A DNA stretch of 64,000 bases from Endomicrobium sp. (GTDB lineage Bacteria; Elusimicrobiota; Endomicrobiia; Endomicrobiales; Endomicrobiaceae), in contig JAISEM010000024.1 of NCBI GenBank assembly GCA_031264105.1, positions 1-64,000 on the forward strand, read 5' to 3'. The position numbers and the translations under genes are program-made. Positions 1 to 64,000 of the stretch are shown piece by piece. Each line of letters opens with the position of its first letter. Within the stretch, counting starts at the first letter, position 1. A model generated the notes under the pieces. It worked only from the letters and a program-made list of their open reading frames with translations. It ran no database searches and was not told where the DNA came from.

Positions 1-116
1 GAAAGCCAATATATGCGCAGACAGCAGCATATGGGCACTTTGGAAGAAAAGAAAAAGAATTCAAATGGGAAGATATAAATAAAGTTGCCGAACTTCAAAA
101 GGCAATAAAAATCTAA
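1..116 (+). CDS. metK: S-adenosylmethionine synthetase, C-terminal end (truncated by window edge)
   Basis: Frame 3 reads [37 protein letters not shown], matching the conserved MetK C-terminus ([13 protein letters not shown]). Confidence 0.85.
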
Positions 117-127
117 ATTTTTATTGC
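102..127 (+). terminator. Hairpin overlapping the metK stop codon
   Basis: GCAATAAAAAT-CTAA-ATTTTTATTGC, perfect 11-bp stem; no long T-run after it. Confidence 0.4.
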
Positions 128-286
128 ATGGGATTCTATCTCTAATTAGTTAATTTATAAAAAAAATTCCGAGAGTGAAAAGTAAAGAAAAATAGGACTT
201 AAATAAGAAACGCAGGCCGTGTTAGTTTGTGCTTTATATCAAATTTATTTAAAAAAACATATAAATAATATCTGTCAATATTGTTA

Positions 287-1036
287 TTACAAAGATTTCT
301 TTTCAGGGATTCCTGATTTGCGAGGAAATTGAGACGGGGTATCTTTATATTTTTTGAAGATTAGAATACAATAATCAAGTCCTTGCTCTGGCAAATTATA
401 AGGAATAGTCTTTTCTAATTTTGCTCCAAGATGTCTTAATGCATTTTCAATTGATGGCAGCCCATCTTCAATGCTTTCAGCAGACTTTTTTGTTTTATGG
501 ACTACAAAATAACCGCCAACTTTTAAAAGAGGTATACAAATTTCAAGGTTAGGGGAAAACTTACTTACGGCTCTAGATAAAACAAAATCATAATGTTGTC
601 TATATTTAGGATTTTGTCCAATTTCTTCGGCCCTTGTATTTAATATTTCCATATTGAGATTAAGTTTATTGTTTACATTTTCAAGAAATTTGCACTTTTT
701 TGTTATAGACTCTACCAATGTCATTTTGATGTTAGGCAAAACAATTTTTACAGGTATTCCAGGCATTCCTGAACCTGTACCAATATCTGCTACCTTTAAA
801 AGAGTATCTTTGCCAGCAATATCGTTTATAACCTTAGCACTATATAAACTGTCGCAAAAATGTCTATAAATTAAATCTTTTTCACTTCTAAATGAGATAA
901 GATTTAAGATTTTGTTCCATTGTCCAAGTTCTGTAAAATACTCCTCAAACGTTTCTCTAATTTCTTGTGAAAAAAAGCTAATAATATTATTTGAAGCGTA
1001 TTCTTGAAATTTTATAAAAAGTTCTTCATTTATCAT
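287..1036 (-). CDS. rsmG: 16S rRNA (guanine527-N7)-methyltransferase RsmG/GidB
   Basis: FTELGQWNKILNLIS, ADIGTGSGMPGIPVKI, SRAVSKFSPNLEIC motifs. Confidence 0.9.
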   Translation of the reverse strand: MINEELFIKFQEYASNNIISFFSQEIRETFEEYFTELGQWNKILNLISFRSEKDLIYRHFCDSLYSAKVINDIAGKDTLLKVADIGTGSGMPGIPVKIVLPNIKMTLVESITKKCKFLENVNNKLNLNMEILNTRAEEIGQNPKYRQHYDFVLSRAVSKFSPNLEICIPLLKVGGYFVVHKTKKSAESIEDGLPSIENALRHLGAKLEKTIPYNLPEQGLDYCILIFKKYKDTPSQFPRKSGIPEKKSL

Positions 1037-1065
1037 TCTTTAAGATTCTTCTATTTCAGTAAATT

Positions 1066-1567
1066 TTATTTCTTAATGCTCTTTAACAATTCTTCTGCTC
1101 TTTGTTTTTTTGCATCGGGACTTGCCATTGCATTTTTTTTGATATTCATCAGCTTGTTTTTCTGCCTCATCTCTTGCTTTTTTTGCGTCTTTTAGCATGG
1201 CATTAATTTTATTAAGCTCGTCTTTTTCTTTTTGATTAGCAGTATCTCTCATGTTTTTTGCTTTCTTTTCTAAAACTTCTGCATCAGACTCAGAAGATTT
1301 TTTTTCAGATGCGGCCGACTTTTTTTTCTGAGAAGCGCTTTTCTTAACTGTATCTTCGTCATCAGCCGCTTTTATTTTCATAGCTTTAACATCCTCTTTT
1401 ATTTTTTTTATCTCTTCAGAGGCTTGTCGTTTAAGCTCTTTAGCTTCAGCTTCAGTTTTTACTTTCTCAATAGCGTCATGATCTATCTGAGCAAACAAGC
1501 ATATAGGTGTTACAGTAAAAATAAAAAATATTGCAAAAAGGCTTGTTACAAATTTCTTCATTTGCAT
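1066..1567 (-). pseudogene. Secreted coiled-coil/charged protein, apparent frameshift near C-terminus in an A8 tract
   Basis: Signal peptide (MKKFVTSLFAIFFIFTVTPICLFAQ) and Lys/Ala/Glu-rich coiled coil; after the A8 tract the alternative frame reads NAMASPDAKKQRAEELLKSIKK*, more consistent with the upstream composition. Confidence 0.5.
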
Positions 1568-1596
1568 CCTCCTTGTTTTTTAAGCAATTTACCTGC

Positions 1597-1851
1597 TCAG
1601 TCGTATTTTATTTTCAAAATAATTTGAGCACTAGAAACTATAAGCATGACACTATTTGTAATGTATATAGGTGCTTTCTGAACTATTAAGCCATATATAG
1701 TCCAAAGGACTAATCCTAATGAAAAAATAATGAAAGTTTGTATTGATATACCTTTCGCTGATTTTAATTTATATGTTTTATAAACTTGAGGAATAAAAGC
1801 AATCATTGAACAAAAGCCTGCGGCAAACCCAAGATATTCTAAATAATCCAT
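1597..1851 (-). CDS. SemiSWEET-like PQ-loop transporter
   Basis: 84 aa, 3 TM, GFAAGFCSMIAFIPQVYKTYKLKSAKGIS PQ-loop motif. Confidence 0.85.
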   Translation of the reverse strand: MDYLEYLGFAAGFCSMIAFIPQVYKTYKLKSAKGISIQTFIIFSLGLVLWTIYGLIVQKAPIYITNSVMLIVSSAQIILKIKYD

Positions 1852-2005
1852 TTCTTTACCTCCTCAAGATATTCTAAATAACCCATTTCTTTACCTCCTC
1901 AAGATATTCTAAATAACCCATTTCTTTACCTCCCCAAGATATTCTAAATAATCCATTTCTTTACCTCCCCAAGATATTCTAAATAATCCATTTCTTTACC
2001 TCCTC
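1831..2005. repeat. Five tandem copies of a 35-bp unit (aagatattctaaataayccatttctttacctccyc)
   Basis: Copies start at 1831, 1866, 1901, 1936, 1971; differ at two positions only. Confidence 0.97.
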
Positions 2006-2773
2006 AATTGATAATGCCTTATATGTTTTGCGCAGTAAAAAGGATTTAATTGCGTGTTTTGGGCAATAAGAAATACATCTCATGCACAATTGGCAGTGCA
2101 TGCCATTAAAAATTGGGTAATTCCTTACATCATATTCAATATTTTCAACGGGACATATTTTAATGCAAAGCCCACATTTAACGCATTTATTTTTTTCTAA
2201 TCCAAACCTTACAATTTTTTGAAATACTTTTCCTCTCCATCTATTTGTTATAAAGTTGGTGATGGAAAAACAAACTTTAAAAAATATATTGGTTCTGTAA
2301 TGTTTTGCTGATCCATCAACCAATTGATTGGCAAAAAGTTCAATTTTTTTGTAGGCTTTTTCTCTTTTTAGAATATTTTTTTCTTCTTTTTGAACAGCTA
2401 TAAAGTTGTTTGGCATTAAAAACCCTTGAGCGCCAATAATGTCGTATCCTTTATTGTTAAGAACACAACTGAAATTTCCAGCCGTATTTAATGATGAATC
2501 CCCCATAGTTGTAAATACAAAAACTTCAGCGCCGTTACCGGTTGGCAAGTTATTTATAAAATCTTTGACGACAGGAAATGTGTTCCAACATGCAACTGTA
2601 AACCCGATACCTATAATATGCGACAAATTTATGTCTTTAGGATTTGCTTTTGCCAAATCATAGATGGATACTATGCAACCACTCTCTTCCATTGTTGCAG
2701 CAATTTTTTTTGCCGTAAGATAAGTATTGCCTGTGCCTGAAAAACAATAAATATCGATAGTTTTATTTTTCAA
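1979..2773 (-). CDS. EFR1-type protein: flavodoxin-like domain plus two 4Fe-4S clusters
   Basis: CFSGTGNTYLTAKKIA flavodoxin motif; CVKCGLCIKICP and CQLCMRCISYCP ferredoxin motifs. Confidence 0.85.
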   Translation of the reverse strand: MKNKTIDIYCFSGTGNTYLTAKKIAATMEESGCIVSIYDLAKANPKDINLSHIIGIGFTVACWNTFPVVKDFINNLPTGNGAEVFVFTTMGDSSLNTAGNFSCVLNNKGYDIIGAQGFLMPNNFIAVQKEEKNILKREKAYKKIELFANQLVDGSAKHYRTNIFFKVCFSITNFITNRWRGKVFQKIVRFGLEKNKCVKCGLCIKICPVENIEYDVRNYPIFNGMHCQLCMRCISYCPKHAIKSFLLRKTYKALSIEEVKKWII

Positions 2774-4551
2774 GTTTTTTTCTGCTTTCTTTCTTTTTTT
2801 TGTTTTTCAAGACATATTGTAAGTATTGCTATATCAGATGGCTTTATTGCATGGACTCTTGAAGCTTGTCCTATAGTTTGAGGACGAACTTCTTTTAATC
2901 TTTGTTTTGTTTCAGATGAAAAAGAATCAATTTTATCGTAATTAAAATCCTCAGGGATTTGACGATCTTCGTTCTTTTTCATTTTATTTGCCATTTTATC
3001 CTGGATTTCTATATATCCTTCATATTTTTTATGTATATAAACTTCTTCTTTTGCTTTTTCTAATGACCAAGGCGCTAAATCTTCGTCAGATGGAAGATTA
3101 TCTGTTATACCTTCATAAATATCTGACGCAGTTTGTCTATAAAGATCAAACTTTTTGTAAGCTTTGTCTGAAATCAGGCCTAAACAATGACCGATATCCA
3201 TAAGTCTTAAATCCGTGTTGTCGTTTCTTATAGAAAGTCTGTATTCGGCTCTTGATGTAAACATTCTATAAGGTTCATCCATTCCTCTAGTTGTTATATC
3301 GTCTATAAGTATACCGATATAAGATTCATTTCTCTTAAGTATAATAGGATCTCTTCCCAGAACTTTCAAGACTGCGTTTATACCAGCCACAAAACCTTGA
3401 GATGCTGCTTCTTCATAGCCTGTAGTACCGTTTATCTGTCCGCCTAAGAAAAGATTTTCAACTGTTTTAGCTTCTAAAGTTTTCTTTATCTGAAGAGGGT
3501 TTGAATAATCGTATTCAATAGCATATCCATATCTTATAACCTTTGCATTTTCAAGACCTGCAATTGAATTTATCATCTGTTGCTGTAAGTCAAAAGGTAA
3601 TCCCGTATAAAGGCCGTTTAGATAAACTTCATTAGTATTATATCCTTCAGGTTCTACAAATATATGATGGTTAGTTTTTTCTGGGTAACGCTCTATTTTC
3701 TCTTCTATTGCAGGGCAATATCTAGGACTTTTGCTGTTTACTTTACCAATAGGAATAGATGATAATTCAAGATTGTCGCCAACTATCTTGTGTGTTTTAG
3801 GGTTTGTGTAAGTCAACCAGCAAGAAAGCTGCTTTAGATCTTTCCTCCACTGTTCTACTTCAGTAAAATGTGAGAAAGGTCTTGGCTTTTCATCACCAGA
3901 TTGTTCAGTCATTTTAGAATAATCTATGGATAAAGAATTAATTCTTGGGGTTGTTGTTGTTTTAAATCTTCCAAGAACAAGTCCACAGTCTTGAGTCAAA
4001 GATTTCGATAGATAAGACGCTGCCTTCTCATTGAATCTTCCGCCTTCAAAATACATCTTTCCAAGATGTATGGTTCCTTTTAAAAATGTTCCTGTAGTTA
4101 CTACTACAGCATCCGTATCAATAGTTTCGCCTGTTAGTATTTTAACCCCACAAACTTTTCCGTTTTTTACTATAAGAGAGGTAACTTCGGATTGTAATAT
4201 TTCAAGATTTGGTTGATTTTGCAGAGATTTTGACATCAATACTGAATAAAGTTCTTTATCGCATTGTGCTCTTGGAGACCATACTGCAGGGCCTCTTGAG
4301 CTGTTCAATACTTTAAATTGGAGTCCAGCACTGTCCGTTATCTGGCCCATTTCTCCACCCATTGCATCTATTTCTCTTACCATTTGGCCTTTTGCAATTC
4401 CGCCTATAGCAGGATTACAGGGCATTCTTGCTATTGAATCAACATTTAATGTAATTATTAGTGTTTTAATGCCCATTCTTGCACACGCCAGAGATGCTTC
4501 ACAGCCTGCATGCCCCGCTCCAATAACCACAACTTGATATTTTCTTTCCAT
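2770..4551 (-). CDS. mnmG: tRNA uridine-5-carboxymethylaminomethyl modification enzyme MnmG/GidA
   Basis: VVIGAGHAGCEASLACARMG FAD motif, PCNPAIGGIAKGQMVREIDAMGGEMG, SRAEYRLSIRNDNTDLRL. Confidence 0.95.
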   Translation of the reverse strand: MERKYQVVVIGAGHAGCEASLACARMGIKTLIITLNVDSIARMPCNPAIGGIAKGQMVREIDAMGGEMGQITDSAGLQFKVLNSSRGPAVWSPRAQCDKELYSVLMSKSLQNQPNLEILQSEVTSLIVKNGKVCGVKILTGETIDTDAVVVTTGTFLKGTIHLGKMYFEGGRFNEKAASYLSKSLTQDCGLVLGRFKTTTTPRINSLSIDYSKMTEQSGDEKPRPFSHFTEVEQWRKDLKQLSCWLTYTNPKTHKIVGDNLELSSIPIGKVNSKSPRYCPAIEEKIERYPEKTNHHIFVEPEGYNTNEVYLNGLYTGLPFDLQQQMINSIAGLENAKVIRYGYAIEYDYSNPLQIKKTLEAKTVENLFLGGQINGTTGYEEAASQGFVAGINAVLKVLGRDPIILKRNESYIGILIDDITTRGMDEPYRMFTSRAEYRLSIRNDNTDLRLMDIGHCLGLISDKAYKKFDLYRQTASDIYEGITDNLPSDEDLAPWSLEKAKEEVYIHKKYEGYIEIQDKMANKMKKNEDRQIPEDFNYDKIDSFSSETKQRLKEVRPQTIGQASRVHAIKPSDIAILTICLEKQKKERKQKKT

Positions 4552-4778
4552 TTACCAGCCCTCTCTAAAATTAAATTATAGATAATTTACAAGGCAATTT
4601 TAGCTTTTTGCATGTTAAAAATCAAATTTTTGTAGAACCTTACAACTCTGCTATGTTAAACATATATCCGAATTTGTCGGTTTGATCAAAGAGGAACTTT
4701 TTGAAAGGGGAAAATAAAAATCACAAACTGTTTGCTAAATAAATAGAAGATATAGTATTAATATATTATATTAAATAT

Positions 4779-5672
4779 ATGTATATGAAAAAGTATTTAT
4801 GGCTATCATTAATAATAGTAGTATTAAGTTTTGGGAGCTTTGGATGTTTCAAAAAGGGAGAAAATTTTTTTGCAAGGAATGGAAATCATAGTAGGATATC
4901 CAGTGAAGCGTGTCCTTTTTTCCCATCGTTTCAGCCAAGATATGTTGATAATCCGGGAATTGAGAATTTAAAAGGGATATTTCGCCAAAAAGGATTTGAA
5001 GAAGGAGAGATATTTTGGATGGCAAAAATAGCAACGGAAGACTATGGACCAGATGTGTGGCCAATATTATACGTAGGAGGTCATTATATATATGGCCCAT
5101 TTGATGGTAACACGTATTCCAACTGTCCGTTATATTCATTAAAGAGGTTTTTTCGTCAATTAGGAATTCTTGGTATTGTAGCTCCAGATCTTTGGTATAA
5201 ATGGTCAGATAGGCAGCTAAGAAATATAGGAGTTGACGAATTGGGATTTCCTCAAGAAGAAAGGAGTCAACATGCGATGTTGAAGCAATATCAAATAACC
5301 ATGTTTGTAAAACATTTAGCGCCAAAAGCTATGTCACATCTAAAACACGGCTGTGCTAGGGGAGTAGCAGTAAAAGAAAGACAAAATAGTGTACAAAAAT
5401 TAGGCGTTATTAATGATTTAATTAAAATTATTGAAGCAGGACAAAGAGAAGGAGTTGAGAGAGCTATAAGTATGGCCAGAGAACGAGGATTTGTAAATAT
5501 TGAAAGATTAAGCGATCATAGGTTTAGCTTAGATGCTCTCAGAAATGAAATAGACACATTGCAACAAACAATTGCTGATTACGATCAGCGTGGCTACTTT
5601 ATAGGAGGCAGTTATGGTCTAATAGCATATACTAGGGATATTGAAAGCGACTACCTGACCCGGAATCGTTGA
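4779..5672 (+). CDS. Putative lipoprotein, unknown function
   Basis: Lipobox-like LSFGSFGC; no family recognised; possible start at 4785. Confidence 0.6.
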   Translation: MYMKKYLWLSLIIVVLSFGSFGCFKKGENFFARNGNHSRISSEACPFFPSFQPRYVDNPGIENLKGIFRQKGFEEGEIFWMAKIATEDYGPDVWPILYVGGHYIYGPFDGNTYSNCPLYSLKRFFRQLGILGIVAPDLWYKWSDRQLRNIGVDELGFPQEERSQHAMLKQYQITMFVKHLAPKAMSHLKHGCARGVAVKERQNSVQKLGVINDLIKIIEAGQREGVERAISMARERGFVNIERLSDHRFSLDALRNEIDTLQQTIADYDQRGYFIGGSYGLIAYTRDIESDYLTRNR

Positions 5673-5863
5673 TCTTTTGTTCGCTACTAAATATAACTAA
5701 TACCTCCTTATGAAGTACCAAATATCTTTTCTTTGATTTCTTAGATCCCTTTGCTAAGATTCTGCAAATTTGACACGGCAAACGATAAAGTAATAAAATA
5801 CGCAGGCCATTTAACAATAATATAGAATAAATTTGTAGATATAAAAATGATTAGGAGGATAAA

Positions 5864-6352
5864 ATGAAAAGAGTTGCAATACTTTGTTTGATTGGATTAT
5901 TTGTTTGTTCTTTTGGGTGCAAGCGGCAAGATATAAAGAAGGAAAATATAAATAGTAACGGAATTGAAACTGTAAATTTCTCTGATGAACCTTCTGTTAG
6001 AGGGGATTCTGAAGTAAATAGTAATCTTAAAATAGCGTATTTTGGTTTTGACAAGAGTGATTTAAATGAAGAGTCTTTAGGATCTTTAAAAGAAAATGCT
6101 GCGTATTTATCCAAAAATTTATCTCTAAAAGTTGTTGTTGAAGGACATGCAGATAATAGAGGAACATCAGAATATAACCTTTCTTTGGGGCAACGTAGAG
6201 CATTGAAAGTCAAAGATTATTACGTAAAATTTGGAATCTCTCCAAATAGAATAGCTACAATTTCTTATGGCAGCGAGAAACCTGTTATTGATGAAAATAA
6301 TGACGTCGCATGGGCAAAAAATAGAAGAGCTGAAACAAAAACGCTCAATTAA
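5864..6352 (+). CDS. pal: Peptidoglycan-associated lipoprotein (OmpA-like C-terminal domain)
   Basis: Lipobox CSFGC; YFGFDKSDL...VVEGHADNRGTSEYNLSLGQRRA. Confidence 0.93.
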   Translation: MKRVAILCLIGLFVCSFGCKRQDIKKENINSNGIETVNFSDEPSVRGDSEVNSNLKIAYFGFDKSDLNEESLGSLKENAAYLSKNLSLKVVVEGHADNRGTSEYNLSLGQRRALKVKDYYVKFGISPNRIATISYGSEKPVIDENNDVAWAKNRRAETKTLN

Positions 6353-6363
6353 ATAACATAAAT

Positions 6364-7062
6364 ATGAATACTAAAATTCTTTTTTCTTTATTTTATTTAG
6401 TAATTGTAATTTTTTCAGGGTGTGTTCTTTTAAATCAGGACAATATCACCGATTTAAAAGGCGTTGTTGCTCAATTGCAAATAGAGTCTAAAGAGCTTAA
6501 GGAAAACAACGCTATGCTAAATAAAGACGTTGACTCTTTAGTTAATTCTGTAAAATCTCTTAATGCTTTAGTTCAGGGTTTGCAGTCCAAAGTCTCTTTT
6601 TTGAGTCAAAATGAAAAAGATTTAAACCAGAGTTCAGATAACAATTCAAATGGGAGCAAGCAAGCTACTTCTGTTCTACCGTCGTCTGTTTATCAAAGCG
6701 CATATAGCGATTATTCAATGGGCAAATACGAGCTTGCTTACAGCGGATTTAAGTCTTTTATTGAAAAATACCCAAATGCAGAGCTTGCTCCTCAAACGCA
6801 ATTTTATTTAGGCGAATGCTCTTATTCTCGTAAAATGTGGGAAGATGCTATAAAAGAGTATCAAAAAGTTGAAGAATTATACAATAGATCTGATCAGGTT
6901 GTTTCGGCTAAACTTAAGATTGCTTTGTGCTATGAAAATCTTGGGAAAAAACAAGAAGCTTTAAAACTTTTTTCTTCAATAGTTGAAAACTTTCCTAAAA
7001 GTTCTGAATCTTTAACAGCAAAAGAAAAAATTAAAGCTTATAATAATGTTAAAATCGAATAA
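6364..7062 (+). CDS. cpoB: Tol-Pal system protein CpoB/YbgF (TPR)
   Basis: Coiled coil followed by TPR: YQSAYSDYSMGKYELAYSGFKSFIEKYPNAELAPQTQFYLGECSY. Confidence 0.85.
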   Translation: MNTKILFSLFYLVIVIFSGCVLLNQDNITDLKGVVAQLQIESKELKENNAMLNKDVDSLVNSVKSLNALVQGLQSKVSFLSQNEKDLNQSSDNNSNGSKQATSVLPSSVYQSAYSDYSMGKYELAYSGFKSFIEKYPNAELAPQTQFYLGECSYSRKMWEDAIKEYQKVEELYNRSDQVVSAKLKIALCYENLGKKQEALKLFSSIVENFPKSSESLTAKEKIKAYNNVKIE

Positions 7063-7837
7063 CTTTTTCATATGTTTTCTTATTTCTATATTACTGCATG
7101 CGTTGTTCTTTTTCTTTATAGTTTATGGAACAGAAAAGGTAATATACCTTTCTGTGCCAATAGATGTTACTTTTTATTCTACAAGTCATAAAGCGCAAGA
7201 TGTTGTATCTTTACCTGTAGTTGAAGAAAACTCTGCTGGCAACGATAACAATACTGACAAAAGTGTAAGCGAGATAAAAGAAGATCAAATAAAGGAAGAA
7301 ATTAAAGAACCTACTACTAAAACAAAAGACGATATTACTGTCAAAAAGGAAAAAACTCAAGATAAGCAAGTAAAAGCAAAAGGGGAAAAAAAGAATGTAA
7401 GTAAAGTAGATTCTTCTGTTACGAAAAGTACGTCAGAAAAGAAAGTAGAAAAATTAGAAAATAATACTCCAACAGCTCCGGTTGAAACAGTGCAGCGACA
7501 AACGACTCAATCTTTGCAAGGAGAGAACGGATCTTTATATGCGTCTACTTTTTTTGATGCTAAAAATTTTCAATATCCGTATTATGCAAATCAAATAATG
7601 AGAAAAGTAAAACGGCAATGGCGTTGGGCTGAAAGTTATAGTAATTTAAGAGTATTAGTGCATTTTCAAATAAATAAAGACGGTTCTGTTTATGATGTTT
7701 CAGTAAAAGAGTCATCCGGTAATGGAGACTATGACAGAAATGCCATGGACACTATTCGTAGAGCGTCTCCATTTTTAGAGCTTCCAGAAGGATATGAAGG
7801 AGATTCTTTAGGTGTTTCCTTTGAGTTTAAATGTTAG
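7046..7837 (+). CDS. TonB/TolA-type periplasmic spanning protein
   Basis: N-terminal TM, Lys/Glu-rich linker, TonB C-terminal domain VLVHFQINKDGSVYDVSVKESSGNGDYDRNAMDTIRRASPF. Confidence 0.85.
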   Translation: MLKSNNFFICFLISILLHALFFFFIVYGTEKVIYLSVPIDVTFYSTSHKAQDVVSLPVVEENSAGNDNNTDKSVSEIKEDQIKEEIKEPTTKTKDDITVKKEKTQDKQVKAKGEKKNVSKVDSSVTKSTSEKKVEKLENNTPTAPVETVQRQTTQSLQGENGSLYASTFFDAKNFQYPYYANQIMRKVKRQWRWAESYSNLRVLVHFQINKDGSVYDVSVKESSGNGDYDRNAMDTIRRASPFLELPEGYEGDSLGVSFEFKC

Positions 7838-7846
7838 GATTATAAA

Positions 7847-9085
7847 ATGATGATAAGAAAATATTTTTTTTCTTTAATTGCTTTGTTGTCTTGTTGTTTG
7901 TCTTTAAGTTATGCTAAAGATGACGTGTATTTGTCTTTATCTACGTCAGTAAAGAAAAGATCTGATATTGCTATAGAGGACTTTACTGCTGCAGATAAGA
8001 ATGCAAATTCAAGTAAATATGCAAAATTATTAAAAGATGTAATACAAAACGATCTTGTGCTTTCTAGATATTTCAATATAATGCCTGCAACGTCTGCATC
8101 AGTTCTCATTAGCGCTTCGGTGTCTTCAAATGTTGATAATGTGACTATTGAATTTAAAATATTTGATGTTGAATCTGGCGGAATAATTTATAACGGAACA
8201 TTTAAAGGAGAACTTTCTAATTACAGATATATGGCTCATGAAGTAAGCGATGAAGTAGTAAAAAGATTTATCGGGGATACAGGTATTGCGCGGACTAATA
8301 TAGTTTTTGTAAACAACAGTACAAAACATAAAGAGCTTTACATTATAGATTACGACGGTTACAATATTCGCAGACTTACAAGAGACAACAAAATAAATAT
8401 TCTTCCCAAATGGTCTCCAAAAGGCGAGATGATAATTTATACAAGTTATTTATATAATAATCCCGACCTATTTTATTTAGATATTGTAAAAAATAGGCGT
8501 GGAATTATTTCTAAATACCAAGGTTTAAATGCAACTGGCGTATTCTCTCCAGATGGCAATAAAATACTGCTTACTCTTTCAAGAGGCAATTTCCCTAATT
8601 TATATCTTATAAATATCTCGGGTGAAATTTTGCAGAAGTTAACGGCAGGTTCTTATATAGATACAAGTCCATCTTTTGCTCCAAATGGGCAAGAAATAGT
8701 TTTTATTTCAGACAGGGCAGGATATCCGCAGCTTTACATAATGAATATTGGTGGCGCAAATGTAAGGAGATTGTCCACAAATGGTTTTTGCGACTCTCCG
8801 TCATGGTCTCCAAAAGGCGATAAAATTGTTTTTACCATGAGGCAAGGTAAGGGAAATTATGATTTATATATTTATGATTTGCCCACGGCTAAAATAGTAA
8901 GACTTACAAATAGTCAAGGTAAAAATGAAAATCCGTCATGGTCTCCAGATGGTAGATTTGTAGCTTTTTGTTCAAGCAGATCAGGGAAAAATGAAATTTA
9001 TGTTATGGCTATAGATGGTTCAGGTACGAGAAAACTTACAGAAATACCAGGAAATTCTTACAGTCCTTCGTGGTCTCCTGTTTAG
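7847..9085 (+). CDS. tolB: Tol-Pal system beta-propeller protein TolB
   Basis: WD40-like repeats with SPxWSPDG/GxxIVF motifs; position next to pal/tolA. Confidence 0.92.
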   Translation: MMIRKYFFSLIALLSCCLSLSYAKDDVYLSLSTSVKKRSDIAIEDFTAADKNANSSKYAKLLKDVIQNDLVLSRYFNIMPATSASVLISASVSSNVDNVTIEFKIFDVESGGIIYNGTFKGELSNYRYMAHEVSDEVVKRFIGDTGIARTNIVFVNNSTKHKELYIIDYDGYNIRRLTRDNKINILPKWSPKGEMIIYTSYLYNNPDLFYLDIVKNRRGIISKYQGLNATGVFSPDGNKILLTLSRGNFPNLYLINISGEILQKLTAGSYIDTSPSFAPNGQEIVFISDRAGYPQLYIMNIGGANVRRLSTNGFCDSPSWSPKGDKIVFTMRQGKGNYDLYIYDLPTAKIVRLTNSQGKNENPSWSPDGRFVAFCSSRSGKNEIYVMAIDGSGTRKLTEIPGNSYSPSWSPV

Positions 9086-9108
9086 CTAAGTAATATACTG
9101 GAGAGTAA

Positions 9109-10446
9109 ATGCGACTTTCAAAATCAACTCAGGTTCTAATTTTAATTCTTTTTATAATAACAGTATCAAGTTTTATTTTTCATTCTCCAATATATTCGTA
9201 TGATTTAATAACTGGTCTTAAAACTCCAGAATTTTCAATTATGTGGCCAGGAATGAGAATCTGTATAGAGCCAATTTACTCCTTTACGTTCTATGCGTTG
9301 ACTCTAAACAGAGATTTTTATAAGCCAATTATAATTTCTTGGTGTTTATGGATATCCGGCACGGTTTTAATTTACTGTTTTATTAGCGGGAAAACTATTT
9401 CTAAAAGTATATATAATTTTTTTTACTCTCTGGCTTTTTTAGCCTCGTTATTTTCTTTTGTTGCTCTAGTACCTATCGCTGGTCCTAAACTTTTAAAACC
9501 TGAAGGTTATATTGCTGTTGACACTCACTCTCATACAATAAGCTCGCATGATAATGTGTCTCCTGCAATGATAAGTTTAAAAGCTCATTTACGGCAAGGG
9601 TTTGATGCTTTTTTTAATACGGAACATAATCATACATTTGGATTTGATAAATTTCCTGAATATGCAAAGTTTAAAATTGTCTATCCGGGCGTACAAATTC
9701 AAACAGAAGATAGAATATCAATCGTTTTGTTATCTTCAAAAGAATTTAATGGACAAGACTACAAAAATTTAAGTTTAATAGATACTATAAAAAAAGCCCA
9801 TGAAAATAATATGTTTGTCATAGTGCCACACTGGTGGAAATGGCATAAATATAGCTTTGAAGAACTCAAAAATTTAGGAATAGATGGTTTTGAAGTCTAT
9901 AATTGTGGATATAGAAATTTTGACAGAAATGAACAGGTCTCTTTAATAAATTTTGCAAAAGGTAATAATTTAATGATGTTTGGCGTTACGGATTGGCATG
10001 GTTGGGGATATATGTCTGATGTTTGGACCGTTATGGAAGGTAGTGTGTCAGAAAATGTTGAAACAATAATTGCAGAAAAACCAACCACAAAAGTTATTTT
10101 ATACAGAAAGGAACAGTCAAAATCCGTTATAAGATTTATTTTTGAACCTTTTTATTTTTTTTATTGCTATATAAGCAATATTGAGTTTAAATATTTGTTA
10201 TCATTGCTCGTTTGGGTTACAGCGATATCTTTTATTTTTAAAAGTAATTTTCGAGGACATATAAAAAAATGCTTTGCTTTAACCATTTCAGTTTTTTATG
10301 CATACGGAATATTTTATTTTTATATAATCACAAGAAGTGTTGCCGATACAAATACAATCGTAATGAAGTCTGTAGTGCCGGTTATGACAGGGCTGTGTAT
10401 TTTATGGTTTATTTTGTGGAGGTGTAATGAGGATAAAAACCTGTAA
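9109..10446 (+). CDS. Membrane protein with PHP-type phosphoesterase domain
   Basis: Several TM helices; DTHSHTISSHDNVSP, FNTEHNH, WHGWGY metal-ligand motifs. Confidence 0.75.
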   Translation: MRLSKSTQVLILILFIITVSSFIFHSPIYSYDLITGLKTPEFSIMWPGMRICIEPIYSFTFYALTLNRDFYKPIIISWCLWISGTVLIYCFISGKTISKSIYNFFYSLAFLASLFSFVALVPIAGPKLLKPEGYIAVDTHSHTISSHDNVSPAMISLKAHLRQGFDAFFNTEHNHTFGFDKFPEYAKFKIVYPGVQIQTEDRISIVLLSSKEFNGQDYKNLSLIDTIKKAHENNMFVIVPHWWKWHKYSFEELKNLGIDGFEVYNCGYRNFDRNEQVSLINFAKGNNLMMFGVTDWHGWGYMSDVWTVMEGSVSENVETIIAEKPTTKVILYRKEQSKSVIRFIFEPFYFFYCYISNIEFKYLLSLLVWVTAISFIFKSNFRGHIKKCFALTISVFYAYGIFYFYIITRSVADTNTIVMKSVVPVMTGLCILWFILWRCNEDKNL

Positions 10447-11783
10447 GTTTTTCTTACAGAATGTTTTTATTGTCCTATTTTCTTTACCTATACTTTCAAC
10501 ATATGCCGTTTATGCAGATATTAATAAAGACTTAATATCTGCAATAAACAGAGACGACTATGAAAAGTTTACGCTGCTTATTGAAAATGGTGCAGACCCT
10601 AATGCAAAAGATGAAAGAGGTACGCCTGTGCTTTTGCTCACGCTAAATACTAAAAAAGAAGAGATGGCAAAAGCTCTTATATTAAAAGGCGCTAATGTTA
10701 ATGATAAATATGCTTTAGGTGTATCAGCTCTTTTTATAGCAATAAATCATAAATTAAATGAAGCTGCTAATCTTCTTATTGAATATGGAGCAGATATTTC
10801 TGGATCTTACCAAGACGGAACAAATATTTTAATGGTTGCTTCCAGACAAAATATGCTTGATATCATTGAAAAGATAGTAGAAAAAAAAGTTCTTGATATA
10901 AACTCTACGGATAAAAAAGGATTAACAGCTCTTACAATAGCTTTAAATGAAAAGAACTTAAAGGGTGCTTTGCTTCTTAGTCATTTAGGAGCTTTGCCAG
11001 CAAATCTTTTAGAAGCAACGATTATTTCAGATTTGGAATCAATTAAAAAGTTTGTTGATTCAAAAGCAGATTTAGAAATGCGAGATTCATCTGGAAACAC
11101 GCCTCTTATTTTTGCCTTTTTAAATAGTAATTATGAAGCAGCTTCTTATCTTTTAGAAAACAAATCCGATGCAAATGCCCAGAATAATAACGGTTTATAT
11201 CCAGCATTAATTTCTGCTATGAAAAGTGATAATTCCATGCTTTCTCTAGCATTAGAATATAATGCCGATGTTTTAATTAAAGATATTAATGGGATTAACT
11301 CCTCTATCATACGCTGTCTTTTTTGACAACTATGGTATGGTCGGCCAAATACTAGAATATAACAAGTCAGCTGGTGATATTGCCGATCAAAATGGTTGTA
11401 CTCCTTTAATTTTTGCCGTTGTAAAACCGGACAGAAAAATAGCTATAAGATTATTTGCTTTAGGAGTACGTCTAAACACAAAAAAATCTAGGAGTATTTT
11501 AAGTTCAGTTATAGGAGTAGGAGATATTGAACTTGCTAAAAAGTTAATCAGAAAAGGAGCAAGAGTAAATTTTAAAAATACCAGATGGACCCATCCTCTC
11601 CTTATGGCAATAAATAGAGATAATTTGGAAATTGTAAAACTGCTTATTTCCAGCAGGGCAAGTTTAGACGCAAAAGATGGAAATGGAGATACGGCTTTAG
11701 ATTATGCAAAGAAATATGCCGGAAAAGATCTTATGCGATTTTTATTAAAAAATAATGTATTAAATAAAGTTGAAAGAAAATAA
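10427..11783 (+). pseudogene. Ankyrin-repeat protein, frameshifted at about 11290
   Basis: ORFs 10427-11326 and 11289-11783 both encode ankyrin repeats; the repeat DINGLTPLSYAV is restored by removing one base in aatggGATTAACTCCT. Confidence 0.85.
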
Positions 11784-11800
11784 TATAAAAAAGGGAAAAT

Positions 11801-12265
11801 ATGATAAAAGAAATTTTTAGTTTTTTCTTTATTGATAGTGTTTTAAAGAAAGAAATATCTTTTTTGAAAACGATTCCATTATTTCATGGACTTTCAAACA
11901 GATCTCTTGCAAAAATTGCTTTAGTCGTTTTTAAAAGGACTTATTTGGCTGCGGAAAAAATTCACGAAAATAATAGCGAAGAGAATGTGGTTTATATTGT
12001 TAAAAGTGGTCGGGTAAAGCTTTCTTGTGGTGTTACAAGCAAAGTAGTGGAGCTTGGTGGTTTTTTTGGAGAAAGAGCTTTACTTGAAAATAACAAACGC
12101 ACATGCTCTGCAGAAGCTGTAAAAGACAGCGAACTTTACTTGATATACTGTGCCAAGCTTGAAGATATGTTTGAATCAAATAGTAAGATTGGGTTAATAA
12201 TAATGAAAAATTTGGCTTCTATGTTTGCGTCAAGATTAAAATGCTCTGAGGTTGAAGGAGCTTAA
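11801..12265 (+). CDS. Cyclic-nucleotide-binding (Crp-like effector) domain protein, no obvious HTH
   Basis: IPLFHGLSNRSLAKIALVVFKRTY, GGFFGERALLENNKRTCSAEAV. Confidence 0.8.
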   Translation: MIKEIFSFFFIDSVLKKEISFLKTIPLFHGLSNRSLAKIALVVFKRTYLAAEKIHENNSEENVVYIVKSGRVKLSCGVTSKVVELGGFFGERALLENNKRTCSAEAVKDSELYLIYCAKLEDMFESNSKIGLIIMKNLASMFASRLKCSEVEGA

Positions 12266-13300
12266 ATGAGCGAGAGTACAAAAAACAGGATATTCGTTAT
12301 TTTAATACTTCTGTTTTTAGGCAGTTGTTTATTTTTGTATTTAGCAAGAGCTATTCTTGCCCCGTTTCTCATAGCAGCTTTTATAACTTATCTAATTTCT
12401 CCTCTTGTTACGCATGTGCAATCTTTTGGATACAAGAGGATTATTGGTGTCGTTATAGTTTCTATTATTCTCATTTCAATATTTGCAGGAGTTCTAATAA
12501 TTCTTGTTCCAATTTTAATAAATGAAATTGAAAGTTTTCAGTTTAATGCGGATCAATATTACGAACCTATTTCTAATTATGTAAGTGCTGTGAGATTAAA
12601 ACTTGAAACTTCTTTCCCTATATTGCAAAAATTCGATATTCCAAATGTGGTTATATCCGAATCAAAAGATTTTATATTGTATAGGATTGAGCAAATTCCG
12701 AATTATCTTATGAGTATGTTCTCAATTTTTACAATCATAGTTTTGATACCTATGATTGTATTTTTTATGTTACTTGGTGGAGGCAAAAGCTTAAAATCTC
12801 TTTTAGGATTATTCCCTCCAAATTATGTAGAAATGGTTTTATCAATAGTTTATAGAGTAGATTCTATTTTTGGCAGATACGTAAGAGGTCAACTTATAGA
12901 AGCATTTTTTGTAGGAAGCATGTCTGCTCTATCTTTAAGTATACTAAACGTCAATTTTGCTTTGCTTATTGGTACTATTGCAGGTATTGCAAACCTTATA
13001 CCATATTTGGGACCTATTGTGGGTCTTACTCTAGCTGTCGGAGTGGGCGCTGTACAATACCAAACTTTTGCTATAGTTATTAAAATAGCTATAGTATATG
13101 CTTTTATAAAATTTTTAGATGACAATTTTATACAACCTTTAGTTGTTGGATATAATGTAAATTTAGGACCTGTTAGTATGGTTTTTGCAATGCTCGCAGG
13201 CGGACATGTTTTTGGATTTTTAGGTGTGGTTTTTGCTGTTCCTATAGCTGCTATATTCAAATCCGTTTCTATAATGTTAGTAAAAAAAAGATATTCATAA
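12266..13300 (+). CDS. AI-2E/PerM family transporter
   Basis: Multi-TM, LIGTIAGIANLIPYLGPIVG, DDNFIQPLVVG motifs. Confidence 0.9.
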   Translation: MSESTKNRIFVILILLFLGSCLFLYLARAILAPFLIAAFITYLISPLVTHVQSFGYKRIIGVVIVSIILISIFAGVLIILVPILINEIESFQFNADQYYEPISNYVSAVRLKLETSFPILQKFDIPNVVISESKDFILYRIEQIPNYLMSMFSIFTIIVLIPMIVFFMLLGGGKSLKSLLGLFPPNYVEMVLSIVYRVDSIFGRYVRGQLIEAFFVGSMSALSLSILNVNFALLIGTIAGIANLIPYLGPIVGLTLAVGVGAVQYQTFAIVIKIAIVYAFIKFLDDNFIQPLVVGYNVNLGPVSMVFAMLAGGHVFGFLGVVFAVPIAAIFKSVSIMLVKKRYS

Positions 13301-13320
13301 AATTACTTAGGTAGATGTGC

Positions 13321-13979
13321 GTGAAGAAACTATTTATAGTTTGTCTACTGCTTTTGATTTGTTCCTCTAAAAGTAATGCTTTAGAATTGCCAGATTTAAA
13401 ACTTCTTAAATTAAATTGCAAGGCTATTAAAATAGCTGATTCTAAAGGGAATAGATTCTTATGTTACGTTATTGGAGAACAATAGATAAAAACTCAAATA
13501 TGTCTGATATCTATGTTTATGAAAAATATGCGATTGTTCAATATAATTACGACAATGATCAGAAAGAAGACTGTATTGTTTGTTATTCATTTGATAAAAA
13601 CATAAATTTTTCTAATTACCGAATAAAAGGTAAGAAAATTTTCTATCAAAGTTGTAAAGGTGAAAGCTGGCATGTTATGGGCATAAGAGACAATTCATAT
13701 TTTTAGATGGAGGAACAGTTCTTACGGTGAGAAAGTTAGAAGTTATAAATTTAATTTCCAAAGAATGGTTTATAACGGAGCATGGATGGTGTCAATAGCA
13801 AAAACAAGATAGATTTAATAAATAAAAGTGAAGTTGTTGTTTATAAACTTGAGTCTAGTGTTAAAATAAATGAAGATTCATATAACAATACTTTGCATAC
13901 TTTGCATGCTTTTGCTTTAAACTTGCATAATTGCGATGTTAGAGATTTAGGTAATACCGTTTCGTTTATCGGTAATTAG
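13321..13979 (+). pseudogene. Secreted hypothetical protein, multiply frameshifted
   Basis: GTG start with signal peptide VKKLFIVCLLLLICSSKSNA; reading frame moves through ORFs 13461-13706 and 13782-13979. Confidence 0.7.
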
Positions 13980-14017
13980 ATTTTTATCAGCGCTTATAAT
14001 GACAATAGGAGATATTT

Positions 14018-14980
14018 ATGGCAAAGAGACTAGGTGTTATAACTTCCGGCGGTGATGCTCCAGGTATGAATGCAGCTATTAGAGCTGTAGTAAGACAAGG
14101 GATTGCTTCAGGTTATTTAATGGTTGGCGTAAAAAGAGGTTTTAGGGGTTTCCTTGAAGATGAATATGTAAACCTTACTGCTCGTTCTGTAAGCGGTATA
14201 ATAAATTCTGGTGGGACAATGCTTCATACAGGAAGATGTCCTGAAATGAAAACAAAAACAGGTATGAATAGAGCTATTAAAGCTATAAAAGAGCTTGAGC
14301 TAGGAGGTTTAATAATTATTGGCGGCGACGGCTCTTTGGCCGCAGGAAATGCGCTTTCAAAGCAAGGTATAAAAGTTATGAATATAGCAGCTTCAATAGA
14401 CAATGATATTTATGGAACTGATGAAACAATAGGATATGATACAGCTTTAAATACAGCAGTTGAATCTATAGACAAGATAAGAGATACGGCTACAAGCCAT
14501 GATAGAATTTTTGTTGTTGAAATTATGGGTAGAGAACATGGTTTTTTAACGGCAGATGTAGGTCTTGCTGCAGGGTGTGAGTTTATAATAGTCCCTGAAA
14601 TGGGTACGGATTTTCATAAACTTGCAAAAGGACTTAAAGAAGGGAAAGAAAAAGGGAAAACTTCAGAAATTATAGCTTTTGCTGAAGGATGCGGATCTTC
14701 TTGCGAGTTTGGATATAAAATTGAAAAACTCACTGGTCTTGAAGTAAGAGTAAGTACTTTGGGGTATATACAACGTGGTGGAAGACCGACGGCAAGAACA
14801 AGAATACTTGCTTCAAAATTTGGTCATGCGGCAATAGACTTGTTTCACAAAGGAAAGATAAATCAACTTGTTGGCATAACAAACGGAAACGTTTCTGCTG
14901 TACCTATAAACCGTGCTATAAGTCTGGAAAAGAAATTTGACGATAAAACGTTTAAAGTATTGAAAACCTTGTCAGTTTGA
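14018..14980 (+). CDS. pfkA: 6-phosphofructokinase
   Basis: TSGGDAPGMNAAIRAVVR, IIIGGDGSLAAGNAL, DNDIYGTDETIGYDTA, EIMGREHG. Confidence 0.95.
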   Translation: MAKRLGVITSGGDAPGMNAAIRAVVRQGIASGYLMVGVKRGFRGFLEDEYVNLTARSVSGIINSGGTMLHTGRCPEMKTKTGMNRAIKAIKELELGGLIIIGGDGSLAAGNALSKQGIKVMNIAASIDNDIYGTDETIGYDTALNTAVESIDKIRDTATSHDRIFVVEIMGREHGFLTADVGLAAGCEFIIVPEMGTDFHKLAKGLKEGKEKGKTSEIIAFAEGCGSSCEFGYKIEKLTGLEVRVSTLGYIQRGGRPTARTRILASKFGHAAIDLFHKGKINQLVGITNGNVSAVPINRAISLEKKFDDKTFKVLKTLSV

Positions 14981-15029
14981 CCAATAATATGTAAAATGAT
15001 CATAAGATTATTTGTAATCTTGTCTTCTT

Positions 15030-15054
15030 AAAGCCAGGCATACGGTGCCGGTTT
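15030..15054 (+). terminator. Possible intrinsic terminator after pfkA
   Basis: AAAGCCAGGCA-tacgg-TGCCGGTTT imperfect GC-rich stem followed by a T/G-rich stretch. Confidence 0.45.
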
Positions 15055-15094
15055 GTTGTTTGCGATATTAATATTTAAAGGAAATAATAGATAG

Positions 15095-16261
15095 ATGAAA
15101 GGCGTTTTGGGCAAAATTAAGCGTGGAACAAACGAAATTATTCCTATTGAAGATCTTGAAGAAAAGCTTTCTTCAGGTAAAAAACTAAGAGTAAAGCTTG
15201 GTGTTGATCCAACCGCTCCAGATTTGCATTTGGGTCATACTGTAATTATAAATAAGTTAAAAACATTTCAAGATTTAGGTCATCAAATAGTATTTTTAAT
15301 CGGTGATTTTACTGCAAGAATAGGAGATCCGTCGGGTAGATCTGAGACTCGCCTTATTATGACAGAAGAACAGATTCAAAAGAATATAAAAACATACACT
15401 GATCAAGTTTTTAAAATATTGGATAGAAAAAAAACGGAAGTTGTTTATAACAGCAAATGGCTTGGCGAGCTTGGGATAAACGGACTTTTGAACCTTGCGG
15501 CAAAAAGCACAGTGGCTCAAATGCTTGTAAGAGATGACTTTGAAAAGCGTTATAAGGAAGATAGACCAATAAGTATCGTAGAGTTCTTATACCCTTTGCT
15601 TCAAGCGTACGACTCTGTAGCGTTAAAAGCTGATGTAGAGCTTGGCGGAAATGATCAGAAGTTTAATTTGCTTTTAGGAAGAGAAATTCAAAGAGATTAC
15701 GGAATTAAAGAGCCTCAAACAGTAATTACCATGCCTCTTTTAGAGGGGACAGATGGCGTCAAGAAGATGTCAAAGTCTTATAATAATTATATAGCTTTAA
15801 ACGACACTCCAAAAGATACGTTTGGAAAGATAATGTCAATTTCTGACGAACTCATGTGTAAATATTACGAACTTCTTACTCAAGAAGATTTAAATACTAT
15901 TAAGAGTATGCATCCTAAAGAAGCAAAACTTGCCCTGGCCGAGCAAATTGTTGAAAGGTATCATGGTAAAGAGGCAGCTTTAAGAGAAAAAGAAGAATTT
16001 AATAAAGTGTTTGTCAAAAAAGATATTCCAGACGATACAGAAGAATATCTTGTTAATGATGCTACTTTAAAATTATCAGAGCTTCTTGTTAAAAGCGGTA
16101 TGGTTTCAAGCAAGAATGAGGCAAAGCGCCTTATAGAGCAGGGCGCAATAAAAATAGGTTCCCAAAAAGTTAAGGGCGATTTATCCCTTGATTTTTCTAA
16201 ATCTTTTATACTGCAAGCAGGTAAAAGAAAATTAAAAAAAATAATATCAAAAGAGAATTAA
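15095..16261 (+). CDS. tyrS: Tyrosyl-tRNA synthetase
   Basis: [36 protein letters not shown] signature, C-terminal S4 domain. Confidence 0.95.
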
Positions 16262-16265
16262 AATA

Positions 16266-16296
16266 AATACAAAATCAATCAAAATTGATTTGTATT
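16266..16296 (+). terminator. Hairpin after tyrS
   Basis: AATACAAAATCAAT-caaa-ATTGATTTGTATT, one bulged base. Confidence 0.35.
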
Positions 16297-16319
16297 ATAG
16301 AAAAATATGAGAGGTAGTT

Positions 16320-16922
16320 ATGAGCTTTAAGAAAACAGCGGTATATTTTTTAATGGGAATTTTTGCAGTTGGACTTTTTGCATGTTCTGGCCCTCAAGTA
16401 ACAAGAGTAGATGACAATGAAGAAATTGATTTAAGCGGCGATTGGAACGATACTGATTCTAATCAGGTTGCTCAAGAGATGATTACAGATTCTTTTGCAA
16501 GCAAATGGGTGGAAGACTATAAAATGGCAAATGGAAGAAAGCCTAAAGTTATAGTTGGCTCTGTATTAAATAAAGCTGAAGAGCATATAAGCACTGAAAC
16601 ATTTATAAAAGATCTTGAAAGAAGCTTTATAAATTCAGGAAAAGTAACTTTTGTAGCTTCAAAATCTCAAAGAAATGAAATAAGAGAAGAAAGAGAAGAT
16701 CAATCTCTTAATTCCAAAAATGCAAAGAAGAAAGGTAATGAATCAGCTGCTGATTTCATGTTGAAAGGTCAAATAAATTCTATATTTGATGCCAATAAGA
16801 AAGCTCGACTTAAATATTACCAGATTGAGCTTGAGTTGATTGATTTGGAAAATAACGAAACTGTATGGATAGGTCAGAAGAAAATAAAGAAAGTCGTTTC
16901 TAAGAAAAAGTATAAAGTTTAA
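16320..16922 (+). CDS. Penicillin-binding protein activator LpoB-like lipoprotein
   Basis: Lipobox LFACSG; KPKVIVGSVLNKAEEHISTETFIKDLERSFINSGKVTFV. Confidence 0.85.
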   Translation: MSFKKTAVYFLMGIFAVGLFACSGPQVTRVDDNEEIDLSGDWNDTDSNQVAQEMITDSFASKWVEDYKMANGRKPKVIVGSVLNKAEEHISTETFIKDLERSFINSGKVTFVASKSQRNEIREEREDQSLNSKNAKKKGNESAADFMLKGQINSIFDANKKARLKYYQIELELIDLENNETVWIGQKKIKKVVSKKKYKV

Positions 16923-16936
16923 ATAATTATAATTAA

Positions 16937-18382
16937 ATGGGCAATTTTAAGATGAGTAAAAATATTCGCATGCTCATCGTTGCGGCAAGTGCAAACATTG
17001 CCGCAACGATGAGCGGTTGTGGTTCTAATCTTACTGGATACTACTCAAAACTGAGAACAAAAATAGACAGCGGTGATTATGTCTCAGCAGCTAAATTTGT
17101 TGATAAATCTGAGGGCGAGTACGGGTCTAAAAATATCCTTATGTATTATCTAGATTCTGGCGTTGTTAATCACCTTGCAAAAGATTACGAAAAGAGCGCA
17201 AAAAAGTTTGAGCTTGCAAAAGGCAAGTTTCGTCAATACGAGCAAAAGAGTGTAACTACAGGCGTTAGCTCGATGCTTATAAACGACGATGTAATGCCGT
17301 ATTATGGAAAAGATTTTGAAAGAGTTCATGTTTGTGCATTTGAATCTTTAGACTATGCTTTGTCAGGACGTGACGACGACGCTGTTGTAGAGGCGCGTCA
17401 GATAGATTCTCTTTTTAAAAACTTTGCTGTTGAGTCTAATTATAAAAATTTTTATAAAGATGATGGCTTTGTAAGATATTTCGCAGGTCTTATATATGAA
17501 AATGCAGGCTATCTTAACGATGCTTTCATTTCTTACTCAATGGCGTTAAAAGCTTATAAAAATGGAGCGGCTAAAGTTGCCATTCCTAAAGATTTAATTG
17601 ATGATGCATATACATCTGCACTTCTTCTTGGGATGCCAGATAAAGCCAGTGAAATTAAAAAGAATTTCCCTCGAGCAAAAGAACGAGTTATTCCAGAAAA
17701 ATGTGGAGAGTGCATATTGTTTGACTACAATGGATTTGTTCCTGAGAAAGTTGAAACAGCTATAGAATTTGCTCTTGCTGACATGTGGGCTTATGTCGAT
17801 GTTGCCGATTTAGGCAGTAAAGATATAGATATAGCTGACTTTGAAAAAGCGAAATCTATAGGTATAGCTGCATTTGCAAGGGATTATGTTAAAGTTGCAT
17901 TCCCAAAATATAGAGATTTTGACAATAGAATAGCTTCTTTTAGAGTTAAACACGAGAATCGCCAAGAACAAAGTGTTTTAACTCAGGATTTAGGAAAAAT
18001 TGCAAAAGCATGTTTAAATGACGATACGGCAAAAGTTTATGCCAAGACTTTATCAAGAGCAGCAATTAAGTACATTATAAGCAGAGCTGTATCTAAAGAA
18101 CTTGGCAAACAAGGGGGCAATGATGTTGAGCAGTTTTCCCAAGGACTTTTGAATATGTTTAGTGTTGCAACGTCTTCAGTTGATAGGCGTGCATGGAATA
18201 CTTTGCCAGACACAATCCTTATGTCAAGATTTTTCCTGCTAGAAGGAGTACATTCTTTAAAAGTTGATTTTATAGATAAAAAAGGTAAAGTTATAGAATC
18301 GCAGGATATTGAAGTTAATATTGTATCTGGGAAGAAAAATTTTGTTTTTGTAAGAAGTTCGGCAATACATTGGAAAGAATAA
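16937..18382 (+). CDS. COG3014-type lipoprotein, TPR-like
   Basis: Lipobox MSGCGS, TPR-like helices; adjacent to an LpoB-like gene. Confidence 0.7.
   Translation: MGNFKMSKNIRMLIVAASANIAATMSGCGSNLTGYYSKLRTKIDSGDYVSAAKFVDKSEGEYGSKNILMYYLDSGVVNHLAKDYEKSAKKFELAKGKFRQYEQKSVTTGVSSMLINDDVMPYYGKDFERVHVCAFESLDYALSGRDDDAVVEARQIDSLFKNFAVESNYKNFYKDDGFVRYFAGLIYENAGYLNDAFISYSMALKAYKNGAAKVAIPKDLIDDAYTSALLLGMPDKASEIKKNFPRAKERVIPEKCGECILFDYNGFVPEKVETAIEFALADMWAYVDVADLGSKDIDIADFEKAKSIGIAAFARDYVKVAFPKYRDFDNRIASFRVKHENRQEQSVLTQDLGKIAKACLNDDTAKVYAKTLSRAAIKYIISRAVSKELGKQGGNDVEQFSQGLLNMFSVATSSVDRRAWNTLPDTILMSRFFLLEGVHSLKVDFIDKKGKVIESQDIEVNIVSGKKNFVFVRSSAIHWKE
16972..17014. repeat. Perfect 17-bp inverted repeat (9-nt loop) inside a coding region
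   Basis: GCTCATCGTTGCGGCAA-gtgcaaaca-TTGCCGCAACGATGAGC. Confidence 0.97.
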
Positions 18383-19240
18383 TTGAGGAACAAAATGTAC
18401 AAAATCGCGCGAAAGAAAGAAATAGGAAATAAAGTTCATAATCTTGAAATCTATGCTCCTGAAATTGCAAAAAATGCAAAAGCAGGACAATTTGTTATAT
18501 TTAGAATTGACGATAAAGGCGAAAGAGTTCCTCTTACAGTCGCTGGAACAAACCCACAAGAAGGATTGGTAAGAATAATATTCCAAGAAGTTGGAAAAAG
18601 TACGACCCAATTAGCGTCTCTTTGCGAAGGCGATTCTATTAGAGATTTTGTAGGGCCTTTGGGACATCCTACCGTTATAAAGAATTATGGTACAGTTGTA
18701 GCTGTTGCCGGAGGAGTTGGCGCGGCAGAGCTTTTACCTGTTATAAAAGAGCTAAAAAAAGCAGGAAATAAAGTTATAACTATAGTAGGTGCAAGATGCA
18801 AAGGCTTACTTATACTTGAAGAAGAACTTAAACAAGAAAGTGATAGCTTGCTTTTTGCAACAAATGACGGTACTTGTGGTATTAAAGGTTTTGTAACTGA
18901 CGTTTTAAAAGAAGTTATTAATACACAAAAACTAAATATAGTTTATGCTATAGGACCTGTTCCTATGATGAAAGAAGTTTCAGAACTTACAAAGGAAAAA
19001 CATATAGAAACGGTAGTTTCCTTAAACCCTATAATGCTTGACGGCACTGGAATGTGCGGAGCTTGCAGAGTTACTGTAGATGGTAAGACAAAGTTTGCTT
19101 GCGTTGATGGGCCAGAATTTGATGCTCATTGTGTTCATTGGGACGAGCTTTCTTCACGTTTAGATTTATTCAAAGATTTAGAGAAAGTTTCGCTTGATAA
19201 TTTTACTGCCAGCAGGGAGTGCAAATGCCACAAAAGGTAA
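18383..19240 (+). CDS. Sulfide dehydrogenase/NfnA-like FAD/NAD-binding, 2Fe-2S subunit
   Basis: VAVAGGVGAAELLPVIKELKKAGN; MLDGTGMCGACRVTVDGKTKFACVDGPEFDAHCVHWDEL. Confidence 0.85.
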   Translation: MRNKMYKIARKKEIGNKVHNLEIYAPEIAKNAKAGQFVIFRIDDKGERVPLTVAGTNPQEGLVRIIFQEVGKSTTQLASLCEGDSIRDFVGPLGHPTVIKNYGTVVAVAGGVGAAELLPVIKELKKAGNKVITIVGARCKGLLILEEELKQESDSLLFATNDGTCGIKGFVTDVLKEVINTQKLNIVYAIGPVPMMKEVSELTKEKHIETVVSLNPIMLDGTGMCGACRVTVDGKTKFACVDGPEFDAHCVHWDELSSRLDLFKDLEKVSLDNFTASRECKCHKR

Positions 19241-20589
19241 ATATATCCGAGAGAGATCCACAAGTAAGAAGAAAAGATTTTGAGGAGGTTAACACAGGCT
19301 ACTCTAAAGAAGAAATGCTTGCAGAAGCTAAAAGATGTTTGCAATGCAAGAATCCTATGTGTACAAAAGGTTGCCCTGTTGAAATAGACATACCAGGTTT
19401 TATCAAATATCTTGCTGAAGAAAACCCGTTAAAAGCAATAAAAGTTTTGAAACAAAAAACCAACCTACCTGCAGTTTGCGGCAGAGTTTGCCCTCAAGAA
19501 AATCACTGTGAGAAATCTTGTATTTTGGCAAAAAAAGGCGAAGCTATTTACATTGGCAATTTGGAGCGTTATGCTGCAGATGCGGCAGAAAAAATGGAAG
19601 ACAATATTGAAATAGAAAAAAATGGTATAAAAATTGCTGTTGTTGGTTCTGGTCCTGCGGGTTTAACATGCGGAGGGGATTTGTTAAAACTAGGATATGA
19701 CGTTACTGTTTGTGAATCTCTCCATGATGCCGGCGGAGTTTTACGTTATGGAATACCTGAATTTAGACTTCCTAAAAAAGTATTAGATGCAGGAATAGAA
19801 AAGCTAAAAAAGCTTGGTATGAAAATATCTTTGAATACTCTTATTGGCAGAACAAAAACCGTACAAGATTTGTTTGATGACGGATTTAAAGCAATTTTTG
19901 TCGCTGTGGGAGCAGGTCTTCCTGTATTTCCTAAGATACCAGGAGAAAACTTAAGTCATATTTATTGTTCAAATGAGTTTTTAGTACGCATAAACTTAAT
20001 GAAAGCTTTTGAATTTCCTAGATACGATACGCCTGTGTACAGAGGAAAAAATATTGTTGTAGTAGGTGGAGGAAACACTGCCATGGACTCTGCTAGGACG
20101 GCGGTTCGTCTTGGCGCAAACAGTGTTAAGCTTGTTTATAGAAGATCTGAAGAGGAAATGCCTGCAAGACTTGAAGAGCGTAGACATGCAAAAGAAGAAG
20201 GCGTGGAGTTTGTAACTCTTACCAATCCTGTAAAGTTTATTGGTGGTGATAATAAAGCCGTTAAAGCTGTTGAGTGCGTTAAAATGGAGCTTGGTGAACC
20301 TGACGAATCTGGAAGAAGGTACCCAAAAGAAATTGTAGGATCAAATTATACAATGGATGCTGATATGGTTGTTTTAGCTTTGGGATTGCATCCAAATCCA
20401 ATTTTACCTTCTCTTACCAAAGGGTTGCATGTAGATTCTCATGGACATATTGTAATTGATGAGAGCCTTATGACTTCAACATCTGGCATTTTTGCAGGAG
20501 GCGATATTGCAGGAGGCGATACAGTTATTTCTGCAATGGGAATGGGTAAAAAAGCGGCTAAGGCTATAGATAACTATCTTAGAAGATAA
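19219..20589 (+). CDS. NADPH-dependent glutamate synthase-like / NfnB-like flavoprotein
   Basis: RCLQCKNPMCTKGCPVEIDIPGFI, CGRVCPQENHCEKSC, VVGSGPAGLTCGGDL. Confidence 0.88.
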   Translation: MQMPQKVNISERDPQVRRKDFEEVNTGYSKEEMLAEAKRCLQCKNPMCTKGCPVEIDIPGFIKYLAEENPLKAIKVLKQKTNLPAVCGRVCPQENHCEKSCILAKKGEAIYIGNLERYAADAAEKMEDNIEIEKNGIKIAVVGSGPAGLTCGGDLLKLGYDVTVCESLHDAGGVLRYGIPEFRLPKKVLDAGIEKLKKLGMKISLNTLIGRTKTVQDLFDDGFKAIFVAVGAGLPVFPKIPGENLSHIYCSNEFLVRINLMKAFEFPRYDTPVYRGKNIVVVGGGNTAMDSARTAVRLGANSVKLVYRRSEEEMPARLEERRHAKEEGVEFVTLTNPVKFIGGDNKAVKAVECVKMELGEPDESGRRYPKEIVGSNYTMDADMVVLALGLHPNPILPSLTKGLHVDSHGHIVIDESLMTSTSGIFAGGDIAGGDTVISAMGMGKKAAKAIDNYLRR

Positions 20590-20608
20590 TACAAGAGGCT
20601 CGTGCGAT

Positions 20609-22612
20609 ATGAAAGACTTGAAGAATATAGTTTTAAAACTAGCTTCTGTTAATCTTTTATTTTTGTTTTTCATGTCTGCGTACAGGGTTATATTTTTTAT
20701 TCATTTTGGAAAAGGCATAGACTTACGCGGTTTTGGACTTGATATTCTCAAAGCATTTTTCATGGGCGCTAGGTTGGATTTGTCAGTTATAGGGATAATT
20801 AATTCTCCTGCTGCGCTTGCATTCGTTGTTATACTCATATTTGGGAAATCTTTATTATTCAGATATTTTTTTTCATTTCTTAAATACTACTATTGTATCT
20901 TTATCGGTCTAATTTTAACAATCTTGTGTATAGATTTTAATTTTTATTCATATTTTCAGGAACATCTAAACGTTTTGATTTTTGGTTTTGTTGAGGATGA
21001 TACAAAGGCTCTTATTCAAACTTTTTATAAAAACTACAATCTTTTATTAATAGGTACTTTAGTAATATTTTTCTTTATTCCCCCATTTTTTGTAAGCAAA
21101 TTTATATTAAAATTTAAAGAATACAATTTTAAATTTCAGAGAATATTTTTAAGATTTGTATTTTCTTTATTAATCCTTGTATTTATTTTTATAGCTATGA
21201 GAGGAACTGTTGTATTGCACCCGATTGGTGTATATACTGATGTTTCGTCAAACATGTTTGTCAACAAAATTGCTATAAATTGTTTTTATACTTTACAAAG
21301 GGCTTTTGAACACAGGGCTAGGGAGAGGAAATCCTTTGACTATATTGAAAAATCTGGATATAAAAATAATATTAGGCAAGCTTTTGCGGATTTTTTAGGT
21401 AAAGATATCGAAGATATTGCGCAAAATAATCCTGAAACAGTTCTTGTTTCTAAAACCCCATACAATGCGCAAGCAAAAAAATTAAAACCGAATATTATTT
21501 TGATTTTAATGGAAAGTTTAGGTAGGGATATAATTAAGTACAATTCTCCCGAGTTCAACATTTTAGGCGGACTAAAAAAGCATTTTGATGAAGACATTGT
21601 TTTTTATAATTTTTGTTCGGAAGGTAGAATTACTATAGAGGCGCTAGAGGCTTTATTTTTAAATATTGTTCTTAAACCGAGAACTTCTATATGTTTTTCT
21701 CAGTCAAAACTAGTGTATAACAAATATCCTTTTGCTTCAATTCTTCCTTATAAGAGAAATGATTATAATACGATTTTTATGTATGGCGACAACACAAGTT
21801 GGAAAAATGTTGGAGTGTTTGCTGCAAGATTAGGTTTTGATGAGATATTAAACGAAGCAGGAGCTTTGATTCCTGACTCATCTAGAGGAACTTGGGGAGT
21901 ATATGATGAATATTTATTTGATGCTATTTTTGATAGCTTGTCAAAAGGGAACAAAAGTAAGTTTATTTTTTCATTAACAACTACTAATCACACCCCGTAC
22001 TCTCTGCCTAAGGGTTACAAGAAATTGCTACTTGAAATTCCGACTTCTTTAAGAGATAAAATATTTGATATTGATGATGCCTATAAAAGATTTACTACTT
22101 ATCAATATGCTAATGAAATGTTAGCGCGTTTGATTGATAAAATTAAAAAGTCAAAATATGCAGATAATACTATAATAGCAGTGACAGGTGATCATAACTT
22201 CAATGCATATCAAATAGATAGTTTATTGAGAAAAGTAGGAGTTCCATTTTATTTGTATATACCCAAATCTTTAAAGCCAGAAAATGTAGATACTTCTGTT
22301 TTCGGTTCTCATCTAGATATAATGCCAACTTTATATAATCTATCTCTTTCAAATGAGAGTTATATGTCTCAAGGTATAGACTTATTTTCAAGCAAGGCTA
22401 AAGATAATGCAATAGTCAATCAAGATTTTATTATGAATAAATTCGGCGCTGTAGAATGGGACATTGTAAATGATAAATTATTATATTTCATGTGGGACGA
22501 GAAGTATATCCTTAAAAGTTCTACAAAAACATATAAGCTTGAAAGACTTCAAAAGCATTTTCTGTCTATGGTTGCAATCTCTGACTATTTAATTAAAAAT
22601 ACTGGACAGTAG
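20609..22612 (+). CDS. LTA synthase-like membrane sulfatase
   Basis: N-terminal TM helices; PNIILILMESLGRD, VTGDHNFNAY. Confidence 0.85.
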   Translation: MKDLKNIVLKLASVNLLFLFFMSAYRVIFFIHFGKGIDLRGFGLDILKAFFMGARLDLSVIGIINSPAALAFVVILIFGKSLLFRYFFSFLKYYYCIFIGLILTILCIDFNFYSYFQEHLNVLIFGFVEDDTKALIQTFYKNYNLLLIGTLVIFFFIPPFFVSKFILKFKEYNFKFQRIFLRFVFSLLILVFIFIAMRGTVVLHPIGVYTDVSSNMFVNKIAINCFYTLQRAFEHRARERKSFDYIEKSGYKNNIRQAFADFLGKDIEDIAQNNPETVLVSKTPYNAQAKKLKPNIILILMESLGRDIIKYNSPEFNILGGLKKHFDEDIVFYNFCSEGRITIEALEALFLNIVLKPRTSICFSQSKLVYNKYPFASILPYKRNDYNTIFMYGDNTSWKNVGVFAARLGFDEILNEAGALIPDSSRGTWGVYDEYLFDAIFDSLSKGNKSKFIFSLTTTNHTPYSLPKGYKKLLLEIPTSLRDKIFDIDDAYKRFTTYQYANEMLARLIDKIKKSKYADNTIIAVTGDHNFNAYQIDSLLRKVGVPFYLYIPKSLKPENVDTSVFGSHLDIMPTLYNLSLSNESYMSQGIDLFSSKAKDNAIVNQDFIMNKFGAVEWDIVNDKLLYFMWDEKYILKSSTKTYKLERLQKHFLSMVAISDYLIKNTGQ

Positions 22613-22623
22613 CGGAGGTATAT

Positions 22624-23859
22624 GTGAAAGCGCTTACAATTCAAATAGGTATTTTTGGTAGAACGAATGTCGGTAAATCATCTTTGATGAATTTTATGAC
22701 AAATCAAAAAACTTCCATTGTTTCTGAAATTGCAGGCACAACAACTGATGTCGTCTGGAAACAAATGGAACTTAATCCGCTAGGCCCAATAACTCTTTTT
22801 GATACGGCAGGAATTGATGACATGTCTTTGCTTGGTTTAGAACGAATAGAAAAAACTAAAAGAGCTTTTGATTCTTCAGATATCGTTATTTTGATGTGTG
22901 AGTCTGAAAAATTTGGGGATTTCGAAAAAAATATAATAAAAGAATCGCAGAGCAGAAAAACGCCTTGCGTTATAGTAGTAAGTAAAATTGATTTAGAACC
23001 CCCTGATGAAAAGTTTCTTGAAGATTTAAAAAAATATACAAAACACATATTGTTGTTTTCAAGCGCTACGGGAAACCGCGACACTTTTCTCAATTCTTTA
23101 AAGAAAGTTTTTCTTGAAGTTTTATCTGAAAACTATATAGAAAGCTATTTGGCTTTAAGAAGTATAGTTAAGAAAGACGATACTGTAGTCCTTGTTATGC
23201 CAGTAGATTTAGGCGCTCCTAAAGGCAAAATAATAATGCCTCAAGTTCAGACGGTAAGACATTTGTTAGATTTACATGCGGCTTCTTATACTGTTCAAGA
23301 TACTGAATATGAAATAGCTTTAAAAAATTTGAAAGAACTTCCAGTGCTTGTAATAACGGACTCGCAGGCAATTAAACAGGTATCTGCAAAAACTCCAGAG
23401 AATATAAAGCTTACTACTTTTTCAATAATTTATGCTGCCGATAAGTCTGATATAGTAGAAATGGCTAGAGGTGCGGCAGCTTTGAATAACCTCAAAGACG
23501 GGGATAAAGTTTTGATTGCAGAAGGATGTACCCATCATGCCACCTCAGACGATATTGGAAGAGTAAAGCTTCCTAAATGGATAAGAGAATATTCAAAGAA
23601 AAATATAGATGTAAAATATGCCTCCGGACAAGATTATCCGAGCGATTTAAAAGATTATAAAGTTGTAATACATTGTGGCGGTTGTACATTAAATAGAAAA
23701 GGTATGCTTTCGCGTTTAAGCAAAGCTTTAGACGCAGGTGTTCCAATAACAAACTATGGTATTGCTATATCTGTGTTCAATGGAGTTATAGATAAGGTTC
23801 TAGAAGTTTTTCCAGAGGCTTTATCTTCTTATAAGTCTGCGTTGAAAAGCGCAGTCTAA
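22624..23859 (+). CDS. hydF: [FeFe]-hydrogenase maturation GTPase HydF
   Basis: GRTNVGKSSLMNFMTNQ P-loop, DTAGIDD, EGCTHHATSDDIGRVKLPKW and HCGGCTLNRKGM cluster-binding motifs; GTG start. Confidence 0.92.
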   Translation: MKALTIQIGIFGRTNVGKSSLMNFMTNQKTSIVSEIAGTTTDVVWKQMELNPLGPITLFDTAGIDDMSLLGLERIEKTKRAFDSSDIVILMCESEKFGDFEKNIIKESQSRKTPCVIVVSKIDLEPPDEKFLEDLKKYTKHILLFSSATGNRDTFLNSLKKVFLEVLSENYIESYLALRSIVKKDDTVVLVMPVDLGAPKGKIIMPQVQTVRHLLDLHAASYTVQDTEYEIALKNLKELPVLVITDSQAIKQVSAKTPENIKLTTFSIIYAADKSDIVEMARGAAALNNLKDGDKVLIAEGCTHHATSDDIGRVKLPKWIREYSKKNIDVKYASGQDYPSDLKDYKVVIHCGGCTLNRKGMLSRLSKALDAGVPITNYGIAISVFNGVIDKVLEVFPEALSSYKSALKSAV

Positions 23860-24084
23860 ATCTGTATAATTACGACATTAAATATAAAACATTTTAATGA
23901 AAAGGAGTTTTTGTATGAAAAAGCCGTTAATGGCAGGAAATTGGAAGATGAGCAAATTATAAGTCTGCGTTGAAAAGCGCAGTCTAAATCTGTATAATTA
24001 CGACATTAAATATAAAACATTTTAATGAAAAGGAGTTTTTGTATGAGAAAGCCGTTAATGGCAGGAAATTGGAAGATGAACAAA
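23829..24084. repeat. Exact head-to-tail 128-bp tandem duplication spanning hydF stop, tpiA leader, SD and first codons
   Basis: Copy 1 23829-23956, copy 2 23957-24084, nearly identical. Confidence 0.95.
23915..23962 (+). other. 15-codon mini-ORF MKKPLMAGNWKMSKL* derived from the duplicated tpiA start
   Basis: Same AAGGAG-N7-ATG context as tpiA; terminates at the duplication boundary. Confidence 0.8.
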
Positions 24085-24795
24085 ACAGTCGCAGAAGCTG
24101 TTAGCATTGTAAAAGCTTTAAAAAGCTCAATTGCTGATGTTAAAGACGTGGATGTTTTGATTTGCCCTACTTTTATGGCGCTCTATGCTGTAAATAGTGA
24201 AGTTAAAGGATCAAATATCAATATTGGTGCTCAGAATCTTTTTTGGGAGTCTAAAGGTGCGTTTACTGGTGAAATTTCTCCAGCGATGGTAAAAGATGCA
24301 GGTTGTTCTTATGTTTTAATCGGACACTCTGAACGCAGACAGTATTTTGGAGAAACAAACGAGACTGTAAATAAAAAAATAAAAGCAGCTCTTGCAGCAG
24401 AATTAATCCCTGTAGTATGCGTAGGAGAAACTCTTAAAGAAAGAGAAGATAATGTTACGTTTAAAGTTATAGAAAAACAAATAAACGAAGGTTTGGTTGG
24501 TCTTAGAGCAGAACAAGCAGGAATTGTAGTTATAGCTTATGAACCTGTATGGGCAATAGGAACTGGCAAAACTGCAACCCCGGATCAAGCTCAGGAAGTT
24601 CATGCTTTTGCAAGAAAAGCGTATGGGAAAATGTATGGTGACGCTTCTCAAAAAGTAAGAATTCTCTACGGTGGTTCTGTAAATCCTGCAAACGTATCTG
24701 AACTTATGAAACAGTCTGATATAGATGGCGGTCTTGTTGGTGGAGCAAGTTTAGATGCGGAATCTTTTACAAAACTCGTAAAATACTCTAAATAA
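24043..24795 (+). CDS. tpiA: Triosephosphate isomerase
   Basis: RKPLMAGNWKMNK, IGHSERRQYFGETNE, VIAYEPVWAIGTGKTATP, ILYGGSVNPAN; start placed at 24043 rather than 24025 (AAGGAG upstream). Confidence 0.95.
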   Translation: MRKPLMAGNWKMNKTVAEAVSIVKALKSSIADVKDVDVLICPTFMALYAVNSEVKGSNINIGAQNLFWESKGAFTGEISPAMVKDAGCSYVLIGHSERRQYFGETNETVNKKIKAALAAELIPVVCVGETLKEREDNVTFKVIEKQINEGLVGLRAEQAGIVVIAYEPVWAIGTGKTATPDQAQEVHAFARKAYGKMYGDASQKVRILYGGSVNPANVSELMKQSDIDGGLVGGASLDAESFTKLVKYSK

Positions 24796-24812
24796 AAATA
24801 TGAGAATGTAAA

Positions 24813-25271
24813 ATGGGGAATATAAAAAAAATCGCATTTGGTACAGATCATGCTGCTGCAGAAGTAAGAGATACTGTAAAAAAATATTTGCAAGATTTAG
24901 ACTATAACGTGGAAGATTTTGGTTTTTGCGGGCAAGGCAGTTGCGATTATCCAGATTTTGCAGTTCAAGTTGCGAAAACCGTCGCTAATAAAGAAGCAGA
25001 CAGAGGTATCCTGATTTGTGGTACAGGAATAGGTATGTCTATTGTTGCAAACAAAGTAAAAGGCGTTATAGCGGCTGTTTGTTGGAATGAAGATACGGCA
25101 AGACTTGCTTCTCAGCACAATTGTGCAAATGTATTGTGTTTAGGTTCAAGAACTGCCACTGTAAGTGAAATTTGCCGCATGATAAAAACATTTTTAGATA
25201 CTCCCTTTAAGGAAAGACATCAAATAAGAATAAATAAAATAAAGGAAATTGAGAAGCGAGAATGTCGCTGA
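24813..25271 (+). CDS. rpiB: Ribose-5-phosphate isomerase B
   Basis: GTDHAAAEVRDTVKKYL, RGILICGTGIGMSIVANKVKGVIAAVC, NVLCLGSR. Confidence 0.93.
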   Translation: MGNIKKIAFGTDHAAAEVRDTVKKYLQDLDYNVEDFGFCGQGSCDYPDFAVQVAKTVANKEADRGILICGTGIGMSIVANKVKGVIAAVCWNEDTARLASQHNCANVLCLGSRTATVSEICRMIKTFLDTPFKERHQIRINKIKEIEKRECR

Positions 25272-25312
25272 AATATGCTTGGGTAATTTCCCTAAAAGGA
25301 ATTAGTTCTTGT

Positions 25313-25864
25313 ATGAAAAAAATGCTTCTGATGTGCTTATCACTACCACTCTTTTTATCATCGTGCGTTATTAATAATGCCGTCATAAAGCCTGATTATG
25401 ATTTTTCAAAAGTTAAAAGCATTAGGGTCAATCAGTTTTCTTCAGGAAAAGGATATAGAGGTATTAGCGATGCTGTCCAAAATGCATTCATACAAGATTT
25501 ATTAGCTAAGGGATATGATATTGTTTCAGATATCGGCGTAAAAGTTGATTGTGTTATAGATGGTAGCGTAACATCTTTTTATAGACTAAGGGAAGAATGG
25601 GTAGATAATGGTTTTTATTACGGATACCCAGGTAGATATAGCCGTAGGTATCGTTGGGCAGGTATGCCTATTTATGATGGAGTTGTTTGCAGCAATACTG
25701 TCAATATTGGTATTTCAACTCGTATGACAGATATTGAAACAGGACAAGTGGTTTGGTCAGATTCATTTAATAATGAAAGTTGGGATGAAGATTCTGCAAT
25801 AAACGGAGCGGTTAAAGCTGTTTTAAAGTCTTTGCCTAAAGAAAAAGTAATTAGCAAAAAATAG
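25313..25864 (+). CDS. Lipoprotein of unknown function
   Basis: MKKMLLMCLSLPLFLSSC lipobox; YDFSKVKSIRVNQFSSGKG...MTDIETGQVVWSDSF. Confidence 0.65.
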   Translation: MKKMLLMCLSLPLFLSSCVINNAVIKPDYDFSKVKSIRVNQFSSGKGYRGISDAVQNAFIQDLLAKGYDIVSDIGVKVDCVIDGSVTSFYRLREEWVDNGFYYGYPGRYSRRYRWAGMPIYDGVVCSNTVNIGISTRMTDIETGQVVWSDSFNNESWDEDSAINGAVKAVLKSLPKEKVISKK

Positions 25865-25868
25865 AGTT

Positions 25869-26708
25869 ATGGGAGTTTTTACAATGGAGATTTCAGACTT
25901 AAAGATAGTATCTGCAAATGTCAGAAAAGATATTATCAAAATGTTAGAGCTTGCAGGATCAGGACATCCTGGAGGAAGTTTATCTTCAGTTGAGCTTGTA
26001 GTAGATTTGTACTTTAGACATATGAAATTCAATCCTAAAGATACAAATGATCCAAATAGGGATTATTTTGTATTATCTAAAGGACACGTTTGTCCTGTTC
26101 TTTACGCGGTTTTAGCTCAGCTTGAATGTATTACTCCTGATGAACTTTGCACTTTAAGAAAAGCTGGAAGTAGGCTTCAAGGTCATCCTGCAAAAGATAA
26201 AGAACTTCCTGGTATAGAAGTATCTACAGGATCTTTAGGGTACGGTCTTTCAATAGGCGCTGGTATAGCTGCTGGCATGAAACAAGCTAAAAAAGACAAT
26301 AGAGTTTATGTTTTGATGGGCGATGGTGAGCAACAAGAAGGAAGTATTTGGGAAGCAGCGATGGCTGCACCACAGTTTAAACTTGATAATCTTTGTGCAA
26401 TAGTTGATAATAACGGATTGCAAATAGATGGTGCTACAAAAGATGTTATGAATGTAGAACCTTTGGCTGACAAATATAGAGCTTTTGGCTGGAATGTTAT
26501 AGAAATAGATGGGCACAATCTTTCTGAAGTTGACAAAGCATACTTACAGTTTAAAGAGACCAAGGGAAATCCTACGGCAATAATAGCTAAAACTATTAAA
26601 GGGAAAGGCGTTTCTTATATGGAAAATCTTGCCCAGTGGCATGGTAAAGTTCCGTCAAAAGAATTAGTTCAAAAAGCTTTAGAAGAAATAGATGCTTCAC
26701 TAAAATAA
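25869..26708 (+). CDS. Transketolase, N-terminal subunit
   Basis: AGSGHPGGSLSSVELV, LSKGHVCPVLYAVLA, GDGEQQEGSIWEAAM. Confidence 0.93.
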   Translation: MGVFTMEISDLKIVSANVRKDIIKMLELAGSGHPGGSLSSVELVVDLYFRHMKFNPKDTNDPNRDYFVLSKGHVCPVLYAVLAQLECITPDELCTLRKAGSRLQGHPAKDKELPGIEVSTGSLGYGLSIGAGIAAGMKQAKKDNRVYVLMGDGEQQEGSIWEAAMAAPQFKLDNLCAIVDNNGLQIDGATKDVMNVEPLADKYRAFGWNVIEIDGHNLSEVDKAYLQFKETKGNPTAIIAKTIKGKGVSYMENLAQWHGKVPSKELVQKALEEIDASLK

Positions 26709-26747
26709 TATATTTTATAAAGTCTGCGGTTTATACGGGAGATAGTT

Positions 26748-27695
26748 ATGATAAAAGTTTTTGGGGAAAAAGCTACAAGATTTGGTTTTGGAGAAGGGCT
26801 TGTAGAGCTTGGGAAAGAAAATCCTAAGGTATTTGTTTTAGGGGCCGATACAGCTTCTTCAGTTGCAATAAATACTTTTAGAGATATGTTCCCAGACAGA
26901 TTTCTTAACGTCGGAATAGCAGAGACAAATTTGCTTGGTATGGCTGCAGGTCTTGCTGTAGCTGGGTTTATTCCATTTGTTGCGACATATGGTATTTTTG
27001 CCGCAGGAAGACCTTGGGAACAAATAAGAACAAGTATTTGTTATTCTAATTTGAACCTTAAAATTGGTGGTTCACATTCAGGTCTTATGGTTGGTCCAGA
27101 CGGGGCTACACATCAAGCTTTAGAAGAAATTGCAATAATGAGATGTCTTCCTAGAATGAAAGTTGTAATTCCTTGTGATTTAGTTGAAACAAGAAAGACT
27201 GTTATAGCAAGCGCTTATGCTGATGGTCCAGTATATATAAGATATGGCAGAGAAAACACGCCGATATTTACAAATGACAGTACTCCTTTTGAGATTGGCA
27301 AAGCTAATGTTTTAAGAGAAGGTAAAGATGTTGCAATTATGGCTTGCGGAACAATGGTTTACGAAGCTTTAATGGCTGCTGATCTTTTAGAGAAAAAAGG
27401 AATTAAAGCAAGAGTTGTAAATATCCATACGATAAAACCTATAGACGAGCAAGTAATTGTTTCTGCTGCTAAAGAATGCGGAGCAATAGTAACCGCTGAA
27501 GAACACCAAATTTACGGCGGGTTTGGTTCTGCAGTTGCAGAAGTATTAGTAAGAAATTATCCAGTTCCAGTAGAAATGGTAGCGGTAAATGATACATTTG
27601 GCGAATCTGGCAATCCCATGGATTTAATGACAAAATACGGATTAAGGGACGTTAACATAATAGAATCAGTTTTAAAAGTTTTAAAAAGAAAATAA
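26748..27695 (+). CDS. Transketolase, C-terminal subunit
   Basis: LGADTASSVA, DRFLNVGIAETNLLGMAAGLA, VYIRYGRENTP. Confidence 0.93.
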   Translation: MIKVFGEKATRFGFGEGLVELGKENPKVFVLGADTASSVAINTFRDMFPDRFLNVGIAETNLLGMAAGLAVAGFIPFVATYGIFAAGRPWEQIRTSICYSNLNLKIGGSHSGLMVGPDGATHQALEEIAIMRCLPRMKVVIPCDLVETRKTVIASAYADGPVYIRYGRENTPIFTNDSTPFEIGKANVLREGKDVAIMACGTMVYEALMAADLLEKKGIKARVVNIHTIKPIDEQVIVSAAKECGAIVTAEEHQIYGGFGSAVAEVLVRNYPVPVEMVAVNDTFGESGNPMDLMTKYGLRDVNIIESVLKVLKRK

Positions 27696-27730
27696 TTTCT
27701 AAATTTTTACCATATTTTGGGTGGCAAACT

Positions 27731-28924
27731 ATGGCAAAACGAATTATTTTAATTGTTTTAGACAGTGTCGGCGTCGGGGAACTCCCTGATGCCGCTGTCT
27801 ATAATGACAAAGGCGCAAATACGCTTGGGCATATCTTTGATACTCTTGGGCAATCTTATACGCTGCCAAACCTTGCAAAACTTGGCTTATACAAAATTAT
27901 AGATACCAAAAATCATCTGTCAAATATTGAAGTAGTTGGCTGTTACGGTAAAATGATGACCAAATCTCCTGCAAAAGATACCACTGCAGGGCATTGGGAA
28001 ATGTCTGGTATAATTCTAAAAAAGCCTTTTCCAACATACCCTCACGGATTTCCTAAAGAAATAATAGATAAATTTGAGAAACTTATAGGTACTAAAGTTT
28101 TAGGCAATCGTGTTGCTTCAGGAACTGAAATAATAAAGCAACTTGGAGCACAACATCAGAAAACAGGTTGTCCAATTGTTTATACGTCGGCAGATTCTGT
28201 TTTTCAAATTGCCGCACATGAAGAGTCTTTTGGTCTAAATAGGCTATACGAAATATCGCAGATTGCAAGAGATTTAATGCAAGGAGATAATGCCGTCGGC
28301 AGGATTATCGCAAGACCTTTTATTGGGACTGAAGGTAATTATACAAGAGCGGCAAATAGACGAGATTACTCTTTAACTCTTCCAGAAACTACTATTCTAG
28401 ACGAAATTAAACGGTCAGGTAAAAAAGTCGTGGCTATAGGTAAAATAGAAGATGTTTTTAAAGGGAGGGGAATTACGACAGCTGTCCATACAAAAGGTAA
28501 TTTAAATGGTATGGACGTAACGCTTAATGAAATAAATCAATCTAATCAAAAACAAACATTAATTTTTACAAATCTCATTGATTTTGATATGCTTTGGGGG
28601 CACAGGAGGAATGTTGATGCTTATGCAAAAGGTTTAAAAGACTTTGATGATTTTTTGCCAAAGCTTATAAAAGCGTTAAGTGACGATGACATTCTTATCA
28701 TTACAGCCGATCACGGCTGTGATCCGACTTACAAGCTTCACACAGATCATACAAGAGAGTATGTTCCTTTACTAGTATACGGAAAAAAGTTAAAAAGAAA
28801 CATTGATTTGGGAATAAGAGAAACTTTGTCAGACATTGCTCAAACCATTTCTGCTATTTTGGGAATTTCAAAAATGAAAAACGGCAATAGTTTTAAAGGT
28901 TTAATTTTTAAAGAAAAATATTAG
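27731..28924 (+). CDS. deoB: Phosphopentomutase
   Basis: IILIVLDSVGVGELPDAAVYNDKGANTLGHI, DTTAGHWEMSG, TADHGCDPT. Confidence 0.95.
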   Translation: MAKRIILIVLDSVGVGELPDAAVYNDKGANTLGHIFDTLGQSYTLPNLAKLGLYKIIDTKNHLSNIEVVGCYGKMMTKSPAKDTTAGHWEMSGIILKKPFPTYPHGFPKEIIDKFEKLIGTKVLGNRVASGTEIIKQLGAQHQKTGCPIVYTSADSVFQIAAHEESFGLNRLYEISQIARDLMQGDNAVGRIIARPFIGTEGNYTRAANRRDYSLTLPETTILDEIKRSGKKVVAIGKIEDVFKGRGITTAVHTKGNLNGMDVTLNEINQSNQKQTLIFTNLIDFDMLWGHRRNVDAYAKGLKDFDDFLPKLIKALSDDDILIITADHGCDPTYKLHTDHTREYVPLLVYGKKLKRNIDLGIRETLSDIAQTISAILGISKMKNGNSFKGLIFKEKY

Positions 28925-29013
28925 TACAAAATATATAGAAGGTGAAAAACTTGAGTTCTAATTTAAATACGATTTAAAAAGTTGTCCTGGAAATAAATAT
29001 CAGGAGGACAAGT

Positions 29014-29151
29014 ATGAAGATTTTAAAATCGTATTTAACTTTTGTTTGTAAATGTTCAACTACGAAAAGAATCTCAACCATGTTCTCTCAAAAGAGGCAA
29101 TGTGTATTTTTAGTCTGCCACGCTTGCGCTACTATGTTTAAAAAAAGATAA
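29014..29151 (+). CDS. Possible 45-aa Cys-rich small ORF
   Basis: MKILKSYLTFVCKCSTTKRISTMFSQKRQCVFLVCHACATMFKKR*, preceded by AGGAGG; no homology recognised. Confidence 0.3.
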   Translation: MKILKSYLTFVCKCSTTKRISTMFSQKRQCVFLVCHACATMFKKR

Positions 29152-29225
29152 TAGTTCCACAATTAAGTTTTCAGGATTTAATCCAAAAGACAATAGGATA
29201 TAGAATAAATAGGGGATAGAATAAA

Positions 29226-30065
29226 TTGAAAATAAGCGTATTCAAAAAGATTCAAGAAACAAGAAAAGTTCTTTCTTTTAAAAATTTTAAACCTATGATA
29301 GCTATTATTGCAGGTTCAGGTCTTGGAAAAATATCTTCTCAGTTTAACGTACGCAAGGTAATTAAATATTCTAAAGTTCCATATTTTCCTAAAGCAACGG
29401 CTCCAGGCCATGCTGGTGAATTATTATTAAGCTCTTACAATAATATTGATTTTTTGATTTTCAATGGACGTTTTCATTATTACGAAGGGCATTCTGCTCA
29501 AGATGTAATCTATCCTTTGAGAGTAATGAAACTTCTTGGAATTAAGACGCTTGTGCTTACGGCAGCAGTTGGCGCTTTAAATAAAAAATACAATATAGGC
29601 GATATAGTTGTTTTAAAAGACCAAATAAACTTTACTGGAGATAGTCCTTTGATAGGTCCAAACTTTGAAGAGTTTGGCGAACGATTTCCCAATATGAAAA
29701 ATGTTTATGACTATAGCTTAAGAAAAAAAGCCTTAAGCATAGCTAAAAACCTCAATATCAAAGCAAAAGAAGGTATTTATTTTGCAGTTTCAGGACCTGC
29801 TTATGAAACGCTGGCCGAGATAAAAGCCTATAGAATGCTTGGCGGCGATGTTGTAGGTATGTCTGTTGTATACGAGGCTACTGCGGCTGCCCATATGAAA
29901 TTTAATACCTTGGGGCTTGCCTATGTTTCAAACATGGCAGCCGCAATAAGTGATAAATCTCTTATTCATAGCGAAGTACTTAAAACTGGAGAAAAAGTAA
30001 GTGGAAATTTAGCAAAGATAATTAAATGTATAATTTCTTTCGCTTCAAAGAAAGGGGAAAGATAG
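29226..30065 (+). CDS. Purine-nucleoside phosphorylase
   Basis: MIAIIAGSGLGKI, NGRFHYYEGHSAQDVIYPLRVMKLLGIKTLVLTAAVG, SGPAYET; TTG start. Confidence 0.93.
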   Translation: MKISVFKKIQETRKVLSFKNFKPMIAIIAGSGLGKISSQFNVRKVIKYSKVPYFPKATAPGHAGELLLSSYNNIDFLIFNGRFHYYEGHSAQDVIYPLRVMKLLGIKTLVLTAAVGALNKKYNIGDIVVLKDQINFTGDSPLIGPNFEEFGERFPNMKNVYDYSLRKKALSIAKNLNIKAKEGIYFAVSGPAYETLAEIKAYRMLGGDVVGMSVVYEATAAAHMKFNTLGLAYVSNMAAAISDKSLIHSEVLKTGEKVSGNLAKIIKCIISFASKKGER

Positions 30066-31394
30066 ATGAGAGTTTATGACATTATCTTTAAAAAGAGAAA
30101 TGGACAGAAACTTTTAAAGGAAGAAATAGATTTTTTGATTTTTAAATATAATAATGGAGATATGCCTGATTATCAAATGTCTGCTTTTTTGATGGCAACA
30201 TTTTTAAATGGCATGGACGATGATGAAACATTTCTTTTGACAGATGCAATGATTAATTCTGGAGACAGGATGGACTTATCTTTTCTTGATATGCCAATTG
30301 CCGATAAACATTCTACTGGTGGAGTAGGTGACGGTACATCTTTCATCGTATTGCCTATTGTTGCAAGTTTAGGTATATGCGTGCCTATGATAGCTGGCAG
30401 AGGGTTAGGTCATACAGGTGGAACTCTTGATAAATTAGAATCTATTCCTGGCTTTAGGACAAGTATAGATAAAAAAGAATTTATAGACATACTAGAGTCT
30501 TCAGGGGCGGCTATTATAGGCCAAACATTTGAAATTGCTCCGGTTGATAAAAAAATGTATGCATTAAGAGATTCTACAGCTACAGTGGAATCTATCTCTT
30601 TAATATCTGCAAGTATTATGTCTAAAAAAATAGCAGAGGGTGCAAAATCTTTAGTTTTAGATATAAAAGCTGGAAGTGGCGCTTTTATGAAAAAAGACTC
30701 TGACGCTAAAAAACTTGCCCAAAAGATGATAAATATTGGCAAGAATTTTGGACTAAACATTCTTGCTGTTGTCACAGATATGAACTCGCCTCTTGGCAAT
30801 TGTGTCGGAAATTCTCTTGAAATTGAGCAGGCTATAAATATATTAAAAGGAAAATTAAAAAACGATTTGTCCGAGTTGTCTATATATCTTAGCGCTTTAA
30901 TGATTTTAAACGTAAAAAAGACTTCCAGTCTTAAAGAAGCGCAAGATTTAGCTCAAAAACAGATTGATAATGGAAAAGCTTTAGAAAAGTTTACAGAGAT
31001 TATAAGGCTTCAAGGTGGCAATACGAAAGTTGTAGATAATCCTGATGATGTCTTGCCAAAAGCTAAATATTCGAAAAGATTTATGGCAAAAAAATCAGGT
31101 TATATTTCAAATATCGATACAAGAAGTGTTGGTATCGCTGAAATGTTAACAGGCGCCGGTAGAGAAAAGAAAGAAGATAAGATAGATTACTCTGCAGGGA
31201 TTATTTTTCATAAGAAATTAAACGAGTACGTTAAAAAAGATGAAGCGATTGCTGACCTTATATATAATTCGTCTGATCATATAGATGAAGCAGAAATGAT
31301 TATGTCAGATGCTTATATTATATATAATAATGAAGATAAAAATATAAATATGGCAGGAAAAGTTTATGACAAGAGGATTATTGAGTTATTATGA
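30066..31394 (+). CDS. deoA: Thymidine/pyrimidine-nucleoside phosphorylase
   Basis: DKHSTGGVGDGTSFIVLPIVASLGICVPMIAGRGLGHTGGTLDKLESIPGF. Confidence 0.93.
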   Translation: MRVYDIIFKKRNGQKLLKEEIDFLIFKYNNGDMPDYQMSAFLMATFLNGMDDDETFLLTDAMINSGDRMDLSFLDMPIADKHSTGGVGDGTSFIVLPIVASLGICVPMIAGRGLGHTGGTLDKLESIPGFRTSIDKKEFIDILESSGAAIIGQTFEIAPVDKKMYALRDSTATVESISLISASIMSKKIAEGAKSLVLDIKAGSGAFMKKDSDAKKLAQKMINIGKNFGLNILAVVTDMNSPLGNCVGNSLEIEQAINILKGKLKNDLSELSIYLSALMILNVKKTSSLKEAQDLAQKQIDNGKALEKFTEIIRLQGGNTKVVDNPDDVLPKAKYSKRFMAKKSGYISNIDTRSVGIAEMLTGAGREKKEDKIDYSAGIIFHKKLNEYVKKDEAIADLIYNSSDHIDEAEMIMSDAYIIYNNEDKNINMAGKVYDKRIIELL

Positions 31395-31431
31395 TTTTAT
31401 TTAAAAACTTTTACGCAGATAATTCATTTAC

Positions 31432-33201
31432 TTGTCCTGTCTAGGAATTTTTACAATGAGCGATACGGAGAAAATTTGGAAAGAACTTAAAGTAGATGCC
31501 CCAAAAGTGTCTGCAATAGTGCTATCATTTCCCTTAGTTTCAAAAATAGTTCCTCTACTTGTTGCTAGAGGAATAGATACCGTTGAAAAAACAGCGGAAT
31601 TCGTTTATGGAGGTGTGGAGTATTTGCATAGTCCGTTTTTGTTTTCAGATATGTCTAAAGCGGTTGAAAGATTAAGAAGGGCTTTAGATAATAAGGAAAC
31701 TATTTTAGTTTATGGAGATAGAGATGTTGATGGAGTTACTTCGGTAAATATAATTGTAGATACTGTGCAAAAGCTTGGCGGCATTATAGAATGGTATGTT
31801 CCAGCAGAAGAAGGGTATGGATTAAGCAAAGAGGTTATTTCAAAACATGCATTGGAAAAAGTTAAAGTTTTAATTACAGTTGACTGCGGAATATCTTCAA
31901 ATATAGAAATTGACTATGCTAACACTTTAGGAATAGATGTTATCCTTACAGATCATCACGAGACGTCTTCTCAGGGAGATCCTAATGCTTACGCTATAAT
32001 AAATCCTAAAATTGCAAATTCAAAATATCCTTTTAAACACGTAGCAGGTTGTGTTGTTGCATTAAAACTGGCTCAAGCGCTGACTGTTAGTTTTTCTGAG
32101 GAATATAATAAAGATAAAATCTTAAAAGAATTTTATGAAACAAACTTTGATCTGTGTGCTTTAGGGACAATAGCTGACTCAATGCCATTAACTGATGAGA
32201 ATAGAATTATTGTAAAAAAAGGTCTAAAACTAATACAAGACAGTCCGTATTCAAGACCAGGGTTAGGTTTATTAGTGGAGGATGCTTTTAATTCGAAAGG
32301 AATTAAAGATATTACAGCAAAGTTAGTTTCTTGGAACATTACCCCTCTAATAAACTCTCCTGGACGTATGCATAAAGGCAAACTTTCAGTAGAACTTCTT
32401 ATGACAAAAGACATTTCAAGAGCAAAAGAATTATATGAAGAAATAAAAGGATTGAATGAAAAAAGAAGGTATCTTCAATCTGAAAATGTTGAACAATTTA
32501 AGCAACTTTTGAAAGAACAATGTAATCTTGAAAATGATAAGGCTCTTATAGTAAAGGCTTCAAATCTTGACCATGGCGTTACCGGAATTATAGCGTCTCA
32601 GATGGTAAAGACTTACGCAAAACCCGTTTTTTTATTTATAACAGATGGGAAAGAAGCTACAGGCGCAGTAAGAGCAATTGAAGGTTTTGATGCTGTTTTA
32701 GCTCTTGAAAGCGTAAAAGATATTCTTATAAAATATGGAGGACATAGCCAAGCTGCAGGGTTTACTTTAGAAGATTCAAAGAGTGACGAATTTATAAAAA
32801 GAATATATAAGTACACTGAAGAAAATTTGAAACAAATCTCCCTCTTAAATACTATTCTAATTGAGAGTGAGTTGAAAATTTCCGACATATCAGTTGATTT
32901 CTATAAACAATTAGAAATTATGCAGCCTTTCGGCATAGGAAACTTACGTCCAATATTTTGTATAAAAAAAGTAACTCCTACAGAAATATCGGTGTTTGGC
33001 AACAAAGGAGAACATTTGAAGTTTAAAATTTCCCAGAAAGGAAGTAGAAATGTTTCAGCTGTGTTTTGGGGAAATTCAAAACTTGCTAAATTTATTCAGT
33101 CAGAAACATTGTTGGATATAGCTTTTAATATAGACTTATCTGGTAGAAATGATAATAAAATACCTCAACTGTATGTCTTAGATATAAAGCCGTCTTATTA
33201 A
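31432..33201 (+). CDS. recJ: Single-stranded-DNA exonuclease RecJ
   Basis: YGDRDVDGVTSVNIIVD, ITVDCGISS, ILTDHHE, YGGHSQAAGFTL. Confidence 0.92.
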   Translation: MSCLGIFTMSDTEKIWKELKVDAPKVSAIVLSFPLVSKIVPLLVARGIDTVEKTAEFVYGGVEYLHSPFLFSDMSKAVERLRRALDNKETILVYGDRDVDGVTSVNIIVDTVQKLGGIIEWYVPAEEGYGLSKEVISKHALEKVKVLITVDCGISSNIEIDYANTLGIDVILTDHHETSSQGDPNAYAIINPKIANSKYPFKHVAGCVVALKLAQALTVSFSEEYNKDKILKEFYETNFDLCALGTIADSMPLTDENRIIVKKGLKLIQDSPYSRPGLGLLVEDAFNSKGIKDITAKLVSWNITPLINSPGRMHKGKLSVELLMTKDISRAKELYEEIKGLNEKRRYLQSENVEQFKQLLKEQCNLENDKALIVKASNLDHGVTGIIASQMVKTYAKPVFLFITDGKEATGAVRAIEGFDAVLALESVKDILIKYGGHSQAAGFTLEDSKSDEFIKRIYKYTEENLKQISLLNTILIESELKISDISVDFYKQLEIMQPFGIGNLRPIFCIKKVTPTEISVFGNKGEHLKFKISQKGSRNVSAVFWGNSKLAKFIQSETLLDIAFNIDLSGRNDNKIPQLYVLDIKPSY

Positions 33202-33275
33202 TTTTAATTGTAAATGAACCTAGATTGTTTTAACTATTCATTTGATATAATCTGTTTGAACTAAGATTAGTGAGT

Positions 33276-33639
33276 ATGATTAATTGCGTCTAGCAACAGT
33301 TATTCTCCTTATTCTGGATATGCTGTTGGCAGCGCTGTTTTAGCTGCAAGCGGTAAAATTTATCTCGGGACAAATATTGAGAATGCTTCTTATGGGCTAT
33401 CCAATTGTGCTGAACGTTCAGCTCTATTTAATGCTTTTTCTAATGGCGAGAATAAAATAAATGCTATTGCTTTATGGACTCCAAAATCTGGTGTTTTTCC
33501 GTGTGGTGCATGCTGTCAAGTTATTCTTGAATTGGCTTTAAACTCTGATGTTATTATAAATTCTAAAAATGATATTTTGGAAATTTTTAAAATACAAAAT
33601 TTGTTACCTCATTTTTTTGCAAAAGAGGGGTTAAAATAA
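33276..33639 (+). pseudogene. cdd: Cytidine deaminase, N-terminus disrupted
   Basis: Frame reads IASSNSYSPYSGYAVGSAVLAASGKIYLGTNIENASYGLSNCAERSALFNAF...PCGACCQVILELA; in-frame TGA just upstream and no ATG; absent from ORF track. Confidence 0.8.
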
Positions 33640-33755
33640 CCTCTATTTACACAAATTTCACAAATGTCTAGTAAGCGTTACATCTTTATTATTCTAGATA
33701 AGAAAGTAGGTCTTTCATAAGTTGAGATTTTGAAATTATAACTGGAGGCAGATAG

Positions 33756-34965
33756 ATGAATGATGTTGAGAAAAAGTATAATTATTGGCAAAATCGTATA
33801 TTATTAGGGACAATTGTTGGCTACGCCGTCTTTTATCTTGTACGAAAAAATTTAAATATGGCAATGCCGGGTCTGCAAGCAGATTTAGGTATCACAAAAG
33901 CTCAATTGGGAATTTTTTAACACTACACGGTATTATCTACGGAGTTTCAAAGTTTTTAAGCGGTTTTCCTGCTTTGGTTTTAGTTCGTCTCTAATGATTT
34001 TAGGTATTTTTTGGGTATTAAATGGCTTTTTTCAAGGATTTAGATTTCCTCCTATAGCACGATTACTCGCATACTGTATTCCTCCAAAACAATTAGCTAC
34101 TAAAATGTCCGTTTGGCAAACATCTCATTCTATTGGTGGAGCTTTAGCTGTTATTATTTGTGGTTATCTTGTTTCTTTTGGTTGGAGATGGTGTTTCTAT
34201 GTCCCTGCAGTTTTGGCATTGCTTGGCGTTGTTTGGATGTGGATTACTGTAAGAAATTCTCCAAAAGATGTAGGTCTTCCTGAAATAGACGAAATTGAGC
34301 ATAAAAATAATCATAAAGAAACTCAATCAAATGATGATGAATATAAACAACTTTTGATGAAAAAGATTTTTAAAAATAAGGTTATATGGATTTTGGCTAT
34401 AGCAAATCTTCCCGTATACGCTTTGCGTTTTGCCGTTCTTGATTGGGGTCCAACACTTTTAAAAGAATGGAAAGGTCTATCTCTTGCTCATGCAGGTTGG
34501 ATAGTAGCTGCTTTTGAAGTAGCGGGTATATTGGGTATGCTTACTGCAAGGTCCGCGCTACAGATAAGTTTTTTGATGGTAAAGCTCATAGAGTTTGCTT
34601 AATATGCATGGTATTAGCTTCAACATTTATGCTTTTGTTCTGGAAATTGACTAATGTTCCAGTATTTGTATATATAGTTTTCTTGATCCTATCAGGATTC
34701 TTTTTGTACGGAGCTCAGGCTCTTGGAACAATTGCGACATCTAAGACTGCTACGAGAAGAGTTGCGGCTACTGCTTGTGGATTCCATGGTATTTGGGGTT
34801 ATTTAAGTGTTCTCCTTACAGGTTGGGTGGGTGGGTGGTTTCCTTACTGATGCGCATGGATGGTCCTATTCGCTAGGTGCGCTTATATTTTTAGGATTTT
34901 CAGGGGTTATCTTATTTGCTTTGATATGGATGCAAAAGCAGATAGTTACGACGATATGTAAGTTG
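33756..34965 (+). pseudogene. UhpC/GlpT-type organophosphate/hexose-phosphate transporter with several frameshifts
   Basis: YWQNRILLGTIVGYAVFYLVRKNLNMAMPGLQADLGITKAQLGIF / LTLHGIIYGVSKFLSG / LMILGIFWVLNGFFQGFRFPPIARLL...MSVWQTSHSIGGAL / ATRRVAATACGFHGIWGYL / GGFLTDAHGWSYSL in successive frames. Confidence 0.9.
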
Positions 34966-34991
34966 AAATATAACTTCAAAAGAAGCGGAGC

Positions 34992-35498
34992 TTATTGTAA
35001 AGCTTTTAGTATTGATTTTCCAAGATCTTCTGCAGCATCCGGGCCATTTGCGGTAATAACATTTCCATCAATCTCTAAAAGTCTTCCTGTATAATCTGCG
35101 CCACCTCTTATCAAGGATTTTTTCCCATCAATATAAACAGTTGCCTTTTTACCTTTTAATATGCCTGAATTTGCCAAAATGACCCCTGCAATACATATTG
35201 ATGCAACAGGTTTATTTTGTTTAAAAAATTCATTTGCAAGCCTTAAAGCATCATTGTTTTCAAAAAATATACTTGCTCCGACACCTCCGATGTAAACTAT
35301 AGCATCAAAATCGGCACAATTAACATCAGATATTAAAAGGGTACTTTCTGTTTTATAACCAAATCGCCCTATCAACTTTCCTATTTTTACGCTTGAAGTG
35401 ATTACTTCTACGCCTGCTTTTTCTAATATTTTTTTAGGTTTGTAGTATTCTTCATCTCTAAATACTTCTGGAGCAGTAACAAAAACGATGCTTTTCAT
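34992..35498 (-). CDS. DJ-1/PfpI family protein
   Basis: DAIVYIGGVGASIFFENNDALRLANEFFKQNKPVASICIAGVILANSGILKGKKATVY. Confidence 0.88.
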   Translation of the reverse strand: MKSIVFVTAPEVFRDEEYYKPKKILEKAGVEVITSSVKIGKLIGRFGYKTESTLLISDVNCADFDAIVYIGGVGASIFFENNDALRLANEFFKQNKPVASICIAGVILANSGILKGKKATVYIDGKKSLIRGGADYTGRLLEIDGNVITANGPDAAEDLGKSILKALQ

Positions 35499-35508
35499 TT
35501 AAGAGCCC

Positions 35509-36011
35509 TTATTTTTCAATTTTAATGCTTTCAATTATTACAGATTCTACGGGATTATCAGAAAAATCAACTTCTTTTCTTGCTATCTTTTTATTACATC
35601 CAACCCTTCTGAAACTTCACCGAAAATTGTATGGTTGCCATTAAGCCAATGCGTAGAAACTTCAGTTATAAAAAATTGAGAACCATTTGTATTTGGGCCA
35701 GAATTTGCCATAGCCAAAATTCCAGGCTTATCAAATTTTAAAGAAGGATCTATTTCATCTTTGAACTGGTATCCGGGTCCACCGCTTCCTACTCCTAGAA
35801 GATCGCCTCCTTGTATCATGAACTCTGGAATAACTCTATGAAAAATCAGTCCATCGTAAAATTTTCTTTTTACTTTTTTCTCTGTCTTTGGGTCAGTAAA
35901 TTCTTTTGTACCTTCTGAAAGCTCCACAAAATTTGTTACTGTAAGAGGAGCATTCTCGTGCAAGAGTTTTACTTTGATTGTTCCCATAGAAGTTTTAATT
36001 ATAGCATTCAT
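35509..36011 (-). pseudogene. Cyclophilin-type peptidyl-prolyl isomerase, C-terminus frameshifted in an A5 run
   Basis: Intact 35583-36011 carries FYDGLIFHRVIPEFMIQGGD, GILAMANSGPNTNGSQFFI; adding one A gives DVIKKIARKEVDFSDNPVESVIIESIKIEK*, the normal C-terminal strand. Confidence 0.8.
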
Positions 36012-36197
36012 TAGAGAGTTCCCTTTTTATTTTGCATACGCAATATTAATTATAGGTTATTATATCAAGTTTTTATCAATCTTTTTCAATATTCTATGCG
36101 TTTATTATTTTTAGATTATACTTAAAAAGCAATAACTTGCAAGCTCGCGTAGTTTTAAAAATTGTAGAAATCCTTAAAAGGAGGATTATAATGATTA

Positions 36198-36461
36198 AAA
36201 AATTTATAATGATGTTAGATTTTATTTTTGCAGTCAATGGCTTTGCTTTTGCAAGTCAAGACAATATTTTAGCATCATCTTTACCAAGTAACTCCCCTTG
36301 TGTAGAAGAAGTTCAGATAACTGAAATGGGAGTAGTCAGCGATCTTCTTGGGGAAATGTCCAGTGTAACTATCGTTTTTGAAGATAAAGGATTTTTTTAA
36401 AGGAATGGAAGTTATTGAGGATATAGTAAGTAATTCTAATAAAAAATGCTTTGATAGATAA
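36198..36461 (+). pseudogene. Small secreted hypothetical protein, apparent frameshift in a T7 tract
   Basis: MIKKFIMMLDFIFAVNGFAFASQD signal peptide; removing one T at the T7 extends the ORF as DKGFFKGMEVIEDIVSNSNKKCFDR* (start site uncertain). Confidence 0.4.
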
Positions 36462-36589
36462 CCTAGACTTAGAGCTTTTATAAATAGTTTTAGGGAATGT
36501 CTAGGGTTGTGTTAATAAATGGTTGCTAGGAATGGTTAAGGTTAAGTATGCTATTTAAGTGCTAAAACTGTGCTTTAATAGGGTCATTT

Positions 36590-36623
36590 GTTAAATGTTA
36601 AGCAATTATGCTTAACATTTAAC
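36590..36623. repeat. Perfect 15-bp inverted repeat with ATTA loop upstream of nusB
   Basis: GTTAAATGTTAAGCA-ATTA-TGCTTAACATTTAAC. Confidence 0.95.
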
Positions 36624-36729
36624 TATTTATGGTAAAAATTTGAACAGCAAAGTTGTTTTTTGTAAAATATAGACTCTTTTAATGTTGAAAAGAATTTCAA
36701 GTGATATGTGATATGAGGTTTATTATTTT

Positions 36730-37134
36730 ATGGGTTCCAGAAGAGAAGCAAGAGAATGTTCTTTACAGATGCTTTATTTGGTTGATAACTGCGACGCTTC
36801 GGTTGATGTTGCATATGATGCTTTTTGCGATAATTTACCAAGAGATGAAGTTTATAAAGATTTTACTATAGGGTTATTCAAAGGCGTTTGTAAAAGAAGA
36901 GAAGAAATAGATACTCTTATTAAAAAATATGCAAAGAACTGGGAAATAGATAGAATGGCAGTTGTTGATCGTAATATAATACGCTTAGCAGCTTACGAGA
37001 TAATGGCTACTCCAGTAACCCCAATTAATGTCATAATAGATGAGGCTGTAGAAATATCAAAAAGGTATTCCACAAAAGATTCAAGCAAATTTGTAAATGG
37101 AATTTTAGACAAACTAAAAGCAATAAGATCTTAA
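36730..37134 (+). CDS. nusB: Transcription antitermination protein NusB
   Basis: SRREARECSLQMLYLVDN, INVIIDEAVEISKRYSTKDSSKFVNGILDKL. Confidence 0.93.
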   Translation: MGSRREARECSLQMLYLVDNCDASVDVAYDAFCDNLPRDEVYKDFTIGLFKGVCKRREEIDTLIKKYAKNWEIDRMAVVDRNIIRLAAYEIMATPVTPINVIIDEAVEISKRYSTKDSSKFVNGILDKLKAIRS

Positions 37135-37182
37135 TATGCTTTCATATAATTTTACTTCACAAATAAAACTCTAAAAATAAGT

Positions 37183-39174
37183 ATGAAAAATATTCAAAGC
37201 CGAATAGATATTTTAAGAAAAGAGTTAACTAGGCATAACGCGCTTTATTATGATAAGAACGAACCAGAAATTTCTGACGATCAATATGATGCTCTTGTAA
37301 AAGAGCTTGAAAGTCTAGAACAAAAATATCCGCTTTTTGCTTCGGGCAAATCTCCTACAAAAAAAGTTTCTGGTTATGTATCGTCTTCCTTTCAACCTAT
37401 AAAACATGCTGTGCCAATGCTTTCACTGGATAACACATATTCTCGCGAAGAGACCAAATCTTGGTATGGAAGAACTATAAAAAAGTTTGCCAATAAAAAT
37501 CTGGAATTTGCAATAGAGCCTAAAGTCGACGGTGTAAGTGCAAGTTTGACGTATTTAAACGGCGTTCTTATTACAGGAGCAACTCGTGGAGACGGGGAGA
37601 CCGGTGAAGATATAACTGAAAACATAAAGACAATACAAGATATTCCCAATAAACTTAAAATAAAGAATCTTCCAACTTTTTTTGAACTTCGCGGTGAGGT
37701 TTACATAGATAAACCTGATTTTGAAAAACTAAACAAAAATATATCTTCTTTAGATGGCCAAGAATTTGCAAATCCAAGAAATGCTGCGTCGGGATCATTA
37801 AGACAAAAAAATCCTAGAGTTACTGCTGAAAGAAAACTTCGTTTCTTTATCCATTCTTTCGGCAAAATTGATGGAAAGCAGTTCGAAAAACAATCGGAAT
37901 TTCTAAAATACTGCCAAGACTGTGGCTTTACACTCCAAAATGATTTTAAAGTTTGTAGCTCTTTTAAAGAGATCTCTGAATTTATGGACTTAATGCTTGA
38001 AAAGAGAGATTCGTTAAATTATGAAATTGATGGCCTTGTAATAAAGGTAAATAGTTTAAATTTACAAAATAAACTTGGGAGCACTAACAAAAGCCCCAGA
38101 TGGGCAGTAGCATTTAAGTTTCCTGCTAAACAAGCTACTACTAAACTTATAACAATAAGAATACAAGTTGGGCGTACAGGTATAATTGCTCCATCTGCGA
38201 TTTTAGAACCTGTTACCCTTAGTGGTGTTACAATATCGCACGCTACGCTTCACAACTTTGAAGAAATTGAACGTCTAAATGTAAACGAGGGCGATATTGT
38301 TTTAATAGAGCGCGCAGGAGACGTTATCCCAAAAATAGTAAAAGTTATAAAGAAAGAAAGCGAAAACTTTTTTAAATCTCCTAAATATTGCCCATCATGC
38401 AACAGTGAAATAGTAAAAGAAAATGAAAAGGAAATTGGCTATAGATGTATAAACCCAGAATGTCCTGCGCAATTTAGAAGACACTTGATGCATTTTGTAT
38501 CAAGAAATGCTATGGATATAGAAGGGTTTGGGAAAGCTCTAATAGATCAACTTCTTGAAAAAAATAAATTACATAAATTGTCGGATATTTACCATTTAAT
38601 TTATAGCGATTTTATAGATCTTGAACTCTTTAAAGATAAAAAAGCAAATAATCTTGTCAAAGCTATTTCTGAAAGCAAAGCACGTCCTTTAAGTAAACTT
38701 ATATTCGCTTTAGGAATACGCCATGTCGGCGAAAAAGTTTCTGGGATTGTGGCCAAAAGGTTTAAAAATATGAATTCTTTACTTTTGGCTAGTCTTGAAG
38801 ACTTTTCAAAAATACCAGAAATTGGCAATGTTTTGGCATTATCTTTAAAAAATTTTTTTGAAAATGAAGCAGCAAGGTACGTGATCGAAGAACTAGTGTC
38901 TGCAGGCGTAAATATGATAGAGTCTGAAAGTATTAATAAAGGTTTACAGTTTGAAGGAAGAATTTTTGTTCTAACCGGAGAACTTGAAAAATATACTAGA
39001 GAAAAAGTGACTGAAATTATAAAATCTTTAGGCGGGAAAGTGGCGTCAGCGGTAAGCAAGAAAACAGATTATGTTCTTGCAGGTATAAATGCAGGATCTA
39101 AGTTTGAAAAAGCCAAAGCATTAAATATAAAAGTTATTGGTGAAGCGGAGTTTGAGAAACTAATAAATATATGA
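37183..39174 (+). CDS. ligA: NAD-dependent DNA ligase LigA
   Basis: AIEPKVDGVSASLTY, GDGETGEDITEN, FANPRNAASGSLRQ, Cys4 Zn finger, BRCT domain. Confidence 0.96.
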   Translation: MKNIQSRIDILRKELTRHNALYYDKNEPEISDDQYDALVKELESLEQKYPLFASGKSPTKKVSGYVSSSFQPIKHAVPMLSLDNTYSREETKSWYGRTIKKFANKNLEFAIEPKVDGVSASLTYLNGVLITGATRGDGETGEDITENIKTIQDIPNKLKIKNLPTFFELRGEVYIDKPDFEKLNKNISSLDGQEFANPRNAASGSLRQKNPRVTAERKLRFFIHSFGKIDGKQFEKQSEFLKYCQDCGFTLQNDFKVCSSFKEISEFMDLMLEKRDSLNYEIDGLVIKVNSLNLQNKLGSTNKSPRWAVAFKFPAKQATTKLITIRIQVGRTGIIAPSAILEPVTLSGVTISHATLHNFEEIERLNVNEGDIVLIERAGDVIPKIVKVIKKESENFFKSPKYCPSCNSEIVKENEKEIGYRCINPECPAQFRRHLMHFVSRNAMDIEGFGKALIDQLLEKNKLHKLSDIYHLIYSDFIDLELFKDKKANNLVKAISESKARPLSKLIFALGIRHVGEKVSGIVAKRFKNMNSLLLASLEDFSKIPEIGNVLALSLKNFFENEAARYVIEELVSAGVNMIESESINKGLQFEGRIFVLTGELEKYTREKVTEIIKSLGGKVASAVSKKTDYVLAGINAGSKFEKAKALNIKVIGEAEFEKLINI

Positions 39175-39887
39175 GACAAGAAATAGAGATAATTTATCAA
39201 GATAGCGATATCGTAGTAGTAAACAAGCCTTCTGGAATTATAGTTATTCCTGACCAATATACAGATGAAAAAAAGACACTTACTGGAATGTTAAAAAAAC
39301 AGCTAAATCAGAAAATATGGGTGGTACATAGGATAGATAAAGACACTACAGGTGTTCTTGTTTTTGCAAAAAGCGCGCAAAGTCATAGAAATATAAGTAT
39401 GCAATTTGAGAATTCAAAAGTTCATAAAAAATATATTGCTCTTTTGTCTGGTGTTTTGGAGGAAGATAAAGGGATAATAAATAAACCTATTCTAATTTCT
39501 GGACGAGACGTATCTATAGATATAACAGGAAAGGAATCAATAACCAATTTCAACGTTACCGAGAGGTTTAAAAGTTACACTTTGGTTGAAGCCGTGCCTT
39601 TGACAGGAAGAAGACATCAAATAAGAGCACACTTTTGGAGTATAGGACATCCTCTTGCTATAGATGCTGAATATGGAGTTGCGGCCCCTATAATGCTATC
39701 AAAATTGAAACGTAGCTATAAGACAAAAAAGGGAGAAGAAGAGAAACCCGTTATTTCAAGGCTTACTTTACATTCTGCATCTTTAACTTTTGCATTGCCG
39801 CAAACGGGAAAAGAACAGACTTTTAAATCGCCTCTCCCAAAAGATTTTGAGCTTACGCTCAAACAGCTTAGAAAATACGCGAGGTGA
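39171..39887 (+). CDS. RluA-family pseudouridine synthase
   Basis: VVNKPSGIIVIPDQ, VVHRIDKDTTGVLVFAKSA, LTGRRHQIRAHF. Confidence 0.92.
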   Translation: MRQEIEIIYQDSDIVVVNKPSGIIVIPDQYTDEKKTLTGMLKKQLNQKIWVVHRIDKDTTGVLVFAKSAQSHRNISMQFENSKVHKKYIALLSGVLEEDKGIINKPILISGRDVSIDITGKESITNFNVTERFKSYTLVEAVPLTGRRHQIRAHFWSIGHPLAIDAEYGVAAPIMLSKLKRSYKTKKGEEEKPVISRLTLHSASLTFALPQTGKEQTFKSPLPKDFELTLKQLRKYAR

Positions 39888-40936
39888 TTATGGCTGGCAA
39901 AGTATATTTTCTTCCTTGGAATAGAATAGCTGATCTATATAAATTTTTAAAAGCGACAAGAATTTTTAATCATGTTAAAGCAAGAAATTTTCTTGGTATA
40001 AAAATGCATTTTGGCGAAGATGGCAATGAAGGCTATATTAAGCCTGAATATGTTGCTCCTGTTGTAAAAATTATTAGAGAGAAAACTGCATATCCGTATT
40101 TAACCGATGCAAGTACAATTTATGTAGGCAAACGTTCAGACGCATATCATCATCTTTTAATTGCGAATAAACATGGCTTTAGTATTGACTCTTGTGGTTG
40201 TCCAATAATTATAGCAGACGGTTTACGAGGTAACGCGCAATCTAAAGTAGAGGTTAATTTAAAACATTTCCAAACAGTCTCAATAGCTCACGATATTCAT
40301 AATGCCGATGCATTTATGTTTTTAAGTCACTTTAAGGGACATGAAATAACTGGTTTTGGAGGTTCTTTAAAAAACATAGGCATGGGTTGCGGGAGTAAGG
40401 CGGGGAAATATGCAATGCATCATTCTTCTCAGCCGATTGTAAACAAGAAGTATTGTATAGGGTGCGGTAACTGCGTAAAGCATTGTTATCAGTATGCGCT
40501 ATCTTTAGTTAATAAAAAAGTTGTAATGGATAAAACAAAATGTGCCGGTTGTGGACAATGTATAGTCAATTGCGCATTTAAAGTATTTAAACTAAATTGG
40601 AATGAAGATCCTACTGCGGTTCAAGAAAAAATAGTTGAGTATGCATATGGAGTTTTAAAAAATAAGAAGGCAACTTATGTAAATTTTTTAAACCATATAA
40701 GCAAATTTTGCGATTGTTTTTCTTTGCCTAAGAATAATCCGCTTATGAATGATATAGGTATAGTCGCAGGTACGGATCCTGTCGCTGTGGACCAAGCAAG
40801 TTATGATTTAGTAAACAAAGCTTATGGGAAAAATTTGTTTAAACATATATATCCGGAAATTGATGCGACTATACAGCTAAAGTACGCCCAAGAAATAGGT
40901 TTAGGCACTTGCGAATATGAACTTGTAAACTATTAG
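39884..40936 (+). CDS. DUF362-type protein with two 4Fe-4S clusters
   Basis: GIKMHFGEDGNEGYIKP; CIGCGNCVKHCYQ and CAGCGQCIVNCAF; AGTDPVAVDQASYDLVN. Confidence 0.9.
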   Translation: MIMAGKVYFLPWNRIADLYKFLKATRIFNHVKARNFLGIKMHFGEDGNEGYIKPEYVAPVVKIIREKTAYPYLTDASTIYVGKRSDAYHHLLIANKHGFSIDSCGCPIIIADGLRGNAQSKVEVNLKHFQTVSIAHDIHNADAFMFLSHFKGHEITGFGGSLKNIGMGCGSKAGKYAMHHSSQPIVNKKYCIGCGNCVKHCYQYALSLVNKKVVMDKTKCAGCGQCIVNCAFKVFKLNWNEDPTAVQEKIVEYAYGVLKNKKATYVNFLNHISKFCDCFSLPKNNPLMNDIGIVAGTDPVAVDQASYDLVNKAYGKNLFKHIYPEIDATIQLKYAQEIGLGTCEYELVNY

Positions 40937-40937
40937 A

Positions 40938-41567
40938 ATGAAAATATTGAAAATAGAAAAAGTAAAATTTAAAAAAAATACTTTTAAAATATTTTTTGAC
41001 AATGATGAAAACATAATTGTTTTAGCTGATAGCATTGTTAAATTTGGTCTTATGGAAGGTTATGGCCTTCAAGACAAAGAATATAAAGAAGTTGTTTCTT
41101 ATGATAAGTTAAACAGAATAATGTCAGATGCTCTTTTACTAGTTTCATTAAGAGCGTACAGTTTTAAAGGATTGCAAGACAAATTGCTTCAGAAAAGATA
41201 TGATAAAGACAATGTTTTAAGTGTCGTATCAAGGCTTGAAAAGCTAAATTATATAAATGACGACAAATTTTCAAAGAGTTATGCTGCCTATTTATCGCAA
41301 AAATGTAAAGGTGAATTTGCAATAAAAGCAGAACTTGAGAAACACGGCATAAGAAAGAGTTTAATACTAGAAGCTCTTAATTCAATTAAGTCTCAAGAAG
41401 AGCCGTATAAACAAATTGTTAAGATTATTGCTTCTAAATTTAAAAATTTTGACAAGAAAAATAAAAACGAAATAAGAAGAATTGCTTCGTTTCTTTTAAG
41501 AAGAGGATTCTCTTCAGAAAGTATAGCGAAGGCATTTAGAGAATATAAAGACATTCCCGTTGAGTAA
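40938..41567 (+). CDS. recX: Regulatory protein RecX
   Basis: ALLLVSLRAYSFKGLQDKLLQKRYDKDNVLSVVSRLEKLNYINDDKFSKSYAAYL. Confidence 0.88.
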   Translation: MKILKIEKVKFKKNTFKIFFDNDENIIVLADSIVKFGLMEGYGLQDKEYKEVVSYDKLNRIMSDALLLVSLRAYSFKGLQDKLLQKRYDKDNVLSVVSRLEKLNYINDDKFSKSYAAYLSQKCKGEFAIKAELEKHGIRKSLILEALNSIKSQEEPYKQIVKIIASKFKNFDKKNKNEIRRIASFLLRRGFSSESIAKAFREYKDIPVE

Positions 41568-41588
41568 GCAAAGAGGAGAAAAAATAAA

Positions 41589-43145
41589 ATGAATACGGCG
41601 TTGATTAGCGTGTCTGACAAAACTGGCGTTGTAGAATTTGCAAAAGAACTAAAAAGTTTGGGTTGGAATATAATTTCCAGCGGTGGTACTGCAAAAATCT
41701 TGAAAGATAATTCTATCGAATGTAAAGAAATATCGGAAGTTACAGGTTTTCCAGAAATTCTGGATGGAAGAGTAAAAACTTTAAACGCTAAAATACATGG
41801 TGCAATACTTGCTATAAGAAGCAAAGAAGAACATATAAAACAATTGCAGAAATATGAAATTGGCACTATAGATATGGTTGTTGTCAATTTGTATCCTTTT
41901 GAAGAAACGATAAATAAGATTCCTAAACCCGAAGATAAAAAAATAGCTCAAGATGTTATAGAAAATATAGATATTGGCGGAGTTGCTTTGCTTAGAGCAG
42001 CGGCAAAAAACTATAAAGATGTTACGGTTATTTGCGATCCAATCAATTACTCTGTTGTTGTTGATAATTTAAGGAATAAATCTATTGACGAGGAATTAAA
42101 ACTAACTTTAGCGGCAAAAGCTTTTCGTCATACGGCGTACTATGATTCTTTGATCTCAACATATTTAACTTATGAAAAATTCCCTACACAAGCAGCCGTA
42201 CCTTTAAAGAAGTTGTCAGGTCTTATATATGGCGAAAATCCTCATCAAGAAGCTGCATTATACTCTAATGGAATAGAAAAAAATAAATCTGCTGTAATAT
42301 TGGCGAAACAATTGCATGGAAAAGAGGTGTCGTATAATAATTATCTAGACTTAGAGTTTGCTTGGAGATTGGTCCATGAGTTTGATTCTCCTGCTTGTAC
42401 TATTATAAAACACAATAATCCTTGCGGTTGTGCTGAGGGTAGGGACATAAAAGATGCATATTTAAAAGCTTTATCTTGTGATCCTGTAAGTGCTTTTGGA
42501 GGAATAATAGCTTTCAATAATCCTGTCAAAGAAGACACTGCAGAGGAGATAAGCAAGTTATTTGTCGAATGTGTAATAGCTCCGCAGTATTCAAAAGAGG
42601 CGCTAGATATTTTAACTCGAAAAAAAAATATAAGATTGTTAATTCATGAGGCGCCTTACAAAGAAGATAAAAATATTGTCGAATATAGGATAATGTCTTA
42701 TGGAATGCTTGCTCAAGATAGAGACAGTTTGTTATTAAGTGAAATAAAACCCATGACTGAACGTAAACCTTCAAAAGAAGAAAGCGACGCTTTAGATTTT
42801 GCTTGGAAGATTGCAAAGCATGTTAAATCTAATGCTATTGTTTTAGCAAGAGGAAGGCAGACGGTAGGAATTGGCGCTGGCCAGATGAGTCGTATAGATT
42901 CTTTGAGAGTTGCTGTTGAGAAAATGAAACATGTAAAGCATATGTTAGACAAGAAAAAATTCCCACTTGTTTTGGCATCGGATGCTTTTTTCCCATTTCC
43001 TGATGTTGTTGAAGAATCATCTAAATTTGGCGTTACTGCTATAATTCAGCCCGGTGGTTCGATAAAAGATGAAGATTCAATTAAAGCCGCAGAGGAAAGA
43101 AATATTGCTATGATATCAACAGGTATGCGCCATTTTAAACATTAG
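41589..43145 (+). CDS. purH: Bifunctional AICAR formyltransferase/IMP cyclohydrolase
   Basis: ALISVSDKTGVVEFAKEL, IISSGGTAKILKD, KHNNPCGCAEG, PFPDVVEESSKFGVTAIIQPGGSI. Confidence 0.96.
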   Translation: MNTALISVSDKTGVVEFAKELKSLGWNIISSGGTAKILKDNSIECKEISEVTGFPEILDGRVKTLNAKIHGAILAIRSKEEHIKQLQKYEIGTIDMVVVNLYPFEETINKIPKPEDKKIAQDVIENIDIGGVALLRAAAKNYKDVTVICDPINYSVVVDNLRNKSIDEELKLTLAAKAFRHTAYYDSLISTYLTYEKFPTQAAVPLKKLSGLIYGENPHQEAALYSNGIEKNKSAVILAKQLHGKEVSYNNYLDLEFAWRLVHEFDSPACTIIKHNNPCGCAEGRDIKDAYLKALSCDPVSAFGGIIAFNNPVKEDTAEEISKLFVECVIAPQYSKEALDILTRKKNIRLLIHEAPYKEDKNIVEYRIMSYGMLAQDRDSLLLSEIKPMTERKPSKEESDALDFAWKIAKHVKSNAIVLARGRQTVGIGAGQMSRIDSLRVAVEKMKHVKHMLDKKKFPLVLASDAFFPFPDVVEESSKFGVTAIIQPGGSIKDEDSIKAAEERNIAMISTGMRHFKH

Positions 43146-43187
43146 ATTATTAAAACACGATTACTTTTACTATAAGGAGTGTTTATT

Positions 43188-43892
43188 ATGAAGAAATTTT
43201 TACTGATGAATATCTTATTTTTGTTAGCAGTATGTGTTTCTTCTATAAGCGTATTGGCAAAAGAAAGATTTCCTATAAGAGTAACTCATGTTGTGTACCC
43301 AGCTCATCATTATTGGGATTGGTGTGGCGATCCAATATATTGGTATACAGATCCTTCTGATGGAGACTATTACTATAATTACATAAGTTATTCTGACTAT
43401 GAAACTAAGAAAAATAAAACTGATTTAGCATTAAATGAAATAGAGCTTCTTGAAAAAAGGAAGGCTGAATCGGAAAGATCTAAAATAGAATTATCCAAAG
43501 TAAAAGTTACGGATGCAAAGTTTTTCAAATCATATACTACGGATTCTCCTGCGATTTCTATAGCGGAAATCACATTGAAGAATAATTCAAAATATATTAT
43601 TACGGCAGTATTTTTTAGAGGTAAGCTTATTACAGCTAAAACAGGCAAAATCTTAATAGACGGAGATTTTAAATGCGATTTGCAAGATGTTTTAAAACCC
43701 GGAGAAGAAAATATTTATGAAATACCGTTAAACGATTTTGCAGGTTGGTCTAAAGTAAAGATTTCTGATACTACTAAATTTGACGTTTCAATAATAGGTC
43801 TTGGCACAAGTGATGGAATCATTTATGTAGATGCTTTTTCAAGCGCTGATCAAAAAAAATTAAATACTTTAAAGAATAAATATATTGACTAA
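43188..43892 (+). CDS. Secreted hypothetical protein
   Basis: Signal peptide MKKFLLMNILFLLAVCVSSISVLA; start at 43188 after AAGGAG. Confidence 0.65.
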   Translation: MKKFLLMNILFLLAVCVSSISVLAKERFPIRVTHVVYPAHHYWDWCGDPIYWYTDPSDGDYYYNYISYSDYETKKNKTDLALNEIELLEKRKAESERSKIELSKVKVTDAKFFKSYTTDSPAISIAEITLKNNSKYIITAVFFRGKLITAKTGKILIDGDFKCDLQDVLKPGEENIYEIPLNDFAGWSKVKISDTTKFDVSIIGLGTSDGIIYVDAFSSADQKKLNTLKNKYID

Positions 43893-44727
43893 GAAGAAGC
43901 GAAATGAAACAAGAGAAAAAAAAGATTTCACTCGCAGGTATATGGCATTGCTAAAAGAAGAACTTGAAGTGAAAGGATTAAATACTGTTTGCCAAAGCGC
44001 TAAGCGTCCTAATATTGGAGAATGTTTTAAAAAGAAAACATCAACATTTTTAATATTAGGGAAAAATTGTATGAGAAAGTGCGCTTTTTGCGCTGTTGAA
44101 AAATATACTCCAGAGTCGATAGATGTAGAAGAGCCAGTTAAAGTTGCAAAAGTAATAAAAAAACTTGGCCTTTCTTACACTGTTATAACATCAGTAACAA
44201 GAGATGATTTACCAGATGGCGGCGCGCAATATTTTTCAGAAACTGTAAATGAAATAGAATCAGTATTACCTAACATAAAAGTAGAAGTTCTTGTCCCAGA
44301 TTTTTGTGACAGGACACAGTCTATAAACGTTGTTTTGTCTTCAAAACCAGATGTTTTCTCTCATAACCTAGAGACTGTCCCATCTTTATATGGTAAAGTA
44401 AGAAAGGGAGCAGATTATAAACGTTCTTTGAACGTTTTGAAGTATGGAAAAGATGGAGGTTTTAAAGTTAAAACAGGCATAATGTTGGGTTTAGGAGAAA
44501 CCGAAAAGCAGGTTTTTGAAACGATCAAAGATATAAAAGAAATAAATATTGATATTTTAACTATTGGACAATATCTTGCTCCTACAAAGAGACATTATCC
44601 TGTTGTTAAAGAATATAATGATGAAGAGTTTCAAAAAATAAGAGATTTTGCTTTTTCAATTGGTATAAAACAAGTAGTTTCAGGGCGATATATCCGCAGT
44701 TCTTATTTAGCGCAAGAGTACTTCTAG
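43885..44727 (+). CDS. lipA: Lipoyl synthase
   Basis: C-x5-C (CQSAKRPNIGEC), radical-SAM CMRKCAFC, VTRDDLPDGGAQYF, LGLGET. Confidence 0.94.
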   Translation: MTKKKRNETREKKDFTRRYMALLKEELEVKGLNTVCQSAKRPNIGECFKKKTSTFLILGKNCMRKCAFCAVEKYTPESIDVEEPVKVAKVIKKLGLSYTVITSVTRDDLPDGGAQYFSETVNEIESVLPNIKVEVLVPDFCDRTQSINVVLSSKPDVFSHNLETVPSLYGKVRKGADYKRSLNVLKYGKDGGFKVKTGIMLGLGETEKQVFETIKDIKEINIDILTIGQYLAPTKRHYPVVKEYNDEEFQKIRDFAFSIGIKQVVSGRYIRSSYLAQEYF

Positions 44728-44736
44728 AGGTGTTTT

Positions 44737-47700
44737 TTGAGTAAAACGTATTTATCTGGCGTTGGCGGCAGTGGAAAAGCTCATTATTTGTTTAAACGCA
44801 TATCTGAAGAGAAAGAAATCTCTAATCGCAAAAAATCAGATTTGCATATATTTGCTTTTGTCAAAGATGAAGATTTGAATGTTTTTTATGACGATTTAAA
44901 AGCTTTTTTCTATCTGGATAAAAAAATTGATATATTATTATTGCCTTCAGATGACGCTGAGCAGAGAGCTTTTACTACGGATAAAATAAAAGATCTAAAG
45001 AATTTTATTGTTTGTGCTTCTGATACTTCAATAGACTCTCCTGTTTTAAGTCCAAAAGATAATATTGGTATTACAATTACAAAAAATAATAAATACGATT
45101 TAAATAATTTAATCGTTTCTTTATCTTCTTTTGGGTATACAAGAGTTAATTTTGTTGAAGACAGAATGCAGTTTGCTGTAAGAGGCGATATCGTAGATAT
45201 TTGGGCTGCTGCAAATTTTACGCCAGTTAGAATTCTTTTTGAATATGACGCTGTTGATACTATAAGAGCTTTTGATCCAGAAAACCAATTATCAAATTCT
45301 TTTATTGATAAAATTAAAATATTACCATTAACTATTTCAGACTCAAACTCAACAATCAAAGATTATTTTAAACATAAAAGAGAATCTATAACGTTAGTAT
45401 ATTTTGACTTTGATGAAAAAATTGAGAAGCTAATGGATCATTGTGAAGTTTTAATAAATGATCCTTTAAATCACAAATCTCACTATCAAGGGTATAAAGG
45501 TTTTACTGGATTCCAAGGCGATATAAGCTTCTTTCTAAAATCTCTCAAAAGTTTTGCCGAAAATGGTGTAGATGTAAAAGTTTATTATGCTAATGATGGT
45601 GAACGGCAGCGCATTTACGATATTTTTTATGAAAATAATTGGAACTATAAGAGTCCAGAATTTTTATTTGGTAATTTGTCGCAAGGATTCTATTTAGAAA
45701 AAGAAAAGCTTGTTTGTATTTCAAGTCGAGAAATGCTTTATAAGAAAAAGCCTGTAAGTTTTCCTAAAATAAAAAGCGGTAGAAGATTAGAAGGTATTTG
45801 GGAGATTTCTACAGGTGATTATGTAGTTCATGAAAAGTATGGGATAGGGCGATATGTGGGATTAAAAACAATCTTGCGAGACAGCAGTGTTTCTGAATAT
45901 TTATCTATAGAATACAAAAATGGCGATAAACTTTACGTTCCGCCAGAAGAAATAAAAACAGTAAAGAAATATGTCGGTGTTGAAGGTGTAAAACCTAAGT
46001 TATATTCAATGGATACTCTTGCTTGGGAAAAAGTAAAATCAAGATCTCGCGAAGTTGCAAAAGAATTTGCCAAAGAACTTTTGAAGCTGTATGCTCAAAG
46101 AAGCGTAATTAAAAGAAAACCTTTTGGTCAAGAGACACCATGGGAAAAAGAACTTAAAGATTCTTTTCCTTATGATGAAACGCCGGATCAAATAAAAGCA
46201 ATCTCAGATATTAATGCTGATTTCCATAAACCTTATCCTATGGAAAGACTTATTTGCGGAGATGTTGGTTTTGGAAAAACTGAAGTTGCCATGAGAGCGG
46301 CTTTCAAAGTGGTTCAAGAAGGAATGCAAGTAGCGATTTTAGCTCCAACAACAGTTTTAGCTCAACAACACTACAGTACTTTTCATAATAGACTTTCTAT
46401 ATTTCCTACAAGAATAGACGTAATAAGCAGATTTCAATCTAAATTAAAACAAAAGGAAGTTCTAAAAAATATTAGAGATGGTCACGTTGATATTATAATA
46501 GGTACGCACAGACTTTTACAAAAAGGTGTTAATTTCAAAAATTTAGGACTATTAATTATTGATGAGGAGCATAGATTTGGTGTTAAACAGAAAGAGAAAA
46601 TAAAATCCACAAAGAAAAATGTAGATATTTTAACGCTTTCAGCTACGCCTATACCAAAAACGCTTTCTTCGGCTCTGTCTGGGTTTAGGGATTTATCTCT
46701 AATAGAAACACCTCCTTTTGGAAAACTTCCTATAGAGACAAGTCTTTCTTTATACGATGAAGATATGATAAAAAAAATAATTGAAGCTGAGCTTTCAAGG
46801 AATGGACAAGTTTTCTATGTTTACAACAAAGTTGAGACAATTCTGACAAAAGCAGACAATCTCAAAAAGCTTATTCCTGGAATTAAACTTGGAGTTATAT
46901 ATGGTAAAATGAAGTCAAAAGATGTTGAAGACATAATGTGGAAATTTACGAACTTAGAACTTGATGTTTTACTTGCTACGACAATAATAGAATCTGGTCT
47001 TGATATTCCTTCGGTAAACACTATGATAATAGAAGAATCTGAAAATTTCGGCTTATCACAACTTTATCAGATTAGAGGAAGGATAGGAAGAGGAAGAAAT
47101 AAAGCTTATTGCTATTTGTTTTATAAAGATAAAAATTTAAGTGATGAAGCTATTAAAAGGCTTGAAGCAATGAAAGAATTTAGCGAGCTTGGCTCCGGAT
47201 TTAGACTTGCTCTAAAAGATTTGGAAATAAGAGGCGCCGGCGATATACTTTCTCCAATTCAGCATGGTTTTGTAAAAGATATAGGATATGATATGTTTTC
47301 AAAATTTTTAGAGGAAGAAGGGAAAAAAGTAAAAGGCGATATGTTCGATATAAAAGAAGATAAAAAAACGACGTCAATAGATTTACGTATAGATGCATTA
47401 ATCCCAAATACTTATATAGAAGATGAAAACATAAGAATTTTATTTTACAGAAGGATTTCAGATGCCGTTGATGAAAATACACTGGAAGCCGTTAAAAATG
47501 AGTTGACTGATCGTTTTGGAAAAATCCCAAATGAAACTAAACTTCTATTTGAAGCGGCAAAATTAAAACTTGCTGCCCAAAAGTTTAATATCGAAACTAT
47601 CTCTGAAGACGATAGTTATATCTATTTGTATTTCTATCAAGATTCTGATTTTTCAAATATAGATATTCCAAAATTTGTATCGGATTATTCATATGTTTTA

Positions 47701-47814
47701 GAATTCATCTCTAATAGACATTATGCTTTTAAGCTTAAAAAAAATAAAATCTCAGAAAGCTCTATAGAGTATGTAAAGAGTTTCATTGCGAGAATAGGGT
47801 TTTATATGCGTTGA
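44737..47814 (+). CDS. mfd: Transcription-repair coupling factor Mfd
   Basis: GDYVVHEKYGIGRYVGL, CGDVGFGKTEVAMRAAF, DEEHRFGVKQKEKIK, LRGRIGRG-like QIRGRIGRGRNKAYCYLFY; TTG start. Confidence 0.95.
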   Translation: MSKTYLSGVGGSGKAHYLFKRISEEKEISNRKKSDLHIFAFVKDEDLNVFYDDLKAFFYLDKKIDILLLPSDDAEQRAFTTDKIKDLKNFIVCASDTSIDSPVLSPKDNIGITITKNNKYDLNNLIVSLSSFGYTRVNFVEDRMQFAVRGDIVDIWAAANFTPVRILFEYDAVDTIRAFDPENQLSNSFIDKIKILPLTISDSNSTIKDYFKHKRESITLVYFDFDEKIEKLMDHCEVLINDPLNHKSHYQGYKGFTGFQGDISFFLKSLKSFAENGVDVKVYYANDGERQRIYDIFYENNWNYKSPEFLFGNLSQGFYLEKEKLVCISSREMLYKKKPVSFPKIKSGRRLEGIWEISTGDYVVHEKYGIGRYVGLKTILRDSSVSEYLSIEYKNGDKLYVPPEEIKTVKKYVGVEGVKPKLYSMDTLAWEKVKSRSREVAKEFAKELLKLYAQRSVIKRKPFGQETPWEKELKDSFPYDETPDQIKAISDINADFHKPYPMERLICGDVGFGKTEVAMRAAFKVVQEGMQVAILAPTTVLAQQHYSTFHNRLSIFPTRIDVISRFQSKLKQKEVLKNIRDGHVDIIIGTHRLLQKGVNFKNLGLLIIDEEHRFGVKQKEKIKSTKKNVDILTLSATPIPKTLSSALSGFRDLSLIETPPFGKLPIETSLSLYDEDMIKKIIEAELSRNGQVFYVYNKVETILTKADNLKKLIPGIKLGVIYGKMKSKDVEDIMWKFTNLELDVLLATTIIESGLDIPSVNTMIIEESENFGLSQLYQIRGRIGRGRNKAYCYLFYKDKNLSDEAIKRLEAMKEFSELGSGFRLALKDLEIRGAGDILSPIQHGFVKDIGYDMFSKFLEEEGKKVKGDMFDIKEDKKTTSIDLRIDALIPNTYIEDENIRILFYRRISDAVDENTLEAVKNELTDRFGKIPNETKLLFEAAKLKLAAQKFNIETISEDDSYIYLYFYQDSDFSNIDIPKFVSDYSYVLEFISNRHYAFKLKKNKISESSIEYVKSFIARIGFYMR

Positions 47815-47869
47815 TTATATTGTAATTATAATGTTTACTAAATTAAATCAAATTAAAAATTGACAATAA

Positions 47870-49970
47870 TATGCTGCTTATGTAAAATCCGGTACAGCAA
47901 CAAGTAACTTTGCGGATATATATGGAAATATATATACTAGTAGCGCAGGTATTGCTTATTGTAGTATTTACTCTGTTCATCTTACATCTGGATTAGCTAC
48001 AAAAAACTCAGTGAAAAAGTTCATGAAGGTACTTACGTAGATGGAGATATTAAAGGTGTTTATATCACAACAGGAATATCAATAAATAATGAGGTTAATA
48101 TTTCAGGGCATTGTATTAGAAATGTTACTGGCTCTTCTGTTTATTATGGTACGTCATCACATAATATTTTGAATGTTTCAGGTTCTGCAGGCTCTGTATC
48201 TGGATCTGGTGTTACATTTGAAGTTTCTAAAAATGAGAGTATAAACATTTTTGGAGTAGTAAATAACGATGTATTTGGTTGTTACGATATTTTATCAGGT
48301 GTAGTTTCAGATAATGTTATTAATATATTTGGAAGAGTTGCAGGTAATATATATTGCGCTTTTTCTAATCCTAGTCCTGGTAGTAGTGCTATAAATAACA
48401 CCGTTATTATCTATGAAGGAGCTTCTCTATCAATAAATAGCGTTTTATTGGGAGGAAGAAAAGCTAATGATAAGGATGACGTTTTTAGTGGAAACGCTCT
48501 TGAGATATATGCAAAAAATATTCAAATTTATGGTATCAATAACTTTGAAATTTATAATTTTCATTTGCCAAGGAGTATAAAGAAGGATGATGCAATTATA
48601 GATGTGAAGGCTGGTACTGGATGTACTAAATTGGACCGTTCTCCAGAGACTGATGACCCAATTAATTTGAGTAGTACTACAGTGAAAGCACAATTTCAAA
48701 GTGAAGAGGATATTCCTATTTTAAATGTTGGCGACAAAATTTATTTAATAGTAAGTTCAGGTATAGGCGCTGGGATAAATAATGCTCCTGTCAACAGTAA
48801 TATAGATATGAATGGACTTTTTGGCGCAACTCTTCTTTACGATTATAGTTTTTTGATCAGCACTACAAACACATCTTTATATTTAGAAGTTAAAGATTCA
48901 AAATTTGATCTCAATCCTAAAGCCAATAACTGTTTAGAAGAAGGAACTGCTCAAATACTTTTTGTTAATAGATCTTTAGGTTTGCTTGCAGGTAAAGGAA
49001 TAAGAGAAGCAGTTGATAGTGTAAGTTCAAATAACGATGGAAGCTTGAATTCATATGGTAAAGCTGGTGCATTTGGCGTTGTGTCTGTGGGAAACTTAAA
49101 ATATGGCGGAAATACTTTAGAAATAAATGGTATTTCTTTTATAGCAGGTATAGCTAAAGAGTATATGCCTATTGTTGATAAAAAATTGGTTTTAGGTGCT
49201 TTTTTGGAACATGGCGAGGGAGAATATACAGTAAAAACCAGCTATGATCAAGATACAATTCTTGGCCATTTATCTGGGAAAACAGAAGCAAAAGGTAATC
49301 CTCAATATATGGGGTATAGGCATTTTGGGAAGATTTGGATTGTGGAATGTCAAAGATACTTTTGGAAAGATAATAGGTGAAGTATATTTAGACGGCTCTG
49401 CAAAAATTGGAAAAACTGACTCAAGCTATAAAAATAGAGATATGAAAGGAGCAGGAGAATTTAATACGGATGGAACATATTATGGCGGGCATCTGGGCTG
49501 CGGATATATAAAAGATTTAGGAATTTTAGACCTTGAAGGCTATTTAAATGGTTATATGTTCACGAAGAGCCTAAAAAAGCAAAACTTATTGCCGGAGATG
49601 CAATAAGTTTTGGGCAAATTAACTCTAGTAGATTAATAAGAAGCATTTTTAATTTAAGTCGGAGTATAACGCCATTTATAGGACTAGGAACTGGGTATGA
49701 AACACAAGGTAAAGTTGCGGCAAAAATTTTTATACTTGAACTAGAGCCTGAGAATTTATGCGGTTGGACCCAAAGCGGAGAGTTTGGAGTAAAAACTGAT
49801 ATTAGTAATTTTAGAACGGAATTGAGCGTAGAAGGATATTCAGGTAAAAAGAAAGGTTTAGTCGGGTTGATCAGGATTTCATATCTACTTAAAAAATTAA
49901 AGTATTTCTGTTACCCAAAATATTTAAATTCCAATTCATTTAACTCCATTTGTATATGTTCTTTTTCATA
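47870..49970 (+). pseudogene. Autotransporter-like outer-membrane protein, truncated N-terminus and at least two frameshifts
   Basis: Ser/Gly/Asn-rich INxxG passenger-like repeats and C-terminal barrel domain; frames 48169-49380, 49244-49606 and a third continuing EEPKKAKLIAGDAISFGQINSSRLIRSIFNLSRSITPFIGLGTGYETQGK. Confidence 0.8.
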
Positions 49971-50080
49971 AAGCGAGACCATAAGTTTTTGAGCTTGAGT
50001 TTCACTGAAAGGAATGTTTTTTCTCGCGCTTGCTTAAATTCTTTCAATTGATCATATGCAATATCTAGAATCTCTTCCCT
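49911..50080 (-). pseudogene. Short gene remnant, unidentified
   Basis: Minus-strand frames EEILDIAYDQLKEFKQA and ARKNIPFSETQAQKLMVSLYEKEHIQMELNELEFKYFG* joined by a frameshift. Confidence 0.3.
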
Positions 50081-50087
50081 TTAATGT

Positions 50088-50660
50088 TTATTTCCTACAT
50101 TGTTGTACTATATGTGTTGAAGGTGTTACTAATGTTTTAATAGCCTTTAAGTCTGATTCGCTTAGAACAGATGTATCGTATGTAGTTCTAAAAATATGCG
50201 CAATTTCTGAAGATTGAATTATATTTATAGATTGCTTTATCATTTCAAAGTCGCCTTTAAAAAATAGATTGTACTTGTCTAGTGGCGATTTTATATCCAT
50301 AGCAATAAAATCTAAAAGATTTTTATCAATTAACTCTTTTAAGACTCTGGGTGTTCCTCCATTAGTATCAAGCTTTATAGAGAATTTTAAATTCTTTATT
50401 TTTTCTATGAATTCGACTAAATCTTTTTGAACAGTAGGTTCTCCGCCTGTTATAACAACGCCTTTAAGAAGGTTCTGTCTTTTTTTCAAAAAACTAAAAA
50501 TATCTTCATCTCTTATGGTTGTTTCAAATAAACGCGGATAGACTAACTGGGGGTTATGACAATAAGGACATGTCATATTACAGCCTTGTGTAAAAATAAC
50601 AGCCGCAGGCACCCCTGGATAGTCTATCACTGATACTTTCTGTAACCCAGCAATTTTCAT
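50088..50660 (-). CDS. nrdG: Anaerobic ribonucleotide reductase-activating protein
   Basis: FTQGCNMTCPYCHNPQLVYP radical-SAM CxxxCxxC, GGEPTVQKDLVEFI. Confidence 0.92.
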   Translation of the reverse strand: MKIAGLQKVSVIDYPGVPAAVIFTQGCNMTCPYCHNPQLVYPRLFETTIRDEDIFSFLKKRQNLLKGVVITGGEPTVQKDLVEFIEKIKNLKFSIKLDTNGGTPRVLKELIDKNLLDFIAMDIKSPLDKYNLFFKGDFEMIKQSINIIQSSEIAHIFRTTYDTSVLSESDLKAIKTLVTPSTHIVQQCRK

Positions 50661-50840
50661 TTATTTACAAGGACAATATATTTTACGTATTTTAAATTCT
50701 TCTTTCTTTCCTTCATTCCATAAAGAAACAGGCCTCAAATAACCTACAACTCTTGAGTAAACCTCGCATTTTGTTCCTTCAACGCTGTCTCTTTGTGCTT
50801 TTAATTCATTGATTTTTTCTTGAATTTCATTAACAGTCAT
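50661..50840 (-). CDS. Separate 59-aa glycyl-radical C-terminal segment of class III ribonucleotide reductase
   Basis: MTVNEIQEKINELKAQRDSVEGTKCEVYSRVVGYLRPVSLWNEGKKEEFKIRKIYCPCK*, SD GGAGA upstream; contains NrdD-like RVVGYLRPV glycyl-radical motif; below ORF-track size cutoff. Confidence 0.8.
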   Translation of the reverse strand: MTVNEIQEKINELKAQRDSVEGTKCEVYSRVVGYLRPVSLWNEGKKEEFKIRKIYCPCK

Positions 50841-50951
50841 TTTTGTTCTCCTTTATTAATTTGCGGTAACGCTTGCATTTAACGCTTTTTCAACAGTCAT
50901 TTTTATTCTCCTTTATTAATTTGCGGTAACGCTTGCATTTAACGCTTTTTC
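50832..50951. repeat. 60-bp tandem duplication at the nrdD junction
   Basis: aacagtcatttttRttctcctttattaatttgcggtaacgcttgcatttaacgctttttc twice, one difference. Confidence 0.96.
50856..50900 (-). other. 14-aa mini-ORF MTVEKALNASVTAN* created by the duplication
   Basis: Starts with the MTV of the small NrdD ORF and ends with the C-terminus of the large NrdD ORF. Confidence 0.8.
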
Positions 50952-53006
50952 AAGTGACTTTATGTGTCGATTTATCTCATCATATTTTTCGCTTCTACAT
51001 TTTGGACATTCTTGCTGTTCGCCTTCAAGGTATCCGCACTTTGGACAAACGCTAAACGTTGGTGTTATTGAAAAATAAGGTAACCTATAATTTTCACACA
51101 CAGTTTTTATAAAAACTTTTAGTGCCTGCATATCTTTAATTTTTTCACCCATAAATATATGCATAACTGTTCCTCCTGTGTATTTGGATTGCATACAATC
51201 TTGCAAAGTCAAATTTTCAAAAATATCGTCTGTATAATTTACTGGCAGTTGGCTTGAATTTGTGTAAAAAGGCGTGTCTGCTTTTTGGCTTGCAGAAATA
51301 ATATATGGATATTTTTTTGCGTCAATTTTTGCAAGCCTATATGAAGTCCCTTCTGCAGGCGTTGCTTCAAGATTGTAGTTGTTTCCGGTTTCTTGTTGAT
51401 ATCCAATTAGGGTTTCTCTCATAAAATCCAATACTTTTTCACCGAATGCTTTTCCTTTTTGGCTTCCTACCCCTTGGCCAAATAGATTCATGCATGCTTC
51501 ATTTAGTCCAACTATTCCTATTGTTGAGAAGTGATTTTTCCAATATTCGTTAAATCGTTCTTTTACGCTTCTTAGATAAAAACTCATATAAGGATACAAA
51601 TTACTTGAAGTTAATTTTTCCAAAACATTTCTCTTTATTTCTAAGCTTTGCTTTGCTATCTCCATTATATTTTTAAGTCTTTCCATAAAGTCTGCTTCAT
51701 TTGTAGATAAATATCCAAGTCTTGGCAAGTTTATAGTTACAACACCAATAGAGCCTGTTAGGGGAGCCGCTCCAAAAAGTCCTCCTCCTCTTTTTTGTAA
51801 TTCTCGGTTATCTATTCTAAGACGGCAACACATACTTCTTACATCCTCAGGGCTCATATCGGAATTTATAAAATTTGCAAAATAGGGAATACCATACTTG
51901 GCTGTAATGTCCCATAAAGCTTTTATATTAGGATTATGCCAATCAAAATCGCGAGTTATGTTATATGTAGGTATGGGGAACGTAAAAACTCTTCCTTTGG
52001 CATCGCCTTCAAGCATAAGTTCCAAGAAAGTCTGATTTAAAATATCCATTTCTTTTTGGAATTCCTCATATTTTTTGTCTTGACGTTGTCCTCCTATAAT
52101 AACAGGCTCGTACTTATAATGAGGCGCTACTGTTAAATCTAACGTTAAATTTGTAAAAGGCGTTTGAAACCCTACTCTTGTAGGCACATTTATGTTAAAA
52201 AGAAATTCTTGCAGAGCTTGTTTTACTTCTTTATATGTAAGCTTATCGTAATAAATAAAAGGCGCTAGGAGCGTGTCAAAGTTAGAGAATGCTTGAGCTC
52301 CTGCACTTTCTCCTTGTAGAGTATAAAAGAAGTTTACAATCTGTCCCAACGCTGTTCTAAAATGCTTCGCAGGTTTAGCTTCAGATTTCCCGCAAACCCC
52401 TTTAAAACCGCTTATTAAAAGATCTTGTAAATCCCAACCTACACAATACGCTCCTAAAAGCCCCAAATCATGTATATGTAGTTCGCCTTCACAGTGCGCC
52501 TTCCTTATATTTTCTGGGTATATTTTATTTAGCCAATATATTTTGCTTATTTCAGAAGAGATATAGTTGTTTAGTCCCTGTAATGAATAAGACATATTGC
52601 TGTTTTCATTTACCTGCCAGTCTAACTTTTTTAAATATTGATCAACCAAATCTACATTAAACAAAGAGCTTATTTCTCTAATTTTATTGTGTTGATCGCG
52701 GTATAGTATATAAGCTTTCGCTGTTTTTTTATACAAAGACGAAATTAAAACTTCTTCTACTACATCTTGGATTTCCTCTACTGAAGGCTTTCTTGCTTCT
52801 ATAGCGGTTTCAAGTACAGATAGCGCTTTTAGCGTAAGCTTTTGAGCAATATCTTGTTCAAATTCTCCTGTAGCTTTGCCAGCTTTTGCTATTGCCGCGC
52901 AAATCTTTTTAAGATTAAAGGGTTCTTTAGTTCCGTCTCTTTTTACAATTGTGCTAAAAATTTCTTCTTTTTTCATAAAATTTCCTCTTTGGCGATAAAA
53001 AACCAT
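50916..53006 (-). CDS. nrdD: Anaerobic (class III) ribonucleoside-triphosphate reductase, large part lacking the glycyl-radical tail
   Basis: ATP-cone (VKRDGTKEPFNLKKICAAIAKA), FPIPTYNITRDF, GSIGVVTINLPRLGY, CPKCGYLEGEQQECPKCRSEKYDEINRH Zn ribbon; probable start downstream at MKKEEIF. Confidence 0.93.
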   Translation of the reverse strand: MVFYRQRGNFMKKEEIFSTIVKRDGTKEPFNLKKICAAIAKAGKATGEFEQDIAQKLTLKALSVLETAIEARKPSVEEIQDVVEEVLISSLYKKTAKAYILYRDQHNKIREISSLFNVDLVDQYLKKLDWQVNENSNMSYSLQGLNNYISSEISKIYWLNKIYPENIRKAHCEGELHIHDLGLLGAYCVGWDLQDLLISGFKGVCGKSEAKPAKHFRTALGQIVNFFYTLQGESAGAQAFSNFDTLLAPFIYYDKLTYKEVKQALQEFLFNINVPTRVGFQTPFTNLTLDLTVAPHYKYEPVIIGGQRQDKKYEEFQKEMDILNQTFLELMLEGDAKGRVFTFPIPTYNITRDFDWHNPNIKALWDITAKYGIPYFANFINSDMSPEDVRSMCCRLRIDNRELQKRGGGLFGAAPLTGSIGVVTINLPRLGYLSTNEADFMERLKNIMEIAKQSLEIKRNVLEKLTSSNLYPYMSFYLRSVKERFNEYWKNHFSTIGIVGLNEACMNLFGQGVGSQKGKAFGEKVLDFMRETLIGYQQETGNNYNLEATPAEGTSYRLAKIDAKKYPYIISASQKADTPFYTNSSQLPVNYTDDIFENLTLQDCMQSKYTGGTVMHIFMGEKIKDMQALKVFIKTVCENYRLPYFSITPTFSVCPKCGYLEGEQQECPKCRSEKYDEINRHIKSLEKALNASVTAN

Positions 53007-53254
53007 ACGTTTTTATCAAAAAAGATAAAAACCATTATACTTTCTGTCTTACGTGCGTTTCGAGATAAATAATCTATCGGATATTTGCTTTTATTTAAAT
53101 GAACAACCCTAGCACTCTTTAGTGCATAATGTATCTTTGATTTTCATGAACTTTTTTTGTTTATGAGTTTGGAAGCCAGAAGTCTTTAACGCTTATAATA
53201 CTATATCTAGTGTGCATAGTCGTTAGCTGGCACAACCCATATTACATTAATTAG

Positions 53255-53980
53255 AAATAAATGTCAAGCGTTTGTAATAGTTGGCAACATATTAGACATT
53301 TTGATGATTTAAAAGGGCAACAATCCTCATTTCTATAAACGAATTGTTCTTTGATAGTTGTCTTAAAACGTTTTATAAAGGCATTGCCTTTGGGGTTTCG
53401 CGCATAATTACAAAAATGTGTTAGATTAATCGTGGGCGCAGCTTTCAAATTCGCTGCTGTTACCGCTTTGTATCCGCTTAATTTCAAAAGGGTGAAATTC
53501 CTTTAACCTTTTAAAGAGGTTTTGGGCATTTTGGCTGTTTTAGACGTCCATATTCATAACTAAACGCAACTCGAACGCACAAATCAACGCCGTTGATTAA
53601 ATATCGTTTCTTGCCCTCTGCCATCTATAAGCAAATGCGCGCTGACTTATTTGGCTTTGCCGCTTTCCTTTCGGACATCGATTGGCGTTTATTAAGCCGT
53701 TTTTATTGCAAATTCGCTCTATAGCTTTTGCCATTTTAACAACGTTGAACGTTTTAGTCCGTAGGCTTCTTGGGTTGTCTTAAAGCTGTCTTTACTGTAA
53801 AATAAAACGATCCATTCACTTTCTTTTGCCGTTTTGTCAAAGTCGGCTAAATTAACGGCTCGAGCTACGTCTTTGTCCTTTTCGTTGGCGCCAAACTATA
53901 ATACGCGTTGTAATTTTGCATAATTAAACCTCTGACGTTTTTGGCTCTTTGTAAAAGGGCGCTTAAACGTTCTTTTACAA
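53255..53980 (-). mobile_element. Decayed IS element, DDE transposase/integrase of IS481/IS3-like type
   Basis: Broken frames with KKRYLINGVDLCVRVAFSYEYGRLKQP and NPKGNAFIKRFKTTIKEQFVYRNED, integrase-core-like; locally higher GC. Confidence 0.65.
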
Positions 53981-53996
53981 AAAACTTATTTTACGT

Positions 53997-54947
53997 CTAA
54001 TGTCTAATATCTGTTTGAACTTTTTCAGCGTTTATTTCTAACATCTTTGAAATTGGCGTATACGCTTTTTGCCTGATATTGTCTGGTACACAGACAATGT
54101 TTTTTATATTAACAAGTACATCGTAGACTTTTTCCAGCGTTATTTTTTTCATATTAGGACATACAGCAAGATCTGTCGGTGCATAAAATTTTTTGTCAGG
54201 ATTATCTTTTTGTAGTTTATGCAAGATCCCTGTTTCTGTGCATATTATAAATTCCTTACACGCGCTTTCTTTTGCGCGTTTACACATGCCTCCTGTAGAC
54301 AAAACATAATCGGCCAACTCAAGAACTTCAGCCCTGCATTCAGGATGGGCTAAGATTTCTGCTTTAAGATATTTATTTTTAATTGTTTTTACATGTTCAG
54401 GTAAAATAAAATTATTATGGGTAGGGCAAAACCCATCCCAAATATTCATTCTTATTCCAGATACTTTTTGGATGTATCTTCCTAAATTTCTGTCAGGCGT
54501 AAAGATAATATCAATATTATTGCCTAAATTTCTAACCACGCTTTTTACGACATTTATGGCATTTGAAGATGTACAGCATATGTCGCTTTCGGCTTTTACT
54601 GCCGCAGAAGTATTTACATAAGACATAACTATTGGATTTCTAAACCTTGACTTAAACTCTTTGAGTTTTTCCACATTTACCATGTCTGCCATAGGGCACC
54701 CTGCTTGCATATCTGGTATCAAAACTTTTTTTTGAGGGTTAATAATAGATGCTGTTTCTGCCATAAAATGTACGCCGCAAAATACAATAACCTCTTCTTT
54801 TGTTTTAGCTGCTTTTCTGCTTAGTTCTAAAGAATCTCCGACAAAATCAGCTATATCGTGTATTTCTGGCTGTTGATATATATGCGCTAAAACTACTGCA
54901 TTTTTTTCTTTTTTTAAAATATTTAAGTTTTGAATAATATCTTTCAT
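53997..54947 (-). CDS. nadA: Quinolinate synthase
   Basis: VVLAHIYQQPEIHDIADFVGDSLELSRKAA, FCGVHFMAETA, HPECRAEVLELADYVLSTGGM. Confidence 0.95.
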   Translation of the reverse strand: MKDIIQNLNILKKEKNAVVLAHIYQQPEIHDIADFVGDSLELSRKAAKTKEEVIVFCGVHFMAETASIINPQKKVLIPDMQAGCPMADMVNVEKLKEFKSRFRNPIVMSYVNTSAAVKAESDICCTSSNAINVVKSVVRNLGNNIDIIFTPDRNLGRYIQKVSGIRMNIWDGFCPTHNNFILPEHVKTIKNKYLKAEILAHPECRAEVLELADYVLSTGGMCKRAKESACKEFIICTETGILHKLQKDNPDKKFYAPTDLAVCPNMKKITLEKVYDVLVNIKNIVCVPDNIRQKAYTPISKMLEINAEKVQTDIRH

Positions 54948-54993
54948 TTTATCTTTCCGTATATAATATGTTTATTTTTTTTTGGTTAAGCTG

Positions 54994-55617
54994 TTATCTT
55001 GTGATGAACAATACTGCAGTTTGAGCAAAAAGATTTGGGAAAAGCCTAACTTCTTTTCCAGCTCTATAAAAAAATTTATGAACAACTTTATGTTTTTTTT
55101 CAAAACAGAATGTTTCAAAGTCTTTTATACTCAAAAATCTTAAGTTAGGAGAATTATACCATTGATAAGGAAGAGTCTTGGTAACTGGAGAATTCCCTAA
55201 AAGAAGATCTCTTCTAGCCGTAATATATGCAAAATTAGGAAAACCTATAATAATTGTCTTAGTCAGTTTAAAACATTCTTCAATTACAAAGTCTATTCTT
55301 TTTACTTCTTGCAAGCTGTTATGTAAGATTATATAGTCAAAACTTTTTGGAGGATATGCTTCTATCCCTCCTTCTATGTCTGAATGAAAAACCGTCAAAC
55401 CTTTTTCAACGCAAGCATATATAAGACTGTTGTTTAATTCTATTCCTTGAACATTTGCATTTTTTGTTTTTACAAGATAGTACATTAGGCTTCCATCTCC
55501 ACAACCTAAATCTAAAACTTTTGCGTTTGGTTCAATAGTAGAAGCTATTTTTTTGTATTCAGCGGGAATATTTGTCAAAATGTCAGTCATATAAAACCTC
55601 TTTAGAAACTTTTTCAA
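54994..55617 (-). CDS. metW: Methionine biosynthesis protein MetW
   Basis: AKVLDLGCGDGSLMYYLVKTKNANVQGIE, FDYIILHNSLQEV, VTKTLPYQWYNSPNLRFLSIKDF. Confidence 0.93.
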   Translation of the reverse strand: MKKFLKRFYMTDILTNIPAEYKKIASTIEPNAKVLDLGCGDGSLMYYLVKTKNANVQGIELNNSLIYACVEKGLTVFHSDIEGGIEAYPPKSFDYIILHNSLQEVKRIDFVIEECFKLTKTIIIGFPNFAYITARRDLLLGNSPVTKTLPYQWYNSPNLRFLSIKDFETFCFEKKHKVVHKFFYRAGKEVRLFPNLFAQTAVLFITR

Positions 55618-56749
55618 GAAAATGTATAACCAGCTTTGTTTGGTTTTTTATTTCAACTAAGAAAGAGTCGTGCCCATAAGTTGATTTTATTTCAACATAT
55701 GTTGTGTTATATCCTCTTAAAGTTAAATGTTTTACTATGTTTTCCGATTGATAAGGAGGGTAAAGCCAATCAGAAGAAAAAGATATGACCAAAAATTTAA
55801 TGTCTTTGTTTTTAGCATTAGGTAAAAATTTATTTCCTGATACGTCAAAATAATCCATAGCTTTTGTAATATAAAGATATGAATTAGCATCAAATCTTTT
55901 TACAAAAGTATCGCCTCTGCATTTCAAATACCCTTCAACTTCAAAGTCTGAAGTAAATTTAAATGTATGGTCTTTATCTTTAAGATTTCTTGAAAATTTT
56001 TCCTGCATTGACTTATCGCTCATGTAGGTTATATGTCCTATCATTCTAGCTATTGCAAGACCTCTTTCGGGATGTGGTTGATTGTAATAATTTCCATTGT
56101 TCCAAGATGTGTCTGCCATTATAGATTGTCTTGCCACCTCATTAAATGCGATTTGTTGAGGATAATGTTTCATTGTTGTGGAAATAGGTATTGCCGAGCG
56201 TATTTTTTCAGGATACGAAACTGCCCATTGTAAAACCTGCATTCCTCCCATAGATCCTCCTGCTACTGCAAGGAGTTTGTCTATTTCAAGGGACTCTATA
56301 AGTTTTTTCTGGCAATGAACCATGTCTGCAATAGTCATTGTTGGAAAATCCAAAGCATAAGGGTTGTTTGAATTTGGATTTATAGATGATGGTCCTGTAG
56401 TTCCTGCGCATCCCCCCAAAACGTTTGAGCATATTACGAAATATTTGGAAGTATCAAAAGCCTTTCTATGCCCTATCATATTGCTCCACCAGCCCGGCTT
56501 TGCTTCATGTTCGCGAAATCCTGCGGCGTGAGCGTCACCTGAAAATCCGTGTGTTATGAGTATGGCGTTATTTTTTTTCTCATTTAATATGCCATAAGTT
56601 TCATATGCAATTGTAACATCTCCTAGCTGTTTTGTGGACTCAAGAATAACATTTCCAATTTTGCAATATTTGACAGTGGCTATTAAAGACGAATTTTCAG
56701 AATGTTCAGTCACGATTATTTCCTTAATATATATTACACTAGAAGACAA
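55583..56749 (-). CDS. metX: Homoserine O-acetyltransferase
   Basis: ILITHGFSGDAHAAG, VAGGSMGGMQVLQWAVSYP, YGHDSFLVE. Confidence 0.95.
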   Translation of the reverse strand: MSSSVIYIKEIIVTEHSENSSLIATVKYCKIGNVILESTKQLGDVTIAYETYGILNEKKNNAILITHGFSGDAHAAGFREHEAKPGWWSNMIGHRKAFDTSKYFVICSNVLGGCAGTTGPSSINPNSNNPYALDFPTMTIADMVHCQKKLIESLEIDKLLAVAGGSMGGMQVLQWAVSYPEKIRSAIPISTTMKHYPQQIAFNEVARQSIMADTSWNNGNYYNQPHPERGLAIARMIGHITYMSDKSMQEKFSRNLKDKDHTFKFTSDFEVEGYLKCRGDTFVKRFDANSYLYITKAMDYFDVSGNKFLPNAKNKDIKFLVISFSSDWLYPPYQSENIVKHLTLRGYNTTYVEIKSTYGHDSFLVEIKNQTKLVIHFLEKVSKEVLYD

Positions 56750-56770
56750 CTCTATTTGATAATTATATAT

Positions 56771-57367
56771 TTATTTAAACTTTTTTTCTATAAAATATCG
56801 TATAAAAGAAGCAGTTTCATCTATACCTAATACAGAAGAATTTATACATAAATTATAAGACTGTGCTATGCTCCAAATTTTTTGCGTATAATAATTGTAA
56901 TACTTGGCTCTTTCTTTATCCGTATGATAAATAAGCTTTTCGGCTTTTTCATGTGAAATATTGCTTCTTAAACTTACCCTTTTTATTCTTTCTTCTATAT
57001 TGGCAGAAATAAATATGCTTATGCAGTTGAAGTGTTCTCTTAAAACGTAATCAGCGCATCTGCCAACAAATATTGCTGATTCTTTCCTTGCAATCTGCTT
57101 TATCACGTCGCTTTGAATTTTAAATAGTGAGTCGTCAAGTATTGGGTTTGCATTAAAGACATCCTCAAATAATTCAGCCGCTAAAAATTTTTTATATTCA
57201 TCGGCTTTTTCAAATAACGATTCTCCAAGCTTACTTTTCTTTGATGCTAGTTGTATGAGAGCTTTGTCATAAAATGGAATATTTAGGATGTGAGATAATC
57301 GTTCAGCTATCATAAGACCGCCGCTACCGTATTGTCTAGCAATTGTTATTGCAAATTTTTTTTCCAC
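56771..57367 (-). CDS. Cytidylate kinase-like family protein
   Basis: AITIARQYGSGGLMIAERLSHILNIPFYDKALI, AIFVGRCADYVL. Confidence 0.88.
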   Translation of the reverse strand: MEKKFAITIARQYGSGGLMIAERLSHILNIPFYDKALIQLASKKSKLGESLFEKADEYKKFLAAELFEDVFNANPILDDSLFKIQSDVIKQIARKESAIFVGRCADYVLREHFNCISIFISANIEERIKRVSLRSNISHEKAEKLIYHTDKERAKYYNYYTQKIWSIAQSYNLCINSSVLGIDETASFIRYFIEKKFK

Positions 57368-57389
57368 AGCAAAACCTCCTGTACTTACA

Positions 57390-58739
57390 TTATTCCATTT
57401 TTTTTAAAATTTTATGCTGATAGTGCATAACAATAATAGTTGCTATAAAAGCTCCAAAATCGGCAATAGGCATAGTAAGCCATACTCCAGTCACTCCAAA
57501 GTATCTTGGAATTATAAGTAGCAAGGGAATTAAAATTATTGCCTGCCTTGATAAAGATAGAATAATAGAAATATAAGCTTTGCCAATGCTTTGAAAGAAT
57601 GTTATAGCTACTGTTTGGAAGCCTACTAAACAGTAAGTCATAAGTACATATCGCATTCCAACAGATGTTACATCTATAAGTTCTCTATCTGAAGTAAATA
57701 AAGACGATACAGGCTGTGGGAATAATTCAGTAATTAAAGATCCGAGTGTCATAATACCTACCGCTATAATAGTTGTCTTTTTTAATACTTCTGTCACTCG
57801 GTGATAAAGTCCTGCTCCATAATTGTATCCGGCTATAGGTTGCATTCCTTGGTTTAATCCTAAAACAATCATAACAAGCACAAATAATATGCGGTTTACT
57901 ATCCCATATGCGCCGACTGCAAGATCTCCTCCGTATATGGAAAGATTTTTATTTATAAGTATTATAACTACGCAACTAAGCACGTGTAAAATAAAAGGGG
58001 AAAGGCCGATGGAAAAAATTCCTTTTATAATATTTGTCTTTAAAGAAAAGAATTTCTTTTGGAAATACATGAAACTGTCTTTTGTTGTAAAGAAATATAC
58101 TTGCCATGATAGTACAAGAGTTTGAGATATAACTGTAGCAAAAGCGCTGCCTCGTATTCCCCAGTCAAATTTAAAAATAAATAGAGGGTTAAGAATAAGG
58201 TTTATCAATATGGTTATAATAGTGGCGATCATTGCTTTTTTCGGATAGCCTTCTGATCGTATCAAAGCGTTAAGTCCCATATATGTATGGGTTATAATAT
58301 TGCCAATCGTAATAATAACCATGAAATCGTGAGCATGGGGGAGTGTTTTAGGGCTTGCTCCAAAAAAGATAAGTATTGGATCTAAAAAAAAAAGTACAGG
58401 CACAGAAAGCAAAATGCCAATTATTATGTTCAACAAAACAACATTGGCTAAAATATAATTTGCTGCTTCATAATCTTTTTGTCCAAGCCTTATTGAAAGG
58501 AGCGCTGCAGCTCCAACGCCTATTAGTGTTCCAAATGCTACGCTTAAATTCATTATTGGAAAAGTAATAGAGAGTCCAGACAGCGCGTCTACTCCGACGC
58601 CATGCCCTATAAATATGCTGTCTGTAACATTATAGAGAGAAGTTGCAAGCATTGCCACAATAGCTGGAAGAGCGTATTTTATTAAAAGCTTGCTTATATT
58701 TTCTGTGCCTAAACTTAAAGGGGTTGTTTCAGTTTTCAT
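57390..58739 (-). CDS. MATE family efflux transporter
   Basis: 12-TM; YNVTDSIFIGHGVGVDALSGLSITFPIMN, QGMQPIAGYNYGA. Confidence 0.93.
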   Translation of the reverse strand: MKTETTPLSLGTENISKLLIKYALPAIVAMLATSLYNVTDSIFIGHGVGVDALSGLSITFPIMNLSVAFGTLIGVGAAALLSIRLGQKDYEAANYILANVVLLNIIIGILLSVPVLFFLDPILIFFGASPKTLPHAHDFMVIITIGNIITHTYMGLNALIRSEGYPKKAMIATIITILINLILNPLFIFKFDWGIRGSAFATVISQTLVLSWQVYFFTTKDSFMYFQKKFFSLKTNIIKGIFSIGLSPFILHVLSCVVIILINKNLSIYGGDLAVGAYGIVNRILFVLVMIVLGLNQGMQPIAGYNYGAGLYHRVTEVLKKTTIIAVGIMTLGSLITELFPQPVSSLFTSDRELIDVTSVGMRYVLMTYCLVGFQTVAITFFQSIGKAYISIILSLSRQAIILIPLLLIIPRYFGVTGVWLTMPIADFGAFIATIIVMHYQHKILKKME

Positions 58740-58778
58740 TTCCTTGTATCGTCCTAAATTATGTCTTTTTTGCAGTAT

Positions 58779-59716
58779 CTAAAACCCGCATTCTTTTATG
58801 AGTTTTTTTAATTTATAAGCTGAATTTTTTAGGGCTTTAAGCTCGTCTTGTGCAAATTCAACCTTCATAACTTGCCTTATTCCACTCTTATGTACAACTG
58901 CAGGTACGCTTAAATACACATCGCTTATTCCATAGTAATCCTCAAGAAGAGATGAAACAGGCAACACACTGTTTTGATCTCTTAAAATAGCTTTTGATAT
59001 TTTAGTCAACGATAATCCTATCCCATAAGAAGTCTCGCCTTTTTTCTCTATAATCTCATAAGCGGAATCTCTGACATCTTCAAATATTTCTTTAAGTTTG
59101 TGTTCTCCTTTTTCCTTATCTTGAATCTCAAAATAATCTTTAAAAAATACGTCTCCAATTATAGCTTTACTCCACATTGGAAATTCGCTGTCTCCATGTT
59201 CTCCAAATATAGATGCGTGTATGTTCCTTGAATCTACATTCAATTCTTTGCTGATTAAATATCTAAATCTTGAAGTATCAAGAACAGTTCCTGATCCTAT
59301 TACCTCTTGATAAGGTTTCCCTGATATTTTATATGTGATATAAGACAAAACATCAACAGGGTTTGTAGCAATTAGCATAATTGCTTTTGGCGAATGCTTT
59401 ACTATTTCAGGCGCTATTGTTTTAAAAATTTCTATATTGCCTTTAAGCAAATCTGTTCTTGTTTCGCCTGGTTTTTGTCTTCTGCCAGCTGTTATTACGA
59501 CTAAGTCGGAATCTGCAGTATCGGGATAGTCTCCGGAATATATCTTTATGGGTGCCACAAAAGGAGCGCCGTGCGAGAGATCCATGGCCTCGCCTTCTGC
59601 TTTTTTTTTGTTATAGTCTACAAGGACGATTTCCCGCCTATCATCATTGAATAAGCATAACGCATTCCAACATTTCCGCAGCCAACAATACAAACTTTTT
59701 GCGATAATTTTAACAT
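58779..59716 (-). pseudogene. ldh: L-lactate dehydrogenase, frameshift near N-terminus
   Basis: 58779-59693 carries ITAGRRQKPGETRTDLL, GSGTVLDTSRFRYLIS, IFGEHGDSEFPMW; upstream frame after a GGAGGT SD reads MLKLSQKVCIVGCGNVGMRYAYSMMIGGK..* so the Rossmann start lies in another frame. Confidence 0.85.
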
Positions 59717-59826
59717 TTATAACCTCCGCTTTTATTATTAAAGAGCTTTGAGTTATCTTGTTTGAGTCTACAAAAGAATTGTATAATTCTATTTCAATAT
59801 CATAGCATTTTTTAGGAATTTCAAAA

Positions 59827-61230
59827 ATGAACAGTTGTTTTATAAAACCTCTTAACTTTAAGCAATACTTTTTAATACTTTCAATTATCTTTTTCTTACA
59901 AATACCTGCAGTGAAAATATATGCTGCTGGAAATGATTATTCTTATTCCCAAGGTGTTGCTGCAAGCTTTGTTCTTTTAAATCAAGGGGCTGATATTGCA
60001 GCAGATAAAAGCGTAATGGATGCTGTTTCATCTGTGTCTCCAAATAGTACTGGCGGCCTTACTTTATTTGGAGCAGGATCTACTGGAGAATCCAAATATA
60101 AAACAGATTCTCAAGGTAATCGCGTTGATTTAGCTGCAACATCTTTAATTGTTGGATTAGCAAAAAGTTTTAATATTTATGTCGCAGAATTGGCGCTAGG
60201 GCCATTTTTTGAACATGGCTTAAGTTCTTATAATGGCTATAGCGATTCACCAAAACCTTCTTACGGACAATCTTATTATTATGGAGGTGGGTTGCTCGGA
60301 CATATTAATTTTAAAAACGTTTTTTACTGGGAATTTTCAGGCAGATTAGGGTTCAATCAAACAAACTTTGAAGCGTATTTAAATGATGTAAGTGTAACGT
60401 ATAATTACAGATCTTTATATAAAGGATGTCATTTAGGGGCAGGTGTTGCATTTAAAATAAGCAATATTTCAAAAATTGATACTTACGGAAAATATTTCTT
60501 TACTAATATTGGAAGTAAAGATATTAATTTAAATAATGGAAATATTTTTAGTTTTGAAGATATTAATTCCCGACGGCTACGAGTAGGTACGCGTTTGTCG
60601 TTTGTGTTTGATGCGCATACTAAAGCTTATTGTGGAGCAGCATGGGAATATGAGAAAGCAGGAATAGTTAAGATTAATAATTCTCAAGACGTATCTCCCA
60701 AAGTAGAAGGAGGAAGCGGTATAGGCGAGGTAGGCGTTTTAGATAGCTTTAAGGATTTTTATTTTGATTTAAGCGCGCAATTTTACGCTGGTGAGAGAAA
60801 AGGCGCGTCTGGAATGCTTAGAGTTTCCTTTGATTTATTTAGTCGCATAAATAGATTCTTAGGCTATTCAATTGAAAAATTCAATTCTGATAAAATTAAA
60901 AGATTCAGCAAGAGTTTTTCAATGTCAAAAAAAGATTGTTTTAACAAAACTATTGAGATATTAAAAGAGTTAAAAACAAGAATAACGCGTAAAAATTTTA
61001 AAAAGGGATACATAATAGCTTTTGATTTTGGTAAGAGTTTTGAGAACTGCTGTTTAGACTCAACAGAAGCAGCTGTTTTTATAACTGAAATAAACTCAGA
61101 TACCGTAAACGTTGAAGTTTGTTCAGATAATAGCGTTCTTGGCGCGACATTTGCTGCTAAATTTTTTGAATTGTTAGTTGAAAAACCTGACGATTTAAAC
61201 AAAGGTGCTGATAATAAAGCAAATGCGTAG
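59827..61230 (+). CDS. Outer-membrane beta-barrel (autotransporter-like) protein
   Basis: Signal peptide; DAVSSVSPNSTGGLTLFGAGSTGESKYK...LIVGLAKSFNIYVAELALGPFFEHGLSSY resembles the barrel of the 48-49 kb pseudogene. Confidence 0.65.
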   Translation: MNSCFIKPLNFKQYFLILSIIFFLQIPAVKIYAAGNDYSYSQGVAASFVLLNQGADIAADKSVMDAVSSVSPNSTGGLTLFGAGSTGESKYKTDSQGNRVDLAATSLIVGLAKSFNIYVAELALGPFFEHGLSSYNGYSDSPKPSYGQSYYYGGGLLGHINFKNVFYWEFSGRLGFNQTNFEAYLNDVSVTYNYRSLYKGCHLGAGVAFKISNISKIDTYGKYFFTNIGSKDINLNNGNIFSFEDINSRRLRVGTRLSFVFDAHTKAYCGAAWEYEKAGIVKINNSQDVSPKVEGGSGIGEVGVLDSFKDFYFDLSAQFYAGERKGASGMLRVSFDLFSRINRFLGYSIEKFNSDKIKRFSKSFSMSKKDCFNKTIEILKELKTRITRKNFKKGYIIAFDFGKSFENCCLDSTEAAVFITEINSDTVNVEVCSDNSVLGATFAAKFFELLVEKPDDLNKGADNKANA

Positions 61231-61241
61231 AGGATGCAAAT

Positions 61242-62538
<1,297 letters not shown>

Positions 62539-62560
62539 AATATTATAAAAGTGATTTTCA

Positions 62561-63580
62561 ATGCCTATTTTAAAAATTCAAGATTTCAATAAATTAATAC
62601 AATCAAAAAAAACTTCCCATGTATATTTACTCGCAGGCGAAGAATCTTATCTTATAGATATGTGCCTTAACAAAATAGAAAAGATACTTGCTGTAGGTGA
62701 TTTAAATAGAGAAGTTTTTTATGCTTCTGACTCAAATTCTGCAGATATTCTAAATGCGATTCAGACATTTCCTTTTTTAAGCGATAGAAGGCTTGTTATA
62801 GTAAAAGACTTAAACAAGATGAAATCTGCAGATGCCGAGTGCATAATAGGATACTTATCAAATGTTGTTTCTACATCTTGCCTTGTTCTTGTCTATTTGG
62901 ATAGCTATAAAAAAGAAACCATATCAAAACGAAAAGAACTTATAAATACTTGTTTGTCTTCAAAAAATTGTGTCACAGTAGATTGCAGAAAACAATATGA
63001 AAATGAAGCTAAAGAATTTATAAAATCAGAGTTACAAAGCAGGGGAAAGTTTGCATCTTATAATTTGATTTCGACTATTGTTGAAGAAAACGGCGCGGAT
63101 TTATTGAACATTTCAAACGAAATAGAAAAATTATCTCTATATGTTGGAAAAAATAAAAAAGAAATTAGAGAGGAAGATCTAGAGAAAGTTGGAGGATATA
63201 CAAAAGAAGTAAATATTTATGCTTTGTCTTCTGATCTTGAGTCTAAGAACTTAAAACGTGCGGTATTTATTTTAGAAAAACTTTTAAATGAAGGCGAAGA
63301 ACCTGTAATGATACTTTCTGCAATATCTTCTTCAGTTAGAAAAATGCTAAATGCTAAGAGTATGTTAGAAGAACAAAATATGTCTACTTCTGAAGTTGCC
63401 TCAACCCTTAGAATACACAGCTTTTATGCCAGTGCATTTTTTTCAAATCTTAAAAAACATAACACGAAAACTTTAAAAGAAAGCTTAAAGATTGTGTTGC
63501 AGGCTGATATGTCTATTAAAACTGGCGGTAATGATGCAATGTCTGCTTTAGAAAAGACCGTATTGTTTGTATGTAAATAA
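62561..63580 (+). CDS. holA: DNA polymerase III subunit delta
   Basis: HVYLLAGEESYLIDMCLNKI, FPFLSDRRLVIVKDLNKM, IEKLSLYVGKNKKEIREEDLEKVGG. Confidence 0.88.
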   Translation: MPILKIQDFNKLIQSKKTSHVYLLAGEESYLIDMCLNKIEKILAVGDLNREVFYASDSNSADILNAIQTFPFLSDRRLVIVKDLNKMKSADAECIIGYLSNVVSTSCLVLVYLDSYKKETISKRKELINTCLSSKNCVTVDCRKQYENEAKEFIKSELQSRGKFASYNLISTIVEENGADLLNISNEIEKLSLYVGKNKKEIREEDLEKVGGYTKEVNIYALSSDLESKNLKRAVFILEKLLNEGEEPVMILSAISSSVRKMLNAKSMLEEQNMSTSEVASTLRIHSFYASAFFSNLKKHNTKTLKESLKIVLQADMSIKTGGNDAMSALEKTVLFVCK

Positions 63581-63593
63581 GAAATTATACAAA

Positions 63594-63631
63594 CAAGCGA
63601 CGCTTGTTCTAAAAAGAACAAGCGTTGCTTG
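63594..63631. terminator. Bidirectional terminator between convergent holA and rpsT
   Basis: CAAGCGACGCTTGTTCT-aaaa-AGAACAAGCGTTGCTTG, 17-bp stem with one G-U position. Confidence 0.8.
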
Positions 63632-63646
63632 TAGCTACAAAAAAAT

Positions 63647-63928
63647 TTATTTCTTTATTTTAGATACAAGCTTTGACAATCTTGCTTTTTGGTTTGAAGC
63701 AGCTTTAAAATGAACAACGTTCTTTTTTGCAGCCTTATCCCACTCTGAAAAAGCTGCAGCTAATTGCTCTAAAGCAACTTTAATATCACCTTTTTTTACA
63801 GCTTCTTCAACTCTCTTTATTGAGGTTTTTATTTTACTTTTAATGCTGGAATTTCTTTCAGTTCTTTTCTCTGCTTTTCTTACTTCTTTAAGAGCAGATG
63901 TATGTCTACCGGTTTTAAGTTTTGCCAT
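63647..63928 (-). CDS. rpsT: 30S ribosomal protein S20
   Basis: KEVRKAEKRTERNSSIKSKIKTSIKRVEEAVKKGD...HFKAASNQKARLSKLVSKIKK. Confidence 0.92.
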   Translation of the reverse strand: MAKLKTGRHTSALKEVRKAEKRTERNSSIKSKIKTSIKRVEEAVKKGDIKVALEQLAAAFSEWDKAAKKNVVHFKAASNQKARLSKLVSKIKK

Positions 63929-64000
63929 TTAATATATTCCTCCGAAACTCGTTTACGACATAGTCCGATTATACATAAAGTGTGGCAAATCAGTCAAATT

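Follow-up and report, generated by a model that had tools for sequence, protein, structure and literature searches.

Contingency loci are tandem repeats of phase-variable genes that switch reading frame or promoter spacing, and bicistronic-design leaders are short upstream ORFs that overlap a downstream start and deliver the ribosome to it. Overlapping gene pairs are translationally coupled by termination-reinitiation, mostly at single −4 or −1 nt junctions (PMC6728339, PMC10666635). Short overlaps are said to be required for this coupling (PMC10666635); its efficiency is best at −4 to +3 nt, lower with longer overlaps, and nil at −25 in one study (PMC12548453). The mycobacterial MIRUs are a dispersed family of small repeats, apparently mobile, whose insertions lie at start codons and overlap by 4 nt. 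Their ORF is coupled to the following gene by an overlap of stop and start (Supply et al. 1997, as cited in PMC12548453), and they are probably tolerated since coupling limits the damage. The senX3-regX3 MIRUs comprise three tandem 77-bp units in strain H37Rv, and two 77-bp units plus one of 53 bp in CDC1551 (PMC4213456). In our literature searches, MIRUs were the only repeated RBS/start arrays that we found described.

Here, we analyze a five-copy 35-bp array at the junction of an EFR1-family ferredoxin gene and a SemiSWEET transporter gene in an Endomicrobium genome from the termite-gut Endomicrobiellum group (G000; 987 kb in 54 contigs, 82% complete). It lies in a 64,000-nucleotide stretch of DNA, which we call the window. 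The closest known kind to this array is the tandem mycobacterial MIRU. In both, short units stand in tandem between two genes of an operon and contain a small ORF that overlaps the start of the next gene (in the array, four ORFs of 15 codons). MIRUs form a dispersed family at many loci, whereas the array unit occurs at one locus only. Nor is the unit a foreign insert absent from the ancestral junction: It copies the native junction and overlaps by 13 nt. The array works like a tandem MIRU, yet it is no member of that family. As in coupled overlapping pairs, each upstream stop overlaps a downstream start, so that a short ORF can hand the ribosome to the next start; those pairs have single junctions, whereas the array has five in series at −13 nt. 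The overlap of each mini-ORF stop with the next start also recalls a bicistronic-design leader. Like contingency loci, the array is a short tandem repeat, prone to slippage, close to where a surface or transport gene begins; unlike them, it leaves the gene whole whatever the copy number, each unit having its own start and stop.

Results

The array is not a chance pattern. TRF places it on the minus strand at 1830-2007, with a period of 35, 5.1 copies, a 97% match, zero indels, and a score of 328. Its five units of 35 bp (about 1832-2006; unit sequence TGRGGAGGTAAAGAAATGGRTTATTTAGAATATCT) all contain a strong SD, an ATG, and a TAG that closes the preceding frame. Unit 1 (1972-2006; TGAGGAGGTAAAGAAATGGATTATTTAGAATATCT) contains the EFR1 stop and an ATG at 1991. 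It is followed on the same strand by unit 2 (1937-1971; beginning TGGGGAGG, ATG at 1956), unit 3 (1902-1936; TGGGGAGG...ATGGG, ATG at 1921), unit 4 (1867-1901; TGAGGAGG...ATGGG, ATG at 1886), and unit 5 (1832-1866), which has the same sequence as unit 1 and whose ATG at 1851 opens SemiSWEET. Only two sites vary between units, each A/G. Read in order, the units are AA, GA, GG, AG, and AA; all four combinations are present, so the units have exchanged sequence to some extent or mutated recurrently.

The first four ATGs open minus-strand mini-ORFs of 15 codons each, every one overlapping the next ORF by 13 nt: MDYLEYLGEVKKWII (1944-1991), MDYLEYLGEVKKWVI (1909-1956), MGYLEYLEEVKKWVI (1874-1921), and MGYLEYLEEVKKWII (1839-1886), each followed by a stop. 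They join the SemiSWEET N-terminus (MDYLEYL) to the EFR1 C-terminus (EVKKWII and stop). Such chimeras arise by construction, because 35 is 2 modulo 3, which puts each mini-ORF back into the EFR1 frame. SD, ATG, and stop are preserved in each unit, and the SemiSWEET frame is by construction independent of copy number. The original prediction, made from the letters alone, had described a five-copy 35-bp array, in agreement with TRF; its starts and four 15-aa peptides were reproduced letter for letter, its stops 13 nt inside the next ORF were found at every step, and profile matches bore out the EFR1-type gene that it saw ending in the first unit and the transporter that it saw opened by the fifth ATG.

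The transporter gene (1597-1851, minus strand; 84 aa) matches the SemiSWEET profile NF037968 with 80.6 bits (cut-off, 80) and PF04193 with 53.8 bits, and its product fits the SemiSWEET class of single short PQ-loop domain proteins of about 85 to 100 aa. Upstream, the EFR1 gene (1979-2773, minus strand), which ends ...EEVKKWII and stop in unit 1, matches NF038196 with 154.5 bits (cut-off, 75). Farther upstream, in the same orientation, is an mnmG/gidA-like gene (2770-4551, minus strand), named by inspection of its translation. Its end overlaps the EFR1 start, a TTG codon, by 4 nt (2770-2773, minus strand), and the operon may therefore have two consecutive coupled junctions. A distant second SemiSWEET-like match (33% identity) is found elsewhere in the same genome (G000:C53:589-831). 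Two other regions of the window are likely pseudogenes: a fragmentary MFS transporter ORF (33994-34602, plus strand) and an autotransporter-like region in two frames (48169-49606, plus strand).

Among the genomes compared, the closest relative at the EFR1/SemiSWEET locus is Ca. Endomicrobiellum guadaloupense (G009, JAITJN010000058.1; 87% identity for SemiSWEET and 90% for EFR1); the remaining near matches are Endomicrobium/Endomicrobiellum assemblies. In all 11 congeners whose two genes are adjacent and readable, G009 included, there is one copy of the junction, with an overlap of exactly 13 nt; the overlap is 1 nt in G037, of the same order. No tandem repeat was found at this junction in the relatives compared. 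Aligned with G009, the window carries an extra 140 bp, or four units, at the junction, and the unit differs from the native single-copy G009 junction by one base. Because the junction is single-copy in relatives, this comparison shows the array to be a private tandem amplification of the ancestral overlapping EFR1/SemiSWEET junction.

In the 803 kb sampled of the 987-kb genome, no other array of at least three near-identical copies overlaps genes. The only other array of such copies there is noncoding, a 22-bp unit repeated 5.4 times with 100% identity (L175, 6038-6156; G000:C53), roughly 140 bp ahead of an ORF that resembles dnaA. We rejected a dispersed repeat family, as a genome search matched the 35-bp unit to a single locus. 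A double SD-ATG pattern, searched in 299 genomes of the phylum, had few matches in most genomes of the genus, near the reversed-pattern control, so the layout is not widespread in the genus; G000 itself has 7 matches on one strand versus 0 in the control, four of them expected from the array itself. A known RNA family or riboswitch was rejected too, an Rfam search of the 64-kb window having returned zero matches. The array RNA folds into an extended hairpin (z = −2.5); we did not take structure as its purpose, as such a hairpin is obtainable from tandem copies with partly complementary stretches.

SemiSWEET looks weakly constrained in these comparisons. Between the window and G009, dN/dS is 0.52 for SemiSWEET (on only 18 nucleotide differences) and 0.20 for EFR1. 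An AGA to TGA change (1597-1600, minus strand) has cut off the 13-residue C-terminal tail that the G009 orthologue has, a 14-bp tandem duplication breaks the frame in G028 (L037, G028:C11), and the gene behind EFR1 is eroded or absent in several congeners. Weak constraint on SemiSWEET would fit tolerance of the array.

Pairing with the anti-SD is strong in every unit (−13.5 kcal/mol in units 1, 4, and 5; −12.7 in units 2 and 3), and in the seven relatives measured it is no stronger than −9.3. These energies use the canonical anti-SD, because no 16S rRNA was found in the window's own 82%-complete assembly. In that genome, GGAGG precedes 29 of 552 long ORFs; at a control position, the count is 2. 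All five units share the A to G change that strengthens the SD; the change therefore predated the amplification or was spread by it, and selection for expression could also explain it. As in translationally coupled pairs, the upstream stop overlaps the downstream start, by 13 nt at each step here and in the 11 congeners; given this overlap, each relay step is probably inefficient. We infer that ribosomes would start SemiSWEET mostly by entering directly at unit 5. In a toy exclusion model, which has assumed rates and so bounds plausibility and proves nothing, going from one to five units with EFR1 silent changed SemiSWEET output from no gain up to about a 2.6-fold gain, and with EFR1 translated, from about a 1.6-fold loss up to a 1.2-fold gain. 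The effect saturates, with little change past two to three copies.

Two further near-perfect tandem duplications in the window cover gene junctions, and both are single-copy in G009. One (23829-24084, plus strand; 128 bp twice) copies the last part of a hydF-like GTPase gene together with the first part of tpiA, leaving a 15-codon truncated tpiA, the mini-ORF MKKPLMAGNWKMSKL and stop, ahead of the true tpiA. The other (50832-50953, minus strand; 60 bp twice) takes in the end of an anaerobic ribonucleotide reductase-like (nrdD-like) gene and the beginning of the small ORF that follows, leaving the mini-ORF MTVEKALNASVTAN and stop; the hydF-like, tpiA, and nrdD-like names were given by inspection. 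By approximate ORF-based gene calls, and with all three junction cases coming from one window, a randomly placed unit would span a co-directional stop and start at 0.7% of positions for 35 bp, 1.8% for 60 bp, and 5.9% for 128 bp. Near-perfect repeats inside genes have a period divisible by 3 in 9 of 10 cases (samples of G000, G009, and G014; zero repeats in the G028 sample). Junction duplications would survive selection because the upstream gene is whole in the first copy and the downstream gene in the last. Duplications that span junctions thus appear to be tolerated at any period, and those within genes appear to need multiples of 3. Duplication followed by purifying selection is the simplest common cause of the three cases in the window.

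Discussion

We consider the array to be a 35-bp minisatellite that arose by local tandem duplication of the ancestral junction, was re-expanded to five copies, and is near-neutral, a reading to which we assign a probability of about three in four. Replication slippage probably duplicated the ancestral EFR1/SemiSWEET junction with its 13-nt overlap, and re-expansion would then have brought the unit to five copies. With EFR1 kept whole by the first copy and SemiSWEET by the last, the duplication would pass selection. SemiSWEET would now be initiated mostly directly, at the strong SD of unit 5, with reinitiation after mini-ORF 4 adding some starts, and it would for the most part no longer depend on EFR1 translation. 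Overall, the effect is probably small and close to neutral. What counts against near-neutrality is that SD, ATG, and stop have been kept in all five units, which vary at only two sites and share the strengthened SD.

The same conservation is what one would expect if the array were an evolved translational tuner, similar to a contingency locus, in which slippage varies the copy number and a termination-reinitiation relay turns that number into SemiSWEET output. The anatomy is perfect, short tandem repeats are prone to slippage, and the strengthened SD is common to all units. Yet the junction is single-copy in 11 of 11 congeners, its 13-nt overlap lies in the range where coupling efficiency falls (PMC12548453), the toy model saturates at two to three copies, like duplications occur at two other junctions of unrelated genes in the same window, and SemiSWEET is weakly constrained or lost within the genus. 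Such a tuner is therefore improbable. The original prediction had read the locus as a relay and suggested that its copy number tunes transporter output: The relay of overlapping ORFs into SemiSWEET is correct, whereas these same observations leave the tuning unsupported. Its statement that ribosomes must stop and restart at each unit was also too strong, for the fifth SD and ATG are open to direct entry. We regard as unlikely, too, the wider proposal that the array is a relay of five termination-reinitiation stages, variable in nature, in which the number of units sets the output of this sugar transporter, or uncouples it, in a symbiont associated with protists.

A gain from uncoupling could instead have favored or kept the amplification, with several independently loaded strong starts replacing one coupled start and freeing SemiSWEET from EFR1 translation. 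Where there was a 13-nt overlap, the SemiSWEET start now lies 127 nt beyond the EFR1 stop, the array SD is stronger than that of relatives, and the share of output owed to EFR1 in the toy model shrinks with copy number under weak or moderate reinitiation. We doubt this explanation, since a single duplication would already achieve most of the effect and we see no sign that decoupling brings a benefit. Last, the array could be shorter or single-copy in the organism itself, as a fragmented, metagenome-type assembly with three tandem duplications on one contig might suggest. Such an artefact is very improbable: The units include distinct variants, collapse would lower rather than raise the copy number, and placement at gene junctions is not expected of artefacts. 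Moreover, exact repeats in the array reach 51 bp at most, and the record of the closest relative (not of the window) has k119 in its contig name; an assembly graph with a k larger than that repeat resolves the array.

The array is a real and tidy variant, most likely near-neutral, and most likely a harmless, frame-safe product of slippage rather than an evolved dial. Such arrays offer simple natural material in which to measure serial termination-reinitiation. Junction duplications generate short chimeric or truncated reading frames ahead of the real start, and annotators should not call these mini-ORFs genes. With three cases within 64 kb, junction-spanning duplications can persist in a small symbiont genome, both genes being kept whole.
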